From assembly GCF_947623445.1 (NCBI RefSeq), contig NC_135241.1, forward strand, positions 3,412,501-3,476,500: a stretch of 64,000 bases of DNA, in the 5' to 3' direction. Shown here piece by piece: positions 1 to 64,000 of this stretch. The stretch's first letter is position 1, and each line of letters opens with the position of its first letter. The DNA is from Clavelina lepadiformis. Lineage: Eukaryota; Chordata; Ascidiacea; Aplousobranchia; Clavelinidae. Below the pieces are notes generated by a model. That model ran no database searches. It was not told the origin of the DNA and was given only the letters and a program-made list of their open reading frames with translations. The position numbers were made by a program, and so were the translations under genes.

Positions 1-308
1 TTGCATTGAACCCTGAAGTGGTTGACACTTTATGGCAAGCTTTCCCAAAACACGGTGGTGCCCTAAGCGAACAGTTCCGAATCCTCCTTTACCAAGGATG
101 TTGTTGTCTTTATTGCAGAAAATCTCATCGACTTGAAACCTTTTTATAGACTTGTGGAGCTCGGATGCCTACAATGCAATTTACATTTGCTTTACTTTGG
201 GGTTGCTAGTTCCAAATTTAACACAAGCGTTACCTATTTGAAACAGTTTAACTCTGTAATTTAGCCAATATAAATATGTACAAATGCAAACTGATTTACC
301 TTTGCCAT
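1..308 (-). CDS. RIPK-like kinase-TPR family, N-terminal part (cut by window edge)
   Basis: Partial third member of the kinase-TPR family, reading leftwards out of the window. Exon 1 is 300-308 (start codon plus two codons, MAK) and ends at a gtaaat donor. Exon 2 starts at 168 after an acceptor AG and continues to base 1. It encodes a glycine-rich ATP loop (LGKGGFGTVRLGHH) and the ATP-binding lysine of the motif LAIKC. The same layout, a 9-nt first coding exon followed by a phase-0 intron and the P-loop exon, occurs in the two complete copies at 5338 and 12351, which is why I chose this start. The frame is open throughout the visible part. The rest of the catalytic domain and any TPR part lie outside the window, so whether this copy is functional is unknown. 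Confidence 0.72.
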
Positions 309-1625
309 AATCCGATTTTACAATTCTCTTTCGTAGGCAAGATAATCTAAACAACTTACGTACGGAATACTTAAAATCTTAGCTTCGTTTTTACAAGTAG
401 TTCTTGGTCTTTGTTGCTTTTTCTCGCTCCAGCTATACATTTGTTTTCACTACTCAAATTACTAGCGGATTCCTGTGGGGTCAGCTGATAGTTGTCAAGC
501 GTGGTCTTTGTTCAGACAAAACCAGCAAACAAAAGCATTTAAATATTCAACAAAACAATTCCAGCGCTTTAAACAGCTGCAGTGCAAAGCTATTGTTAAA
601 CATTAACCAGTCGTAAGCTAATGGTCGCACCAAAGTGTTTAAAAGTTTTCTTCTGCATAAAGCTTTTTAAGTCGACTTTAAAATTGCAATAGTGGATGGA
701 CAAAGAGTTTGAACGGTAAAATCGTCCTCGCAGTTTTCATTAAATTTGATAAGGGAAAATATTGTATTTTGTACATTCCTTCCCGCTACTGTATTTCTCT
801 GTCTTTGCCTTGTTTTGGTTATACTTGTGTAACTTATACATTTTAAAGTTCCTATATTGCGTCGCTACATCCATAAAACAGCCTTATGTCACTAAGATTT
901 GTAGACGAATCAAAATCTTGTTCTTCGTTTGATTGCTTTTGTTTTTACCGTGTGAGGCAGAAACTCAGCTTCAGCATCTAGCCGTGTGATATCTATGGAG
1001 CTTAGTAGCGCTTGACGAGCATCACGTGACTTGTTTTATGGCATTTAAAGCCCGAACGAACAAAGGCGAGAAAAGTGCTTACAAGTCTATTTTTGTTTTG
1101 TTTATTTTATCTATCCTTTTATTTTCCTATACTGGACAGGAATGGCATGTAGAAATGCGAGATGAAGGGGCTGGCGTGTTTACTTCAATCATTTTGCCGA
1201 AATATCATTGATTTTTGGGCTATACTTTAAATGGAAAAGAAATTTCTCAACCAACTTTAAAAAGTTAGTTGAGATTTAAGAAAATCAGATCGATCTAGCG
1301 ATAGTCAAAGTAAAACGTATTAAACAAATTTTATGGTGTAGATGTTTTATTAGTTAAGCTTTTACTATTACAGACTTAGGTAAAATATGTATTAAAATAC
1401 ATGTATTACGTATAAAATACATAGATTACGTAAGAAAATTCGACATTTGATAAGGACGATGCATAAAATACATTTGATTACATAGATGACCAGTGTCTCA
1501 CAAGTTTTCCGCAAATCATCAATACGTTGATGACATGGCGATCTGCCATAATACTATATCGATAAAAACATTCCGAAATAGTAAAAAGTATAAACAGTAA
1601 AAATATCGATAAAGGCAAGTCAGGT

Positions 1626-1690
1626 CTTATTCCTTATCACCACCAAGCGGTCAGTATTTCTAGTTACGTTATCATGCAAGGCTCACAGTT
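1626..1690 (+). pseudogene. Fossil of the last kinase-TPR exon (copy 1)
   Basis: Reads LSPPSGQYF then a stop in the frame that corresponds to ISPPSDQCYNICYQ, encoded at about 15121-15160 in the intact gene. The base-level match around the ccaccaag block is clear, and similarity fades on both sides. It is a short, stop-interrupted relic of the TPR exon and shows that further copies once existed here. Confidence 0.5.
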
Positions 1691-2089
1691 AAAGAATTAT
1701 ATCTAATTGCTTTCTAAATATTATGCTTGAGTGATTATGCAAGTTTTCCAATTGTAGATGGAAATGTAATTTTTTAATTCTTTGCGATGAAGTAGAAAAT
1801 CTGAGGGGTCATAAAACGTTTCAATGCCGCTTTCTTCGCATCGTTTCTGACATTTTACTCCAGAATATTTATTTATTTGACATTTATGCGATTTTCTAAC
1901 TTTGTTCTGTTAAAGTTTATTTTAAATGTTACAGAGAAAATATTTCATTGTCTTCAAACAGCAGTTTTTTTCTGGTTTTCAACTTGAATACGTTTCTGCA
2001 TGAGTACTTTAACAACTTTGCGAGTTGTTTTGAGTCTGGAGCAAGATGTTGATTGAATCAAGTTATGTGGAACATTTATGGATTCCATA

Positions 2090-2152
2090 TCATTTATGAC
2101 TCCATATCACCACCAACTGATTAGTATTATCAGTTATTTTATCAAACAAACC
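2090..2152 (+). pseudogene. Fossil of the last kinase-TPR exon (copy 2)
   Basis: Reads ISPPTD, a stop, then YYQLFYQ, aligning with ISPPSDQCYNICYQ of the intact gene near 15121-15160. The leading bases (ccatatcaccacca) match that gene exactly. Same kind of relic as the copy about 470 bases to the left and in the same orientation. Confidence 0.5.
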
Positions 2153-3409
2153 GGTTAGACCCAGGCGTCTGTTTTAAAAGAAATTAAATAAGGTCAATTC
2201 TTGCCTGTTAAAACCATTGACCATTGACCTTTGACCTGTTAAAATTTTCGCAAACGATGATTTCTAAAGGAGTTGCTCCAACGCGTTGGGGTAACGTTAA
2301 GGGAGATATAATATGCACAAAAGTGTGCTAATAACTGGAACAAAATTTAAGCTGACTTTTTATTACTTCCACAAGAATATCCCTGAGAAACCTTCGTATT
2401 TTGCTGTGGTTTTGTCGCGCGTCGGTTTTGGAAGGATGCTGCAATTATGACGTCTTGTTTTTTTGCAAGTCACTCAATGTAAAAACCGTTTGGTGTTCAC
2501 ACTCAACTTGGCTAATTTGTTCTGCATCTTACCTTGCGACAAATGTAAACAATATAGTTTAATCGAACTTTAATCTGTATAGAAAAGGTGAAACAAAATG
2601 ACATCTAGTTACGCAAACATTTCGTAAGTGTAAGTTGCACGGAATAGATTAGGAAACACAAATGCACAGCAATGATAATCTACAGAAATAGAGTGACGCT
2701 ATCGGTAAGTTTACATAAAAAATTATGGTCTTTAGCGTAAGAGCAACGCAAAAAGTATTATGTTGAGAGTAACATAAACACATAAGGTGATATAAATAAA
2801 GTGAAAGATTATGTAACAGCTTTCATCTTTAAAGTTACGTAATTTCTACATAAGCCGTCACAAAGAACAACGGTCCTCAATTCCACTTGCAATTTGCACA
2901 CATTCAACAAATAAATCTCAATTTAAAACCTCCTAACAACAATAGCTGGTATACACCGTTCTTTAGCGTCTGTGCAAAATATTGACAAAAGAAACAAAAA
3001 AAGCAGACATGAGGTTGCACCATCAGAGCAGGTATTTTGGATGATACTATAATCAAACAAAATAATAAAACAACATTTTGCACGTTGCACATAACCTTTT
3101 AACTAAGCTAAGGTATAAGACAATGTTAGTTACATTCTGACAGAACAGTTTGCATCCCCGAAAGTCTATAACTTAGTCAGTGACGTAGTGAGTATTAGTC
3201 ACGCATCACCATAGGTTGTGCGAGCTCCCTCAATTGAGAACCGTTGGCCTGTAAGGCTAAGACGTACGACTGCGCAATATACGTGCTGCTTGCTACTAGT
3301 AATATATTAAAATCGAAAATGAGCATTTGGCAATTAATAGTTTTCATGCCGGTATGCTGACAAGTCGAAAGCGGGAATATGCTCCATAAAAGTCATTGAA
3401 TGACAGTAT

Positions 3410-3969
3410 TTAAATGCTTATACCTCCAAAAATCACATGACGGATGAGCTTTTCAGTTAGGTTAAAAGCATCATCAACATTGTCGTAGCTCAAAGCGTTG
3501 GTAACATGTTGTACAATGACTGAATGCGAATGCTGTTTTTCTATAGCTTTTGGAGTTTCTCTCGCATCACTATCATCGGAGGCCAATGGATGGATCTCAA
3601 TGGATCTCAAACCACACACTTAACTTAGATTCTCTCAAGTTGGGTGGTAATGTTCAGGTCTTCGCTTGTATTTTCGTAACCACTTTTAATCAGAGCTATG
3701 TCTGCCAGTAAACGATCGTGGTCAAGCAGAACAATTCCAAATCCTCCTTTACCAAGGATGTAACTTTCAACATCGCAAAATAATTCCTCTACATTGAAAC
3801 GTTTAATATTTTCTACATCTGGTAATCAGGCAGGGTGCAAAATCGCAAATCCAGTTAACAGTTTATCATCTCTGTCGTAAAAATCTTTTCTGTTTTGACA
3901 TTAGAAACCTTTTTGCATCCAGATAGTTTAAAATCTGATCAACTACTACCTGAAACTTACCTCTTTCAT
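3410..3969 (-). pseudogene. Decayed kinase-TPR copy: N-lobe fused to C-lobe tail
   Basis: Minus-strand relic of the kinase family. A first exon like that of the intact genes survives at 3961-3969 (MKE, gtaagt donor). The P-loop exon is readable at about 3815-3650 (ILGKGGFGIVLLDHD), but no acceptor in the matching phase is present ahead of it. Immediately after the lysine region the frame runs into SEDLNITTQLERI, the counterpart of SEDLKITTLFESI from far down the C-lobe of the gene at 5338. The intron and most of the catalytic domain are therefore missing. A stop follows, and in another frame at 3619-3410 a diverged tail (VIVQHVTNALSYDNVDDAF) matches TLAQHVANVLPHVEIREVL. It lacks the catalytic loop and DFG motif, so no kinase activity is expected. 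Confidence 0.72.
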
Positions 3970-4745
3970 TGCTATTAGAGCAAAATTATGTCTTGTCTTA
4001 TTAGAAGTCAAAGCAATCTGTCTTTGGCTTTTTACCTTGAAAATATACACAGTTCAGTCGAAGGCAGGTTCTAAAAGAGATATTGCCTGGTGTATAGTGA
4101 TTATTTTTTGCTATATGTTCATATTAGTGCTGTCAAAAAAAAAGAACAAAGTGTTTACAGTGAGAAATTGTTAATGATAAACCCGTTCCATTTTCGTTTC
4201 AATTTGTAAGTAGTCAAGGTTTGTTGTTTTTAGATTATGTTCTCTGTTTTAATCTTTTAAAGGTAATAATGTTTTCTTTTCAACAAACCTTGTTCAGGAG
4301 AAAACAGTTGTTCCATAGCTATAGCAAGATCTTGAAACTCAAAAACTCTTTTAAAAAGATGTAAAACTGTAAAATGTCTGCCGTTTTATGCCCACATTGT
4401 ATTGCCTACAAGTATTTGTAATTAAACAGGTGCTTTACAAACAATTAAACTGGCCCAATCTTGCCCCGTGACAAATGCCAACAAGGTTTTGTTTAATAAT
4501 AATTAATCGCTGAGCAAGCGATGACCTACGTCTCTAATTGTCATTGCGCACCACCGCTCATATTGATTGTGCAGCGCTGGTATGTTTACTCCTAATAACT
4601 ATCGCTTTTCTATGTTTTGGCGCCATGCTATAGCAGTGGTTGCGTTTTCTATTTTGTTGCATTCTCACGGTAGATTTCCTTAAACGTTCTTAATAGTTCC
4701 TAAACGTAGAACTGCAGTGTTAGAACTCACGACGATATATTTAGT

Positions 4746-4975
4746 ATGGTAGTTGATCAACTGAGTGACAGTTCATTTGAGTGACACATTGGTAAGTACT
4801 GTTCAAACTACAGTAATGGGTTAGAGTTAGGGTTAGGGTGAGGGTTAGAGTTAGGGTTAGGGTTAGTGTTAGGGTTAGGGTTAATTATGTCACTCGAATG
4901 AATAATTTATGTCATAATTATGTCACTCAAATACTGTCACTCAAATGAACTGTCACTCAGATGATATACAACCAT
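4746..4975. mobile_element. Short inverted-repeat element carrying telomere-like repeats
   Basis: A 230-bp MITE-like element. The ends are imperfect inverted repeats of about 40 bp, both reading atggt...ctgagtgacagttcattt... inward. The 5-bp word ttagt flanks it at 4741-4745 and 4976-4980 and is the likely target-site duplication. The interior (4818-4883) is a run of TTAGGG, TTAGAG and TTAGTG units resembling telomeric repeat. No coding capacity, so it would depend on a transposase supplied elsewhere; family not assigned. Confidence 0.65.
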
Positions 4976-5262
4976 TTAGTATCTCACTGTTTTTCTTGAA
5001 CGTCTTCAATGTTTCTGACTGGATGTTTTTTCTTCGGACTTTGCACCAAACATTGTTGGCAGAGCCTTTAATTATATGCTTGCCCTGCTAGCAGTTAAAC
5101 GCTAGCGCTAACGCTATGCAGTAAAAACAATATTGTGTGTGAACTAGTGAATTCAGAAGATTTCAAACAAAAAAACGATTAAATCAGGAAAATTAGATAT
5201 TTGATGCTAATTAATTGTTCAGGGGCAAGTCAAGAACTAAATTTGGAAACTGAAGAAATTAG

Positions 5263-5295
5263 TTATTTTTATTTTTATTTTCTCATTCTGCTCAG
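5263..5295 (+). promoter_or_regulatory. Pyrimidine-rich acceptor-like site upstream of the start
   Basis: A long T/C-rich tract ends in an AG at 5295, 42 bases before the start codon at 5338. No coding exon is visible upstream. It may be the acceptor of a 5' UTR intron or a spliced-leader trans-splice site, a process known in ascidians. Sequence alone cannot separate the two. Confidence 0.3.
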
Positions 5296-5337
5296 GATTA
5301 TATGCTTCTCTGACTTTCAAAATAAATGTGAACTACA

Positions 5338-8300
5338 ATGACCGAAGTAAGTTTCGAGATAATGTGTTATGCAGGCCTAGAATATGCGTTGGTGTTGTTG
5401 TTAAACGCTACTAAGTTAGATCTTCTGTTAAAGCGGGGAAAATTGAAGCAAATTTCTTGTGTTTTACAGAGGGAACCTGCAAGCATAAAATACTTTGTCG
5501 CCAAAGAGATATTATGTAATTTGACAAACAATGTTCTTGGTCGCGGAGGATTTGGAACTGTTCGGCTTGGCCATCATCAAATCTTGGGCAGGCTAGCTGT
5601 CAAATGCACGAATCTAGAAGGTTCTCCGGATGACCTTAAAAGGAATAAAGATCAGTGAGTACTTTTGACTGCTATAGTTTAAGTTAAAGAGATGGTGTGG
5701 TTCCTTGGCCAAAACCCTAGCTCTAGTTTTGACGTTGCTTATTTTCATTGTAGTAAATCACGCCCATCCGACAAATTTAGTTTTTAGAAGTGAGCATAAA
5801 ATGTATTATAGCTTGTAGGCTATTATAAGAGCTTGTATACAAGCTTATGAGCTTGTATTTGGCTTTCTCTGGCGTGTTTGGCTGTCGCGTCACCCACGGA
5901 TATGGGTTGTACAGTTATTTAAATTGTTTTTCAAGGATACTAAGAGAGATAAAGATGATGATCTTAGCAAGACACAAGCACGTAGTTGACGTGCATGGCG
6001 TGATTGATGAAGAGAAATTCATCGGTCTTGTTATGGAGCATATGCCAGCAGGATCATTTTATGATTTTATTTTTAACAAGAAACTTCCATCCCTACCCAT
6101 GCCTCTTCTTCTTCGCATGAACTATGAATCCTCGGATGGCATCACCTATCTTCATAAACTACTTAAAGATCGTCGCATCGCTCATGGAGATCTTAAACCA
6201 CAGAACATATTACTTACCGCTGATCTTCATTGTAAAGTTGCTGATTTTGGTGGAGCTGCTTTCTCTCAAAACACCATTTCTTATGGCACACCTACTGCTC
6301 CTGACAAGCCTGGGGAAGGAAAAGAATACACTTGGGTTTTTACGGCCCCAGAAAGACTAAACGGAGATTGTAATCGTTTGACCACTTCCATGGATGTTTA
6401 TAGCTTTGGAGTGATCCTCTTCATGTCAGTGGCGCGAAAGTATCCTGAACTTCCTCGAATAGTGATGAAGGTTCTAAATTCTGAAAACCCATTTGAAGAT
6501 GACTTTGATTTGTTTAAAAAAGGTCTTGAAGAAAATAGTGAAGATCTAAAAATTACCACTCTCTTTGAGAGCATTATGGTAAAATCTGTGGATAAAGATC
6601 CATCAAAACGACCGCCAATGATCAGAATACGAGATCAACTTCAAGACCAGTTGAAACAAATAAAGCTCACAACGTTAGCACAGCACGTTGCTAATGTCTT
6701 ACCTCATGTTGAAATAAGAGAGGTTTTGTTAAACAAAAATGATTGCAGACCCATCAATGAGTTGTATTCGAAAAGTAAGTTAATATTGTTAATAAAGTTA
6801 ATATGAATAATAAGTTATTAAAACTTATCAACTTATTCAAACTTATTAAAATAAGTTAATAACTTAATATAGGTCGTTTGTCATCGGTGTGTACTCATAA
6901 TGATTTAAGGTCAAGTGTTTTTGTGTTATTTTCTTGTAGCCAAACCACGGCTTTCAACAGCATCACGTGGAGAAAATGAAAACGTTAATGCTGATAACTT
7001 TTCCAGTAAAAATGTGAACGTTGTTCGAAAAGAAGAAGACGGAATTGATTCAGGTCAGTTTGAGGGGTTGTGTTTTATGAACAAACATGTGACTGCAACA
7101 GGTTTGGACCAAACAAGGATAGCGCAGCAGTTTGGTATGTACAAAAACTTGTAGGCTTAGCTATTGATGCTATTTTGAATATGTTGCAGGTTATAGCACT
7201 ATCCTTGTAAAAATGCAAACTGTCAAAGGCAAACTTGTCGAAAATGGCACTGACGACGCGAATTCGCAAGCCGATAAACTATTCGCTCTTATCAAATCAA
7301 ATTCACTCTCACACGATCAAGCATTGCGTGTGGCTTATGACATCATCAAACTCACAAAAGGTTTCCCAAAAGAAAAGTTTTCCTGCACAATAATAAAACT
7401 TCTTGAAAGTGTGAGTCTCATATTCAAGTGGATAGAAAAACCTTGCGATAAACTTAAACTCATAATTGAATGTATTTTGAGAGCAAACGTGTGTGTAGCC
7501 AATTTTGTTATGAATTTGAAGATGAAAGAGAAAATTTGTGAAAAGGTTATTAGTTATTTGATTGATGTTCGAGAAGTGATTGATATGTCTGGGTGTGATG
7601 ATGACAGGCTTGTTGTGAAAACGAAAGCGTTTCGTTGGCTGTGTTTGGGATTGTGCTACAGACAACTCAAAAACAACGATCAAGCTCTCAATGTAAATAT
7701 CAAAGCTGTCAGTGCTTTGGAATCAGTGTTTGGCAGCGATTGCAATAAGTTGTCAGTTTATGCATCCTGCTGTAATAACTTGGCGGCTGATTACCAAATC
7801 AAGGGCAAACCAGGGAAACAGCTTGAATACTTTTTAAAGTCTCACTATGCTAAGCGGGAAACAACGGATTACGAAGATGAAGAGAAATGGAGAAGGGATC
7901 AGTTCATAACTTTGTCAAGTAAAAATGAAATTGATTTGCATCGTAAATTTTTTTCGTTGCTCCACAGTTTACATTGATCATTTACATTAAAATGGCATTA
8001 ATTTTAAAATATTTTTTGCAGATGTATGTTATATGTACGAAAACTACACAGAGTTGTCCAAGCGTAAAGCGCCAGAGATTCTAGATTATCTTCTTCAAGC
8101 ATCCCAACATCTTACAGGCTGGGCACTCTTTCAGAATGAAATGATGGCTTTGCGTTTTGCTCTTATAATGAAAAGAAAACCGCTCCAAATCGAGTTTTGC
8201 AAAAAAGTGGTTCATAAGTCCTCCACCTTGTCTGCACCCTCTGACCGGTATTTTGATCTTTGCTATCAGGCCAAGTGCATAGTAAAAAGTCTTCTAAGTG

Positions 8301-8884
8301 AGAAATTGCATGAATTAGCATCTTCATTATTACAATGTGCAATACAATGGTGTAAGCACATCCCTGAAGTAGACCTGCTACACAAGACGTACGACGACCT
8401 CAGTCGTATTGTTTGCGAGTCTTCATGTCCACCTAAGCAGCTCGCTTTGATTTCAACCGGCTTTGTTGATGAAATTGTCAATGACATCACAAGGTTTCAG
8501 TGTCACGACAAGCTCGATAATTTGAAAGCCCTTGGTCGAGTTCTTGAAAGATTTACACGACCTAACAGAAGGACCAGGAACTACAGACAAGATTTAGTAT
8601 CAGCTGTGGACCTCATGCGACGTTATGCACGTGAAACGTTGGGTCACTCGCCACAGCAGAGAAACAGAAAAGGAGAAGTTCAGTATCAAATTGCTCTTTG
8701 TCAAAATAACCTTGGAAATGTTAAACTTGCAAAAGAAGCACTCCTTCAAGCTGTTGAAATCTTGCAAAGCGTCCCAGTTACACACCGGAATGAAGACATC
8801 ATTAACAAATGTTTGCAGAAAATCATAGAACTGAATGAGAACAATCCAGAAGAGGAGGAGGAGAAAAAATGTCGGATTTCGTGA
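5338..8884 (+). CDS. RIPK-like protein kinase with C-terminal TPR-type domain, copy A
   Basis: Six coding exons: 5338-5346, 5470-5654, 5936-6774, 6940-7053, 7190-7918, 8022-8884. They sum to 912 codons plus stop with consistent phases. Residues 20-300 form a protein kinase domain of the TKL/RIPK type: G-loop GRGGFG (27-32), Lys48, alpha-C Glu near 69, catalytic HGDLKPQN with Asp150, DFG at 168-170, APE at 202-204, and DVYSFGVILF. All key catalytic residues are present. A short acidic and Ser-rich linker exon follows. The two last exons (about 530 residues) are helical and TPR-like, for example around QNNLGNVKLAKEALLQAVEI. Likely a cytoplasmic signalling kinase; substrate and pathway unknown. 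The first 340 bp of exon 3 are almost identical to copy C (12351-15753). An ATTAAA lies at 8959. An open frame through 5347-5469 is intron read-through, not coding. Confidence 0.85.
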
Positions 8885-11800
8885 GCATTTTTATCATTTC
8901 TATCGCAGTACATTGTCATCAATGAATAACTTATTATTCTTTTATTATTCTTTTTTCTATTAAAAGCTGCACCGCATGCATACCAACAATTTGTTTGATT
9001 ACGTTGTGTGCCAAATTAACTAATATAGCCTATACTTACTATTTGTCAGATAAAAAACCTACACCGCCGTAATCCCGTTACTAACTATCAAATATTAACC
9101 AAAACTTGTGTTCCTACACAGCAGAGCTTATTCATTGTTTGCAAACTGATAATATCGATTACGTTTCCATCAGTATATGTTAAGTGCAATATAAGCAAAA
9201 CAAATATTTATGCGTGGTATGTGGTCTGTAAAATTTACGTATTAATTTGTCCATATTGTGCTTTTTTCCTTATGAATTATGTAATTTGATAAAAATCTTA
9301 CTGTAATTATATTGTATGTCATTATGTAATTGATTTCGTGACAATGATATAAACCACAGATTACAGATTAGTTACAGCTTATGATTAGTTAACGTCAAAA
9401 CGTCTGTTAAAAACTATGTTGACGACGTTCAAAAAGTATGGTATTTGTCATCTTTATACGCCAGCGTGACCAAAAACGCGTGAAATAAAAAAATGTTCTC
9501 AAAATAGTTTTAAAGCACGATAATTGCTTAAGTTTATCAATTAATTTTGTATATGTTTGCCCTCAATCAACATTTTATAGAAAAAATTTGATTATGAAAT
9601 GCTGTTTATGCATCAACAAGTGTATATAGTCTAAACCTAGGTCTTCTGTTATATCATAACCTTTAATTTCATGAACACGGCGCCTTATATTTAGGATCTT
9701 ACAAAGGGTCACATAAACAAAAACAGAAAATTGCTCAGGCATACTGTATACATATACAGTACACTATAAAGCTAGTGTAGCGATATTTACTTCAAGTATG
9801 TTTAAATTCTGTGTTTTTTGATCGCGATTTTTATGTTTACTGTAAACTGAAATTTATGAAATGAAAATATTTCCGAATCTTGTGTAGTGACCTGTAGTAA
9901 TCTCGTTCCACTGCTATTCAAAAGGTTGCTAATTACACCACAAAGCATATCGTTGATTAAAAATTCTTCTACATATGTCCTGCAATCTTATACCAGGTCG
10001 TCGTATATAGCGAGATCGCATGAGTCAATATTTTTAAGTAATACAACTATATATTTAAGAGAGTGACAATTTCACCGTCTGTAGGTCACGCAGCCTGTTG
10101 TTAAAGATAGGTGGTTAGGTTAGGAGAATAATGCAAAAAGTTGATTATAGCCACTGGATTTAAGGTTTTACAAGAGTTAGATGTAGGTTAGAAGGTAGAT
10201 TTCAGTTAAGTTTAGGTTACTATGTCATAACATACAAGCTAGACAGAGTTACACGATTTTTACCGGTGAAGTAATGACAACCTGTATTTAATGACTTCGG
10301 CACGCGGCATGAAATTACTCACAAAAAGACATTGTATTAAATATTTTGATTTCATTTCATTCAGATTTTACAATGTGCGACGCCAATAAACCGTCAGAGA
10401 GATTGGAGCAGAGCAAAAAAAGAGAACAATTAGTAAATCGCGAATACACAATTTATAATTGTTACGCAATGTTTAGGTTGTTTATTTAACTAAATTTCTA
10501 GAACCTAGGAAAATGAAGGAGCCGCTTCAAATTAGCGCCAAATTCACAATCGCAGGATGAAAACTATACCGCACATCTCGCAAAAGATCATCGGTTTTAA
10601 ATGTACAATAGCACTGTAACTTGACTACAGTAATCGTACGCTCCAGTGGTTGTGATATTTGTAATTGTTTTCTGCAAATATCGTAGTGCGTTTGATGAAA
10701 TGAATGTCACAAAACCCTAGTAACAGTTGCTTCAACATTACTGATATCTTCTGCGCTTATTTATACTTTAGCACGTATCCATTAAGTCAGTTGATGTGCA
10801 ACTTTTTCTCATTGTTTAAACTTAGGAATGACAAAAGTTACAGCAAATTTTTTTGCAGAAATTTGATTTATAGGCAATTGTGTTGGGTTACTGGCTCACT
10901 CTCGTAAACGCGCGTTCAGCGTTTATTAATATTGCGCAGAAATAGCGTAATCATGTAGTTGGGGTGCAGTGCATAAATATATATGATACCGTGTACCTGG
11001 TGCATTACGTTGCCAGCTTACGATCTTCTTCTCGACTTTACGAGGTAAAAATAGTAGCTTTTATAGATGCAAGGTTGTATATTTGCTGGTAACTTATACT
11101 TCTAACGTTGCTTGGTTGTAAAGAACACATGGCCACAAAAACCGTTTTCAGTCTTCTCAAAAAAAAAACAACTGGCATCAACGGCAATGGTTTGGCGGCT
11201 CTAGCTGGTGGCTGTTATTTTTTGCCATGTCACTTGGTTGGTTCTTTGCTTACTTCAAAGGTATTGTATTAATGAAAGTCATATTAAGTGCAGTGTTTAA
11301 ATTAACCACCTGGAAATTAGCAATAATCTTGAAGCACTGACGAATTTTGCTTGGTAACAGCAACATGCTCGACACTGCGATTGCTGACATTACCCATAAC
11401 TTTGTTGGCCACTTGCTGTCAGCACTGAGCCGTTTATCCGAGCACTGAAAATGGGCGTAAATTCGCCTGTATTGATTTCTATACCCGTAGCTTGGTTGTT
11501 TTGCTCTCAATACATTCCTTGTCTTTACTCAGATTACAGCAGGATTCCGCGGTTAAAGGCCAGATAACACAAGCTTGCTTATTTATGACTAGCGTTATAT
11601 GCCGACAATTTAAATTGCCAATAAAAGTTGTTGCTGGGCTGCTGCATGAATAGAAAACAAACTTTTTTTCTGCAAGACGTCTTGCGTATAGTTTGCATAT
11701 ACACGTTAAGATACCTAATTAATTGCATCTTACGCGGTGATTTATTGCATGTATGAAAACCAAACATTGCGCTCTGTATTTATAGAAGTATGTGCTATGA

Positions 11801-12350
11801 TAAAAGATTTTATTGCAACGTCTAACATACAGTATTTTTGCCTAAAACTTGTACATGTACGTGGAGCTTTGGCTCCTATAGCGATAATATTTTGCAGTTT
11901 TTCTGTAGAACTTTCGACTGTGCTTTGACGTGTGATGTCCTTTAAAAGTCAATCCATAGCATCAAGTTACTTTGATGAAAGCAGATACAAAACCACGAAA
12001 ACATTGATTCTATGTGTACAAGATATTCAGGTTTTGTTTCTATTGTTTTGTTTCTAGCCTTATCTCTTTCAGGTTCTGGCCACAAAGTACATATCGAGCA
12101 AAGAAAAAGTGGTTGAAAAGAAGAAAATGTTTATAAACTACTTCACAATTGTTCTGCAACGTGTTTATACTTTGTTGTTAATCTGTGAAATGGGCAGGAA
12201 TTGTAGTTGAATTTTTTTGGAAAATTTACCTATAATTCAATTAAAAGATTAGACCAAATCAAGCATAACAAAGTGAAATAGAAATTGTTGCTTCGTATTT
12301 AAGCCTAAAAACATCCTTATTCTCCTCCTATGCGAGATACAGCAAAAAAT
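8885..12350. other. Spacer between the two complete kinase-TPR genes
   Basis: About 3.5 kb of AT-rich sequence. No exon with coherent splice sites was found on either strand. A loose run of GGTTAGG-like words lies at 10109-10220. Nothing else recognised. Confidence 0.55.
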
Positions 12351-15300
12351 ATGGACAAAGTGAGTGGCTTACAAATAAGATGAAATCTTTTGGTTTAAAT
12401 CATAACGTTAATAACCTCAAAAGAAACTGTGATAGACCTAATATAAACAATTAGTACTTAGTTTACAGCCCCGCTTATTTCTGTGCAGTTGACACCGGAA
12501 AATATAACTGTTAAACAAATTAGTTCCGAGGAGATACTTTGTAATGTCAAAAGCAATGTTCTCGGTCGAGGAGGGTTTGGAATTGTACTGCTTGGACATC
12601 ACCGCATTCTTGGTCAAGTTGCCGTCAAATGTAAACATCTACGGGAGTCTAACAAAGGCGTGAAGGAATCCAATAATGAGTAAATAAACCTTGAGTTATC
12701 AAAAAAAAAACATTTTAATTATTGATAAGCTATGCCTAAGCTAAGCTAAACTGTAATATCAAGACATAATTTTTGATACAACCATATGCTGCTGCAGGAT
12801 ACTAAGAGAGATAAAGATGATGATCTTAGCAAGACACAAGCACGTAGTTGACGTGCATGGCGTGATTGATGAAGAGAAATTCATCGGTCTTGTGATGGAG
12901 CATATGCCAGCAGGATCATTTTATGATTTTATTTTTAACAAGAAACTTCCATCCCTACCCATGCCTCTTCTTCTTCGCATGAACTATGAATCCTCGGATG
13001 GCATCACCTATCTTCATAAACTACTTAAAGATCGTCGCATCGCTCATGGAGATCTTAAACCACAGAACATATTACTTACCGCTGATCTTCATTGTAAAGT
13101 TGCTGATTTTGGTGGAGCTGCTTTCTCTCAAAACACCTTTTTAGATGAAGGGATTGCCGACCAGTCGGGAGAAGGCGCTCAGTGCACAATCAGTTTTACA
13201 GCTCCCGAACGAATGGATCCCAACTGCAAGCGTTTGACTACTTCCATGGATGTTTATAGTTTTGGAGTGATCCTCTTCATGTCAATGGCGCGAAAGTATC
13301 CTGAATTTCCTCGAATAGTGATGAAGGTTCTAAAATCTGAAAACCCGTTTGAAGATGATTTGACTCGAATAAAAGGTCGCTCTGAAGGGAACAGCGAAGA
13401 TAAGAAAAATTTAGATTCACTTGAAAGCATCATGGCTATGTGCGTAGATAAGGACCCATCAAAACGCTTATCAATGATTGAAGTACGAGATCAGCTTCAA
13501 CAACAACTGAAATCGATCAAACTCACAACAATAGCACAGCAGGTTGCTAATGTCTTGGCTCACATTGACGTCAGAGATGATGGGTTGCAAGAGAATGCTT
13601 GCAAACAAATCAATCAAGTGATATCAAGAAGTAGGTAACAGGACCCTTCGTACTTTAGTAAATTTGGCACTTTGTTTTATTTGGTAAATGTATGACTACA
13701 ACTTTTACTATGGTTTCAGATAATTATTTAGAGGAACTAGAACATTCTGGTAATCCATCATCAGAAGATGAAGAAGTTGTTTTTGAAGAGAGTGAATCCA
13801 AGCTCACAGTAATAGAACAAACAGAAGAGAAACAAAATACTGATTCAGGTTAACCATTTTTTAAAACGTAAATTAAAAAATAATGCAATTTCCGTTTTAC
13901 AAGTAAACTGTACCTAATGGTTAAATATAGCATTAATACTCATAATAATATAGGTTAGAACTTTCGGGTAGAAAAAATATGCAATATGCTATGCAGATTA
14001 TGAAAGCATCAAACTGAAAAAACAGGAAATAAATGATTTTCTGACTCAAAAACTTGTCGATGACGCAATTGTGAAATGTGATGAGCTATTGTCCCTTGTC
14101 AAATCGACCCTACTCTCGCAGGAAAAAGCACTATGTCTGGGTTATGACATCATCAAACTTGTTGATGTTCTGTTGGAAAATAAGTTGTTCACCAGGCTGG
14201 TTAAGTTTTTAGAAAGTGTGAGCTACTTACACATATGGATCGAAAATCCTCCTGACAAACTAGAGTTGTTACAACAATATATTGACAAAGCAGCTGATTG
14301 CGTCATGCAGTACACTCCCAGTGATAAACTAAAACAAACGATCTGTAGACAGCTCATCACGTACATGGATCATGTATTGGATGTGATTACTTTAACAAGC
14401 TGTGCCGACAAAAAGCTTGTTGTTAAAACCGAAGCAGCCAGAGCTAAATGCCTTGGTTTGTGCGAAAAAGAGCTAAAAAATGTTGACAAAGCTATTTCCA
14501 TCAACATACAGACCATTAGAAAATTGAAGGTAGTTTTCGGGGACGATCGTGTCAAATTATCTGTGTATGGCTCATGCTGTCACAATTTGGCTACCATCTA
14601 TGAAAGCAAAGGTCAATATAAAGGGGCTCTAAGATACTATTTAAAATCTCACTTCGCGCACCGAGTGACAGAAGATTATAAAGATGAGTCAAAATGGAGA
14701 CGAAGTCAGTTTCTGAATTTATGGGGTAAGAATATTTGGAAAACTTTAAGCTAAGTGTGGTAAATGGTAGACCAACAAATTTTTCCTGAAATATGACATA
14801 TTTCAACTTAAAAGCTATCAAATTTGCACGTCAATAAATAGGTAATTTCAGGTTTGTAGCAAGCAAATCCGTTTATCAGTAGTATAATTGTGGCATAAAG
14901 TTTTACTTTTGTTTTAGGCATATGCAACATGCACGAAAAAACCCCGTCGTTTCACAAAAAGAAAGTAAAGGAGATATTTCGTTATCTACAAGACCAATAT
15001 CTTACAGGTTTTTCGCATTTTGTAAATGCATTAATGGTGCTGCGATTTGCCGTGATTCTCGGGCGGCCAGACGAGCAAGTCAAATTATTATGTGACAACG
15101 TCGTATCTATGACCACCTCCATATCACCACCAAGTGATCAGTGTTACAACATATGTTATCAGGCAGAGCGCGTAGCTGAAAGCTTGTTTCTGGTAAAGCG
15201 AGACGAAGCTGCTTTTTCTTTAATGCATTGTGTTATCTGTTGGTGGAAACACATTCTTGTACCAAGCCAAAGGTGTCAGATAGCTTCTGACATGGCTGAC

Positions 15301-15753
15301 ATAATTTCAGATAGTTTAACAAGATCTTCGTCGTCTTTTTCATCCCAGTTTGCATCCGTTTCGTCAGATTTTATCTTAATTTGTGAAGAACTTATCGAAA
15401 GCCTCGAGAAATGTTGCGACTGTGATGAAATAGCAAAATTGGCTGAAATTGGCTTAGCCCTTAAAACCCTATGTAATTGCTTCAACAAAATCAAAAATTA
15501 CAGACAGTGTTTGATATCATCAAAGTTATCGCTTCGTTTCCTTTCGCTTGACACTGAATGTCACACAACTGATCGAAACAACGCAAAAGGAGACATGCAC
15601 TTCCGTATGGCTTACTCACAGTACCACCTCGGCGATCACGTTGGAGCCAAATCTGCTTTTCTCAAAGCACTAAGGCATTATGTCAGCGTTCCAGATGAAT
15701 ACAAACAGACAGCAAACATAACTATATGTTGGAATAATATAAAAACTTTATAG
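12351..15753 (+). CDS. RIPK-like protein kinase with C-terminal TPR-type domain, copy C
   Basis: Same six-exon plan as copy A: 12351-12359 (MDK), 12489-12679, 12798-13630, 13720-13848, 13997-14725, 14918-15753; 908 codons plus stop. Intron phases are identical to copy A and exon 5 has the same length (729 nt). The kinase domain holds GRGGFG (29-34), Lys50, HGDLKPQN with Asp152, DFG at 170 and a TAPER APE motif, so it should be active. The linker exon is acidic (SSEDEEVVFEESES). The helical part includes TPR-like stretches (SVYGSCCHNLATIYESKGQY, GDHVGAKSAFLKAL). Against copy A it is almost identical for the first 340 bp of exon 3, about 95% by eye over a later block, and clearly diverged in the activation segment and TPR part. 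AATAAA occurs at 16092. Probable paralogue with a different input or partner; function not known. Confidence 0.85.
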
Positions 15754-17758
15754 AGCATTTAACCACCACAAAGTTTTAATAATTTTCGTTCCATGTTTTC
15801 TTTTTTGTTTTTTGAGTAGTATATTTACGGATTTAGTCTAACTAATATTTTAGTTCAAGCACAGGACTATTTAATACACCGCTCATTTCGTTGCAGTGTT
15901 CATTTGAACGCAAAAATGTATAGAAGTCGTTCATTGTGATTGTTTGAATTGCTTCCGTTTCGTCTTCTGCCTATGTAAGTCGTCCTGGTCGTTGCATTTC
16001 TATCTAAGATATTTTACGTTGCATTCTATGTTGTATTTAGCCTTGTTTAGTTTCGAGTAGCTTATCACGTATACACGGATAGTGAATTCAAAATAAAGAC
16101 GTCAGTCAGCTATCACAGTAGAAAAAAGACTGCAAAGTTGCAATTATAAGCTGTTTATTTATGAAACACCAATTACACCATTCACCAAAATTTGCAAGCT
16201 GTCACCAAACTTATAAGAATCAGTTTTCGTGGACGATTTTAGTTAACTGTGTACGCTTTATGCTGCACCTGGCGGTAGGATAAAACAAGAAAGATTAATG
16301 CAATAGTTGGTTTGTATGAAATGCCATTTCCGCTTGTTTAAAAATCACTTGTTTAGAGTAATTTTTAAAGCATCACTTGGTTTTATAGCGTTTTTATTGA
16401 ATTACCTACCACCTTTTTAACAAACTTGTTTAAATAATACCTTGTGTTGTTGTAAAGTACGAAAGAAAATCATTCCTTTATTATTCTAAACTAAAAACTA
16501 AACTTAACTTCAACACTCCAAACGAGTGAGTTTTGTGGTAACGGCATTCCACATTCGACGTTTGCGCCGCACCTAGTGTTGAGTAGCTATGAAACGACAA
16601 CTTGCGTGCTTGTTGCAGGTAGACTGAAGTAAAACTTAGGGATGTCTAACTCGAAACAGACGGCCACGTCACGCAGTTAGCCACGAACATCACCGTTTTA
16701 AAGTGTTCTTACGAACCCGAGCTTTTCTCTTGGCTTTACCCGAACGTTTGCTTTTTCGAACAAAAAATGTTACTCATTACAATATTTGCAACTGGGATTA
16801 GTTTTAGTCTCGGTGTGTCCTTCATTAAGCTCTAAAAATTAGGACGTCATATACATCACGCATATAAGCGGTGTCAATGCAGCATTTATATTCTTTCATT
16901 ATTAATGACGTAAAGGCAAATATGTTATACATGCAATAAATTTACGAGCTGGTAAAAAGATCTTTGTGAAAGAGTTTCTATTATTACATCAATTATTAAA
17001 TATAGTACCCTACTTATATCGAGGACATAAACTTTGGAGGTAACGATGTAGCCAAAACTATATCGATAAAGACCTTTCTGCTTTCAAAATTCAGTTTCCT
17101 TAGTTTGTTTACTTATGAAGTCATTTGTTCGGGTTTAAAAGCTTTAAATTCAAATGCATGCACAAGCCCGAGCTTTTTTTCATACAATTCTAAATTATAT
17201 TGTAATAACTTCCTGCTCAATATTGCAAAAATTTATTCAGTTTACGTTAAATTTTTTAAAATTTTATGAAATAATTTAATACTAAAATATACGGTTGCAT
17301 TAAATTTTTTTGCTTAAAACATTTTTAAGCATAAAAATGATCTGCAAAGAACCAAATAAGAAAGTTGAATACAACATTTATAAGCTACGGGCGTCGGAAA
17401 GCAAAGGTCTACAAAAGACTTTCGTATGGAAGTGAGATCAAACATTTCAAAGCTTACTTTAACAGAAAGGCGACCACGACCAACTGCCGCATAAAAAATT
17501 TATCGAACAGAAAAAGTATGTAAGATTCAGCTTTAAGTTTTTCATGTAAAGTATTAGTTATTTAACAGCCGTAACCAATCGACTTCAAGCAGGAGGGCGA
17601 AGTTAGCAATGATCGAATCATTTTCATAAAATAATTTTAAAGACAGTAATGACATTCATTGTTTTTTAAGTAAGTGTATTTCGTGTTCATGGAGTTTGGA
17701 GTACGTTTGCAGAAAAAACTGATTACACGTTTGCAATGTCATACATACTGTATAAAAG
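15754..17758. other. Spacer between kinase cluster and lectin gene
   Basis: Two kilobases of AT-rich sequence. Holds the probable polyadenylation region of the gene ending at 15753 and the 3' flank of the minus-strand lectin. No gene, RNA or clear repeat seen. Confidence 0.55.
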
Positions 17759-20700
17759 TCAACATTCGATATTATAGCGAATTCGCTTTTCGCAAAGACC
17801 CTTGATTTTGGAACTACACTTCAGGTCGTTGGTATAGGAAGAGGTTAGGGTTGCACAGTCTTCATTATTTCCAGAGTCGTTAGGCTCGTCTCCTCCCCAA
17901 CCAACGTTTTCTCTGGTAACTGCAAAACCATCAATAAACATCCAGCGACCTTCTTCGTCCAGGTCTGTAACACCGATCCATGCCGTTTGATGAAATCGAT
18001 TCTTAAGTTGCCTGCAAACATATTTTGAAAAAGTCTTTTATTTTGAAATAAAAACGAGCTCGACAAACGAAAAACGACAATAATAACTTACGCGTAATTC
18101 TGTAGGCATAATGTGTAAAAATTTAATTGTGCTCACATATACGAGGTATACATGTATTTCGTTTTAGTTAATTCACCGAAAAATGTGTTTTGATAAAGTA
18201 GTGCACTATAGATCTTAAATTCATGACAATCTTAATAAACTACTGGGTTGATGCATTTTGCCATTCTTACCGAAAAATCTTATAGGTTAAGAGACCAAGT
18301 AGTGAACTTCACTATAGGTAGCCTAGACGCTAGTAATCAAAAGTGTGATTCAACTTGAAACGTGGAAGATCCTTACATACTTACTGTCTAATCTCTCCGT
18401 CTCTGATTCCAACTGTAGCCAAGTGCCCTCCTTGTCTTGTACAAGACTCATTGCTTTGTTGCCAAGTATGTCTTGGAATCAGTTTATATTGATAACCGTT
18501 TGGCATGTTCACCCAACCTTCTGCACCAACGCTTGCTCGAATTACTGCAAAATCGTTTAAGATAAATATATAAAAAAAAATGTTATTATCTTCGATGGAA
18601 GGAATTTGATAGAAAAAAGTTGCTCCACAGTGAAGACCAATGTACCTCGGCACACATCGGTAACTTTTTGTTCATTCAACGTTATAGCTTCATTTACCTC
18701 CGTTAAGGAGTCTGTCAATTCTGCAAATAAATGATATCAATACTACAGCAAGTCTATATTGATAAATGCTATCGTTTTGCAAAGCAATGTGTTTTCTATG
18801 GTTAAGTGGCACCTTTTCTTAATTGAGCTGTAAGGTTTGAAAGACTTTCTCCAAGATTGGTGATCTCGTTGTCTACGTTAAGTCCTGTATTGGAAATAAA
18901 ATACTAATCTATATGAATTCAAATTAATTTAGAAGCCTAAACCTGTTTAAATATCACTAGTAAATCTTGTAAAAGGAGAGTTGACAATTGAGAGAGTATT
19001 TTTTAAGTCTGGCTTAACGGAAACCGGCAAAGCCATTCATTTGCAAGAACATCACTTCAGTTAGTTATAGGAAATTATTTTACCGTCAGCACAAACATTT
19101 CTTCTAAAAAGATGCTGGATATAAATTTTCCATGAGTTTGATCTCGAAGAATAAATTGTAAGTTAAGTCCAATTATCATCTTTCTATAAGGTACCTGTAC
19201 CGAATAAGGCCCGGTCCCTAATAAGGCCCATTGCTCATATTTCGCAAACCCGTGCAAATAAATAAAAGATTTTGTCCCTACATAAAAACTAATATAGATT
19301 CATGATGGTTTACCAGATTTCATCCTTGTCACGTGATCAACCGATTCGCTAGAGCACAACAAAAATTTGATACTTGCAGTTAAGGTGGTTTTGGTAATTT
19401 AGAAAAAAAGTAAGTGAGAATTTGGCCGGTTAAATGAACTGTTGTCTGCCGGCTGAAGTTTTCATGTAACAACCAACTTAGTATTGAAAAGGATAATGCA
19501 CTTTTTTTTGCTAAAACTTTTCTGATGATAAAAATGTGACGTTTTTTTCGTGGATGCCACATGCGCCTAATAAGGCCCATACAAGATGCTTGGCTAATTG
19601 ATGTCCAGACTTCAAGAGTGGTTCCAGTCATCAGTTGGAAAATTGTTGCAATTACTTTGATGCGCCTAGTGGAATCTTTTTAAATGTTTGTACAACTTAA
19701 AATGTGAAATTTTTAATAATGTTATATGTTGTTTATTACTATGTTTTGAATCAAAATACTCACAAAATTGGTGGGCCTTATTAGGAGCCTATGCTCCTAA
19801 TAAGGCACATTTTTTTGAATTTTTAATTTCTTTATAAAATTTTTTTGAGGGGTTGTCAGTTATTGTAGTTTGAATATGTTGTAGTCACATACCCTCACTA
19901 ATACAATACGATTTTTCAGTCTATTCTCATTTATGGTTCTTGAGTTATTTTCAAAAAAGTGTTAGGTGGGCCTTATTCGGTACAGGTACCCTTATATTGT
20001 GCTTACTTTTCTTATCTTTTCGTGTGGTTTCTTTGACAAAGTTCCCACTAAGATAACTCATGTTGCCTTGCAAAAATAAATAAAAAAGCATTTAGGTGTA
20101 CGTTCAACAATCCCTTAGCAAAACTCTTAAAAAGGCGTATTTTAAAGCTTTAAGATCATAGGACAAGTGTTTGTAACTCCCAAGCCACTTTAGAATTAAA
20201 ACACTTAATAAACCAACATCAAAATGAACACTTTTCAGCGATCTTTATAAATCTTGCAAAGTTTCCCAATAATTTAGAGGATTCTGTTCAATCTTGCAAC
20301 TTACGGAGAGAGTTGTTCAGAAAGTTTGCAAGGTCCGCTTGAGAATCAGCAACGTCGTTTGCTGAAATAAAAGTTTAATGAAAAAATTTAAACGTGAGAA
20401 AACTGGAAATGTTAAAGACAATCGCGAAAAAACAACAACACTTCATTTGTCGTAAACAGATTTTCTTGATCGCAATCTATAATTATACTTAAGCTAATCG
20501 AGTTATACTTCCTTGTCATGTGCAACACACACGACAATACTAGAAAAGAATCACTCGATATGCCTTATCAAAGAACAATGTGCATTGCTATTTATAATAA
20601 TTAATATCGTTATTTATAAATAGAATACGTTTAAAATACATTATAAACTTTATAAACTTTAATATACGTTTTGCAAGCTAGCAGTTTCTGTTTTTACGCT

Positions 20701-23700
20701 ATCCATTATAAAGGATATGTATCAATAGCTTAAACAAAAGCTAAAAATGGAGTTATACAAGCACATATAGAGGAAAGTAAAGTTTAAAGAGCATTGATTG
20801 AATTGTATATAGCTGATATTGTGAAATACGACTTGCAACTTTTGTATGTAAGAACCTATTTTGCTGCGTATATTTTCTTCCAATTTTATCAGCTTCTCTT
20901 TTTGCAATGCTGTAACATTCTCTGTAAATGAATTTAACAAGTAGTATAAGGTTTTTAAGTACAACCAATTGTAGATATAGTTTCGTTGGAATAGTTTGTA
21001 TCACTTATACCAATTTCATGTCTAACTGAAAGGTCAGTGTGTCTCTTTGACTCAGTGGTTGCATTCTCTGAAAAAGTTGGGTTGAAATAAAAAAGTAATA
21101 AATAAACGGTCCACATAGCTATACAGTATAATCGGTATTTCAAATGTGTTACTCCAACTAGATTATTAAGATTGGAAGAAAATGACTAAATTCATATTTA
21201 CTGACCTACTGCGTATTGTAAATTTCCTTCTAACGTTGCGAGTTCTTTTTCTTGCAGGGCCGAAACATTCTCTTAAAAATAAGTTTCTTTCAAGTAAAAT
21301 ATTCATGATCTATGACTGTTGCAAAAACATAATTTCTAATACATTGTTGCAGAAATAAACAAACCTATTTTTTGCTGAAACGTGACGGCTAATCTGGAAC
21401 ATTGCTCTTTCGTGTAACTGGTTGCGTTTTCTATAAAGAAACGATGATTAAACAAATGTCCAGTGTGGAATTAAATGGCAATAATTGCACCGCAGAGAAA
21501 TAAGACATAATATAACCTATCAATTCATTCTTTGTGTCTTCATAGTTGGAAATGACATCTTCTAAATTGGCGGACTTGATTTCTGAATAAAACAATATGG
21601 GATACTGGGATACAAGAATCACATCGGCTTGTGCAAGATTCATCAACAGATGTGATGCGTATTAAACTTTATGCGTTTTCGAGTTGCATATTATTCTATA
21701 GTCTGGATATAAGGCAACAAGCAAACCCAGTTCTCTACGAAGGACGGTCTTCACGTTTGATATTTGACTTTCTAAGGAACTGGTCGCATTTTCTATTGAA
21801 GGAAAGCAAAGCGCTTTGGTTAGACTACTTCCAATACATTTACAAAGAGTTTTTCAAAATGAAACCTTGAAGAAACTAAATCTTACAAAGTTTCCCAATA
21901 ATTTAGAAGGTTCTGCTCAATCTTGCAACTTACGGAGAGAGTTGTTCAGGAAGTTTGCAAGGTTCGCTTGAGAATCAGCAACATCGTTTGCTGAAATAAA
22001 AGTTTAATGATATGACACTTCATTTGTCGTAAACAGATTTTCTTGATCGCAATCTATAACTACTTGAGCTAATCGAGTTATACTTCCTTGTCATGTGCAA
22101 CACACACGACAATACTAGAAAAGAGTTACTCGATATGCGTTATCAAAGAACAATGTGCATTGCTATTTATAATAATCAATATCGTTATTTATAAATAGAA
22201 TACGTTTAAAATACATTATAAACATTATAAACTTTAATATATGTTTTGCAAGCTAGCAGTTTCTGTTTCTACGCTATCTATTATAAAGGACATGTATCAA
22301 TAGCTTAAACAAAAGCTAAAAATAGAGTTATACAAGCACATTTAGCGGAAAGTAAAGTTTAAAGAGCATTGATTGAATTGTATATAGCTGATATTGTAAA
22401 TTACGACTTGCAACTTTTGTATGAAAGAACCTATTTGGCTGCGTATACTTTCTTCCAATTTCGTCAGCTTCTCTTTTTGCAATGCTGTAACATTCTCTGT
22501 AAATGAATTCAACAAGTAGTATAAGGTTTTTAAGTACAACCAATTGTAGATATAGTTTCGTTGGAATAGTTCGTATCACTTATACCAATTTTATGTCTAA
22601 CTGAAAGGTCAGTGTGTCTCTTTGACTCAGTGGTTGCATTCTCTGGAAAAGTTCGATTGAATTAGAAAAGTAGTAAATAAAAGGTACACAAGGCTATATA
22701 GTATAATCTGTATTTCAAATGCGTTACTCCAACTAGATTATTAAGATTGGAAGAAAAAGACTAAAGTCATGTTTACTGACCTATTGCGTATTGTAAATTT
22801 CCTTCTAACGTTGCGAGTTCTTTTTCGTGCAGGGCCGAAACATTCTCTTAAAAATAAGTTTCTTTCAAGTAAAATATTCATGATTTATGACTGATGCAAA
22901 AACATAATTTCTAATACACTGTTGCAGAAATAAACAAACCTATTTTTTGCTGAAACGTGACCGCTAATCTGGAACATTGCTCTTTCGTGTACCTGGTTGC
23001 GTTTTCTATAAAGAAACGATGATTAAACAAATGTCCAATGTGGAATTAAATAGCGATAAATGCACTGCAGAGCAATAAGACTTAATATAACCTATCAATT
23101 CATTCTTTGTGTCTTCATAGTTGGAAATGACATCTTCTAAATTGGCGGACTTGCTTTCTGAATAAAACAATATGGGATACTGGGATACAAGAATCACATC
23201 AGCTTGTGCAAGATTCATCAACAGATGTGATGCATATTAAACTTTATGCGTTTTCGAGTTGCATATTATTCTATAGTCTGGATATAGGGCAACAAGCAAA
23301 CCCAGTTCTCTACGAAGGACGGTCTTCACGGTTGATATTTGACTTTCTAAGGAACTGGTCGCATTTTCTATTGAAGGAAAGCAAAACGTGAAAGCGCTTG
23401 CTTTGGTTTGACTACTTCCAATACATTTACAAAGAGTTTTTCAAAATGAAACCTCGAAGAAAAAATGTTTTTTATTCTTTTTATTATTAATATTTATTGT
23501 TTTTTATTCTATGATGCATATGCTGTTAAAATTTATAACTTCAGTGCTATACAGCCATTTAAAATGAATGCAAGGTAACTAACCTAATTCATTGCTCATT
23601 TTTAGTTCTAGTTCTTGAAGTTCGTTTGTCTGAGATTGAGTAAAATTTGCTACAAAAATAAAGTTACATTTTCCCATTGCAACATATTCAAAAACTGACA

Positions 23701-25943
23701 AATTAAAAAAAAGTTTTAAAAATTGTAAGAATACAAAGTTACTTTAAATTGTAATATACTGTAGATTTTTTTGCAAATGGCTTACCCACGCTCCGTTTCA
23801 AAGCGTTTACGTCTTCCGTTATTTTAGCGGTAACGTTTTCTGAAAAGGTAGTATAACCGTCAAATTAAACTATATAGGCTATAAGTTATGCATAAGTTTA
23901 AAAGAATTCAAGCAAGCAAAAACTATTTTCGGCGTGTAGTTAATGATCATAGAAATAATTGTCACAGCAGCCAAGGTTTGATGCTGTCTTAACCGACTAA
24001 ATAAACAAATGAGCAAATTCTTGGTGGTTACGAATTTGCTTTCGATCGCAACATTTGAATTTTATGCAAAGCGAAAGCAAAGCGTACAAAGTAGGAGTCG
24101 TAGCTATAAGGAATTAGGACAATGACCAAATTGTTTTGACAACTTATTGCATTGCTATATTTGGGTCAATTCTTCAATGAATTTGTTCAAATATCAACAA
24201 ATGGTTGCTATAACGTTTTAGTTTCAACCTCGGGTTTTCGGCATTTATTTTTATAACCAAGCAAACCTATTTTTTGGATGAGGAGAGTTTTGCTGTCTGA
24301 CAGCTTGTTTTCCACCGCGACAGTCAAATTTTCTGCAAATATTATTGCTTTAAGAAAGTTTGTTGTCAGCATATACATAGTTGCTAAAAGTATATTGTTC
24401 ATAAAATGATTACTTCCTGCTTTTGCGGAAGTACTGTAAGTGCACTGACATAGTTAAACTTCCATTGTTACTGGTTTAGCGAATTTACCGCAACAAATAT
24501 AGCAGGAATGCTTAGCGAGATCACCAAAATATAAATAAGCTTTACCTAAAACTAATCTACTGGTAGATTTTGAGTCCGCCTTAGACAACTTATCTTTCAG
24601 TTGTTCTGCATTTTTCTCTGCAACAAAAAATTTTTAACATTGTCTTATGGCTCTAAAATCTACATTGTATAATATTTACGCTTTCAATTACAACAATTAC
24701 AATAAAATTATGAAGCGTTGCAAAATGTCAGTATTGCAATAGAATAAGATTGAATACAGTAAACCATAATGTCAAAAAATCAAATATTTTTTTAGCAGTG
24801 TATGGGTACTTTCAACTTGATTTTTCATAATCATGTAACTATAAGAAACAAAATTTTGTTTGGTTATTTTTTACAGCCGGTATAGTCAGTGCTATGGCAT
24901 TAAAGCATCAATCATCAGTGAAGTAAGTTCTATACAAACTTACGGATTCCTTGTGAAGTGCTGGCATTGACTTCGGAGATTTGAATCTCCAAGTCATATT
25001 TTACTTTTTCTAGAAAAAATTTTTATACTTAGTGCATTATATATATTATGCTTAGAAATCTTTTCAAAGATGAAACGCTTTGAATGGGTTAAGACCCTAC
25101 TGTAACTACAGTATGTCCGTGATGGCGAGCGTCGCTGCATTAGATTTTAAAACTACATGTATAAGAAATACCTATCTTTTCATCCAGACCACTTTCAAGG
25201 CCAGTGATAACTTCACTTATGTTGTTTGTTATTTTTGTTGTCGAAAAGGAAGCAGCGACAACTGCGTGAAAAATGCATAGGATTGTACTTAAATCTACCT
25301 CTTTGCTGTTTATAATCAGACAAACCTTACCCGATTCTGGATTAGGAACTGAATGAACAGGAGTTTGTATGTTCCTCTATTATCAAAAAAAGAATTTGTA
25401 AACAAAATTACTTATTCAAGATTATAGTTATAGATAAACTTATCTACGTTTTATCATTTGAATATGCTGTTAAACCGAAGTTAAATTTCTTACTGTATAC
25501 GCCATTGAAGCAAGAACTAAAGCCGCAAATGCAACTATGGAGTTTGCCACCAGCAACAGAATCCATTTCTTCGGAAGCGCGCTGTAAGTTTGGTCTGTAG
25601 AACAAACTTCTGTATTAAGATAACTTTACTGCGATGGGAAATGTTTACCGGCTCTTTTCTCTGATAATATTTTAAAAATTCATAGTAAGCTGTATTGTAT
25701 AATATTGTATTTTTTGTTTTTGTGCTGAAAAAAGCTATTATTATTAAAAAAGCTATTAAAAGGTATTAAAGTATTAGTATTAAACCAAGATGTGAATTAA
25801 GGTATTCTTATGGTATTTTTAAGCTGCCGGCCACCGCAAGATTTGGGCAGAATTGTTAGCCTCATAGATAGCTGCTTACGTCTTTCACTCCTTCTTCCGC
25901 AATTGCAGATCGATATTGGCTCCAACGTATTACTTGCTGACAT
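17759..25943 (-). CDS. Type II transmembrane C-type lectin with long exon-modular stalk
   Basis: 28 coding exons, 740 codons plus stop. Order from the 5' end: 25880-25943, 25494-25594, 25331-25376, 25172-25261, 24944-25009, 24546-24617, 24267-24332, 23786-23839, 23584-23649, 23302-23367, 23092-23157, 22940-23005, 22781-22846, 22541-22642, 22431-22496, 21934-21990, 21727-21792, 21517-21582, 21365-21430, 21206-21271, 20966-21067, 20856-20921, 20305-20361, 20007-20066, 18813-18884, 18646-18720, 18385-18544, 17759-18011. A cytoplasmic N-tail is followed by one membrane helix (residues 32-54, WILLLVANSIVAF...), a helical stalk of about 550 residues, and a C-terminal C-type lectin domain. The lectin domain has the four canonical cysteines, WIGVTDLDEEGRW, a Ca2+-site EPN motif typical of mannose-type binding, and ND before LKC. 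Almost all stalk exons are phase 1-1, most of 66 nt, and many start with E-N-x-T/S. Likely a cell-surface glycan receptor; ligand unknown. Confidence 0.85.
19190..19990. mobile_element. Inverted-repeat DNA transposon remnant in a lectin intron
   Basis: An 801-bp element bounded by 23-bp perfect inverted repeats (GGTACCTGTACCGAATAAGG then CCC) at 19190-19212 and 19968-19990. Flanks are TATA-like on both sides, so the target duplication may be TA or TATA; the edge is ambiguous by a base or two. The motif AATAAGGCCCA or a close variant recurs inside and at both ends, about six times in either orientation, and a hairpin lies at 19774-19806. The longest internal frame (19631-19380, minus) does not resemble a known transposase to me. 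Probably non-autonomous; superfamily not assigned. It lies wholly within intron 18885-20006. Confidence 0.72.
20249..21878. repeat. Tandem duplication unit 1 in the lectin gene
   Basis: About 1630-bp block holding seven lectin stalk exons (20305-20361 up to 21727-21792) with their introns. Directly adjoins a near-identical second unit at 21879-23463 in the same orientation. Most of the two units align with a constant 1575-bp offset. Near the left end the offset is 1629 because unit 2 lacks about 54 bp of intron. Confidence 0.85.
21879..23463. repeat. Tandem duplication unit 2 in the lectin gene
   Basis: About 1585-bp block, head to tail with unit 1, with seven exons (21934-21990 up to 23302-23367). 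Introns are nearly as similar as exons, which points to a recent duplication. All duplicated exons keep frame and splice sites, adding 163 residues to the stalk. Confidence 0.85.
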
Positions 25944-26866
25944 ACTTTTGGACTTATGCAGGCTCTAACTAACAAACCAGTAACTGAACGCGTTGTCACA
26001 TTACCCTCAACTGAACGAAACGGTTGTATTTTTGCTTAGCTCATATGATACGTTGAAAGCAAATTAATCACTGCAAGGTCACTTCGGTACATTATAATAA
26101 CAACAAATTGTTCATATTTTTAGAAGAACAATTCATTGTTACTTCCGTTGAACTGAACGGTTGGGTTTCTGCAAGCTTTCACTAATTACATGGCGAAACC
26201 AAAGTTTCCACCCGCTACTTCCATGATACACCAAGCACACAAAGATAAGTATACGTCACAAAATTCTTGGTATTCGAGTATATAGGGGTGCAGGATGCAA
26301 CTTACAAAAACCGTTTTATTTTTTGGCATCAATCGATCGATATTTCTCAACTTCGTGCAAAGGGGAAGCGGCAAAGTCTAGTGATATGCTTACTTCGAAG
26401 TAATTAATTTCAAAAAATTCAAAATTAATCTTGCAGAACGATATTAAGACTCATTATAGTTATGATCATTTAGTTATGGTTTGTTTGCATTGCAATGTAA
26501 TGCATCAATCCAAATAGCATATGATTCATATGATTCATCTCATTCAGCTCAATCATATGATCTATTTTATTCCAGTCATCATGAGCGATTTGATGCAACT
26601 TATTACAACCAAATTTCCTCAAACTCAACCTCATAATATTCAATATACAACTTATCCGTTTTGGCTGAGCTGGAGTTTGCAGACGCAAGGATCAAAAACT
26701 GCTTAATAAATTAATTATTAATTAAAGATAATTTTCTTAAATATAAGTTTGGCTGCTGCATTGACTGAGTTTTTGTTTTTAAAAGCATGGTTTGTGAAAT
26801 TCCTAGAATGCTATAAACGATTAAATATTCACTAAGTCGTTAATAGTGGACTTGAAAAGACATTGA
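25944..26866. other. Spacer between lectin and MINPP1-like genes
   Basis: No exon recognised. It must contain the promoter of the minus-strand lectin and the 3' end of the MINPP1-like transcript. A patch at 26518-26565 repeats catatgatt-like words and is simple sequence. Confidence 0.55.
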
Positions 26867-29566
26867 TCAGGGGAGTCTACATATTTCGTCCTGGTCACAT
26901 TCGTGAAGAGAACCAACCACAAAAGTTGGATAAATTCTCATGAATTTGTCCAAATCACACAGCTGCCCTACAGTGCCCTCTTGTGGGCATCCTGGCACGG
27001 GTACGACGTTTTCATTCCACAAGACTTGGACTTTATAATCTACTGCAAGTGATGGGTCGTCACAACGGTACAGGACGAAAACCAAATTGGCAGCTGTGGG
27101 CACCATTTTAGCAAAACTAAACTCTCTATTTCTTTTAGATTCGAAGTTCTGTGACGTCAACGGTTCGTCAACCTATGAAAGAAGTAATTTTGTAATGAAA
27201 AGAAATAATAAAATAAGTTGAATCTAGGATCAGGTAGTATGTTTTTCCACAAGTGAATTTAAACAAATTAAAACGCGGCGTAAAAAAAATAGGAATATCA
27301 TTAAATGCGTCATTTTACTCACCTCATACAGACGAAAGTTGGCGACCGTCGTCACGAGATTTGAAGTATGAACTAGGCGAAATCTTCCCGTCAGATGAGG
27401 CTGATTCAGCATGTCTTTCGTTCTAGAGTCCAGCAAGGAGCTCATTATCTCTTTCGACACGAAGCAATTCTTTTCATAAGATATAGAAATTTTTCTGCTT
27501 TTCATTTCATAATTCCTGACGTCTTCAGCAAAGCTTAATACTGTTAAACAAACAAGATTCATTGATAATTCCAAGACATTTTACATTTTACGACAAGTAA
27601 AATCTTACTTTCAAGTTCTTCCCTCGTAAACGCTGCACACCAAGGACCGTTCTCGTTGTCCACCCATTGCTGATAATAGCAGCCTATTGTATACATTTTC
27701 CATACGACAGACCTGTCGATGGCACCTTTTGGAAACCCCAATCGTCTAGTAACTCCCTTTACTATACCTTCAACAAGCGGACCTAGAAAATGCATATGAC
27801 GTGATAACGACTTTGTAAACAACGCCTATGATTTTGTGAATTTGTAGATTCCTGAAGCTAAGTGTCTTATAGCGTTTGCGGGATAATTGGGACAATGCAA
27901 AAATACTGACTAACGTATAGCAAAATTGACTTATTAGTATAGCGGGCGACTCTGTATATAAAGATCCATTATAGGGTGCTTGCGTGTAAATGTAGCCTTG
28001 TGTTTGTTGCAGATATAGAGAACCTATACATTTAGAATACGTAGACGTTTTATGCTACCGGTGCGTCAAACATTTCTTCAAGTAAACGACCAGCAAGCAT
28101 AAAAAGGTTAAATATACTTATCTATATGCTGAAAGGCATCAAATACTAGCAACCAAGCTGGTGTACTGTATAGATACCATTTAAAAAGGCTTTGAATTCA
28201 GGTGTGACAGAGACATTTCTTGACACTTTAACCATATACTTCTCGCAGTTTTTGTGGAACATCTGATCATCTTCCAATCTAGGAATAACTTCTTGAGCTT
28301 CATGGAGACGATTTTTGGTTCGCAATTGATCTTCGTCATCCTTTAATATCTCAGTTTTAAAAGGTGATAAAGATTGCCTTGTTTGCGGTATATCCGTGCT
28401 GGAAAACCTGTAGTTATTGAAACCTTATCAGTCATCTTTGCACATTTAATAATTTAGATATCTTGATTAAGGCACGTTCTCTGCTGGTTTACAAATAATA
28501 AGATTTTGCTTTCTCTTATAGACTGAAAAGCTAAACTTTTTTGTGTATAACAGGCACCATAAAAGCACTTCAATGTGATAAAGCGGAAGAGATACCCAAA
28601 CAAAATTATTCAACCTTAAAGAACAGTGATATCTCGCAGCAATTTTAGAGCGTAGGCTGTATGACGTACCTGGTGCTATTATGGCAGATAATAATATTTG
28701 ATCCATTTGTCATCATTTGAACAATAACAGCTAAAACATTTATTTAGTTATAGCTACTGAAATCCGCGTTCATTTCTGCACTTATGTACGATTTCTTTCC
28801 AATAGACCCAATTCGTTTAAACCACTTCAATGTTGGACTTAAGAGCTGTTGCCTAATATCATTTAGATGTTGCCTATATACAGTAATATCAGTAAATAAA
28901 GAAATTAACTTACCAAAATTGATTCGCAGGAATGTCTTTGTTAAGTATTTCAGGAAATGCCTGTTTGAATCTAAACGCCAAATCGCTCATTTCCTTTGCG
29001 CCCTCTCGCGTCACATTTCCGTTATCGTAAATAGTCGCCCAAACTTTCCAATTCAGCAGTGTCTTAAAAAATTTTGTCTTTAAATTAGACAAAAAAGCAC
29101 AAAAACTGTTGCCATACATGTTAAACGTTTTTCTCGTTTCAACCTTTATATCTTCGAGGCATTGCGTTGCGGTTCCAGTGATGTTGATTTTTCTAGCTAG
29201 CTTGAAAAGTTCTGGCAATGCAGGAAAGGAGTCATCGGGATCTGGATACCTCGCTCCGTGACGGATTAACATGTTTATGTGAATGGGCTGACAAACTGTA
29301 ATGAAACAAATGCAGAACATGACATTAACACTCATATGGAGTTCTACTACACTTGTGAGGCGCCCTTTGACATAAAAATCTTCCTGCTTCTTACATTCAG
29401 GAGCTCTCTCCTCTAGTGTTGGGAGTTTCCCACCGACATGCTCGTAAAAAGTTTTCTCTCCAAAGAGACGAAACGGCTCCTCGTCAGTGGAACAGTGGCT
29501 GCGAGTCAAAAGAATTAAAGAACAGAAGACGAGAAGACGAAGACGATATTTAACCTTCTCAATCAT
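26867..29566 (-). CDS. MINPP1: Multiple inositol polyphosphate phosphatase-like, histidine phosphatase family
   Basis: Six exons: 29353-29566, 28914-29295, 28178-28407, 27609-27782, 27323-27540, 26867-27172; 507 codons plus stop with matching phases. The N-terminus is a signal peptide (hydrophobic LLVFCSLILL), as expected for an ER or secreted enzyme. The catalytic signature RHGARYP (residues 83-89) is intact. Downstream blocks match the human MINPP1 order: HKNCEKYMVKVSRNVS, GPLVEGIVKGV, PWCAAFTREELE, and EPLTSQN through ANLVFVLYRCDD to VQVLWNENVVPV. The family hydrolyses inositol polyphosphates such as InsP6. Odd point: the proton-donor motif HAE of the human enzyme is HTS here (residues 391-393), so activity may be altered or lost. 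The exon 1 donor is inferred from phase and a minimum intron length. Confidence 0.82.
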
Positions 29567-32176
29567 TCTTTTGGGTATTGTCTGGATTTTTGTGACTCAG
29601 CGATTTTAAAACTAACTTGTTGCTTAAACTGCCAAACAACTAAAAGTATTTCTCAAATGTAAGACTGAAAAAATATTTTTGTTGCCGAAATATTTGCAAC
29701 TAGTCTTGTTGCTAAAATAGAAAGCAACGCTGCAGATATATTGCATAAGAAAAATCTTCTAAGGTTTGGCAGAATTCGCTTTCAAACAGGATGTAACCAA
29801 CGTTGGAGTATTTGCATGAGGAAGTAATCTATTACAGCAATTGGTAAATCTGTTTTGACAATCAAATTAATTATATTAAGTCACTTTACTCCACTTGAGG
29901 TGGAGGTGCCAATTCTTGATAAACCATTTATGTAACAACACCTTTATTAGGGTATGTCGTAAATTGTAACTCAGTCGACGTCCACAGCAGCTGGAAATTG
30001 TGTCATAAAAAAGTACACATTCCGATATTTTACGTAATTATGTAGTTACAAATTTTCCTTAAAAATATACAAAAGTAAGCTAACGATAAACAGACCTACA
30101 CTAATATAGATGGCAGTTTACTTGCAACGCGCACCGAAAACTATCAACAATGTGTTATGTAAAACGTCTTTTTCGGATCAACCGAGATGTTAATTCAGTT
30201 CGCTTAAAAACTGGGATCTGGGGATATAAACTAGTTCCATACTTTAATTTAACATTTCAAGCCTGGCTAGCTGAACTCAGTCAAACTCAATGCTGGTCAG
30301 TTCGCAGCGAGTGTGTATTTACAGCATAAGCCTATAATTGAATCTTTCGCGATGGCTTTCTATCCAGTAAACTCTGATCAATCTTCAACATTTACACGAT
30401 TAATTTGCAAACAAAAAAACAGAAGTATCTGGTAACTTGCTATGATGCGGTTGAAAGAAGATGGAAAACGGAAAACGGAAAAAACCAACGTAACAATTAA
30501 GTTAAAATATTGTACTTTTCAACTTTGTAACCTACAGAAACATTTCTGACCGTTTATTTCTAATTTTTTAACGATTTTCAACTCATTTGAAAAGAATTAG
30601 GCTTAAAATGTAGGCTACGCTTCAGTGTAACGATCAAAATTTTTGAAACGGTGGTAAAATAAGCTTATTTTAAACTATAATCCTAATATTTATTTGATAC
30701 TGGGAGTAAACTATTGAATTCAATTCCAACCGTGATATGCTTCAAATCGCTGTACATCGGGTCATTCATTTGTGAAAAAAAAGATCAGATATCTAGACCA
30801 CTTTTAGCATAAATTACGCTGACATGGTCCCTTGTGTCTTACGCTGCCTATAAATCGACAATATAAATCGATGGTAAAGAATTCGAAAATCATGCTGCTT
30901 GTTCGCTATGTCAAACACTGTTAAAAATTGTTATTATGACGACTAGCAAGCACAGAAAACCATGCAGTAGCCTAAAGACCAGGAAAAAGTTAAGCTACTG
31001 TATATGGAAAAAATTGTAACGGGTAAGAAAAGTACATTTAAATAAGAGTTAAACTTTCCAAACAGAACCTTTATGAAGCAATAAGCATTAGCAATTGATA
31101 TTCAATTATCGGTTGCGTGCCTTGGTGCAGTAAATTGGTTGTAATAGAAATGACTTTTGACGACCCGTAAGCTGCACCTTTCCAGCAGTTTCTTTAAATC
31201 CAAATGAACAATTTCATTTGACGTCGTTTCGCAAAAAGGACCAGATGCTATTCGTGTAATCACTGTAGGATATCTCTTTTGAGTAGGGCTTTTAGAAAGA
31301 TTAGAAAATGATAAGTAAGATTGCATTGTCATCTTAGTTCAGGTTATCTACAAAAAGGATGAGAAATTTCTGTCGATAACAGCGCTTCCATACAGCATAT
31401 AATCTACAGAGTAACAGTGGTTCATTTGGTAAATACAAAATCATGGGTCATACAGGCATAGGCTGTAATTTAGAAAGGTATATTTGACAATCAAACTATC
31501 AGTTCTACAGCAGCCAAGTTATCGGCGTGAAGCCGGTTACCAGTTTCTTGGTTACTTTTTCAATATTAGTAAATATTTTATTATGAAATAATTAGACGAA
31601 CCAACAGGCTATTCATATGTAAAAGTAGTTGTGTAGTTATGTAGTAATCATATGAGTTTTATCTAGTTTTATCATATGAGTTTTATCTTATATTTTATCA
31701 TTTTTAATCTATGAGTTTTATTTTATCTCATATGAGTTTTATAGTTTTGTAGTTATCATATGTAGTTTTATCTCCAAACAAGTTACCGTAAAATAAAACA
31801 CAAGACAAGCAACCGAGTTTTTTCTTTTGGATGGATAAGTAAGTGAGTTCGTAATCAAAGAATCGGTAACCAACTTCACACCAGTGGCCGGGTTTGTGTT
31901 TTAGATATAAGACGTTGTAGTGCACAGTATTTTTCAGGGGACTGTTTTACAAAGCTAACAAATCAGTCATGATATTTTGCATAGGAATCAGAGCACTTAA
32001 AATTGTCAGAAATTCTCTGCGCGATGTTTCAAACTGACATAGTTTTGGTTAATATCGCAGAGTAGAGCTTTAGGATTTTCTATTTCTGATAAATTTTGAT
32101 AAATTTACAGTTTTATGAGTCAAATTATTTTAAGATTAAAATTTCTGAAGAGTACTAAGTCAATTAAGTCGCCATC
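29567..32176. other. Spacer between MINPP1-like and G gamma genes
   Basis: No gene supported. Open frames at 31332-31102 and 31925-31728 (minus) are noted in the rejected list. Contains a short minisatellite at 31645-31770. Confidence 0.5.
31645..31770. repeat. AT-rich minisatellite, atatgagttttatc-type unit
   Basis: Several imperfect copies of a roughly 14-bp unit containing catatgagttttatct, with shorter interruptions. Simple-sequence expansion; no function suggested. Confidence 0.6.
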
Positions 32177-33473
32177 ATGATGGCTCCAGAAGAAGTGCAA
32201 GAAGTGGAGGAAGAAGAAGATCCTTTGTCATTTTTAACTCCTGAACAACTTCAGGCTTATGTTGACCAATACAAAAAAGAGTTAGCGTTAGACCGCACTA
32301 AGGTACAAAATTCAATTATTATTATTTTGAAAATAAAAGCAATAAATTGTGTACAATGTACTGCACAGTTTTGTATTTGACGCAACGCATAGGCAATAAC
32401 CTTGACCTCAAAACTGTAACAAAATCCGTCCGAAGCAATAACCGATTAACTGTGATTAATAACCGATTAACAACACATAAATACGAAGTTTTAATTTTTA
32501 GTAAAATGTAGAGGCTTTTACTTCGTGCGTTAATTGACGCAAAGAATGTTGTAAAAGTGTATCCATTTTAACAACACATTTACACTTAGCTATAGCGTAC
32601 AATTTGTTGCCAACCTTACACTTCCTTTCCGTATAGTTTGTGAAATACAATCAAGACTATCGATCGTCATCAAAAGCAATGCCGTTTCATTTAACCAGCA
32701 AAAACTGGCCATGCAAGAAATTAAACGCAACGGCCAGCAGGAGTAATTAGACCACTGCAAAGGCACAGTACATTAAGTGTACTATTTTTTCGTAAATAGT
32801 TTATCGCATTTTGCTTTTTTAACTTTTTGTTAAACTCCTGAGTTTTCGTTTATCAGATTATATCAATTGTTTTTTACCCAATCATTTTTACCATAACTAA
32901 ACTCTTTACGATAATCGTCGATCGAATTCTTTGTTCAAAATATACGTTACTATAACCTATTACCACAAAAGATACATTTCAAACTGAATAGCTTATAGCA
33001 CGTTATAGCTTATAAGTTATAACATGTTATAAGCACCATCTATATAGGCTCATATAAGCTAACGTGATTGCACCCACACTTAATGTAATATATAAGGAAA
33101 TATGTTACGCACGTACCATGGATACAGTTAAATGATTTAGGAAAACATGTTTAGCCTAACAGGTGGGTTACACGCATATATATAATAATTCGGGTGCAAT
33201 TCGATTTGGGTACAATCACTATGAAACCGGCTAAAACTGCACCTTGACAGAATTATCTTATCAGGTTTTGTGCTTACTAGTATGTAATAGAATGTAGGCC
33301 ATTAATAAGCTTTACAATGCAAAATGGGTGCTTTACATGATTTTTAGACTTCAGAAGGCTGTAAGGTCGTCATGGAATATATCCTGGAGAATATGCCAAT
33401 TGATCCATTCATTATTGGAATCAATTCAAAGAACAATCCATATATCGAAAAGAAGGATTGCGTCTTACTATGA
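32177..33473 (+). CDS. Transducin-like G protein gamma subunit
   Basis: Two exons, 32177-32302 and 33348-33473, each 126 nt, giving 83 residues. After an acidic N-terminus (EVQEVEEEEDP) the protein reads LTPEQLQAYVDQYKKELALD then RTK, followed across the intron by a segment ending ENMPIDPFIIG...NNPYIEKKDCVLL. This aligns with the transducin gamma pattern (MEVDQLKKEVTLER..., ...DPLVKGIPEDKNPFKELKGG then a CAAX box). It is a small helical partner of G beta, attached to membranes by a prenyl group on the CAAX cysteine. The box CVLL ends in Leu, which favours geranylgeranylation, whereas retinal transducin gamma ends in Ser and is farnesylated. Two start codons lie in tandem at 32177 and 32180. 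The intron holds only AT-rich sequence. Which vertebrate subtype is orthologous is not settled. Confidence 0.87.
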
Positions 33474-34637
33474 AGACAATCTAATGTCTAATCTAATCAT
33501 ATGGTTGTTGCATTTCATTTCGCAACCTCATAGTAGCATTATTCTTTGAGTGTTGTTTTGTTTTTTTGTCTTTAAGCAATTAAAATGTGAGGTATTTTTA
33601 AAACAGTTAGCCTACAAAATTTGCTTCCATGATCCAATTTGTGTGTTGAAGTTCTGTTAATTTTTTGGTAACTTTTCGTCTAGCTATAAACCTGAAATTT
33701 TAAAATTTTTATACACCCGTATATTGTAGTATTGGGCAAGGTCTTCCGTAGAAATTGACTTCAGTGATGAAAGCGTTGCACACTTTTAACTTTAAAAACA
33801 TCCTGTTCATAAAAGAAAATGATTTAATTAAAAGTTCAAACTAAAACAATGACTGAACAACGTCACCATGCGATCAAATTGAGACGAATTATGTCACTCT
33901 AAGGTAATTTCATTGGTTACGTTATCACGTAAACAACGTTACTGGGTAAAATGATCAGAAACGGCATTTTTGCCAATCACGAATTTCAAAACCAAGTAAC
34001 AGACAAACACATATCAACGTCTGCAGAACAAGACACCATACATTACATAGTTGGTTACATACTCTTTACACGCACCATGAAATTAATACTAGCAGCTAGT
34101 AGAGTGCATAGCCTGCAGGTTACAACAATTACAACATTCCAAAACCACACCTGGAATGACACCAAAATGTCAGAAACGAAGATGAATAGGTGCTTAAGCC
34201 AATCTGTCATTGCCAAAGCTTTGTAATGCAAATTCTGAAAGCCCGGTACAACCAACAACAAAGCATGAAAGCACAATAAATAAAAACACATAATTTAGTC
34301 AGCAAATTGTTCAACGGGAATGAAATAAAGGATGTGGTTCCCCAGTTGCACAATGCTCTGAACAAGGGTTGCTAGGTGCACATCACAGCTCCAAGAAGTC
34401 CATGTAGCGCTCGTCTCCCAGAAACTGTTAAGGTTTCAGAGATTTACAGAATTATCTATGCACAATCAGCTTTATGAAACTCTATGCAAGTATATTAGTC
34501 ATAAACATAACGCTCATTAAACTACATGATATACAAGTTCACTTCACATAAATCATACATTGCTTGACACACATATTATGCAAAACCATAAACAAGTAAA
34601 AGAAATACTGTGCATGTGACGCACCTTGAAGAGGCGT
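33474..34637. other. Convergent spacer between G gamma and VMP1 genes
   Basis: Both flanking genes end here, so it should contain two 3' UTRs. A 91-codon open frame at 33951-34226 (+) has no splice context or recognisable protein and is probably chance. Confidence 0.55.
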
Positions 34638-37600
34638 TTATTTGTCCATTTTCTTTTCACGATAAATCTTTTGTTTCCGAGCCATATACGATTGAGCCAT
34701 AGAATTCATAATGGAAATGACAAAATAAAGCACCATGATGATGATCAGTTTCTCAAAAACCCAGGAAAGCCAACTTCCCGACTGCAAAATATCACACGAA
34801 AAGGATGGAAATGTTCTTGCAGTTGGCGTAGGTTTTAAAAGAACAAAATCCACATGTTTTTACACACCATTTATATAATACTTTACACATCTGTACAAGT
34901 CCTTAAACATTTAATTATCTTATACATACTGCTGGCACGTGTTCTCCTGGCTTATGGTGAAGGTTTTGTTTTTGCTTCCTCAAAAAATCTTTAAACGGCA
35001 GTTGCAGAGCAGGTCCAACAAAAGGAACATATCTGCAGAAATAACAAGGAATTTATGCAACAACCTATGGACACAACAATACAGTGCATGTTAAAGTCAA
35101 TAGACATATATAGTATGGAATGGTTGCAACATCTGCAGGCCAAAGAAAATTTGTAACATGGTTATTATAGTGAAAGCTTGTTAGCTCGACAGAGCCATTA
35201 AATTATGACTTTTTCCAAAGTTAAAGTGATCCCGGTATCAGGAGGAGATTGTTCGACAAGTTTTCACTGCACTTGACAATCAAAAATATAATCAAGAATG
35301 TGAACTTACCCAATCAAGTCAACTAACATTTCTACATGATGTTCGCTGAAAGTCATCACGACAAATATTTTTTGAATGTGCATCTTGATGATTGCCTTGC
35401 CAATCAATGTTGCCCCGAAGAAGGTCCAAAAAGGAACAAGGAAATGACCACAGGTAATCCCGGCCAAATCAAACAACGGATTTGGAATCTAAAAAGCAAA
35501 ACATTAAACATATTTATGAAATAGCACCTGTAAGTAGGCATACCATATTTTTGTGATTGGACGCTTCCGAACACTGAGTCTTATCAAATAATGGTTTTTG
35601 TAGAAGGAAATGCAAACAAGTACCGGCACGAAATAAGTTCTTTCAATAACTGCAAAAAAAATAAGTCCTCCTACTAGTCTACTATTACTGAACTAGCGAA
35701 TGCGCTAACAATCAACCCACTAATTACCCGTAGAATGACGTAACAATTACTTTCACATTTAACACAACGAAACAAGAACATGTTCTTAGAACATGCATCA
35801 GACATCACTTTTCAGCAAGTTGGCTAAACAGACCAATCAAAGCATGCTAATATTCGTGTAGTATATGGTAATCCTGGCTGACTAAACGCCAAAGCGGGAC
35901 TTTCTGGTTGACTGACTGGGACAAAACCTTAAAAACCGGAACTGTCCCGGCTAAAACGGGAAGTATGATAAACCTACCTATAAGGGCAATTGTAAAAAGT
36001 TCCCTAAAGTAAGTACGAAGATTAATACTAGAGAGTAAAGTGGGAAAATAAAAATGAACTTAGTCATAGACTGTATCTGGGGCCCATTTTAAATCCTGCA
36101 ATGCAAGATTTAAAATTAGTGAGGCATCCCTTCTCTGCAATGTGAAGCTCGTCTGCTATGAGAAAGAAAATATTTTTCTCAAGACATGCGATTATTATAA
36201 ATCCATATTAAAATATGCCAATCATTCAAGGCAGAAATTCCAACCCAATATTAATTGGCCAGAAATCAGTTCATTACAAAGTTTCTTAAAATTGTTTCTG
36301 TGACTGCCTGATTTCTGTTGAAAATTGCTAGGAAGGAGTTTAACAGGAACACTGCAGTGGATTAATGTGCCATGAGCGCGTTAACGAGTAAAATTCATTT
36401 ATATAGATTATATTCGTTTATATATATACTGTGTTACACACCAAAAAATAAAATAGTAAAAGTATAAATAAACTGGAAATAAAACTTAGTAATCACATAG
36501 TGATGAATCTCTAAAATAAAAATTGTTTAATAAAATGAATTTTACAAAAAAATTCAGAAAAGACCAATTGCACTGCAGCAAAACTATGAAAATAAATCAA
36601 GAAAAAACTACATAAGCTTACAGAAGCACACAGCAAAATTCCAAAAAAGCCAACTCGTTGCACCAATTTCTTCATGGCGAGTTTTGCTCTCGTAGAAAGA
36701 GACCTGTCGTCCGAGAGATCATCTTCAAACATCTGTGCCGCCTCTTCGTAGTCCTCATCATCTGGATCGATGCCAGATAAAGTTGCGGCTCGAGCCATAA
36801 AATATGGAGGAAGCTCACCAATTGCTGTGCCTGCACCCTGCGAAGTTTCAGAGAAAAATGTTGTTAAGGTATCTAAACTATTCAGATTGAAATGCAGTCA
36901 AGCAGAAGCAACCATAAATATAACTGAAACACCACACACCGTCAAAAAACAAAAGTAGTGCAATCAACCAGATATATACCGGTATATAATTTCACAAAAA
37001 CTGTCACTTGGAGCATATCTAGAATTAATAAAAAAGTAAACGAAAACAAACAAATGCTACCTACCCACATGAAGGCTTCGAGTCTGACTTTGCTTATTAT
37101 AGTCCAAATGCTCATTGTGTCCTCCACTTCATCAGGACAAATGATTCTGTTCAAATAACCATAAAAAAATTGAAATTGAATTTACACTTTTATAAAATGG
37201 GGTTTTAAATAGAGTAGTAACTAGCAAATACCGAAGAGCTGGAACATTCAGCTAAATTATATGGTTACAAGCTGGGTGTTAGGTGACCTTGTCCATGACA
37301 TGCAAGTAAAAACGATGTGCACATTTAGTATGTACCAAACAACTTGGTTTAAATTTAATAAAATTTTTATTTATTTTGTATTCTACCGCTATTTCCCCTG
37401 CAACTGAAGGCTGTTTAGCAATACAATAACCAGTGATAACTAATAAAATCAATGTCAATTTTTTTAAAATACGAAAAGAAAATTGAATAGGCTTAACTTA
37501 ATGAGCATGGTGCACTTACAGTAAGAAAAATTTATCAAGCTATGCATATATACACAGTAGAACTGGCTTAAGTCGCCTTCACCTGAAGCGCCGCCTATCA

Positions 37601-39380
37601 CTTGATTCCGGTGGAAAGCCTATTGTTTTCTGTAGGATCAAGTTTGCCAAACTCGTCTATTCGCTTAACTCGCTACCGTTCTTCTTACTTTGACCAAAAT
37701 AATTTATGCCATTTATGAAGGTTCTGGAAACGTTGTCATTTTAGACTGTTTTTATCAGTTTTAGTTTTCCTTTAGTTAGCAACGCTACAGTCAAATGAAG
37801 CGGCCTAGACAGACAGTACAGAATGACGATGAGAATGAAACTACATACAGTGCGTAGAGAATGTCGTTTTTATAGTGCAGTTTTGCTTTTGTTATCAAGT
37901 GGAAAGTTGTTTTCTGTTTTCAGAAAACGATCAAGCAGGTTATGGTTGTAGCAGCCTAGGGCTGTTAGATACGAGGTAGTGCCTGTTAAGTAGATTTAGG
38001 CTAGGAGGCTGTTCTGTGAACAAAATCAAAATCTTAATATCTCAGCAAGCATTAAGTAACCAAAACCAATTTAGTTTTACAGTTTTTAATCTAAATGTAG
38101 TATCCTAAAAACTTAATAAAAAATTTGATTTTGTGTTGTCTGTCTAAGTTGTGAGTTAGCGCTATTTGCCACTTTTTCTGTTCCCTTTAAGGTGGCAACT
38201 TAGGAAAATTCTACTGTATGATGGAAGCTTACTGATCAGGATAAGGTGGCTCTGGGAAATTCACCGACATACATTCAAATGCAGCCAATGTTACAGCAGC
38301 AATATGCGGGCCTAAATACAAGAGAAACGTATGCAGCCCTGTACCAAGCCCAACAGATGAGAGTATGCCCAAACCAACCCAATAGCTGCACCATAGGATT
38401 TCCTTCCTCCATAGGTGGAAATACTGTAGAAAAAAATCCATAAGGTTACACTAAGAAACATAAATGTGTTAAGCACATTAACTAAGTTATTCTATTTTGC
38501 GTAGTTCTAATAGCGACTTTTACACAATGTTTAAAGGACAAGAAACAACAAAATATAAATAAACTCACGGTAGTATGTGGGCCTTCTGTGTGATAAAGGA
38601 CAGCAACAAGCATCATTAATAGAAATATGAATAACACAGTAAGCTTTCTTTCCCACATTCTGCAACAATTTGAAATTGAATTATCCTGATAAAGAATAAC
38701 ATATGGATACAAAAGTATATACATCTTGACGTGATCATCGAAAATATAGCACTATACAATTCACCACATAGCTTACCAAATGTCCGATACCTAGACATTG
38801 TGATTAGTGCATACTCAACAATAAGAATGCAGAAGAATTACTGCACAGCCACGATGATTAAAAAATGCTGAATTTCTGTTATGGCCATGTCTTACTTGTA
38901 AATGGACTTGCTTAGTTTCAAAGTGCATTCTAGAAAGAAGTATTTCAGTGTGGTAATTGGTTGCTTCCACAAAACAAGTTGTCCTCTTTCCTCACGGTCT
39001 CGTTGTTTTAACTCTTCCATTGCGCTGTCATAATTAATATGACCTGCAACAAACAATTCAGAACATGTTGAAAACTATTGTTGCTTTTCACCACGCAAGT
39101 AACCTACACCGGTATAGTTAGATGAACTTTATTCTTAATTCTGAGTAGCAGTCAAAATATGTCGATTATGATCAAACCAGTCTCATGTATCTTTAACATC
39201 TGTGTGCAAGTCAAAATATTGCGATGGCAATGTCAACAAAGCTTTGGCACAAAATCACCAGGTTCTCAGGTTATGCAAATACAGTATATACCATAAGCGT
39301 AAATACATACATAAACGTCTTAGCGAAACATTGTTTAATACAAAACTTAACTAACCGTTATTAAACCGTCTGGTCGTCAT
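34638..39380 (-). CDS. VMP1: Vacuole membrane protein 1
   Basis: Nine coding exons: 39356-39380 (of an exon reaching 39440), 38896-39043, 38569-38659, 38233-38423, 37065-37146, 36622-36837, 35310-35488, 34930-35032, 34638-34781; about 392 residues (human 406). Near-identical blocks to human VMP1 include [95 protein letters not shown] and [17 protein letters not shown]1 is a multi-pass ER protein with a VTT (DedA-like) fold that scrambles phospholipids and is needed for autophagosome formation. I chose the start at 39380 because the likely upstream exon (ending at about 40436) carries an in-frame stop; an upstream start through another exon remains possible. All core motifs are intact. Confidence 0.93.
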
Positions 39381-40020
39381 ATCGTCGTCTTCAATGAGTA
39401 GATGGGTTTCAGGGTATTCTTCACTGCTTGGTGAACCCCTCTGAAAAGATGTGGGTAAAATGGAATATCCTTTATTCAATCCCAAATTCCTCAATTTTTT
39501 TGTGGCAAAAGACTTCAAAAAGTACATTTCAAAACTGGGACTTGCAATGGTTGCAAGGCTTTAAGTCTCAACCATTAGATTTCTTTCAATTAACAAACAT
39601 GACCTATTCAGTTTTGTTGTCCTTTACGAAAATAAATTAATTCGGTCTTGCTTAAAATACAGTCATATGCAAGTTATATACACTATCAAACATGACACAG
39701 GTGTTAAACATATGGGCTTAGTATGGTACCGTAATATACAACCATCATAATGACTTCACGTTCTAACCAATACTTATTTGTATGATCCATAATAAAAACA
39801 TAAAGGAATGCGAAAAGACTCATTAACTTGCACTGCAAGCTTATTCATGTTAACGCAGATTTATTAAATTCAATTTATAAAATGTGGCAAATATGGTTGT
39901 TTAAACACCAATGCATTACATAAATATAAAATTAAAACTTCAGTGCACTTTGTCACATCAAAGTTTGCGTTTCCACACACACACACACAATTTTTTTTAA
40001 TTTTTTGTCAAAAATTACCA

Positions 40021-40209
40021 TTTTTGTATGGTTACCTTAATTGAAAGTTTGCAGTGTGCGACAGATTCATCAGCCTCACACTAAAATCTTATCAAAAGCA
40101 ATATACGCATAATTTGAACAAAAACAACCACATTCACAACACTGATATTTGGCTTGGTTACTGTACACTGTATAATATTTGCAGGCAACAGGTCTTTATT
40201 TTACTATTT
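40021..40209. repeat. Dispersed repeat R1, copy 1
   Basis: Shares long stretches, including gtttgcagtgtgcgacagat and the following catcagcctcacactaaaat, with a second copy at 42105-42270 in the same orientation. By eye around 85-90% identical over the first 130 bases. No coding capacity. Confidence 0.75.
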
Positions 40210-41005
40210 AAAATGGCAGTGCTGGTCACTGGTTAAGCTAAGCTCCTTAGGTTAAACACCAGTTTATGGTCTGTATGACCAAAGGTGATACACATATTAT
40301 ACGGTACTGTACTAGGCCTAATAAATCAAAATATCTTGTACAAGTAGGCTGAAGGAAGCATTTTTATAAAAATTTATTATAATCAAGTTACTCGGTTCAA
40401 TAACGTTATGATGAGCAAACGTTTTAATTACCTGGCGTTAAAAACTCCTTTCAAGAGAACAGCAGAGTGGGCAAATTCTTCTTTCAACTTTAATTCTCTT
40501 GATCAAAGTCCAACAACCCAAGCGTTATGATTAAAAACACTAACAGATTACATCTGAGCTTGCAGTTTGGCATACGCAAGCTGAAACGCACAAAAGAAAA
40601 AAATGTCGTTCCAGGTTGGCAAACACAACAAGCAGCTTAATTAAACAGATAAAACTCGATTGCAAATGGCGTCTGGCGACCATTCAGGCTATAGTAGTAG
40701 GCTACTAATGCAAGCCAAGTAATAGACATTACCGTAAGACATGAATGCACCATGCTGCGCACAGCCCAGACGTGTCCAAATATTAGGCTAAAATTGTCGG
40801 ATTTTCGTTCAGTATTGCAAATCGTAATTGACGTAATTACAACGTGAAACGTGACAAATGTCAACAACAAAGTGGCAAATCAAACCTGTAATCTACGTCA
40901 GTCAGGGCAGCTGTGCAATAACAGTTTTAACTGAGCGCATGCTAAAGGTCTCTCGTGTCGTCAGCAGTTACAGCCTGTTGTTTTTTAGTAAAGTTCTTCA
41001 TATAG

Positions 41006-41056
41006 TGACGTCACATGGTCGCTGATCAGCAAATCACCCTGCTATTGGTGACGTCA
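41006..41056. promoter_or_regulatory. Paired CRE-type palindromes upstream of VMP1
   Basis: Two perfect TGACGTCA sites at 41006-41013 and 41049-41056; the second directly follows ATTGG (a reversed CCAAT box). They sit about 570 bases upstream of the probable VMP1 noncoding exon. CREB/ATF-family factors bind this palindrome. A regulatory role is inferred from position only. Confidence 0.35.
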
Positions 41057-41111
41057 TGTAGTTAGTTAAATTAATGATTTACTAAGCCAAGGTCATAGCC
41101 AGAAGAACGTA

Positions 41112-41544
41112 TGCTATTGTTGTACAGCAGCTTGCTACTTTTTAAATAGCACACTTCTTTTATTTTTTTAATGCTTGGTAATTGACCGTTCATGACATAA
41201 TGAACACCAGACCGTCATTGCGCAAGTAGCGCCCTGCTATTGGTTGTTGCTGGAAACTGGACGGCTTGCTATTTTTTTGAGAACGTTTAAGACGCCAATA
41301 TAAATTACGCTATTCCACCTACAGAGCCAATATTTAAATGTATTATTTCAAAAACGCAATGCAAAAAAATCTTTGAATAAAACCTACATCAGCCGCTCAT
41401 TTTGTTGAAAAATCTAAACTGCCATTCAATACGTCATGTATAGCATCCTGGTGCAATGTTACCAAGAGCAGCCTTTCGGTTACTGAGCTGCAAGCAATAG
41501 CAAAAAGCTATTTCAAAACAGCAAGCTGCTATTCAACAATAGCA
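41112..41544. mobile_element. Foldback or MITE-like element
   Basis: About 433 bp with imperfect 40-bp inverted ends, both starting tgctattgttg and sharing agcagcttgct inward (41112-41152 and 41506-41544). No clear target duplication and no coding capacity. Lies upstream of VMP1 beside the CRE pair. Confidence 0.5.
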
Positions 41545-41980
41545 CCCATTATTTTCATTACGTCCTCGTATCTAGTTGTGTGTTGATTTACAAGCAAGAG
41601 TCTTTCCAGCTTTTATTTTAAAGATCATTTTTCTTGTGCGCTTTAAAAATATAACACAGTACTTAGTATCTAGTACCTTAACTAAATTGAATAATTTATT
41701 TCCGAATAAAAAGTGTAAAACCAAGAAAAAAATAAAAATAAAAACAAGAAAATAAAACTATAGAATGTTTGACACGAGAGGGTAAATAACCACAATTTTT
41801 CAGATAATATTTAACTAGTAGAATGGATCGTGCCAAACAGGAAAATGAGAAGCGATAATGTACAGTAAATATGAAATTGGAATTAACCAAAATGAAAATA
41901 ACCAACACGAAATGAACCAAAACAACGATGTAACAAACTTTAAAAAACCTACTCAAGCAAAATATCCTTTATTTTAGTTT

Positions 41981-42100
41981 GTTTAACTCCGTTTTATTGC
42001 TTTCCAGTTTGACGAATTGGTTGTATAGGGCTAGAGTTTGGGTTAGGCCTATTCTCTTAGTGATTTGTTTACTTTAGTTGGAACATTTCGAAATTGTAGG
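41981..42100. repeat. Repeat R2, copy 1
   Basis: Direct repeat of 42381-42540, sharing ccagtttgacgaat and aggcctattctctt and the following block up to attgtagg. This copy has only a short GGTTAG-like section where copy 2 has many units. Confidence 0.7.
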
Positions 42101-42104
42101 CCAG

Positions 42105-42270
42105 TTTTGTATGGTTACCATACTTGAAAGTTTGCAGTGTGCGACAGATTCATCAGCCTCACACTAAAATCTTATCAAAAGCAATTTACGCATGATTTGA
42201 ACAAAAACAATGAAATTCACACCACACACGTAGGCTACCGTATATCATATTTGCACGTAATAGGTCTTTA
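42105..42270. repeat. Dispersed repeat R1, copy 2
   Basis: Second copy of the repeat at 40021-40209, same orientation, diverging toward its right end. Confidence 0.75.
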
Positions 42271-42380
42271 TTTAGGGTTGCTTTAACAAAAAAAAGCTGG
42301 CTCTTCATGTTCCTGTTTGGCAAGGTTCATTTTATTAGTTTAATATTATCTGAAAAAATGTGGTTAAAGTTAATCTCTCG

Positions 42381-42540
42381 TTAAACTCCGTTTTGTTGCA
42401 TTCCAGTTTGACGAATATGTTGTATAGGGTTAGAGTTAGAATTAGAGTTAGGATTTGGGTTAGAGTTAGGGTTAAGGTTAGAGTTAGGCCTATTCTCTTG
42501 GTGATTTGTTTACTTTAGGTAGAACATTTCGAAGTTGTAG
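42381..42540. repeat. Repeat R2, copy 2, with expanded TTAGGG-like units
   Basis: Like copy 1 but with a run of about ten GTTAGG, GTTAGA and related hexamers at 42425-42490, so the hexamer run has expanded or contracted between copies. Confidence 0.7.
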
Positions 42541-43512
42541 GTTATTTCTGGCTTACTTCAGCCTATTTTTCTAAACAAGAATGGACAATGTTATTTGGTT
42601 GAAAGAACCGTTGAACACCGTTCAGATGATTCAGACCAAAACTCATTGCTTCACACAACGACGCAGTTACACGTGTTTATCAAACAGTGCTTTTAAATAG
42701 CAGGCCGCAAATCATGCTGAAATGTTAGAGAGCCTATTGTAAAGAAATTTTTTGAAAGGGGTGGTTTTGGTTTGACTTGTTTGTAATTGTATCACTAGAC
42801 TACATCTTCGATGCAAGACATGTAGGCCTACTGCTTTTGTAGGTAACAAAAGTGTTGGAAGACCGTCCATTCAAAACAAGCCAGCATAGAAGCAAAGATA
42901 TGAGATTTACGATGAAACAATAACGTTCGTGGGATTCGGTTTAACTTATTTTTTGTAATTTCTTGTTTGAAAGTAGGTCTATCCAGTTTGGGAAAATTCT
43001 CTTCGAACTACCCGTTGGTTAATTTTTTGTTTGATTGCTTCTAATTTTATGACGTGAGTGACTAAATCTTCCCAGAACAGCCACAAAAATGTTGCATCTT
43101 TAATAGAATCACTATATCCAAGGCTTTTCATAGGTTTTATTATCTGCGGCTAAAGCAATTCAGCACAGGCGTTGCACAGCTCACTTGTGTAAAACGATTT
43201 AGTAAATCAGTTTTGCTCATAAGAGTGAAATCATTTTCCGGCAGGGCGGGGGTTGATTTCAGCTTGGCATTTTATCATATCCCTCGACACGTATTGGTCA
43301 TTGCTGGGAACATTGTAGTTATCAAAATCTAGGAGATTGAACAATTAGGTTAACAATTAAATTAGCCTGCGCGTTAGTTTTTCTATATTTAGAAAAACAG
43401 CACACTTTAATAAACTTAATATTATTTAATTTATTTTAATTTAATTTAATATTACACTTTAATAAACTTTGAAAAACGAAAAGTATTTGTTTAGGAAAAG
43501 CAATGAAACGAT

Positions 43513-46500
43513 TTAAGTATCTTTATACTTGGCCTTATAATGCAAGTCCAATGCAAAAGACTGACCTTCAGACATTCGGCGCTCGAGACGGCCGGGAACG
43601 CGGATATTGTTCATGTTGAAAAGATTGCATTGGCCCTAATAAAACAATATATCCTAAAAAAAAACATTTCTTTATAGGTAATAAAATACACAGTTTACGT
43701 GTTCAAACTGATTTCGAACCAAGTGTAACATACCCCTATAAATTATTATTTACTACGCCGCTTGTAATTGTGATTATTTAGCCATCTTTTCGTTTCATTC
43801 CTAACACCTATACAAGGTTTTCTATACAGACCTCTAAGTAGCTTTTCGGAACTTGATATTAAGCATAATTTTGCTTACTTCAAATACTTACTTAATCCAA
43901 AGAGCTTTTTAAAAATTACAAGAAATTAAGCATAATTTTGCTTACTTCACATGTAAGTGTTATATTTAGAATGGCGTCTGCTTCTATGTTAGTGTTACGA
44001 AGTTTTTCCGTTGCTGCTTCGTACACAGTTACAACCGCTTTCATTGCATCTTCAAACTGCTCCCACGTGCCATCTGTAAAGAAAATCGTTTTTAAATCTT
44101 GAAAACAATTACAAAAGGTTTTGCTGTCAACACTTGCATTGTGACCAAGTTATGCTGAAGCTGTGTTTTAATAATATAGCTCTATTGCTCATCCGTGCGA
44201 CGGCAGAGGGGTCTGGGCACAGACGTCGCAATAATGTTACCCGGAGTTGATACCCAACAATGTTGCTGTTATAATGTTATTGGGCAAGGCGCTATTAAGA
44301 AATTTATTTCTGTTTAGCCCCTCTGCATTGAACATTTCCAAATTATCGCCGAGCTTTGTGTCTATCGGAACCCGCACGAAAAAGCTAGCTTGGGAATCAG
44401 AGTTCGAAAGACAAGTGGTTATCGCTAAATTTAAGTCGTGCAAATAATCTCCATAATTCTAAAATTCAAACCATACCATATTATCAACAACTTCACCCAT
44501 TTAAATGAATGTTGATATAAGAAGCTACGTTTCTTTAGGACATTATATACAGAGCACTTTTGGCGTCTGTTGTAGGCTAAAGTGTTGTAATTATAGTATC
44601 ACCAACATGACTTAACAGCATGTACGGTTTGCTCTGTCCTGACATTGCTGCTTTTGAGTAGACCAACCAACACCGAGGCAATGTTAAGCATACCATTTAG
44701 CCAGACCTGAGCAAGAGCAGTTGCCTAGCTCTGCTTACAACGTTAGTTTAACATACTTACATACACTTATAGCATTTTTACAACATTGGTGTAATTTACT
44801 TATAACAGAGTTACAACGTTGGTGTAACATTTACAAAGAACAGCCTTCAACATAAAAACCTTAATAAAATACATATGCGCAGACTTATAAACAGCAAGTC
44901 CATCATTATTACATGAAAGCATACAAACCCGATTCAGCTTTAACGTCGGAGGTTGGAATGCTAATTCCCATGTTAACAGTGGATCGAGCTAAGTGTGAAA
45001 AGAGAACAGAACTGCAAAGGAGTACATCCTCTGCGACCTGGTTTTTAGTATGAATTTTGTTCACTCCTTTCTGCAGTTCGTTTTCTTTTAGCTTTAAGTT
45101 TGTATCAGTTTCTTCAATTTTCTTTTGCATCCTGTAATTGTCGATAAACCGTTTTTATCCGTTATTAACAAATGATAAAATTTTGTGAAAAATTCAAGTA
45201 TAAGAGGTTACTAATTGCCTAATGTTTACTGCATTATAACTTGGACCTTTGCATTTAAAAGTTATTTTCAAATCTTTGCTATTTCCTTAACACTCACTTC
45301 ATTTGTTAAAAATATAAAAGATTTATTAACAATGCTATGCGGATAAGTTACCACTGTGTGGACATCTTGGGTACACGGTTGATCAGTAACCGTAGGGGGC
45401 TGCATCGGGTACATTTCGAATACAAGTGTTTCTATGTAATACAGATATGTTAATACAGATATGCCTAATACCATTGCTCCTGTTCATAGAGTATCTTGTC
45501 AAGTTGCGCTTGCAGTTGACTGTGTGTTTCTCGCAGACGGTTCAGCTTGGAAACTTTTTTCTTCGTTTCATTTTCTAACTCACAGGCTAAGTCGAAATGA
45601 TTGCGAAGACACTTCATCATGTTCTATGTTATATTAATAGCTTGTTACGACGAAATCAAACAGGCAGGAGATGGTCTGAACCTGGTGTATAGTAATTCAT
45701 GACAAAGTTTCATCACATACTTCACGATTGCAAAATGGGATTCCGGTTGTGCTTTCTAATAGATCACTCAAATTTTTGTAATCTGAGATCTTATCAAAAA
45801 TTGCGTCTCTCTTTTCTTGTTTTTCCATTAGGCGTAAAATTTCATCGCTATCAATTCGTTTGACTATAATTTGCAATAAGAGCTCGTAAGGAAATTTATA
45901 AGACATCGAAAATGTAACAAACAATGACTGTAAGATTTAATCTTTTAGCAAAACAATTTTTATTAAAATTTGAATTTCATAACTGGCTGCACCTAATATA
46001 GGCCTAGTGAACAACCTATAATAAGTCTAAAGAATTTCAGTTTGTCGTGACGATTACGTATTACTGTCCAGTATCAAAACATGAAACAGAAGTTAGGCAT
46101 AGTTTGACCTGAACGTAGAGCAAAGGCGACAGGCAACTCACTTTTCTTTTGAAGAGAGTAGTTGTGCTGATGTATCTTTGTGTACTGTTCTTCTATAGCT
46201 TTTTCCATGTCCTTCACTTTTTTACGCAGCTGACGAAGTGAAGCATTTCGTTGCTTTCGAGAGCTTCGCACTTGACTTTCAAGGTTGTGCTTTTTCTTCT
46301 ACAAAAAATGGCGAAACAATCAATACTAACTTTTTTCCGCACCGGCAGCTGATCAATTTTCAGTCATTTGCGTTTTATCAGATGGTATTACGGATCTCTT
46401 TCAAAGCTATGCATTTAGCCGGTCTAAATTAAGAGACTGGTAAAAGTTATCTGGTATCGGGTAATGAAACTTTCGATAGTGCTTATGAACAAGCAGCATG

Positions 46501-49487
46501 TGCTTATGAATTAACGTTAGCTTGTAAAAATACGCAGTAACTGTAGGATATTTTTATGATAAGTTAATTGCTCCAATTTTATGCGCTTCTTGTCCTTATC
46601 AAAAACGTTTTGAGACGTTTTCGATCGGTAAAACAATCACAATGATCTATATAATACATAAACAAGATTGAAACCATCATTCAACCCAATTTCTTGAACC
46701 AATTAACCGTGTACACACCATTGTTTCTTCTGCCTCTTTTGAAACATTTCTATGGAAGGCACTTAAAGTGGAAGCTTCTTGTTTCAGGTTTATTTTTTCT
46801 TTTTCCAACTTGTCCAGCTCGTACGGCAAGTTTTGTATTTCGTCCTTAAATAGAAACTCTGACCGTATAAGTGAATGCAAAAATTTTAACCAGCTTTTAC
46901 AATATAAGATTTCTTTAATATTATTCGATTCGTGCTGGTATAATGCTTCGTATATGCTAAGTTTTAATAAAAGCAATTAGGTTAAAATCTAGCCTTTATA
47001 ATGTGATTCGCTTAAACATAATGGTTATTTACAACGTTCAATGAGAAGGTTAGAGTCCCACGGGTATGTGATCAAATTACAAATATCCCTTAAAACGAAA
47101 GCTGTAAAGTTATTTGTCAAACTCCAGTATTTGCATTGTTGCATCATTACAAAATATTGCATTGAAGAATATAACGTAGTAAAAGTTATAGTAGTGTAGT
47201 TATAAATGTAGTTGTTAAATGTTAAATATATATAGTTATAGTTGTATAAAAATTATAGTAGTGTAGTACTGTAGTTAGTTATACAATTTTGTATTAAAGT
47301 TTTAAGAAGGTATTTTCAAAATTAATCCTCGTACTTTTCACGTTACGGTACTTTTTTGCATTTTATTTTTTACATTTTTACATTTTTTTTAGCTAACAAA
47401 CCTCCAAATTTCTTTTGATCGTCAGGTACACGTCTCGGATATTTTGTGCCGTAACTTTTTTTAACTTCACCTTGTCCAAAGAATTTTCCACCTGCCTTTT
47501 TTTCTGTATGATATGTATACTTTTAATAAAATTGTATAGTTTTAATAGTTTTAATAGCTCCACGGTGAGCTTCAATAAACTCACAAAGACAGGTTTCACG
47601 TAAATAAAATGAAATATACCAACAATTTCATTTTTCGTAAAAATGTTAAGTAAAAATTTTGATAAATTTTCAGATAATCTCCTAAGCTTATTATATATAT
47701 ACAATAACAAATTCCTTTGACTATTTAAATCCATTACCATAATATGAACTAATTAGTCTAAACGGTATCTAATAAAACTCTTAACTTACGCTAAAAATGG
47801 AACTTGAAAAATCCCTTTCAGGCCGAGAAAGAAATTTTTTTTGCAAAGCATCCAATGTAGAACATCTTTCCTTCTTAATGTATTGCAGTTTGTTTAAATT
47901 TGTTTTTAGTCCGCAAACCACAACATCAGTTTCACGATTAACTGTCTGAAACGTGAACATTGGCAACCTTTATTTTTCTGTTTTTACTTGTTATTTATAA
48001 ATTGTTTGTAAATTTGTATTTTTTTGGTTATGGTGTGATATATTTGATATATGCTTGTGGGTGGCTATAAATTTTATGGAGAGAGGCGTGCGGTCAAAGC
48101 CAGAAATTTAGTCTCGTTTTTACAAAATGAAGTTTGATCGCAAAACGCTGCCAAATTTTTCAAATAACTTAAAAAAAATTGCAAATAACAATACCGTAAT
48201 TAACATATAGATATATAATCTCTCACAGAATTATTTCAAAGCAAACGGCAACAAACATAAAATTTTCTTATACAATTTCATATAAGAATAAAAATAAGTC
48301 AATTTTTAGGACAGAGAATGCCTTCTTCATAAATGAAGTTTATACAGTTTTTATAGAAAAGACGTTTTTACCTCTACATCTTTCTTCCTAAATAGCAGGC
48401 TCTTAGACTTATGCCGACTTGCAAATAAACGATTGATAGCTGCATTGTCTTCACACATAACTGGTATCAGATTGTTTCGTAGAGATTTATTTTCCAGGCG
48501 CATTTTTAAAATAACTTCCTCATTCTCCTTGACTGTAGCTTTAGTTTCGGACATTAAAGTTTCTTTGCATCTTTCTATGTTTATAAGAAAAATTGTCTTA
48601 AGTTAGAAGTTTACAACAAACGACCAGCTTATTTTTTCACAACTTAGTTTCAGTCAATCTATTTGACTCCGATCAATTCAATATTTTTGTAAGACCCACG
48701 TTGTAATTGACCAAGCTGTTTGGGATTGACTTGTCATGGAACTTAAAATAAATGTTATCGAAAAGTCCGTGAGTAATTAGTTGTTTGAGCTGGCGATGTA
48801 GTATACTGTATTTAATCATGTGTTGTTCAATTACTTTTACAAAACTTTACATTTGAGAACAGTTCCAACCTTGAAGTTTTATTTTTTCTTTCATTTCCTG
48901 GATTTTCTTTAAGTTTTCTTCAATACTGCGATTACATGACGCAGAAACATTGCTGTATTTCTTTTGCATTGGACTGAGAGCTTCTAAAACTGGATGGTAA
49001 ATGAAAACAACCAAACTAAATAATGTGTACGAGCTATGGTGTCGTAGGCTATAAATAAAAATAACTGTATTTCGCTTATGATTGTCATCTTCAAAGCCAT
49101 TCTTATTAGAAAACGCACGTTTCCAATTATGACGTTCTTGTTTTGTGTTCGTAAATATAAAGATGTCACATTAAGCAAAATTGGTGTTCCAGTATCTTTA
49201 AGTAAAATTTCCTACAAGGCAGGTGCTTGATCATGGCCCGCTATAATTACCCGCACTCTACAAAGAATTACCGGGGGCTCCACATCAAACATTTGATACA
49301 CACAATTTTTAGAAAAAAATATTAGTGTGCCACATTTCAGTGAACGGTACTGTATAAGTCAACTTTTTGTTCATCAAGTTTCAGCACAGTTATCATACTA
49401 CCATACCATAAATGTTTCTGGCGGAAGCTTTTAATTTATCAAAACATGACGCTTCCTTTGAACGAAAGTTCACTGACTTTTCGTCGA
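43513..49487 (-). CDS. CCDC183: CCDC183-like coiled-coil protein (5' end incomplete)
   Basis: Twelve exons in one frame: 49407-49487, 48870-48983, 48372-48574, 47790-47945, 47402-47503, 46719-46844, 46142-46298, 45721-45863, 45472-45623, 44929-45131, 43946-44073, 43513-43635; about 562 residues (human CCDC183 is about 534). Heptad-rich throughout. Order and spacing match human CCDC183 at VTAQNIRDVYLTIKRNLE (human ITSQNIHLLYLDLLDYLK), at LPYELDKLEKEKINL (human YPIELDKLQ) and at the conserved MGI...P stretch. This family is related to outer-dynein-arm docking proteins, so an axonemal role is the best guess. The N-terminus is unresolved: small phase-compatible exons may lie near 49676-49705 and 49858-49970, but I see no convincing start codon. 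Assignment to CCDC183 rather than a sister family is moderate. Confidence 0.72.
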
Positions 49488-49987
49488 CTAAGGCATTTGG
49501 CAAAGGAAAAGGAAAATGAAAAAGGTAATTAGTTAGTAACAAAACTTCGAACAAAAACCAGTAACTCATGTCGGTCGCATTTAAAACCACCACAAAACAA
49601 AAGAAAAAGCAAGTCTAAACAAGCAAAGTTTTAAAATTTTTGTTAGCCCGATATTAGAGTGTCTCAAATTACCATAAAAAAATCCACCTGCACACTTTTC
49701 TGCGTACAGCTTAGGTGTTACATAGTTTCTTATAAAAGTAAAAACGAATGCAAAGATACAGTAAATATAAGAAAGCATTACTGAAATACAAACAAATTCG
49801 GCAATTAATAATTATAATTTGAGTTATTAGACTACAAATGAATAACTAACCTTGACAATGGTAAAATGCGCTTTCGCTGGTAGAATATCCAGGGCCGATT
49901 GACTTTAATGTACAAGTTGGTTTGTTGTATGGTGAAGTGCGGATGACATAAACCCCATAATTGCAGTTAAGTAAAAATGCAACAATT

Positions 49988-51927
49988 GGTTCATAGGAAG
50001 GATAATAAAATTAATTGTTCATGGATAAACATCAATTGCTGCGTCATAAGAAAAACTTAAACAAGTATAGTATTGTAATTAATCTAGTCTCATACTGTAT
50101 TGTGCTGGTTTTGGGGCGGGCGACATTTTTAAATAATGCAATTTTGTCACAAAGGTATTGACCGAACAATGCTCTTCGAAAAAACATTGTTTATCGAACA
50201 AACAAAAAAGTGTTCACCTCGGTACCTTTACGTCCCATACTTTTGTTTACTGTGCTGGATTGCTCAGCCAAATTACTCTACCGCAGACTCCAATTGTAGG
50301 CCCTACATTGTAAATGAGAGCTGTATTCCATGATGGGATCAATTTCAAATCCTTGTAAGTTATGCAAAAATAGCCAACCTGTAACATATTCTGTCTGTTG
50401 TATAAAATAAATTATTGAATACCATAAGACACGTATATAAAGTTTCACAAGTGTATAAAGCAAATCGTACTCAACAAATGCTAATTTCAATCTAACCCTA
50501 TATCTTATGGCCTATAATCCTATATCATCTCTTAAAGAATATCCACGCTATTCAATCAAGATAAATGTTTTTAATCAGCCATACTTCAGTGTCAATAATA
50601 GTAATTGAAAACTGTGATATAAAACAATGTATTGCAACATGTGCTAGGCCTTTGGTGCTTGCAATCATGAAAATTACTGAAAGCCAACTCTAGAAATGCA
50701 GTTTCCGACCAGACTTAGGGTCGGGCTAAGGCCACAGCATGTTTGGCGCTTAAACAGGCGACACTTGTTTAATGAAAATTGCGTTATGCCATCAGTCATT
50801 CATCAAATAATGTAAACTTATAAAAACAAGCGTTCAACAAGTTTACGAAGCTTGCTGAAACGACTTTTTGAAGAGCTACTTTACATTGGTCTGGGGTGCA
50901 CTTGAGCACATTTTTTTGTTCCCTGCACTATTTTTTAGATAACGGTTTAACGAGCTATAGCGCAAACGAAACGCCAGCTTTCCAAAATCAACCCTTTTAC
51001 TGTATCATCACCTGATAAAAAAAACTGTCAAATGACTAACAAGAGTTATTCAAACCTGCTCGTCTCTTCGTGCGATATGTTATGATCAGTTTATTGTTGC
51101 TTCAAAATACAGTAGGAAAAATTGTATAGGTATTTATTTTATTTTAAGTCTGCGCTCTCTGCACCACTTACTGATTCTCACCACTTTACCTATAATTCAA
51201 TATACCGTTGGATCCCTGCGATTATCGAGTTCACCTGCATGCATTTTTATTGGACATCTACATGTACTGTATGTCCGTTGTTTCATGTTATAAAGCTTTT
51301 CATAGTTGCCGGTATGTCAACGCAATGAAACAACTTGAGTTTAATTGATGGTTAGTTCTACGGCCTGATATGATTAATATCCAAGTTTTTACAGATGTCC
51401 AGGTAAATGAGAATAAATTGATCCAATTACTTTCTAGTCTAGAATGTATAACTTTCTGTTTCCAATACATAATGCTTAAAAACACAACCACCCATAACAA
51501 ATGTCTGACGTGTAAAACTGACGCATTCAATTTCGCCAACGCGTGGTTGTTTACAACAACGTTAGGCCTATATTAAATTAGTAAATATAGTTTAGGCTTG
51601 AAGTTTGTTGTGTTTTTATTTTCAAATATTCTATTATTATTTGCTTAGAAATGCTTTTAAACCACATTGAAATTTATGATAAATGGATTGTTTCAAAGAT
51701 GTGACATGACAATATTTTCTCTATACAGAATAGGCGTATAAGGGACAAGGACAGTGCGTGAAAAAACAAACACCACAAAAAGTGTGAAGCAATAAATCAT
51801 TAAAATACAGTTTCAAATGAATCTCTTAAATAATAATTGAAGAAAAAGTAAAACGCGATGAAGGTGAAAAAGGGTTCTAAAGAAAGCTTTTGCTTTGTAC
51901 AAAGCAGCACGTTTGCAAAATGTGCAT
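49988..51927. other. Spacer between CCDC183-like and SLC5A genes
   Basis: AT-rich, no gene seen on either strand. It should include the promoter of the CCDC183-like gene and the 3' end of the carrier transcript. Confidence 0.55.
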
Positions 51928-54900
51928 TTATAATTTGCTGGTAATATCTTCTGAAGCCAAGCTAACTGATATTTCATCATTCAACTCTTTTTCATCGATT
52001 GCTCCATTGTAGTGGGTCATTGACAATCCAGGGAGTTTATGATCGAAGTCAATCTGCCACAAAAGCAACAACAGTTAATTTTCACAGCAAATTTTTTATT
52101 TTCGTTTATACTCAGTTTCCATAGCTTATAAGGCAACGTATTAATTCTTTTTTAAGTAACCCTTTTCCATTGCATGGACTTTTTTGTTGAGTTGAGCCTA
52201 TTGGAGACAAATTTTGTTTTAGCATGTAGTGTTGTTGCGAGTTAAAGACGTTTTTATTTGATGTTAGGAAATAGAAGAAGTTGTAGTTTTTCCACTTTTA
52301 CACAGGTTGGCCTTTTCTTGTAGCTGTACGTATTTTCGGTCGGTACATCAGCATTTTGGTAAAACTTTTTCTTTATCTCCTTGGCGTGTTTGCTATGTGT
52401 TTATTCTTTTTCTTTGCGATACTTTAACAATACTGTAACTTGTTAGCATGACACCTAATAGGAAACGTCATTCAAAAAGCTTGAAAGATAAATCAGGGGG
52501 AGTACTTCGTGTAATAACACTGGCAAAGAAGCTGAAGCAGGCAGAAGAGTGATTTCTCAGAGGTTTTTATTCATTGATTTAAACTTTAATTATACTTGAT
52601 TACAAGAGTTTGATTAGATAATGATTAGGCTACTGCTTTCAGCCGGTTAGCAAAGGTTGCAAATTCACCGCGTTAATTTCAATTTTCTCCGTCCTTTTCG
52701 TTTCATCTCTGTAAAAGCTGCTCTCCTTGGAATCGACACCGCACCGCATAAACTCCAAAAAGCGCTCCGGGAGCCAGGAGAAAATCCAGTGATCAAAGAG
52801 CGAGTGAACTAGTTCCGGATCTACCTTCTTGCGGTCCCTCCAACCACCTGCAAGGGTTTATAACAATTCTGAGTGTTTATTGTCCATCATCCCTAAGTCT
52901 CTATTTTCTCAAGTCAAACTAGGTCGCCAATTGCTTACAGCTCATAATGCTTATGAGCAAACCGATGACCACAGTGGCACCAAATCCAATGCAACTGTAG
53001 TAAGAGTAGGACACCGCGTAGAGATCTGCAATGGCAGGATATTCCGGGGGAGGTTGAACGGTGGTCCCTATTGTAGTAGCTAACATAGACTGGGTTGCGT
53101 TTGCTGACATCTGTATGCAAAGCATAAGCAAGATGGTTGATAAGAACGCTCAACATTCACATTCAGATAAATTCAGATCTAGTAAAGATTTTTTCCTACG
53201 TAATTAGACTATCACTTATCGCTTCACTTTACTTAAACTGTGCGTACTTTTCTTACCTCGTCTAAGCATGATGAATCCAACGGCAATACCCTTATGAAAT
53301 AATTGCTAGGGGGATATGCCTTGCTTCCAACGTACACCCAGCTAGACATTCCTACGCCTGCGAGAAGTCCAACAAAAGCTCCCTGCAATGCAAAACTGAC
53401 CAGTTAAGCGGCTACTTTAGTTCAAGTATGAATCCCTACAACTATTTTCATGTTTGATCATGCAGTGATCGCTCATACTGGGCTCACCAAAGAATTCGCG
53501 AAGGGAAATATCAGCCCAAGAGTAAACACTCCAATTAGAGGACCCCCAACCAAGCCCAGAATGCTTAAAGCTGCCTCTAGAACGCCTCCGAGAAGTGAAG
53601 CTATATAAGCCATGCCAATGCAGAGAGCCCCAAAGACGACAACAAAACCTGTAACATTGCCAATGCTTGTGAAACAGCTCTTATGAGTATCCGTAAAACC
53701 ACCTTTTATTTGTGACCTACCTTTTGACACCCAGGTGTATTTTGTCTCGCTCCAGTTTGTTACCGGTTTTATAAAGTCTTCAATTGTGACGCAAGCCATG
53801 GCGTTTATTCCTGACGAAACGGTGCTAAAAATAACATAAGTTTAATTAGTAAAATTTTTTGGAATATTTAATGTTATAAATTATGTTAAAGTGACAGTTT
53901 GGTTCAAACAGCGTAGTTTGCGCAACCCTTTTTACTATAAAATGACGGAACAAAGGCATATAAGTCATGTGATCTTACTTTGTTCATTGTGACATAAAAC
54001 GTTAATAAATATTTGCCGAAAAACTGCCTATTGTCGTGTGATCGCAATTATCACAGCTGCGTACAGCGAAACAACCGATAAAGGATTTTTACGTAATAAT
54101 GAGCGTGAAAGACAACTAACTTTCAAACAACGCTAACATGGAGACACTATTAATAGATGTGACTTTGCAGTAAATCAAATAATGACTTTGATGACTCACC
54201 TCAAACTCCCTGAGAAAACACAGGACATGACCACTCCGGTCAAACCTTGTTGGTTTTTGAAAATGTTCAAAGACAGGTACGGCAGTAGCTGTTACAGCAA
54301 ATTGAGACATTAGCACAAATATATACTTATATAGATGCTCTCCTACCAATAAATAATCCATCAACAGTTTTATCACTTTCCAGAAAACACATTAGACTAC
54401 AACACGGGCAAAACTGGCTAATTCTCGGATACCTGGTCCGATTTTGTCACTTTTCCAGTAGAAAGCGGATCACAATCGGCAAAATAAGCGTACATTATCA
54501 CTCCGTTCATCATTGACAAGCTGATTATTATCACCAGGCCAAGCCAGTTAAGATATAGTGCTCTGCACATAACAAATACAAAATGATTTAACCCAGTTAA
54601 CTTAATTAATCTTGCTCCAATAGGCTGGGTTATATTTTAGAATAGGAAAAAGCTTATAACATGCGGTAAATTTCATACCCTTTAGCTTCTTTTTCCGTTT
54701 TGCAGGAGAGATATCTTTGCACCTGCGACTGGCTAACAGCATACACCCCCAACCATAAAAAGGTTCCTCCAACAACAACGCTCCAGAATGTATGACGAAA
54801 TCGGGGATCCATTTCAAAACTGAGGAATCGTAAGTTGTTAAAATTTGTTCGAAAGAAAATGCACGGTAAAATTACCTCCCTTTACACGTTATAGTGTCTA

Positions 54901-57452
54901 CATTTAAAAACCTAAAACAAAAGGATTTTGTTATAAAATAGATACAAAAAAAACATTTACTGGACGAAGTCAATTCTTCCATTTGCTTCGGCGATCTCCC
55001 AAGCTCTACCAAATCCTCCGACGTCAATACTTCCTTTGATGGTCACCGAAAGAAAGCCAATCAACATCACAATGGCTTGGAATACGTCAGTCCATACAAC
55101 AGCTTTGAGACCACCCTAAAGGCACAATAGAGTTGATTTTAATGTTTTGCTGGGACCTTGGCCGTTGACCTGGATGGATTGTTTTCAATAGGTCGTTAAA
55201 CGTTTGCACTTCTCATTACGTGCTGTGCCATGAACAAAGCCTAGTATTGTGTATTCAAAATGAGCTGGTGACAAATGCGGTATTTAAACTGGAAAGGTAA
55301 GTTCGGAAAAAAGCGAATCGTACAACAAATTCCAGCTGTAAAAGTTGTACAATGATTTCATCGGAATAGTTGAGTGTGATGTTTCATCGTCACAATAACA
55401 GATTTGTTTTTGCACAATATTTGTTGTTGTTGTCGTTTCAAAGATAAACAACCTCTTTTAAACGCGCTGTAGTGCCGGTTGGTCAAAGAATAATTATTGT
55501 CAATAACAGCTCTTCACGCACGAGTGAGCAAACCGTGGTTGCGACGACAACATAACCACGTATGTTACTTCAACGTGAATTTATGACAGCTGTATTTTTG
55601 GAGTCGGCTTGAAGTGTTTACAACTTAGTACACTTACCAATGTTGTGTAGAATATGCAGACAATGCCAGTCGATAGAACTGCTCCCCAAAGGCTGAAGCC
55701 AGTTACTAAGACGTAAGAAACAAAAAAACTATTAGTTCAAGCAATAGTTACAATAACGTTTCCTCTATAAGTCCGCAACCGCACGTTGCGTACCAGGCAA
55801 ACTTGCCAAAAGTGTTTGTGTGACATTACTTGCTACTGGTCGTTTGACACGTGCGTATCTACTTCATTCAAGCGTAAAACCCAAATGTTGGGTTACAATG
55901 ACGTCAAGTCAAACAAGGTTGTTGACGTGGGTTACCTGAAGCGAACAAATCTTGAAAATATTTTGCTCAAATTTACCGAATTCGGCTAAACTTTTCCTGC
56001 CGAAAGTCACGCAGGCAAAATTTTCGGTGACCGTTATTTTACATGACAAAAGTATCTCCCCTAGTGGAGACAATCATCGGACGAGACACTTGACAATAAA
56101 ACTCGAGAAATATTTTGTATCATATTTACCTGCGTTAAGCGCTAATGATGGTGCGTAGATAACAATGCCGATGTATAGAATATTCTCAACGATAAATGTG
56201 AGAGTTGCAAGAATTCGGACAGGACGATTGAATCTTTTTTCCAGATACTGCACAATTAATCATTTATTAACTACGCCCAGAATTTTAACTGTATGCAACC
56301 CACTCGCGCTATAGGAAGGTCGGATTTTACAACGTTAGAAATACTGAAGGACGCCTACTGGCATGAAGCTAGTTGTTGGCTCTTGGGTTACTTATTCAGT
56401 TATTCAAAACATGAATTTGGTGACCTGTCATATACTTTCTTATTCGTTTACTTTTTGGCGAATGAAGTTGATTACATGCTACATACTGACATAGTTACAT
56501 TTTCATTAAATTATTTTTAAGTATAGATACTAAGACATTTCAAATAGGTTATAATAAGTAATCAGCAGCACCATGGAAAGCTTCACGCCGGTATATAACG
56601 CCTTATACATATGATCGTATATACAAGTGCAATTTCACTTACTTCATAAGTGCTTGAAATGCCTATATTGTAGAAAACTGGTATAAAGATCTCTGCTGTT
56701 ATCACAGCTACAAAGAACATGGCTAACAAAAACCTTTGGTATAAAAAAGGAAACAATCATTAAAAATGTTTCAAAGCAAAAAACCACATTCTCCATGGCA
56801 CACTATACCTATACAGCAATCATTTTTGCTACTACGTTGTCAATAATCCATTGTGAATTATTTGCACTCACCACCAGTACATTGTCCCGTACAAGTACAC
56901 TTCGGCCGGGGCGCCCAGCACAGTGATGGCGGACATGAAGCTGACAGAAAGGGAAAGGGAAATCGGCACCATGCCCATGCTCCTGGTGAAAGTTGGAACA
57001 AGTGTTAAAACGATACGAAAGTAGATCTAATTGCGTTAATTTTGCGACTTAAAAGTGCTTATCAAATACAAATGTCATCTTACAAGATCAGTAAAGCGGT
57101 GGACTAATACTGTACAATGTACAACATGACAACAAGTTTTAAACGTATGTTTCTTAGATATTCTAAAACCAGCACAAAATTAATTTGCAGCAAGCCCTGG
57201 CACATAGCATTTCAGGTTCTTGACAAGCTTGGCAATGACATGTTACGTTTCATTAACTCAAATAAGTCAATAAAGAGCTAAAAGCGGTAAACTAATCAAT
57301 TACCTGCCGCCCATCAAGTATCCTTCCGTTCCATTCTGCTGACGTCGATCCTTGATCGCGTAGAAGATCCCGATCAAAGCGGAGATGCCGAGTGTTACGC
57401 CAAAAACTGCGTAATCGGCCGCGCTAAGAGTCGCAGGTTCATCGGAAGACAT
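51928..57452 (-). CDS. SLC5A8/SLC5A12-like sodium-coupled monocarboxylate transporter
   Basis: Sixteen exons: 57304-57452, 56872-56982, 56643-56733, 56130-56247, 55638-55705, 54961-55115, 54876-54911, 54679-54819, 54433-54562, 54200-54288, 53721-53824, 53488-53648, 53257-53382, 52939-53110, 52669-52847, 51928-52053; 651 codons plus stop. Multi-pass SLC5 sodium:solute symporter. Matching blocks include [91 protein letters not shown] and [15 protein letters not shown]; the order follows human SLC5A8 (about 610 residues). Probable plasma-membrane Na+-driven uptake of short organic anions; iodide or vitamin transport by sister members cannot be ruled out. The C-terminus TSKL resembles a PDZ-binding end. 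The exon 15 donor (gtgaat) is weak; reading through it gives another end at 52639. Confidence 0.88.
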
Positions 57453-60400
57453 AGCCCCTTGTTTAGCAATTACACCTCAGCAGTGATGTGACTTAACTCT
57501 GATAAATTACTTTCCTATACGCTAAAACGATTGTCAAAGAGGTCCTTAAACAAGAATGTGATACTCTTCCTCAATCGCGACATTTTGCAGCGAACGGGGC
57601 CACAACAAACTAACTGTAAGTTCAGTCTGAAAGTACCGACTTTATTAGCGTTCTGCTAAAGCCTGTTTACCATCCGAGCTGCATTCGAGTACTTTGTGTA
57701 CTTAGTGCGGCACTTCGAGAATAGCAATACTGTTGAAGTTCCACTTAGATTTAGGCAGCTGCACTCGTAAAGAAAAGATTACGCACCAACAGATAACTGT
57801 TTGTGGAATGCTCTTCGTTGATTTATCCTGAGTCAGTAACTGTGCCTTGCAGGCATAAGGGGGTGTATTTAAGTTATTATTTATAAGTATTCGGTGTATT
57901 TATTTTGAATCCAATTTGAATTAATTGCTCTACCTGGTCTTCAAACTTATTAAAATCAAACATTTGCATCCACACAACTCTGGAAATCGTAAAGACGTCT
58001 CTTGGGCAAACCTGCATTCTTATTAAGCAATAATCTTCACTAAATATTTGATTTTATGTTTTACGATCGAGCCTGTCCGTTACTTTGGACTGCACTAACC
58101 CGTTTACACCAGTTTAGGGCAAGAACGTGCCGCGTAGCCGCAGTCTGAGTTTGCAAATTACCAAAAGCCTCTTTTATATAACCACGAGTACAGTCAACTT
58201 TGTCGTATTGGGGTCAAGCAATGGCGTGTTGTGGCACGGCCGAGTTTCCCAAATTGGCGCGCAAAACCACAACCAAATCATTTTCCAGGCGACTGCAGAC
58301 AAGTTTCTACGTATAAAGTTAATCATAAACATACAACATACAAAAAATCTTTGCAATTTAAACTCACATAATCAGTGCCACAAATTGAGATGTTTGTCAA
58401 CTAATACGCTATCAATAAGGTCAATAAGGTCGGCGCAACACACAAAAACAAACTTTTGTTTTGCTGGCCTAAAACTACCAGTTGCTTTTAAAATCTACAA
58501 TTTAAACAGAACACCTTCAGGTAAAGAAAATGTTAGACAAAGTCGTACTCGTTCAGCCAATTTACTCCAAAAGTGTAGTTTATTTCAATCAACTCCAAAA
58601 TATACTCATTCATAAATTTAAAGAAACAACTCACAATTTCCTGCGAGTAAATTTTACAATAACTGTATAGCACACGTCAAAGTGTATTCAACCCGCTCAC
58701 AAGTGTTGTCAGCGCACACAGAACTTTATTCTTATTGACATTACTGAAGCAAACTTGTAGTTATACTTTATCGAGCATGTCTATTTGACAAATAAAGAAG
58801 ACAGCAGCCCAGTGCGCAGACTACAACAAGTTGAATTTCGTTTGTCCTTTGTTAAGTTTAATACTTTTCGTTTATCAAACTTTGTATTAAACTTTAGCTG
58901 CTATTCATATTACAAACAAATGCATTCCACCACTGACTAATTTGGTGCAAAACATTTATAGGAAAATTTTGGTGACGTATGAAGTACCCATGGTAGCCTA
59001 TAGAAAAGGAAATACAAGTTGCGACTACGCTATTATCATTGGGAGAAAGTCCTTTTCGTATCCATCGTCTGCCTTGTAGTCCTGGTACCTAATTCCCCAT
59101 CACGGTTTCTATTATACTTTTCGCTTATTTCTTTGTCATTTGACCTCGGAAAACACGTTTTCCGCCTTCACAGCGTAAGCACAACGTCACCAAAACCACC
59201 TCACACGGGACTTTTATAACCAATAAGAAGTTCTTATATAGTATGTTGTTTCTATACTTTACTGCTGAGTTTTGCAATTTTGCGACAACAACATATCTAA
59301 GAAACCCACGTCTGTACTTCCGACACGTTTATAAAGCTTTGTAAAATGGTAAGTTTTCAGTTTGTATCTGTAGTTATTTCAAACAAACGTAGCACCCTTT
59401 TTCACGGCAAAGTTTAAATGAAACGTCAAAAAGACATGAAACTTCTTTCAATGTCGCAAAGTGTTCCGAAACGCTTTGGTAAGACAGCAAACTTCTTTCT
59501 TACCATCAGATTTCTAGGAAATCGTAAAAATGCTGATGTTATAGTAAAGTACTTACGTCACTATCTTCACATCTTCACATTATCTTTGATTTTATTACAC
59601 TTGTACCCCTTTCACAAAACTTGCTTTTCACCAACAACTAACACTCAAGTGACTCATTCTGGTATAGGTTTCCAGGCAAGCTATATGCTTAATTATAAGA
59701 TACTTGAAATTAGTTCACTTTGCAAGTTAGAGTAGCAACAAAAAACTTTCTTTAGGAAGTAAACCTTTTCTAAAACACGTCACCGTTAGTACCTCGGAGC
59801 GTCTGTAATTGGGTCGGAATTATTTCCGCTCTGCTACTGTTCTTCTAATAATGTTGTGCGGTATTGCATGAATCAGGACGGGTTCGTTCGCAAAAAATTT
59901 TGCTTTCTAATAAATGCAACTTGTGCAGATTTCAATTAAGAGTTGCGCGACGTCATTTTCTTTTCTGCAACTTCCTGCTAAGCGACCAATTCTTGTTATT
60001 CAAACAGAACTTAACCAAACAAAACTGGCGCGCAATTTATTGTACTTCACATTAAGCAAATCCGCAAGTGAATGGTTCAAGCCTTGAAAAGCATTGCAGT
60101 TCCTTTTTAAGGGTCCTATAAAATAAATGATTTTTGTTCAAGCTTGAACGAATTGAAATTTAAGGGTTTTGCAAAGAAAAGAAAGGGTGCAGCATTATTT
60201 GAATTTAAAGCAAGCTTGTACAAACAAAACGTGTGCTATTTTAGTTGACCAAAAATCTTTGTCTCGAAGCAAAAGAAATTCTGATATATATGACAATTGT
60301 AAGCCAGTGCACTTTTTGGACAAGATAAAAAAACTAGTTACAAAGGCTAAAGACATGAGTTTTTCATCACAAAATTTTCATTCCATGTTCGTAAAATACA

Positions 60401-60473
60401 GTTTATTCTTGACTTTGAGGTTTTGTCTGTCTGCGATGCTTTTAAAAATAATAATTCCCCTTCGATCATGGAC
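57453..60473. other. Spacer between the SLC5A and CUB genes
   Basis: Three kilobases without a supported gene. A 162-codon frame at 58127-58615 (+) is discussed under rejected items. Contains the carrier's promoter and the CUB gene's 3' flank. Confidence 0.5.
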
Positions 60474-63400
60474 TCAAATTCCTGAATCACTATCTGAAGA
60501 TTCGTAGCGGTTTTTGGATCTACGTTTATGATGCAAATGATGTCGCTTATGAGATCGCTGCTGACGATGATGACGCTGATATTCAGATGACTGTTTATCT
60601 TCCCTGCTGGGAGGAGAATGTTTAAAGTGATAAGAACCGTTCTCAACATCTTCCTCACTGTCGAACGCTCTGTTCATATACGTCGTTTTGACGTATGATC
60701 GTTGATGATTGCTGTGATGACGTCTTTTGGGAGCGTCATTTACTACCCTTTCGTCTTTCGCTGAGATTTGACGAACACAATCTTTATCGTCTTCCGGTAA
60801 ATGTTGAACCTTTTGGTCTCGTGGAGGAGGCTGATCCGATAGCTGCTGCTCCTTTTCACTCTTGTGTCCAGAATGCCTGTGCTTGTGTTTGTGTTTCTTT
60901 CGGCAATGATGCAGATGATGCTGGGGATGACTGCGGACTCCCGTCTTTTTTGAAATCGTTCTTTTAATGGAGAATGGTGGTTGGCTTTTTCCGTCATCTC
61001 TTTTAATTTTCTGATCTTCTGGATAGCGATGACGGTGGTGACGATGTTGATGCCGACACTGATGCTTACCTCCTGCTGATTTCAAAGACTCTTTTTTAAT
61101 TCGGTGTTTCACGGTCTCATCCTCAACGTAAACTCCTTTGCAATGGGATTCGAATCCACTGTCCATGTCCATCTCATCATCTGCGGACTTTTTCTTTTTC
61201 CACTTTTTGTACTTTTGGATCAGGTCAAACTTTTTAACGATCAGAATTACAATGAAGGCAACGACGATCGTGGCAACGACGATTACCACAGTCCGCATTT
61301 CGCTCGACAAAGTAGGAGTTCTTTTGGGCGGCGGCGCCCAGTCGTCCAAAACTGGATAAATTTTGTAACCAAATTAAAGTGAAAAATTTTAAGATATTTC
61401 TTTTTACAAATAAGAATATTTTAACGTACAATTTAATTGCTTAATTGACACTTTTATATTCTTATTCAAAGAAATCATAAACACTTTGCAAATTTCACGG
61501 TAAGAATGTATAGCCAACAGATACAAACACGTGCGTTTTAACAAAATTATAACAACTAAATCCTCTTATAAAATTCAAGAGTATTATGTGAACAAATCGT
61601 TTTAACAAACTTTTAACAAACACTTATCTAATATTACGCTTACGCGTGGTGGCGGTAGTGGGCGTGGTACTTCTTGTGCGAATCATTCTATTATCTTCCC
61701 CGTACGGCGAAATGTCTATCTCGTTGGGATCTATACCTTGGTTTCTGTATTTATTATACAGCTCCATCCTTTCATTTTGAGACATGGGCTTCGGGGTGCT
61801 GGGACGCTTTGGTTTGTTACGTTCGAGAACGGACCCGAGGGTTTTTCGAGTGGGTCCCGGTCTATCTTGCTTCGTCCCCCCGACGTTTGTTTGTGCTTGT
61901 TCTAAACAATAATAATAAATAAAGACTTTACCAAAATCTACAATTTTAGTTTTAATAATCTGATGCCGTTTTGCAAAATTGCTATAAAAGTTGGGCCAAC
62001 AATGTAAGTTACTAAGTTACTACTAACAACACTAAGTTAGCTGAACATGTGTGGACATATTGATTGTGTAATCCATCTTAACCAGTTATTAAAAGTCTCT
62101 TGCCAACAAACCTTCATAAATACTGCAAGTTGAGAAATCTTTATTTATTTACCGTACCTGGGATCCTTGGGTTATCGTGTGTTTGAGCATAACTTGCTTG
62201 GAAGCTTTCATAAGTTTGCGAAGCGGAGCCTGTATTTGACTGCAGACTCAACTTTAAAACCCTGCCTGTTATGACGTAACATACATTATTAACTAAAATC
62301 TTTCTTCAAATAACACCTGTGAGTGTAAGTGTCTTCCACAAAATTAATTTTCATTCTAGGGCTTGGTAACTTTAGCTGGCTAATAACCGCGAGCGGAGAA
62401 ACATTCTCAGCGACGAGAGATTTTGTTAGCCATTAGCCGAAAATGTACATGGAGGATAGATTTTGGAGCAAAATTGTTGTGAATCCAATGGTTCACAGAA
62501 ATTTGCAGCTCTGTTAATCGTTTTAATGCTTCAATACTTTGATTTTTTGATAAATTTTGTGGTCTATCATGGAATAAGTTGCTAATACAACCCTTTTCAT
62601 GACATGTTTTAAAAACAAATAGCAATTTTGCTTGCGATGAATAATGTGACATGGCAATTAGTGACAATGACAGCTAACCGCCAACAAACAGCCAATGCGA
62701 TTCGGCTAACAGCTAAAGAGAATCGGCTAAATTACCAGCCCTAGTTTATTCCAATAAAATATCGATAAAAACAGGAAATTTATTGTACCGGAAGATACAA
62801 TTGTTCCTGGACTTTGTTTTCCGCACACTCTGTGTCCTCCATCTTGATCATATGACCCGGCATCCCCATCAATTATCTGAAGCCACTGCCAGTTGCAGAT
62901 GCCATCTTGAGTCGGAGCCACGAGAGAAAATCTCAGGAACTGTAGCTTAATACGATAGCCTTCTGGTGCCATCAGTCTGCAACGTGGAGGTTATATACAT
63001 TTAAAGCTTTAGATTTAGAGTCATAGGATAACCATCCCCAAACAGGTATATAAATTACAGGACAGCATACCTCCAGTAGCATTGTGTTTGAGGTGGAAAT
63101 TTCGTTGGAAAACCCGGACTTTGTATGTTTTTCCAGTCATTGGTAACTTCGATGTCATAATTGCAACCTGGTGAATAATTGATTATTTTGAATACAAAAA
63201 TTTATTTCAACTGTACAGTACGTTAATTAACTATATAGCGTTATAGACTATAGAGTGTTATCATTAAGTCATCTTTACATCATATCTCTTTTTTCATGTT
63301 GCCTCCAGTTTATCATATTGAATTTGTCGAAATATTCACTGCAATGCGTTATATTAAACGAATACAAATACATAAAGACCACACAAACCAAACCATCAAA

Positions 63401-63549
63401 CGTTTATGAAGTCTGGGTAACGATTATATTTATTTGTGTTGCTGTAAACTTATATAGTAAAAAGCGAAAAGAAAAGCCTTACTTGCCGCAAGTGCTTCTT
63501 GTAGAACTAAAGTTGACAACGCAAACAAAGCAACACAACGTCTGGGCAT
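60474..63549 (-). CDS. Single-pass CUB membrane protein with His/Arg-rich cytoplasmic tail
   Basis: Six exons: 63483-63549, 63071-63167, 62789-62976, 62158-62265, 61644-61901, 60474-61351; 531 codons plus stop. Residues 1-22 are a signal peptide (CVALFALSTLVLQEALA). One CUB domain spans about 23-152: SCNYDIEV, SPGFPTKFPPQTQCYWR, LMAPEGYRIKLQFLRFSL, a C-to-C loop ending VCGKQSP, then SGRVLKLSLQSN and ESFQASY, with the usual cysteine spacing. A basic, Pro/Thr-rich linker (about 153-258) leads to a membrane helix at 260-278 (TVVIVVATIVVAFIVILIV). The tail of about 250 residues carries some 30 histidines in clusters such as CRHQHRHHRHR and HKHKHRH, and ends in acidic ESSDSDSGI. Cell-surface binding through the CUB domain is likely. 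I do not recognise the tail, and no orthologue name is offered. Confidence 0.8.
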
Positions 63550-64000
63550 TGTTGTCACAACATAAGCTACAACAATGTGATGTCTTTTACAGTATATAAA
63601 TTACTTGTAACTGAAAAGCTGTCGTAAAATTGATAAAATGATGTTGAAGCCACCTAAAAGTTGTGTTTATGATCAAACAATCAACTTGCCAAAAGACAGC
63701 AACTTGCCATAACTGCTTGAACTGAAAATATACGCATCATGACTCTAAACCTAAGTTCACTAAACGAGCCTTGACTATTTCTGCGCTGACGGTGACTTCT
63801 ATAACCTTAAAACCGTTGTTATCATTACCCACGTTATTATAGATTAACGTTTAGCGACTATTTCTTCTCTAAAACTTGAAATTAATATATCAAGGTTGAA
63901 TTGTAATAACCACACGCGCAACTTATACGTATTTCTGGTGTATGAATAGCCTGAAGCAAAACGACACTTCGATATTGATGTTTATCTACAAAGAAAGGTA
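63550..64000. other. 5' flank of the CUB gene
   Basis: No gene recognised; probable promoter region of the minus-strand CUB gene. Confidence 0.4.

Follow-up and report, generated by a model that had tools for sequence, protein, structure and literature searches.

A C-type lectin gene of Clavelina lepadiformis with a putative glycosylated hendecad rod built from exon modules

Introduction

Long-necked lectin receptors and coiled coils built from exons are each already known. The neck repeats of DC-SIGN and DC-SIGNR lie in one exon; the stalk exons of CD23 (FCER2) are of equal length, 21 residues each, forming heptads, and to our knowledge carry no sequon per module. Like the gene described here, CD23 is a lectin-like receptor with a coiled-coil stalk, which is trimeric (PMC6791321), and DC-SIGN and DC-SIGNR place a C-type lectin on a tandem row of helical repeats, all 23 residues long, although there a conserved proline interrupts every repeat, with heptad packing in a tetramer, and N-glycosylation is mentioned in one repeat (PMC2971551). 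CLEC4F, the Kupffer cell receptor, is a type II C-type lectin whose long coiled-coil neck, elongated in evolution, projects the sugar-binding domain, but one exon encodes that whole neck, which is built of heptads (PMC6422238). SCARA4, among the class A scavenger receptors, shares the type II arrangement, a helical region and a lectin domain and differs in its Gly-X-Y collagen; growth of the helical region in SCARA3 and SCARA4 is said to occur within an exon (PMC3567963). A coiled coil made from many small, equal-sized exons is also found in the chicken BG genes of the butyrophilin family, which have 13-36 exons of 21 (sometimes 24) nt, one heptad each (PMC4046983). BG proteins combine a cytoplasmic tail of such 21-nt heptads with an Ig-V head (PMC4046983), whereas our gene would encode a lectin head and an extracellular rod in which 66-nt exons supply double hendecads carrying sequons.

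Here we describe a gene within a 64,000-nucleotide stretch of Clavelina lepadiformis DNA (the window), and we consider it probable that its product is a C-type lectin of type II, related to collectins and carried on a hendecad rod that is N-glycosylated and modular by exon. Among the matches listed from open-licence papers there was no described case of an exon that is a self-contained double hendecad plus glycosylation site, and none of the papers listed for Clavelina with C-type lectins, by title and abstract start, concerns this gene. If the reading is correct, protein and gene architecture would share one unit, and clearly so; it would also suggest how a collectin-type lectin swaps its collagen for a helical rod, and would offer protein design a natural template for glycosylated rods whose length can be adjusted.

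Results and Discussion

The exons of the lectin gene lie on the minus strand (17759..25943; Table 1) and their translations sum to 740 residues, in agreement with the first-pass annotation. We infer that the stalk exons and the C-type lectin domain (CTLD) are joined in one mRNA; several donors are weak (GTTTGC, GTTATA and GTTCTT). There is one hydrophobic segment near the N-terminus, of 24 residues, and the CTLD is C-terminal, an arrangement that suggests type II membrane topology, with the first exon a candidate only. Genome searches with the membrane segment and spacer gave two matches, both at this locus, and all 17 matches to E6-E15 (225 aa, E up to 1) were likewise from here. Those to E23-E25 (E up to 10) were three here and one elsewhere at E 1.9, and did not include collectin necks.

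Table 1. Features of the lectin gene in transcript order, in window coordinates
Feature	Positions	Strand	Remarks
Candidate first coding exon, MSASNTLEPISICNCGRRSER, putatively cytoplasmic	25880..25943	-	open from ATG; donor GAC/GTAAGC; joins next exon in phase
Exon with QTYSALPKK and hydrophobic segment WILLLVANSIVAFAALVLASMAYT	25494..25594	-	putative type II signal anchor, judged by eye
E2, short spacer RNIQTPVHSVPNPES	25331..25376	-	translation
E3, 90 nt, phase 1-1, internal sequon	25172..25261	-	
E4, 66-nt module, sequon at residue 15	24944..25009	-	
E5, 72-nt module, without sequon	24546..24617	-	
E6, 66-nt module, ENLT	24267..24332	-	
E7, 54-nt module, ENVT	23786..23839	-	18 residues = 11+7
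E8, 66-nt module, ANFT	23584..23649	-	
E9, 66-nt module, ENAT	23302..23367	-	
E10, 66-nt module, ESKS, without sequon	23092..23157	-	
E11, 66-nt module, ENAT	22940..23005	-	
E12, 66-nt module, ENVS	22781..22846	-	
E13, ENAT, 102 nt	22541..22642	-	57 nt (22586-22642) by alternative donor; end uncertain
E14, 66-nt module, ENVT	22431..22496	-	
E15, 57-nt module, sequon near end	21934..21990	-	
E16, 66-nt module, QNAT	21727..21792	-	copy of E9
E17, 66-nt module	21517..21582	-	copy of E10
E18, 66-nt module, ENAT	21365..21430	-	copy of E11
E19, 66-nt module, ENVS	21206..21271	-	copy of E12
E20, ENAT, 102 nt or 57 nt (21011-21067)	20966..21067	-	copy of E13; end uncertain
E21, 66-nt module, ENVT	20856..20921	-	copy of E14
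E22, 57-nt module	20305..20361	-	copy of E15
E23, 60 nt, opens RNMS	20007..20066	-	fits module profile poorly
E24, 72 nt, heptad-like, internal NLT	18813..18884	-	
E25, 75 nt, heptad-like neck exon, Cys near end	18646..18720	-	resembles collectin neck exon
E26, first half of CTLD	18385..18544	-	translation, profile match
E27, second half of CTLD, EPN and ND, stop codon	17759..18011	-	
Tandem duplication, first copy, E9-E15	21877..23462	-	~95% identical to 20248-21875, introns included
Tandem duplication, second copy, E16-E22	20248..21875	-	~95% identical to 21877..23462

Stalk exons E3-E25 run from 25261 to 18646 and have AG/GT sites; all 23 are open and phase 1-1, the phase having been proposed for nearly all of them, and all have lengths that are multiples of three. 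Where the first-pass annotation counted eleven exons of 66 nt we find 13 of 23. Its thirteen sequon openings stand as a number, with N-x-T/S at residue 2 in 13/23, but in E16 the split codon receives its C from the exon before it, so that the opening reads QNAT in place of E. The RNMS variant does open the 60-nt E23. The internal NYS and NET sequons are present within the 102-nt forms of E13 and E20 and would be lost with the donor after 57 nt (G/GTATAA), which is somewhat better than the poor 102-nt donor (G/GTTGTA). These counts include one recent tandem duplication, in which E16-E22 repeat E9-E15; it accounts for five 66-nt exons and five sequon openings, so that the distinct ones number eight among the 66-nt exons and eight among the E/A-N-x-T/S openings (nine with RNMS).

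Chance is excluded as the source of this exon series. When the target strand was put through one mechanical exon scan, 12 candidate exons were 66 nt long and 12 had a sequon at residue 2. Under the same scan, none of 40 control strands, each 10 kb long and taken from both strands of 20 paralogous lectin loci, exceeded 2 in either count. Among the remaining 11 strands of 10 kb from positions 1-60000 of the window the maxima were 3 and 1, respectively, and an earlier scan under another donor rule, covering the 40 control strands alone, gave at most 3 and at most 2. When E16-E22 are left out as recent copies, 9 of the 16 distinct modules have residue-2 sequons (null mean 0.30, maximum 4 in 20,000 shuffles). 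The 20 lectin loci, picked from those behind 117 genome matches, contain no series of sequon-opening or 66-nt exons. A single ENFT exon occurs at one paralog locus (L037).

Shared ancestry of the modules is supported, though not proven, by comparing their peptides. Over residues 5-22, the eight distinct 66-nt modules align at 0.50 versus 0.16 for shuffles that preserve the hydrophobic pattern of each module, and none of 3,000 such shuffles was as good; with each module left out in turn, 8/8 stand out (P<0.05) from full shuffles and 3/8 from the pattern-keeping ones. E13, E15, E23, E24 and E25 do not match the module profile. The proposed multiplication of a one-exon module agrees with the starting sequon, the symmetric phase and an observed gain, but what was gained is a seven-exon block. 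Similarity past pattern and sequon is modest, and this, together with the 3/8 in the strictest test, is what one would expect if exons of other origin had converged on 66 nt and a starting sequon by structural selection. We regard such convergence as unlikely, as length, phase and sequon position are alike among the modules, the similarity exceeds the hydrophobic pattern, and tandem exon duplication is demonstrated within the same gene. Under it, the modules would not all share ancestry.

Each module had previously been described as about three heptads. The hydrophobic periodicity instead lies at 3.60-3.70, and power at 3.5 is close to nil: the peak is at 3.65 in E6-E12 (power 20.6, versus 0.18 at 3.5) and at 3.70 in E4-E22 with the 57-nt forms (26.0 versus 0.43), and peak power in E4-E12 is 11.8 versus 0.12. 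E8-E12 peak at 3.66, all distinct exons of E3-E25 at 3.60, and 10/12 single modules of E4-E15 at 3.62-3.80, although single-module spectra are coarse. The 22-residue module is therefore read as two 11-residue hendecads, bearing in mind that a 22-residue repeat alone forces harmonics at 22/6 = 3.67. Its core residues are 3, 7, 11, 14, 18 and 22, a 4-4-3 spacing in which the step from the last residue to residue 3 of the next module is 3 again, and the last residue is I, L or V in all 12 distinct modules of E4-E15 (p ~3e-8 if independent). Measured from the exon start, the core direction agrees among 12 distinct modules (R 0.90 at 11/3, null 0.25, P 1/2001), an agreement that does not choose the period, since at periods of 3.6 and 3.5 R reaches 0.91 and 0.79, again with P 1/2001 each. 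The 11/3 periodicity and 3-4-4 core spacing of a hendecad coiled coil are seen inside the 66-nt modules; over E4-E22, power at 11/3 is 3.3 (1.0 with the 102-nt forms), below the peak at 3.70. Modules of other lengths shift the phase, and the rod is therefore not one uniform hendecad lattice. The earlier idea that modules could be skipped freely holds for the reading frame, but the helical phase would be kept exactly only by 22-residue modules (22 = 6 x 11/3).

A canonical three-heptad coiled coil in each module, as in CD23 or CLEC4F, could appeal to the closeness of 22 to 21, to E7, E10 and E15, in which power at 3.5 nearly equals peak power when each is taken alone, to module starts that are also in phase at 3.5, and to a weak likeness, under the cut-off at E 0.0053, between the hepatic lectin N-terminal domain and the stalk when its modules are cut to 21 residues. 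In addition, E24 and E25, which adjoin the lectin domain, peak at 3.48 and 3.52, but they are the only heptad-like stalk exons. The near absence of 3.5 power in the three spectra given above, the 4-4-3 core spacing and the loss of a 22-mer profile match (below) once modules are cut to 21 make this reading quite unlikely.

The lectin domain itself is well matched by Pfam Lectin_C (65.5 bits versus a cut-off of 22.6, E 8.5e-18). Its translation includes EPNDSGNNEDC...TND..C..LCEK, with the EPN...E...ND residues, which we take to be calcium-site ligands of the mannose/EPN type, and four canonical cysteines, and EPN-type sugar binding by the head is predicted. The nearest paralog in the same genome (L025; 52% in the second CTLD exon) is a collagen-containing collectin. 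Its neck exon and E25 are both 75 nt and phase 1-1, with 8/25 residues identical (P 1e-3 against pattern-keeping shuffles, one pair compared), and the neck may descend from those of collectins. L025 and a further CTLD paralog, L031, carry Gly-X-Y collagen and a signal-peptide-like start, whereas our gene has a hydrophobic anchor and is not a collectin by the collagen criterion, its 533-residue stalk having no proline, 9 glycines and no Gly-X-Y. Collagen Gly-X-Y is present in 7/20 paralog loci.

We propose that an EPN-type head sits on a short, collectin-like heptad neck, and the neck on a long, proline-free alpha-helical rod of 503-533 residues, which would measure ~75-79 nm if fully helical. 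Phase 1-1 exons would make up this rod; most are 66 nt long, and each of these 66-nt exons would supply two hendecads. In most modules N-x-T/S occupies residues 2-4 (N2, x3 and T4 lie at -138, -40 and 58 degrees from the core); x is core residue 3 and N faces outward, so a predicted N-glycan would lie on the outer face of the rod every ~3.3 nm. The rod probably oligomerises, by analogy as a trimer, and probably also stiffens and shields the stalk and keeps the lectin heads away from the cell surface. Since many of the small in-frame exons would contribute an identical unit, 22 residues of helix plus a site for sugar attachment, copying of exons could extend the rod, its length evolving through exon and block duplication. 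It is tempting to go further and treat each exon as a complete, register-preserving glycosylated double hendecad in a tunable glycan ruler, in which splicing or inter-individual copy number would vary receptor height and glycan number and the recent block might be polymorphic; we consider this extension doubtful.

The two copies of the duplicated block differ at ~5% plus indels, with divergence of 3.1% in exons versus 5.3% in introns (P 0.067). Single changes are 9 non-synonymous and 4 synonymous (ratio 0.61; versus neutral P 0.50), and purifying selection sought from the block gave no significant departure from neutral. HiFi reads are usually longer than the 1.6-kb duplication unit. While the ~95% identity and the lack of detectable selection would suit an assembly artefact or an unfixed allele, the usual stalk then having 16 exons, this is very unlikely given the divergence and indels between the copies, a stalk query that matches one locus only, and an assembly built from 117-fold HiFi reads (PMC10884593). 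These points bear less on the unfixed-allele version.

Lastly, the stalk was compared with described protein families. Exchangeable apolipoproteins consist of 22-residue, 11/3 amphipathic repeats. The stalk shares this repeat and weakly matches the Pfam apolipoprotein profile (PF01442, 22-mer) at E 4.8e-6, with 26.9 bits versus a gathering cut-off of 90 (E 8.1e-5 for the longer stalk), and an Apo A-IV chain at E 0.29. The profile match is gone in 4/4 module-shuffled controls and with 22-mers cut to 21; the same profile has sub-threshold matches in 13/14 control genomes and therefore rewards helical repeats in general, and we reject membership of this family. That the 11/3 helices bind lipid like exchangeable apolipoproteins, forming no coiled coil, is highly improbable for a stalk below the family cut-off, without prolines and with a sequon in most modules; the stalk also has one exon per repeat, and a different working is expected. 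Matches of the stalk to a phage tail-fibre chain in PDB (E 0.01) and, below threshold in Pfam, to UXS1_N and RNase_HII (both at 0.013) and two weaker ones were taken as chance likeness between helical sequences.

Gene model

The lectin gene was analysed in a genome copy of 209.06 Mb in 95 contigs; the assembly report gives nine chromosomes and a slightly larger total of 210.1 Mb in 102 scaffolds (PMC10884593). Joining the predicted exons, with E13 and E20 in their 102-nt forms, yields a protein of 740 residues. Its lectin domain matches Pfam Lectin_C (8.5e-18) and retains EPN and ND; among the best 60 of 129 matches to solved sequences, mannose receptor 2 ranks first, and DC-SIGNR, langerin, CLEC4F and CD23 are also present.

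Features of the lectin gene (window coordinates unless stated)
Feature	Position	Strand
Window	C2, 3.41-3.48 Mb of genome	
Candidate first exon	25943-25880	minus
Hydrophobic-segment exon	25594-25494	minus
Short spacer exon	between hydrophobic-segment exon and E3	minus
23 stalk exons, E3-E25	25261-18646	minus
C-type lectin domain, two exons	18544-18385, 18011-17759	minus

The intron that separates E23 from E24 contains an element of 801 bp whose ends are inverted (GGTACCTGTACCGAATAAGGCCC; window 19190-19990). Its first 100 bases found 200 candidates in the genome, 40 of which were scored, and 25 of these, counting the copy in this intron, are identical across all 100 bases. The family looks young, since all 40 scored copies are 99-100% identical.

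Stalk exons and their duplication

All 23 stalk exons are phase 1-1 and of a length divisible by three, bearing out a first-pass annotation that had described them as nearly all phase 1-1. Exons of exactly 66 nt do recur, as it had also proposed, although they number 13 of 23 and not eleven. Its count of thirteen exons that open with a sequon whose asparagine is the second residue (residue-2 sequon) agrees with ours (13/23, or 14 with the RNMS variant of E23). Under a single scan rule, the target strand holds 39 candidate exons, of which 12 measure 66 nt and 12 carry a residue-2 sequon; under the same rule, 40 control strands from 20 paralogous lectin loci have at most two of either kind per strand. 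Pooled, these controls contain 34 candidates measuring 66 nt, and their residue-2 sequons number two, both from a single exon at two lengths. An alternative donor rule, applied to the control strands only, gives at most three 66-nt candidates and at most two residue-2 sequons per strand. Among the 16 distinct modules (the peptides of single stalk exons, leaving out E16-E22 as copies), nine carry a residue-2 sequon, against a mean of 0.30 and a maximum of 4 in 20,000 within-module residue shuffles, and against 0.64 and a maximum of 5 under circular shifts.

The copies belong to a tandem duplication (20248-21875 and 21877-23462, ~95% identity including introns) that repeats E9-E15 as E16-E22, and recent copies therefore account for 5 of the 13 66-nt exons and 5 of the 13 sequon openings. 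A one-exon module had been thought to have multiplied; modules were indeed gained by duplication, but because the duplicated unit holds E9-E15, the latest gain was a seven-exon block, not a single exon. With E13 in its 102-nt form, the copies differ in 15 of 489 exon columns and 57 of 1085 intron columns (P 0.067), with nine non-synonymous and four synonymous single changes and one more codon with two changes; purifying selection was not shown by these coding changes (P 0.50).

Over residues 5-22, the eight distinct 66-nt modules reach a mean alignment score of 0.50 for each pair and position, compared with -0.51 for full shuffles and 0.16 for shuffles that retain each module's hydrophobic pattern, none of which attains the observed value in 3000 trials. 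When each module was left out in turn over these residues, 8/8 beat full shuffles (P<0.05) and three (E4, E6 and E9) beat pattern-keeping shuffles, the latter number being 6/8 on residues 1-22. E7 matches the module profile in shortened form (P 0.002), E5 is marginal (0.049), and E13, E15, E23, E24 and E25 do not fit (0.08 to 0.69). Judged from these alignments, the core modules likely descend from a common ancestor.

Helical periodicity

In the eight distinct 66-nt modules, aligned in register, hydrophobic residues occupy positions 3 (5/8, or 7/8 with Ala), 7 (4/8), 11 (8/8), 14 (7/8), 18 (6/8) and 22 (8/8), a core spacing of 4-4-3. The hydrophobicity spectrum of E6-E12 peaks at 3.65 residues with a power of 20.6, close to the 11/3 (3.67) of an 11-residue hendecad repeat, and has a power of 0.18 at 3.5, which does not support the three heptads per module originally suggested. 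The peaks of E8-E12 and E4-E12 are at 3.66 and 3.63, and power at 3.5 across the analysed multi-exon stretches is nowhere notable (0.01 to 1.02). Because any 22-residue repeat yields harmonics at 3.67, single-module spectra must be considered: among E4-E15, 10 of 12 modules have their peak at 3.62-3.80 (the exceptions being E5, 3.92, and E13, 3.90), although these spectra are coarse, and in E7, E10 and E15 the power at 3.5 nearly equals the peak. Next to the lectin domain, the peak falls at 3.48 for E24 and at 3.52 for E25.

The rod is not a single uniform hendecad lattice, as longer stretches peak off 11/3: E4-E22 peaks at 3.70 with a power of 26.0, against 3.3 at 11/3 (23.4 and 1.0 when the 102-nt forms are used), and all distinct exons of E3-E25 peak at 3.60. 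Phase drifts along the rod because some modules have 18, 19, 24 or more residues. Measured from the exon start, the core direction of 12 modules agrees with an R of 0.90 at 11/3 (null 0.25), and with 0.91 at 3.6 and 0.79 at 3.5 (P 1/2001 each), which does not select a period. All 12 modules end in I, L or V (p ~3e-8 assuming independence, which shared ancestry would undo). Given this ending and the agreement in core direction, exon borders share a helix position as well as a codon position. In the core-direction frame the sequon asparagine faces outward at 138 degrees from the core, and core residue 3 is the middle residue of the sequon. With a helix rise of ~0.149 nm per residue, a 22-residue module measures 3.3 nm.

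Possible kinship with collectins

The lectin domain has its nearest paralog at locus L025 on C4 (52% in the second exon). The start of L025 resembles a signal peptide, and its exons include one of Gly-X-Y and a neck exon of 75 nt in phase 1-1. E25 is identical to this neck at 8 of 25 positions (P 1e-3 versus pattern-keeping shuffles); a genome search with E23-E25, at E up to 10, did not return the L025 neck among its matches. Across the 20 paralog loci, a neck-pattern search gave candidates in two (L025 and L031), and seven have a Gly-X-Y run of at least five on the lectin strand. By sequence, the target gene appears to retain the neck and lectin exons of collectins, and to carry a helical rod and a hydrophobic anchor in place of their collagen and signal peptide; we infer the direction of the change between collagen and rod. 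Elsewhere in the genome searched, similar collectin-like lectin genes form an array (G000:C9:2569540-2633918), in which five that score equally are spaced ~8.5 kb apart.

The distinct stalk (286 residues) matches the Pfam apolipoprotein profile (4.8e-6), which points independently to the 22-residue repeat. This match was absent in 4/4 module-shuffled sequences and in one whose modules were trimmed to 21 residues; the trimmed sequence instead resembled the N-terminal domain of hepatic lectin (0.0053, under that domain's cut-off). Since its 26.9 bits are far under the family cut-off of 90, and 13 of 14 control genomes contain comparably weak matches to the family, we attribute it to periodicity rather than kinship. 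Long open frames at G000:C9:15642270-15643409, measuring 399 and 449 residues, give four apolipoprotein-like matches, all weak and below threshold.

Proposed architecture and precedents

Modular exons, symmetric phase, sequons, periodicity and duplication are direct observations on this gene. We consider it rather probable that it encodes a type II collectin-related C-type lectin on an exon-modular, N-glycosylated hendecad rod. The 3.70 peak, the failure of the phase test to choose a period and the neck missed by the search slightly reduce our confidence in this reading, and slightly raise that in a canonical three-heptad coiled coil in each module, which we nevertheless hold to be improbable given the low power at 3.5. 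In the glycosylated hendecad rod, the stalk exons would be spliced together and their helices would join into a nearly straight bundle, lined on the outside by N-glycans; the heptad neck nearest the head would set the oligomer, as in collectins, and the rod would raise the head some 75 nm from the membrane. The proposed cytoplasmic part contains YSAL, which resembles a Y-x-x-hydrophobic endocytosis signal; a role as an uptake receptor would fit such a motif, but the preceding exon is only a candidate.

The closest precedent is the chicken BG genes, where a coiled coil is built from equal small exons (PMC4046983). CLEC4F has its long neck within a single exon (PMC6422238), DC-SIGNR has 23-residue repeats broken by prolines (PMC2971551), and the SCARA3/SCARA4 branch of class A scavenger receptors enlarged its helical region inside one exon (PMC3567963). 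Long-neck lectins and coiled coils built from small exons are each known; their combination was not found among the open-licence papers listed, some of the listings being limited to the best 12-20.

Other features of the window

Upstream of the lectin gene, a minus-strand frame with RHGARYPD (28910-29566) looks by eye like a histidine phosphatase. Two similar blocks (5847-8884 and 12817-15753) form an apparent tandem gene duplication, each with a protein-kinase-like frame followed by two frames of ~230-280 residues, maybe helical repeats, again by eye. At 4818-4883, within the chromosome arm, lie 11 imperfect copies of the vertebrate-type telomere repeat GGGTTA.
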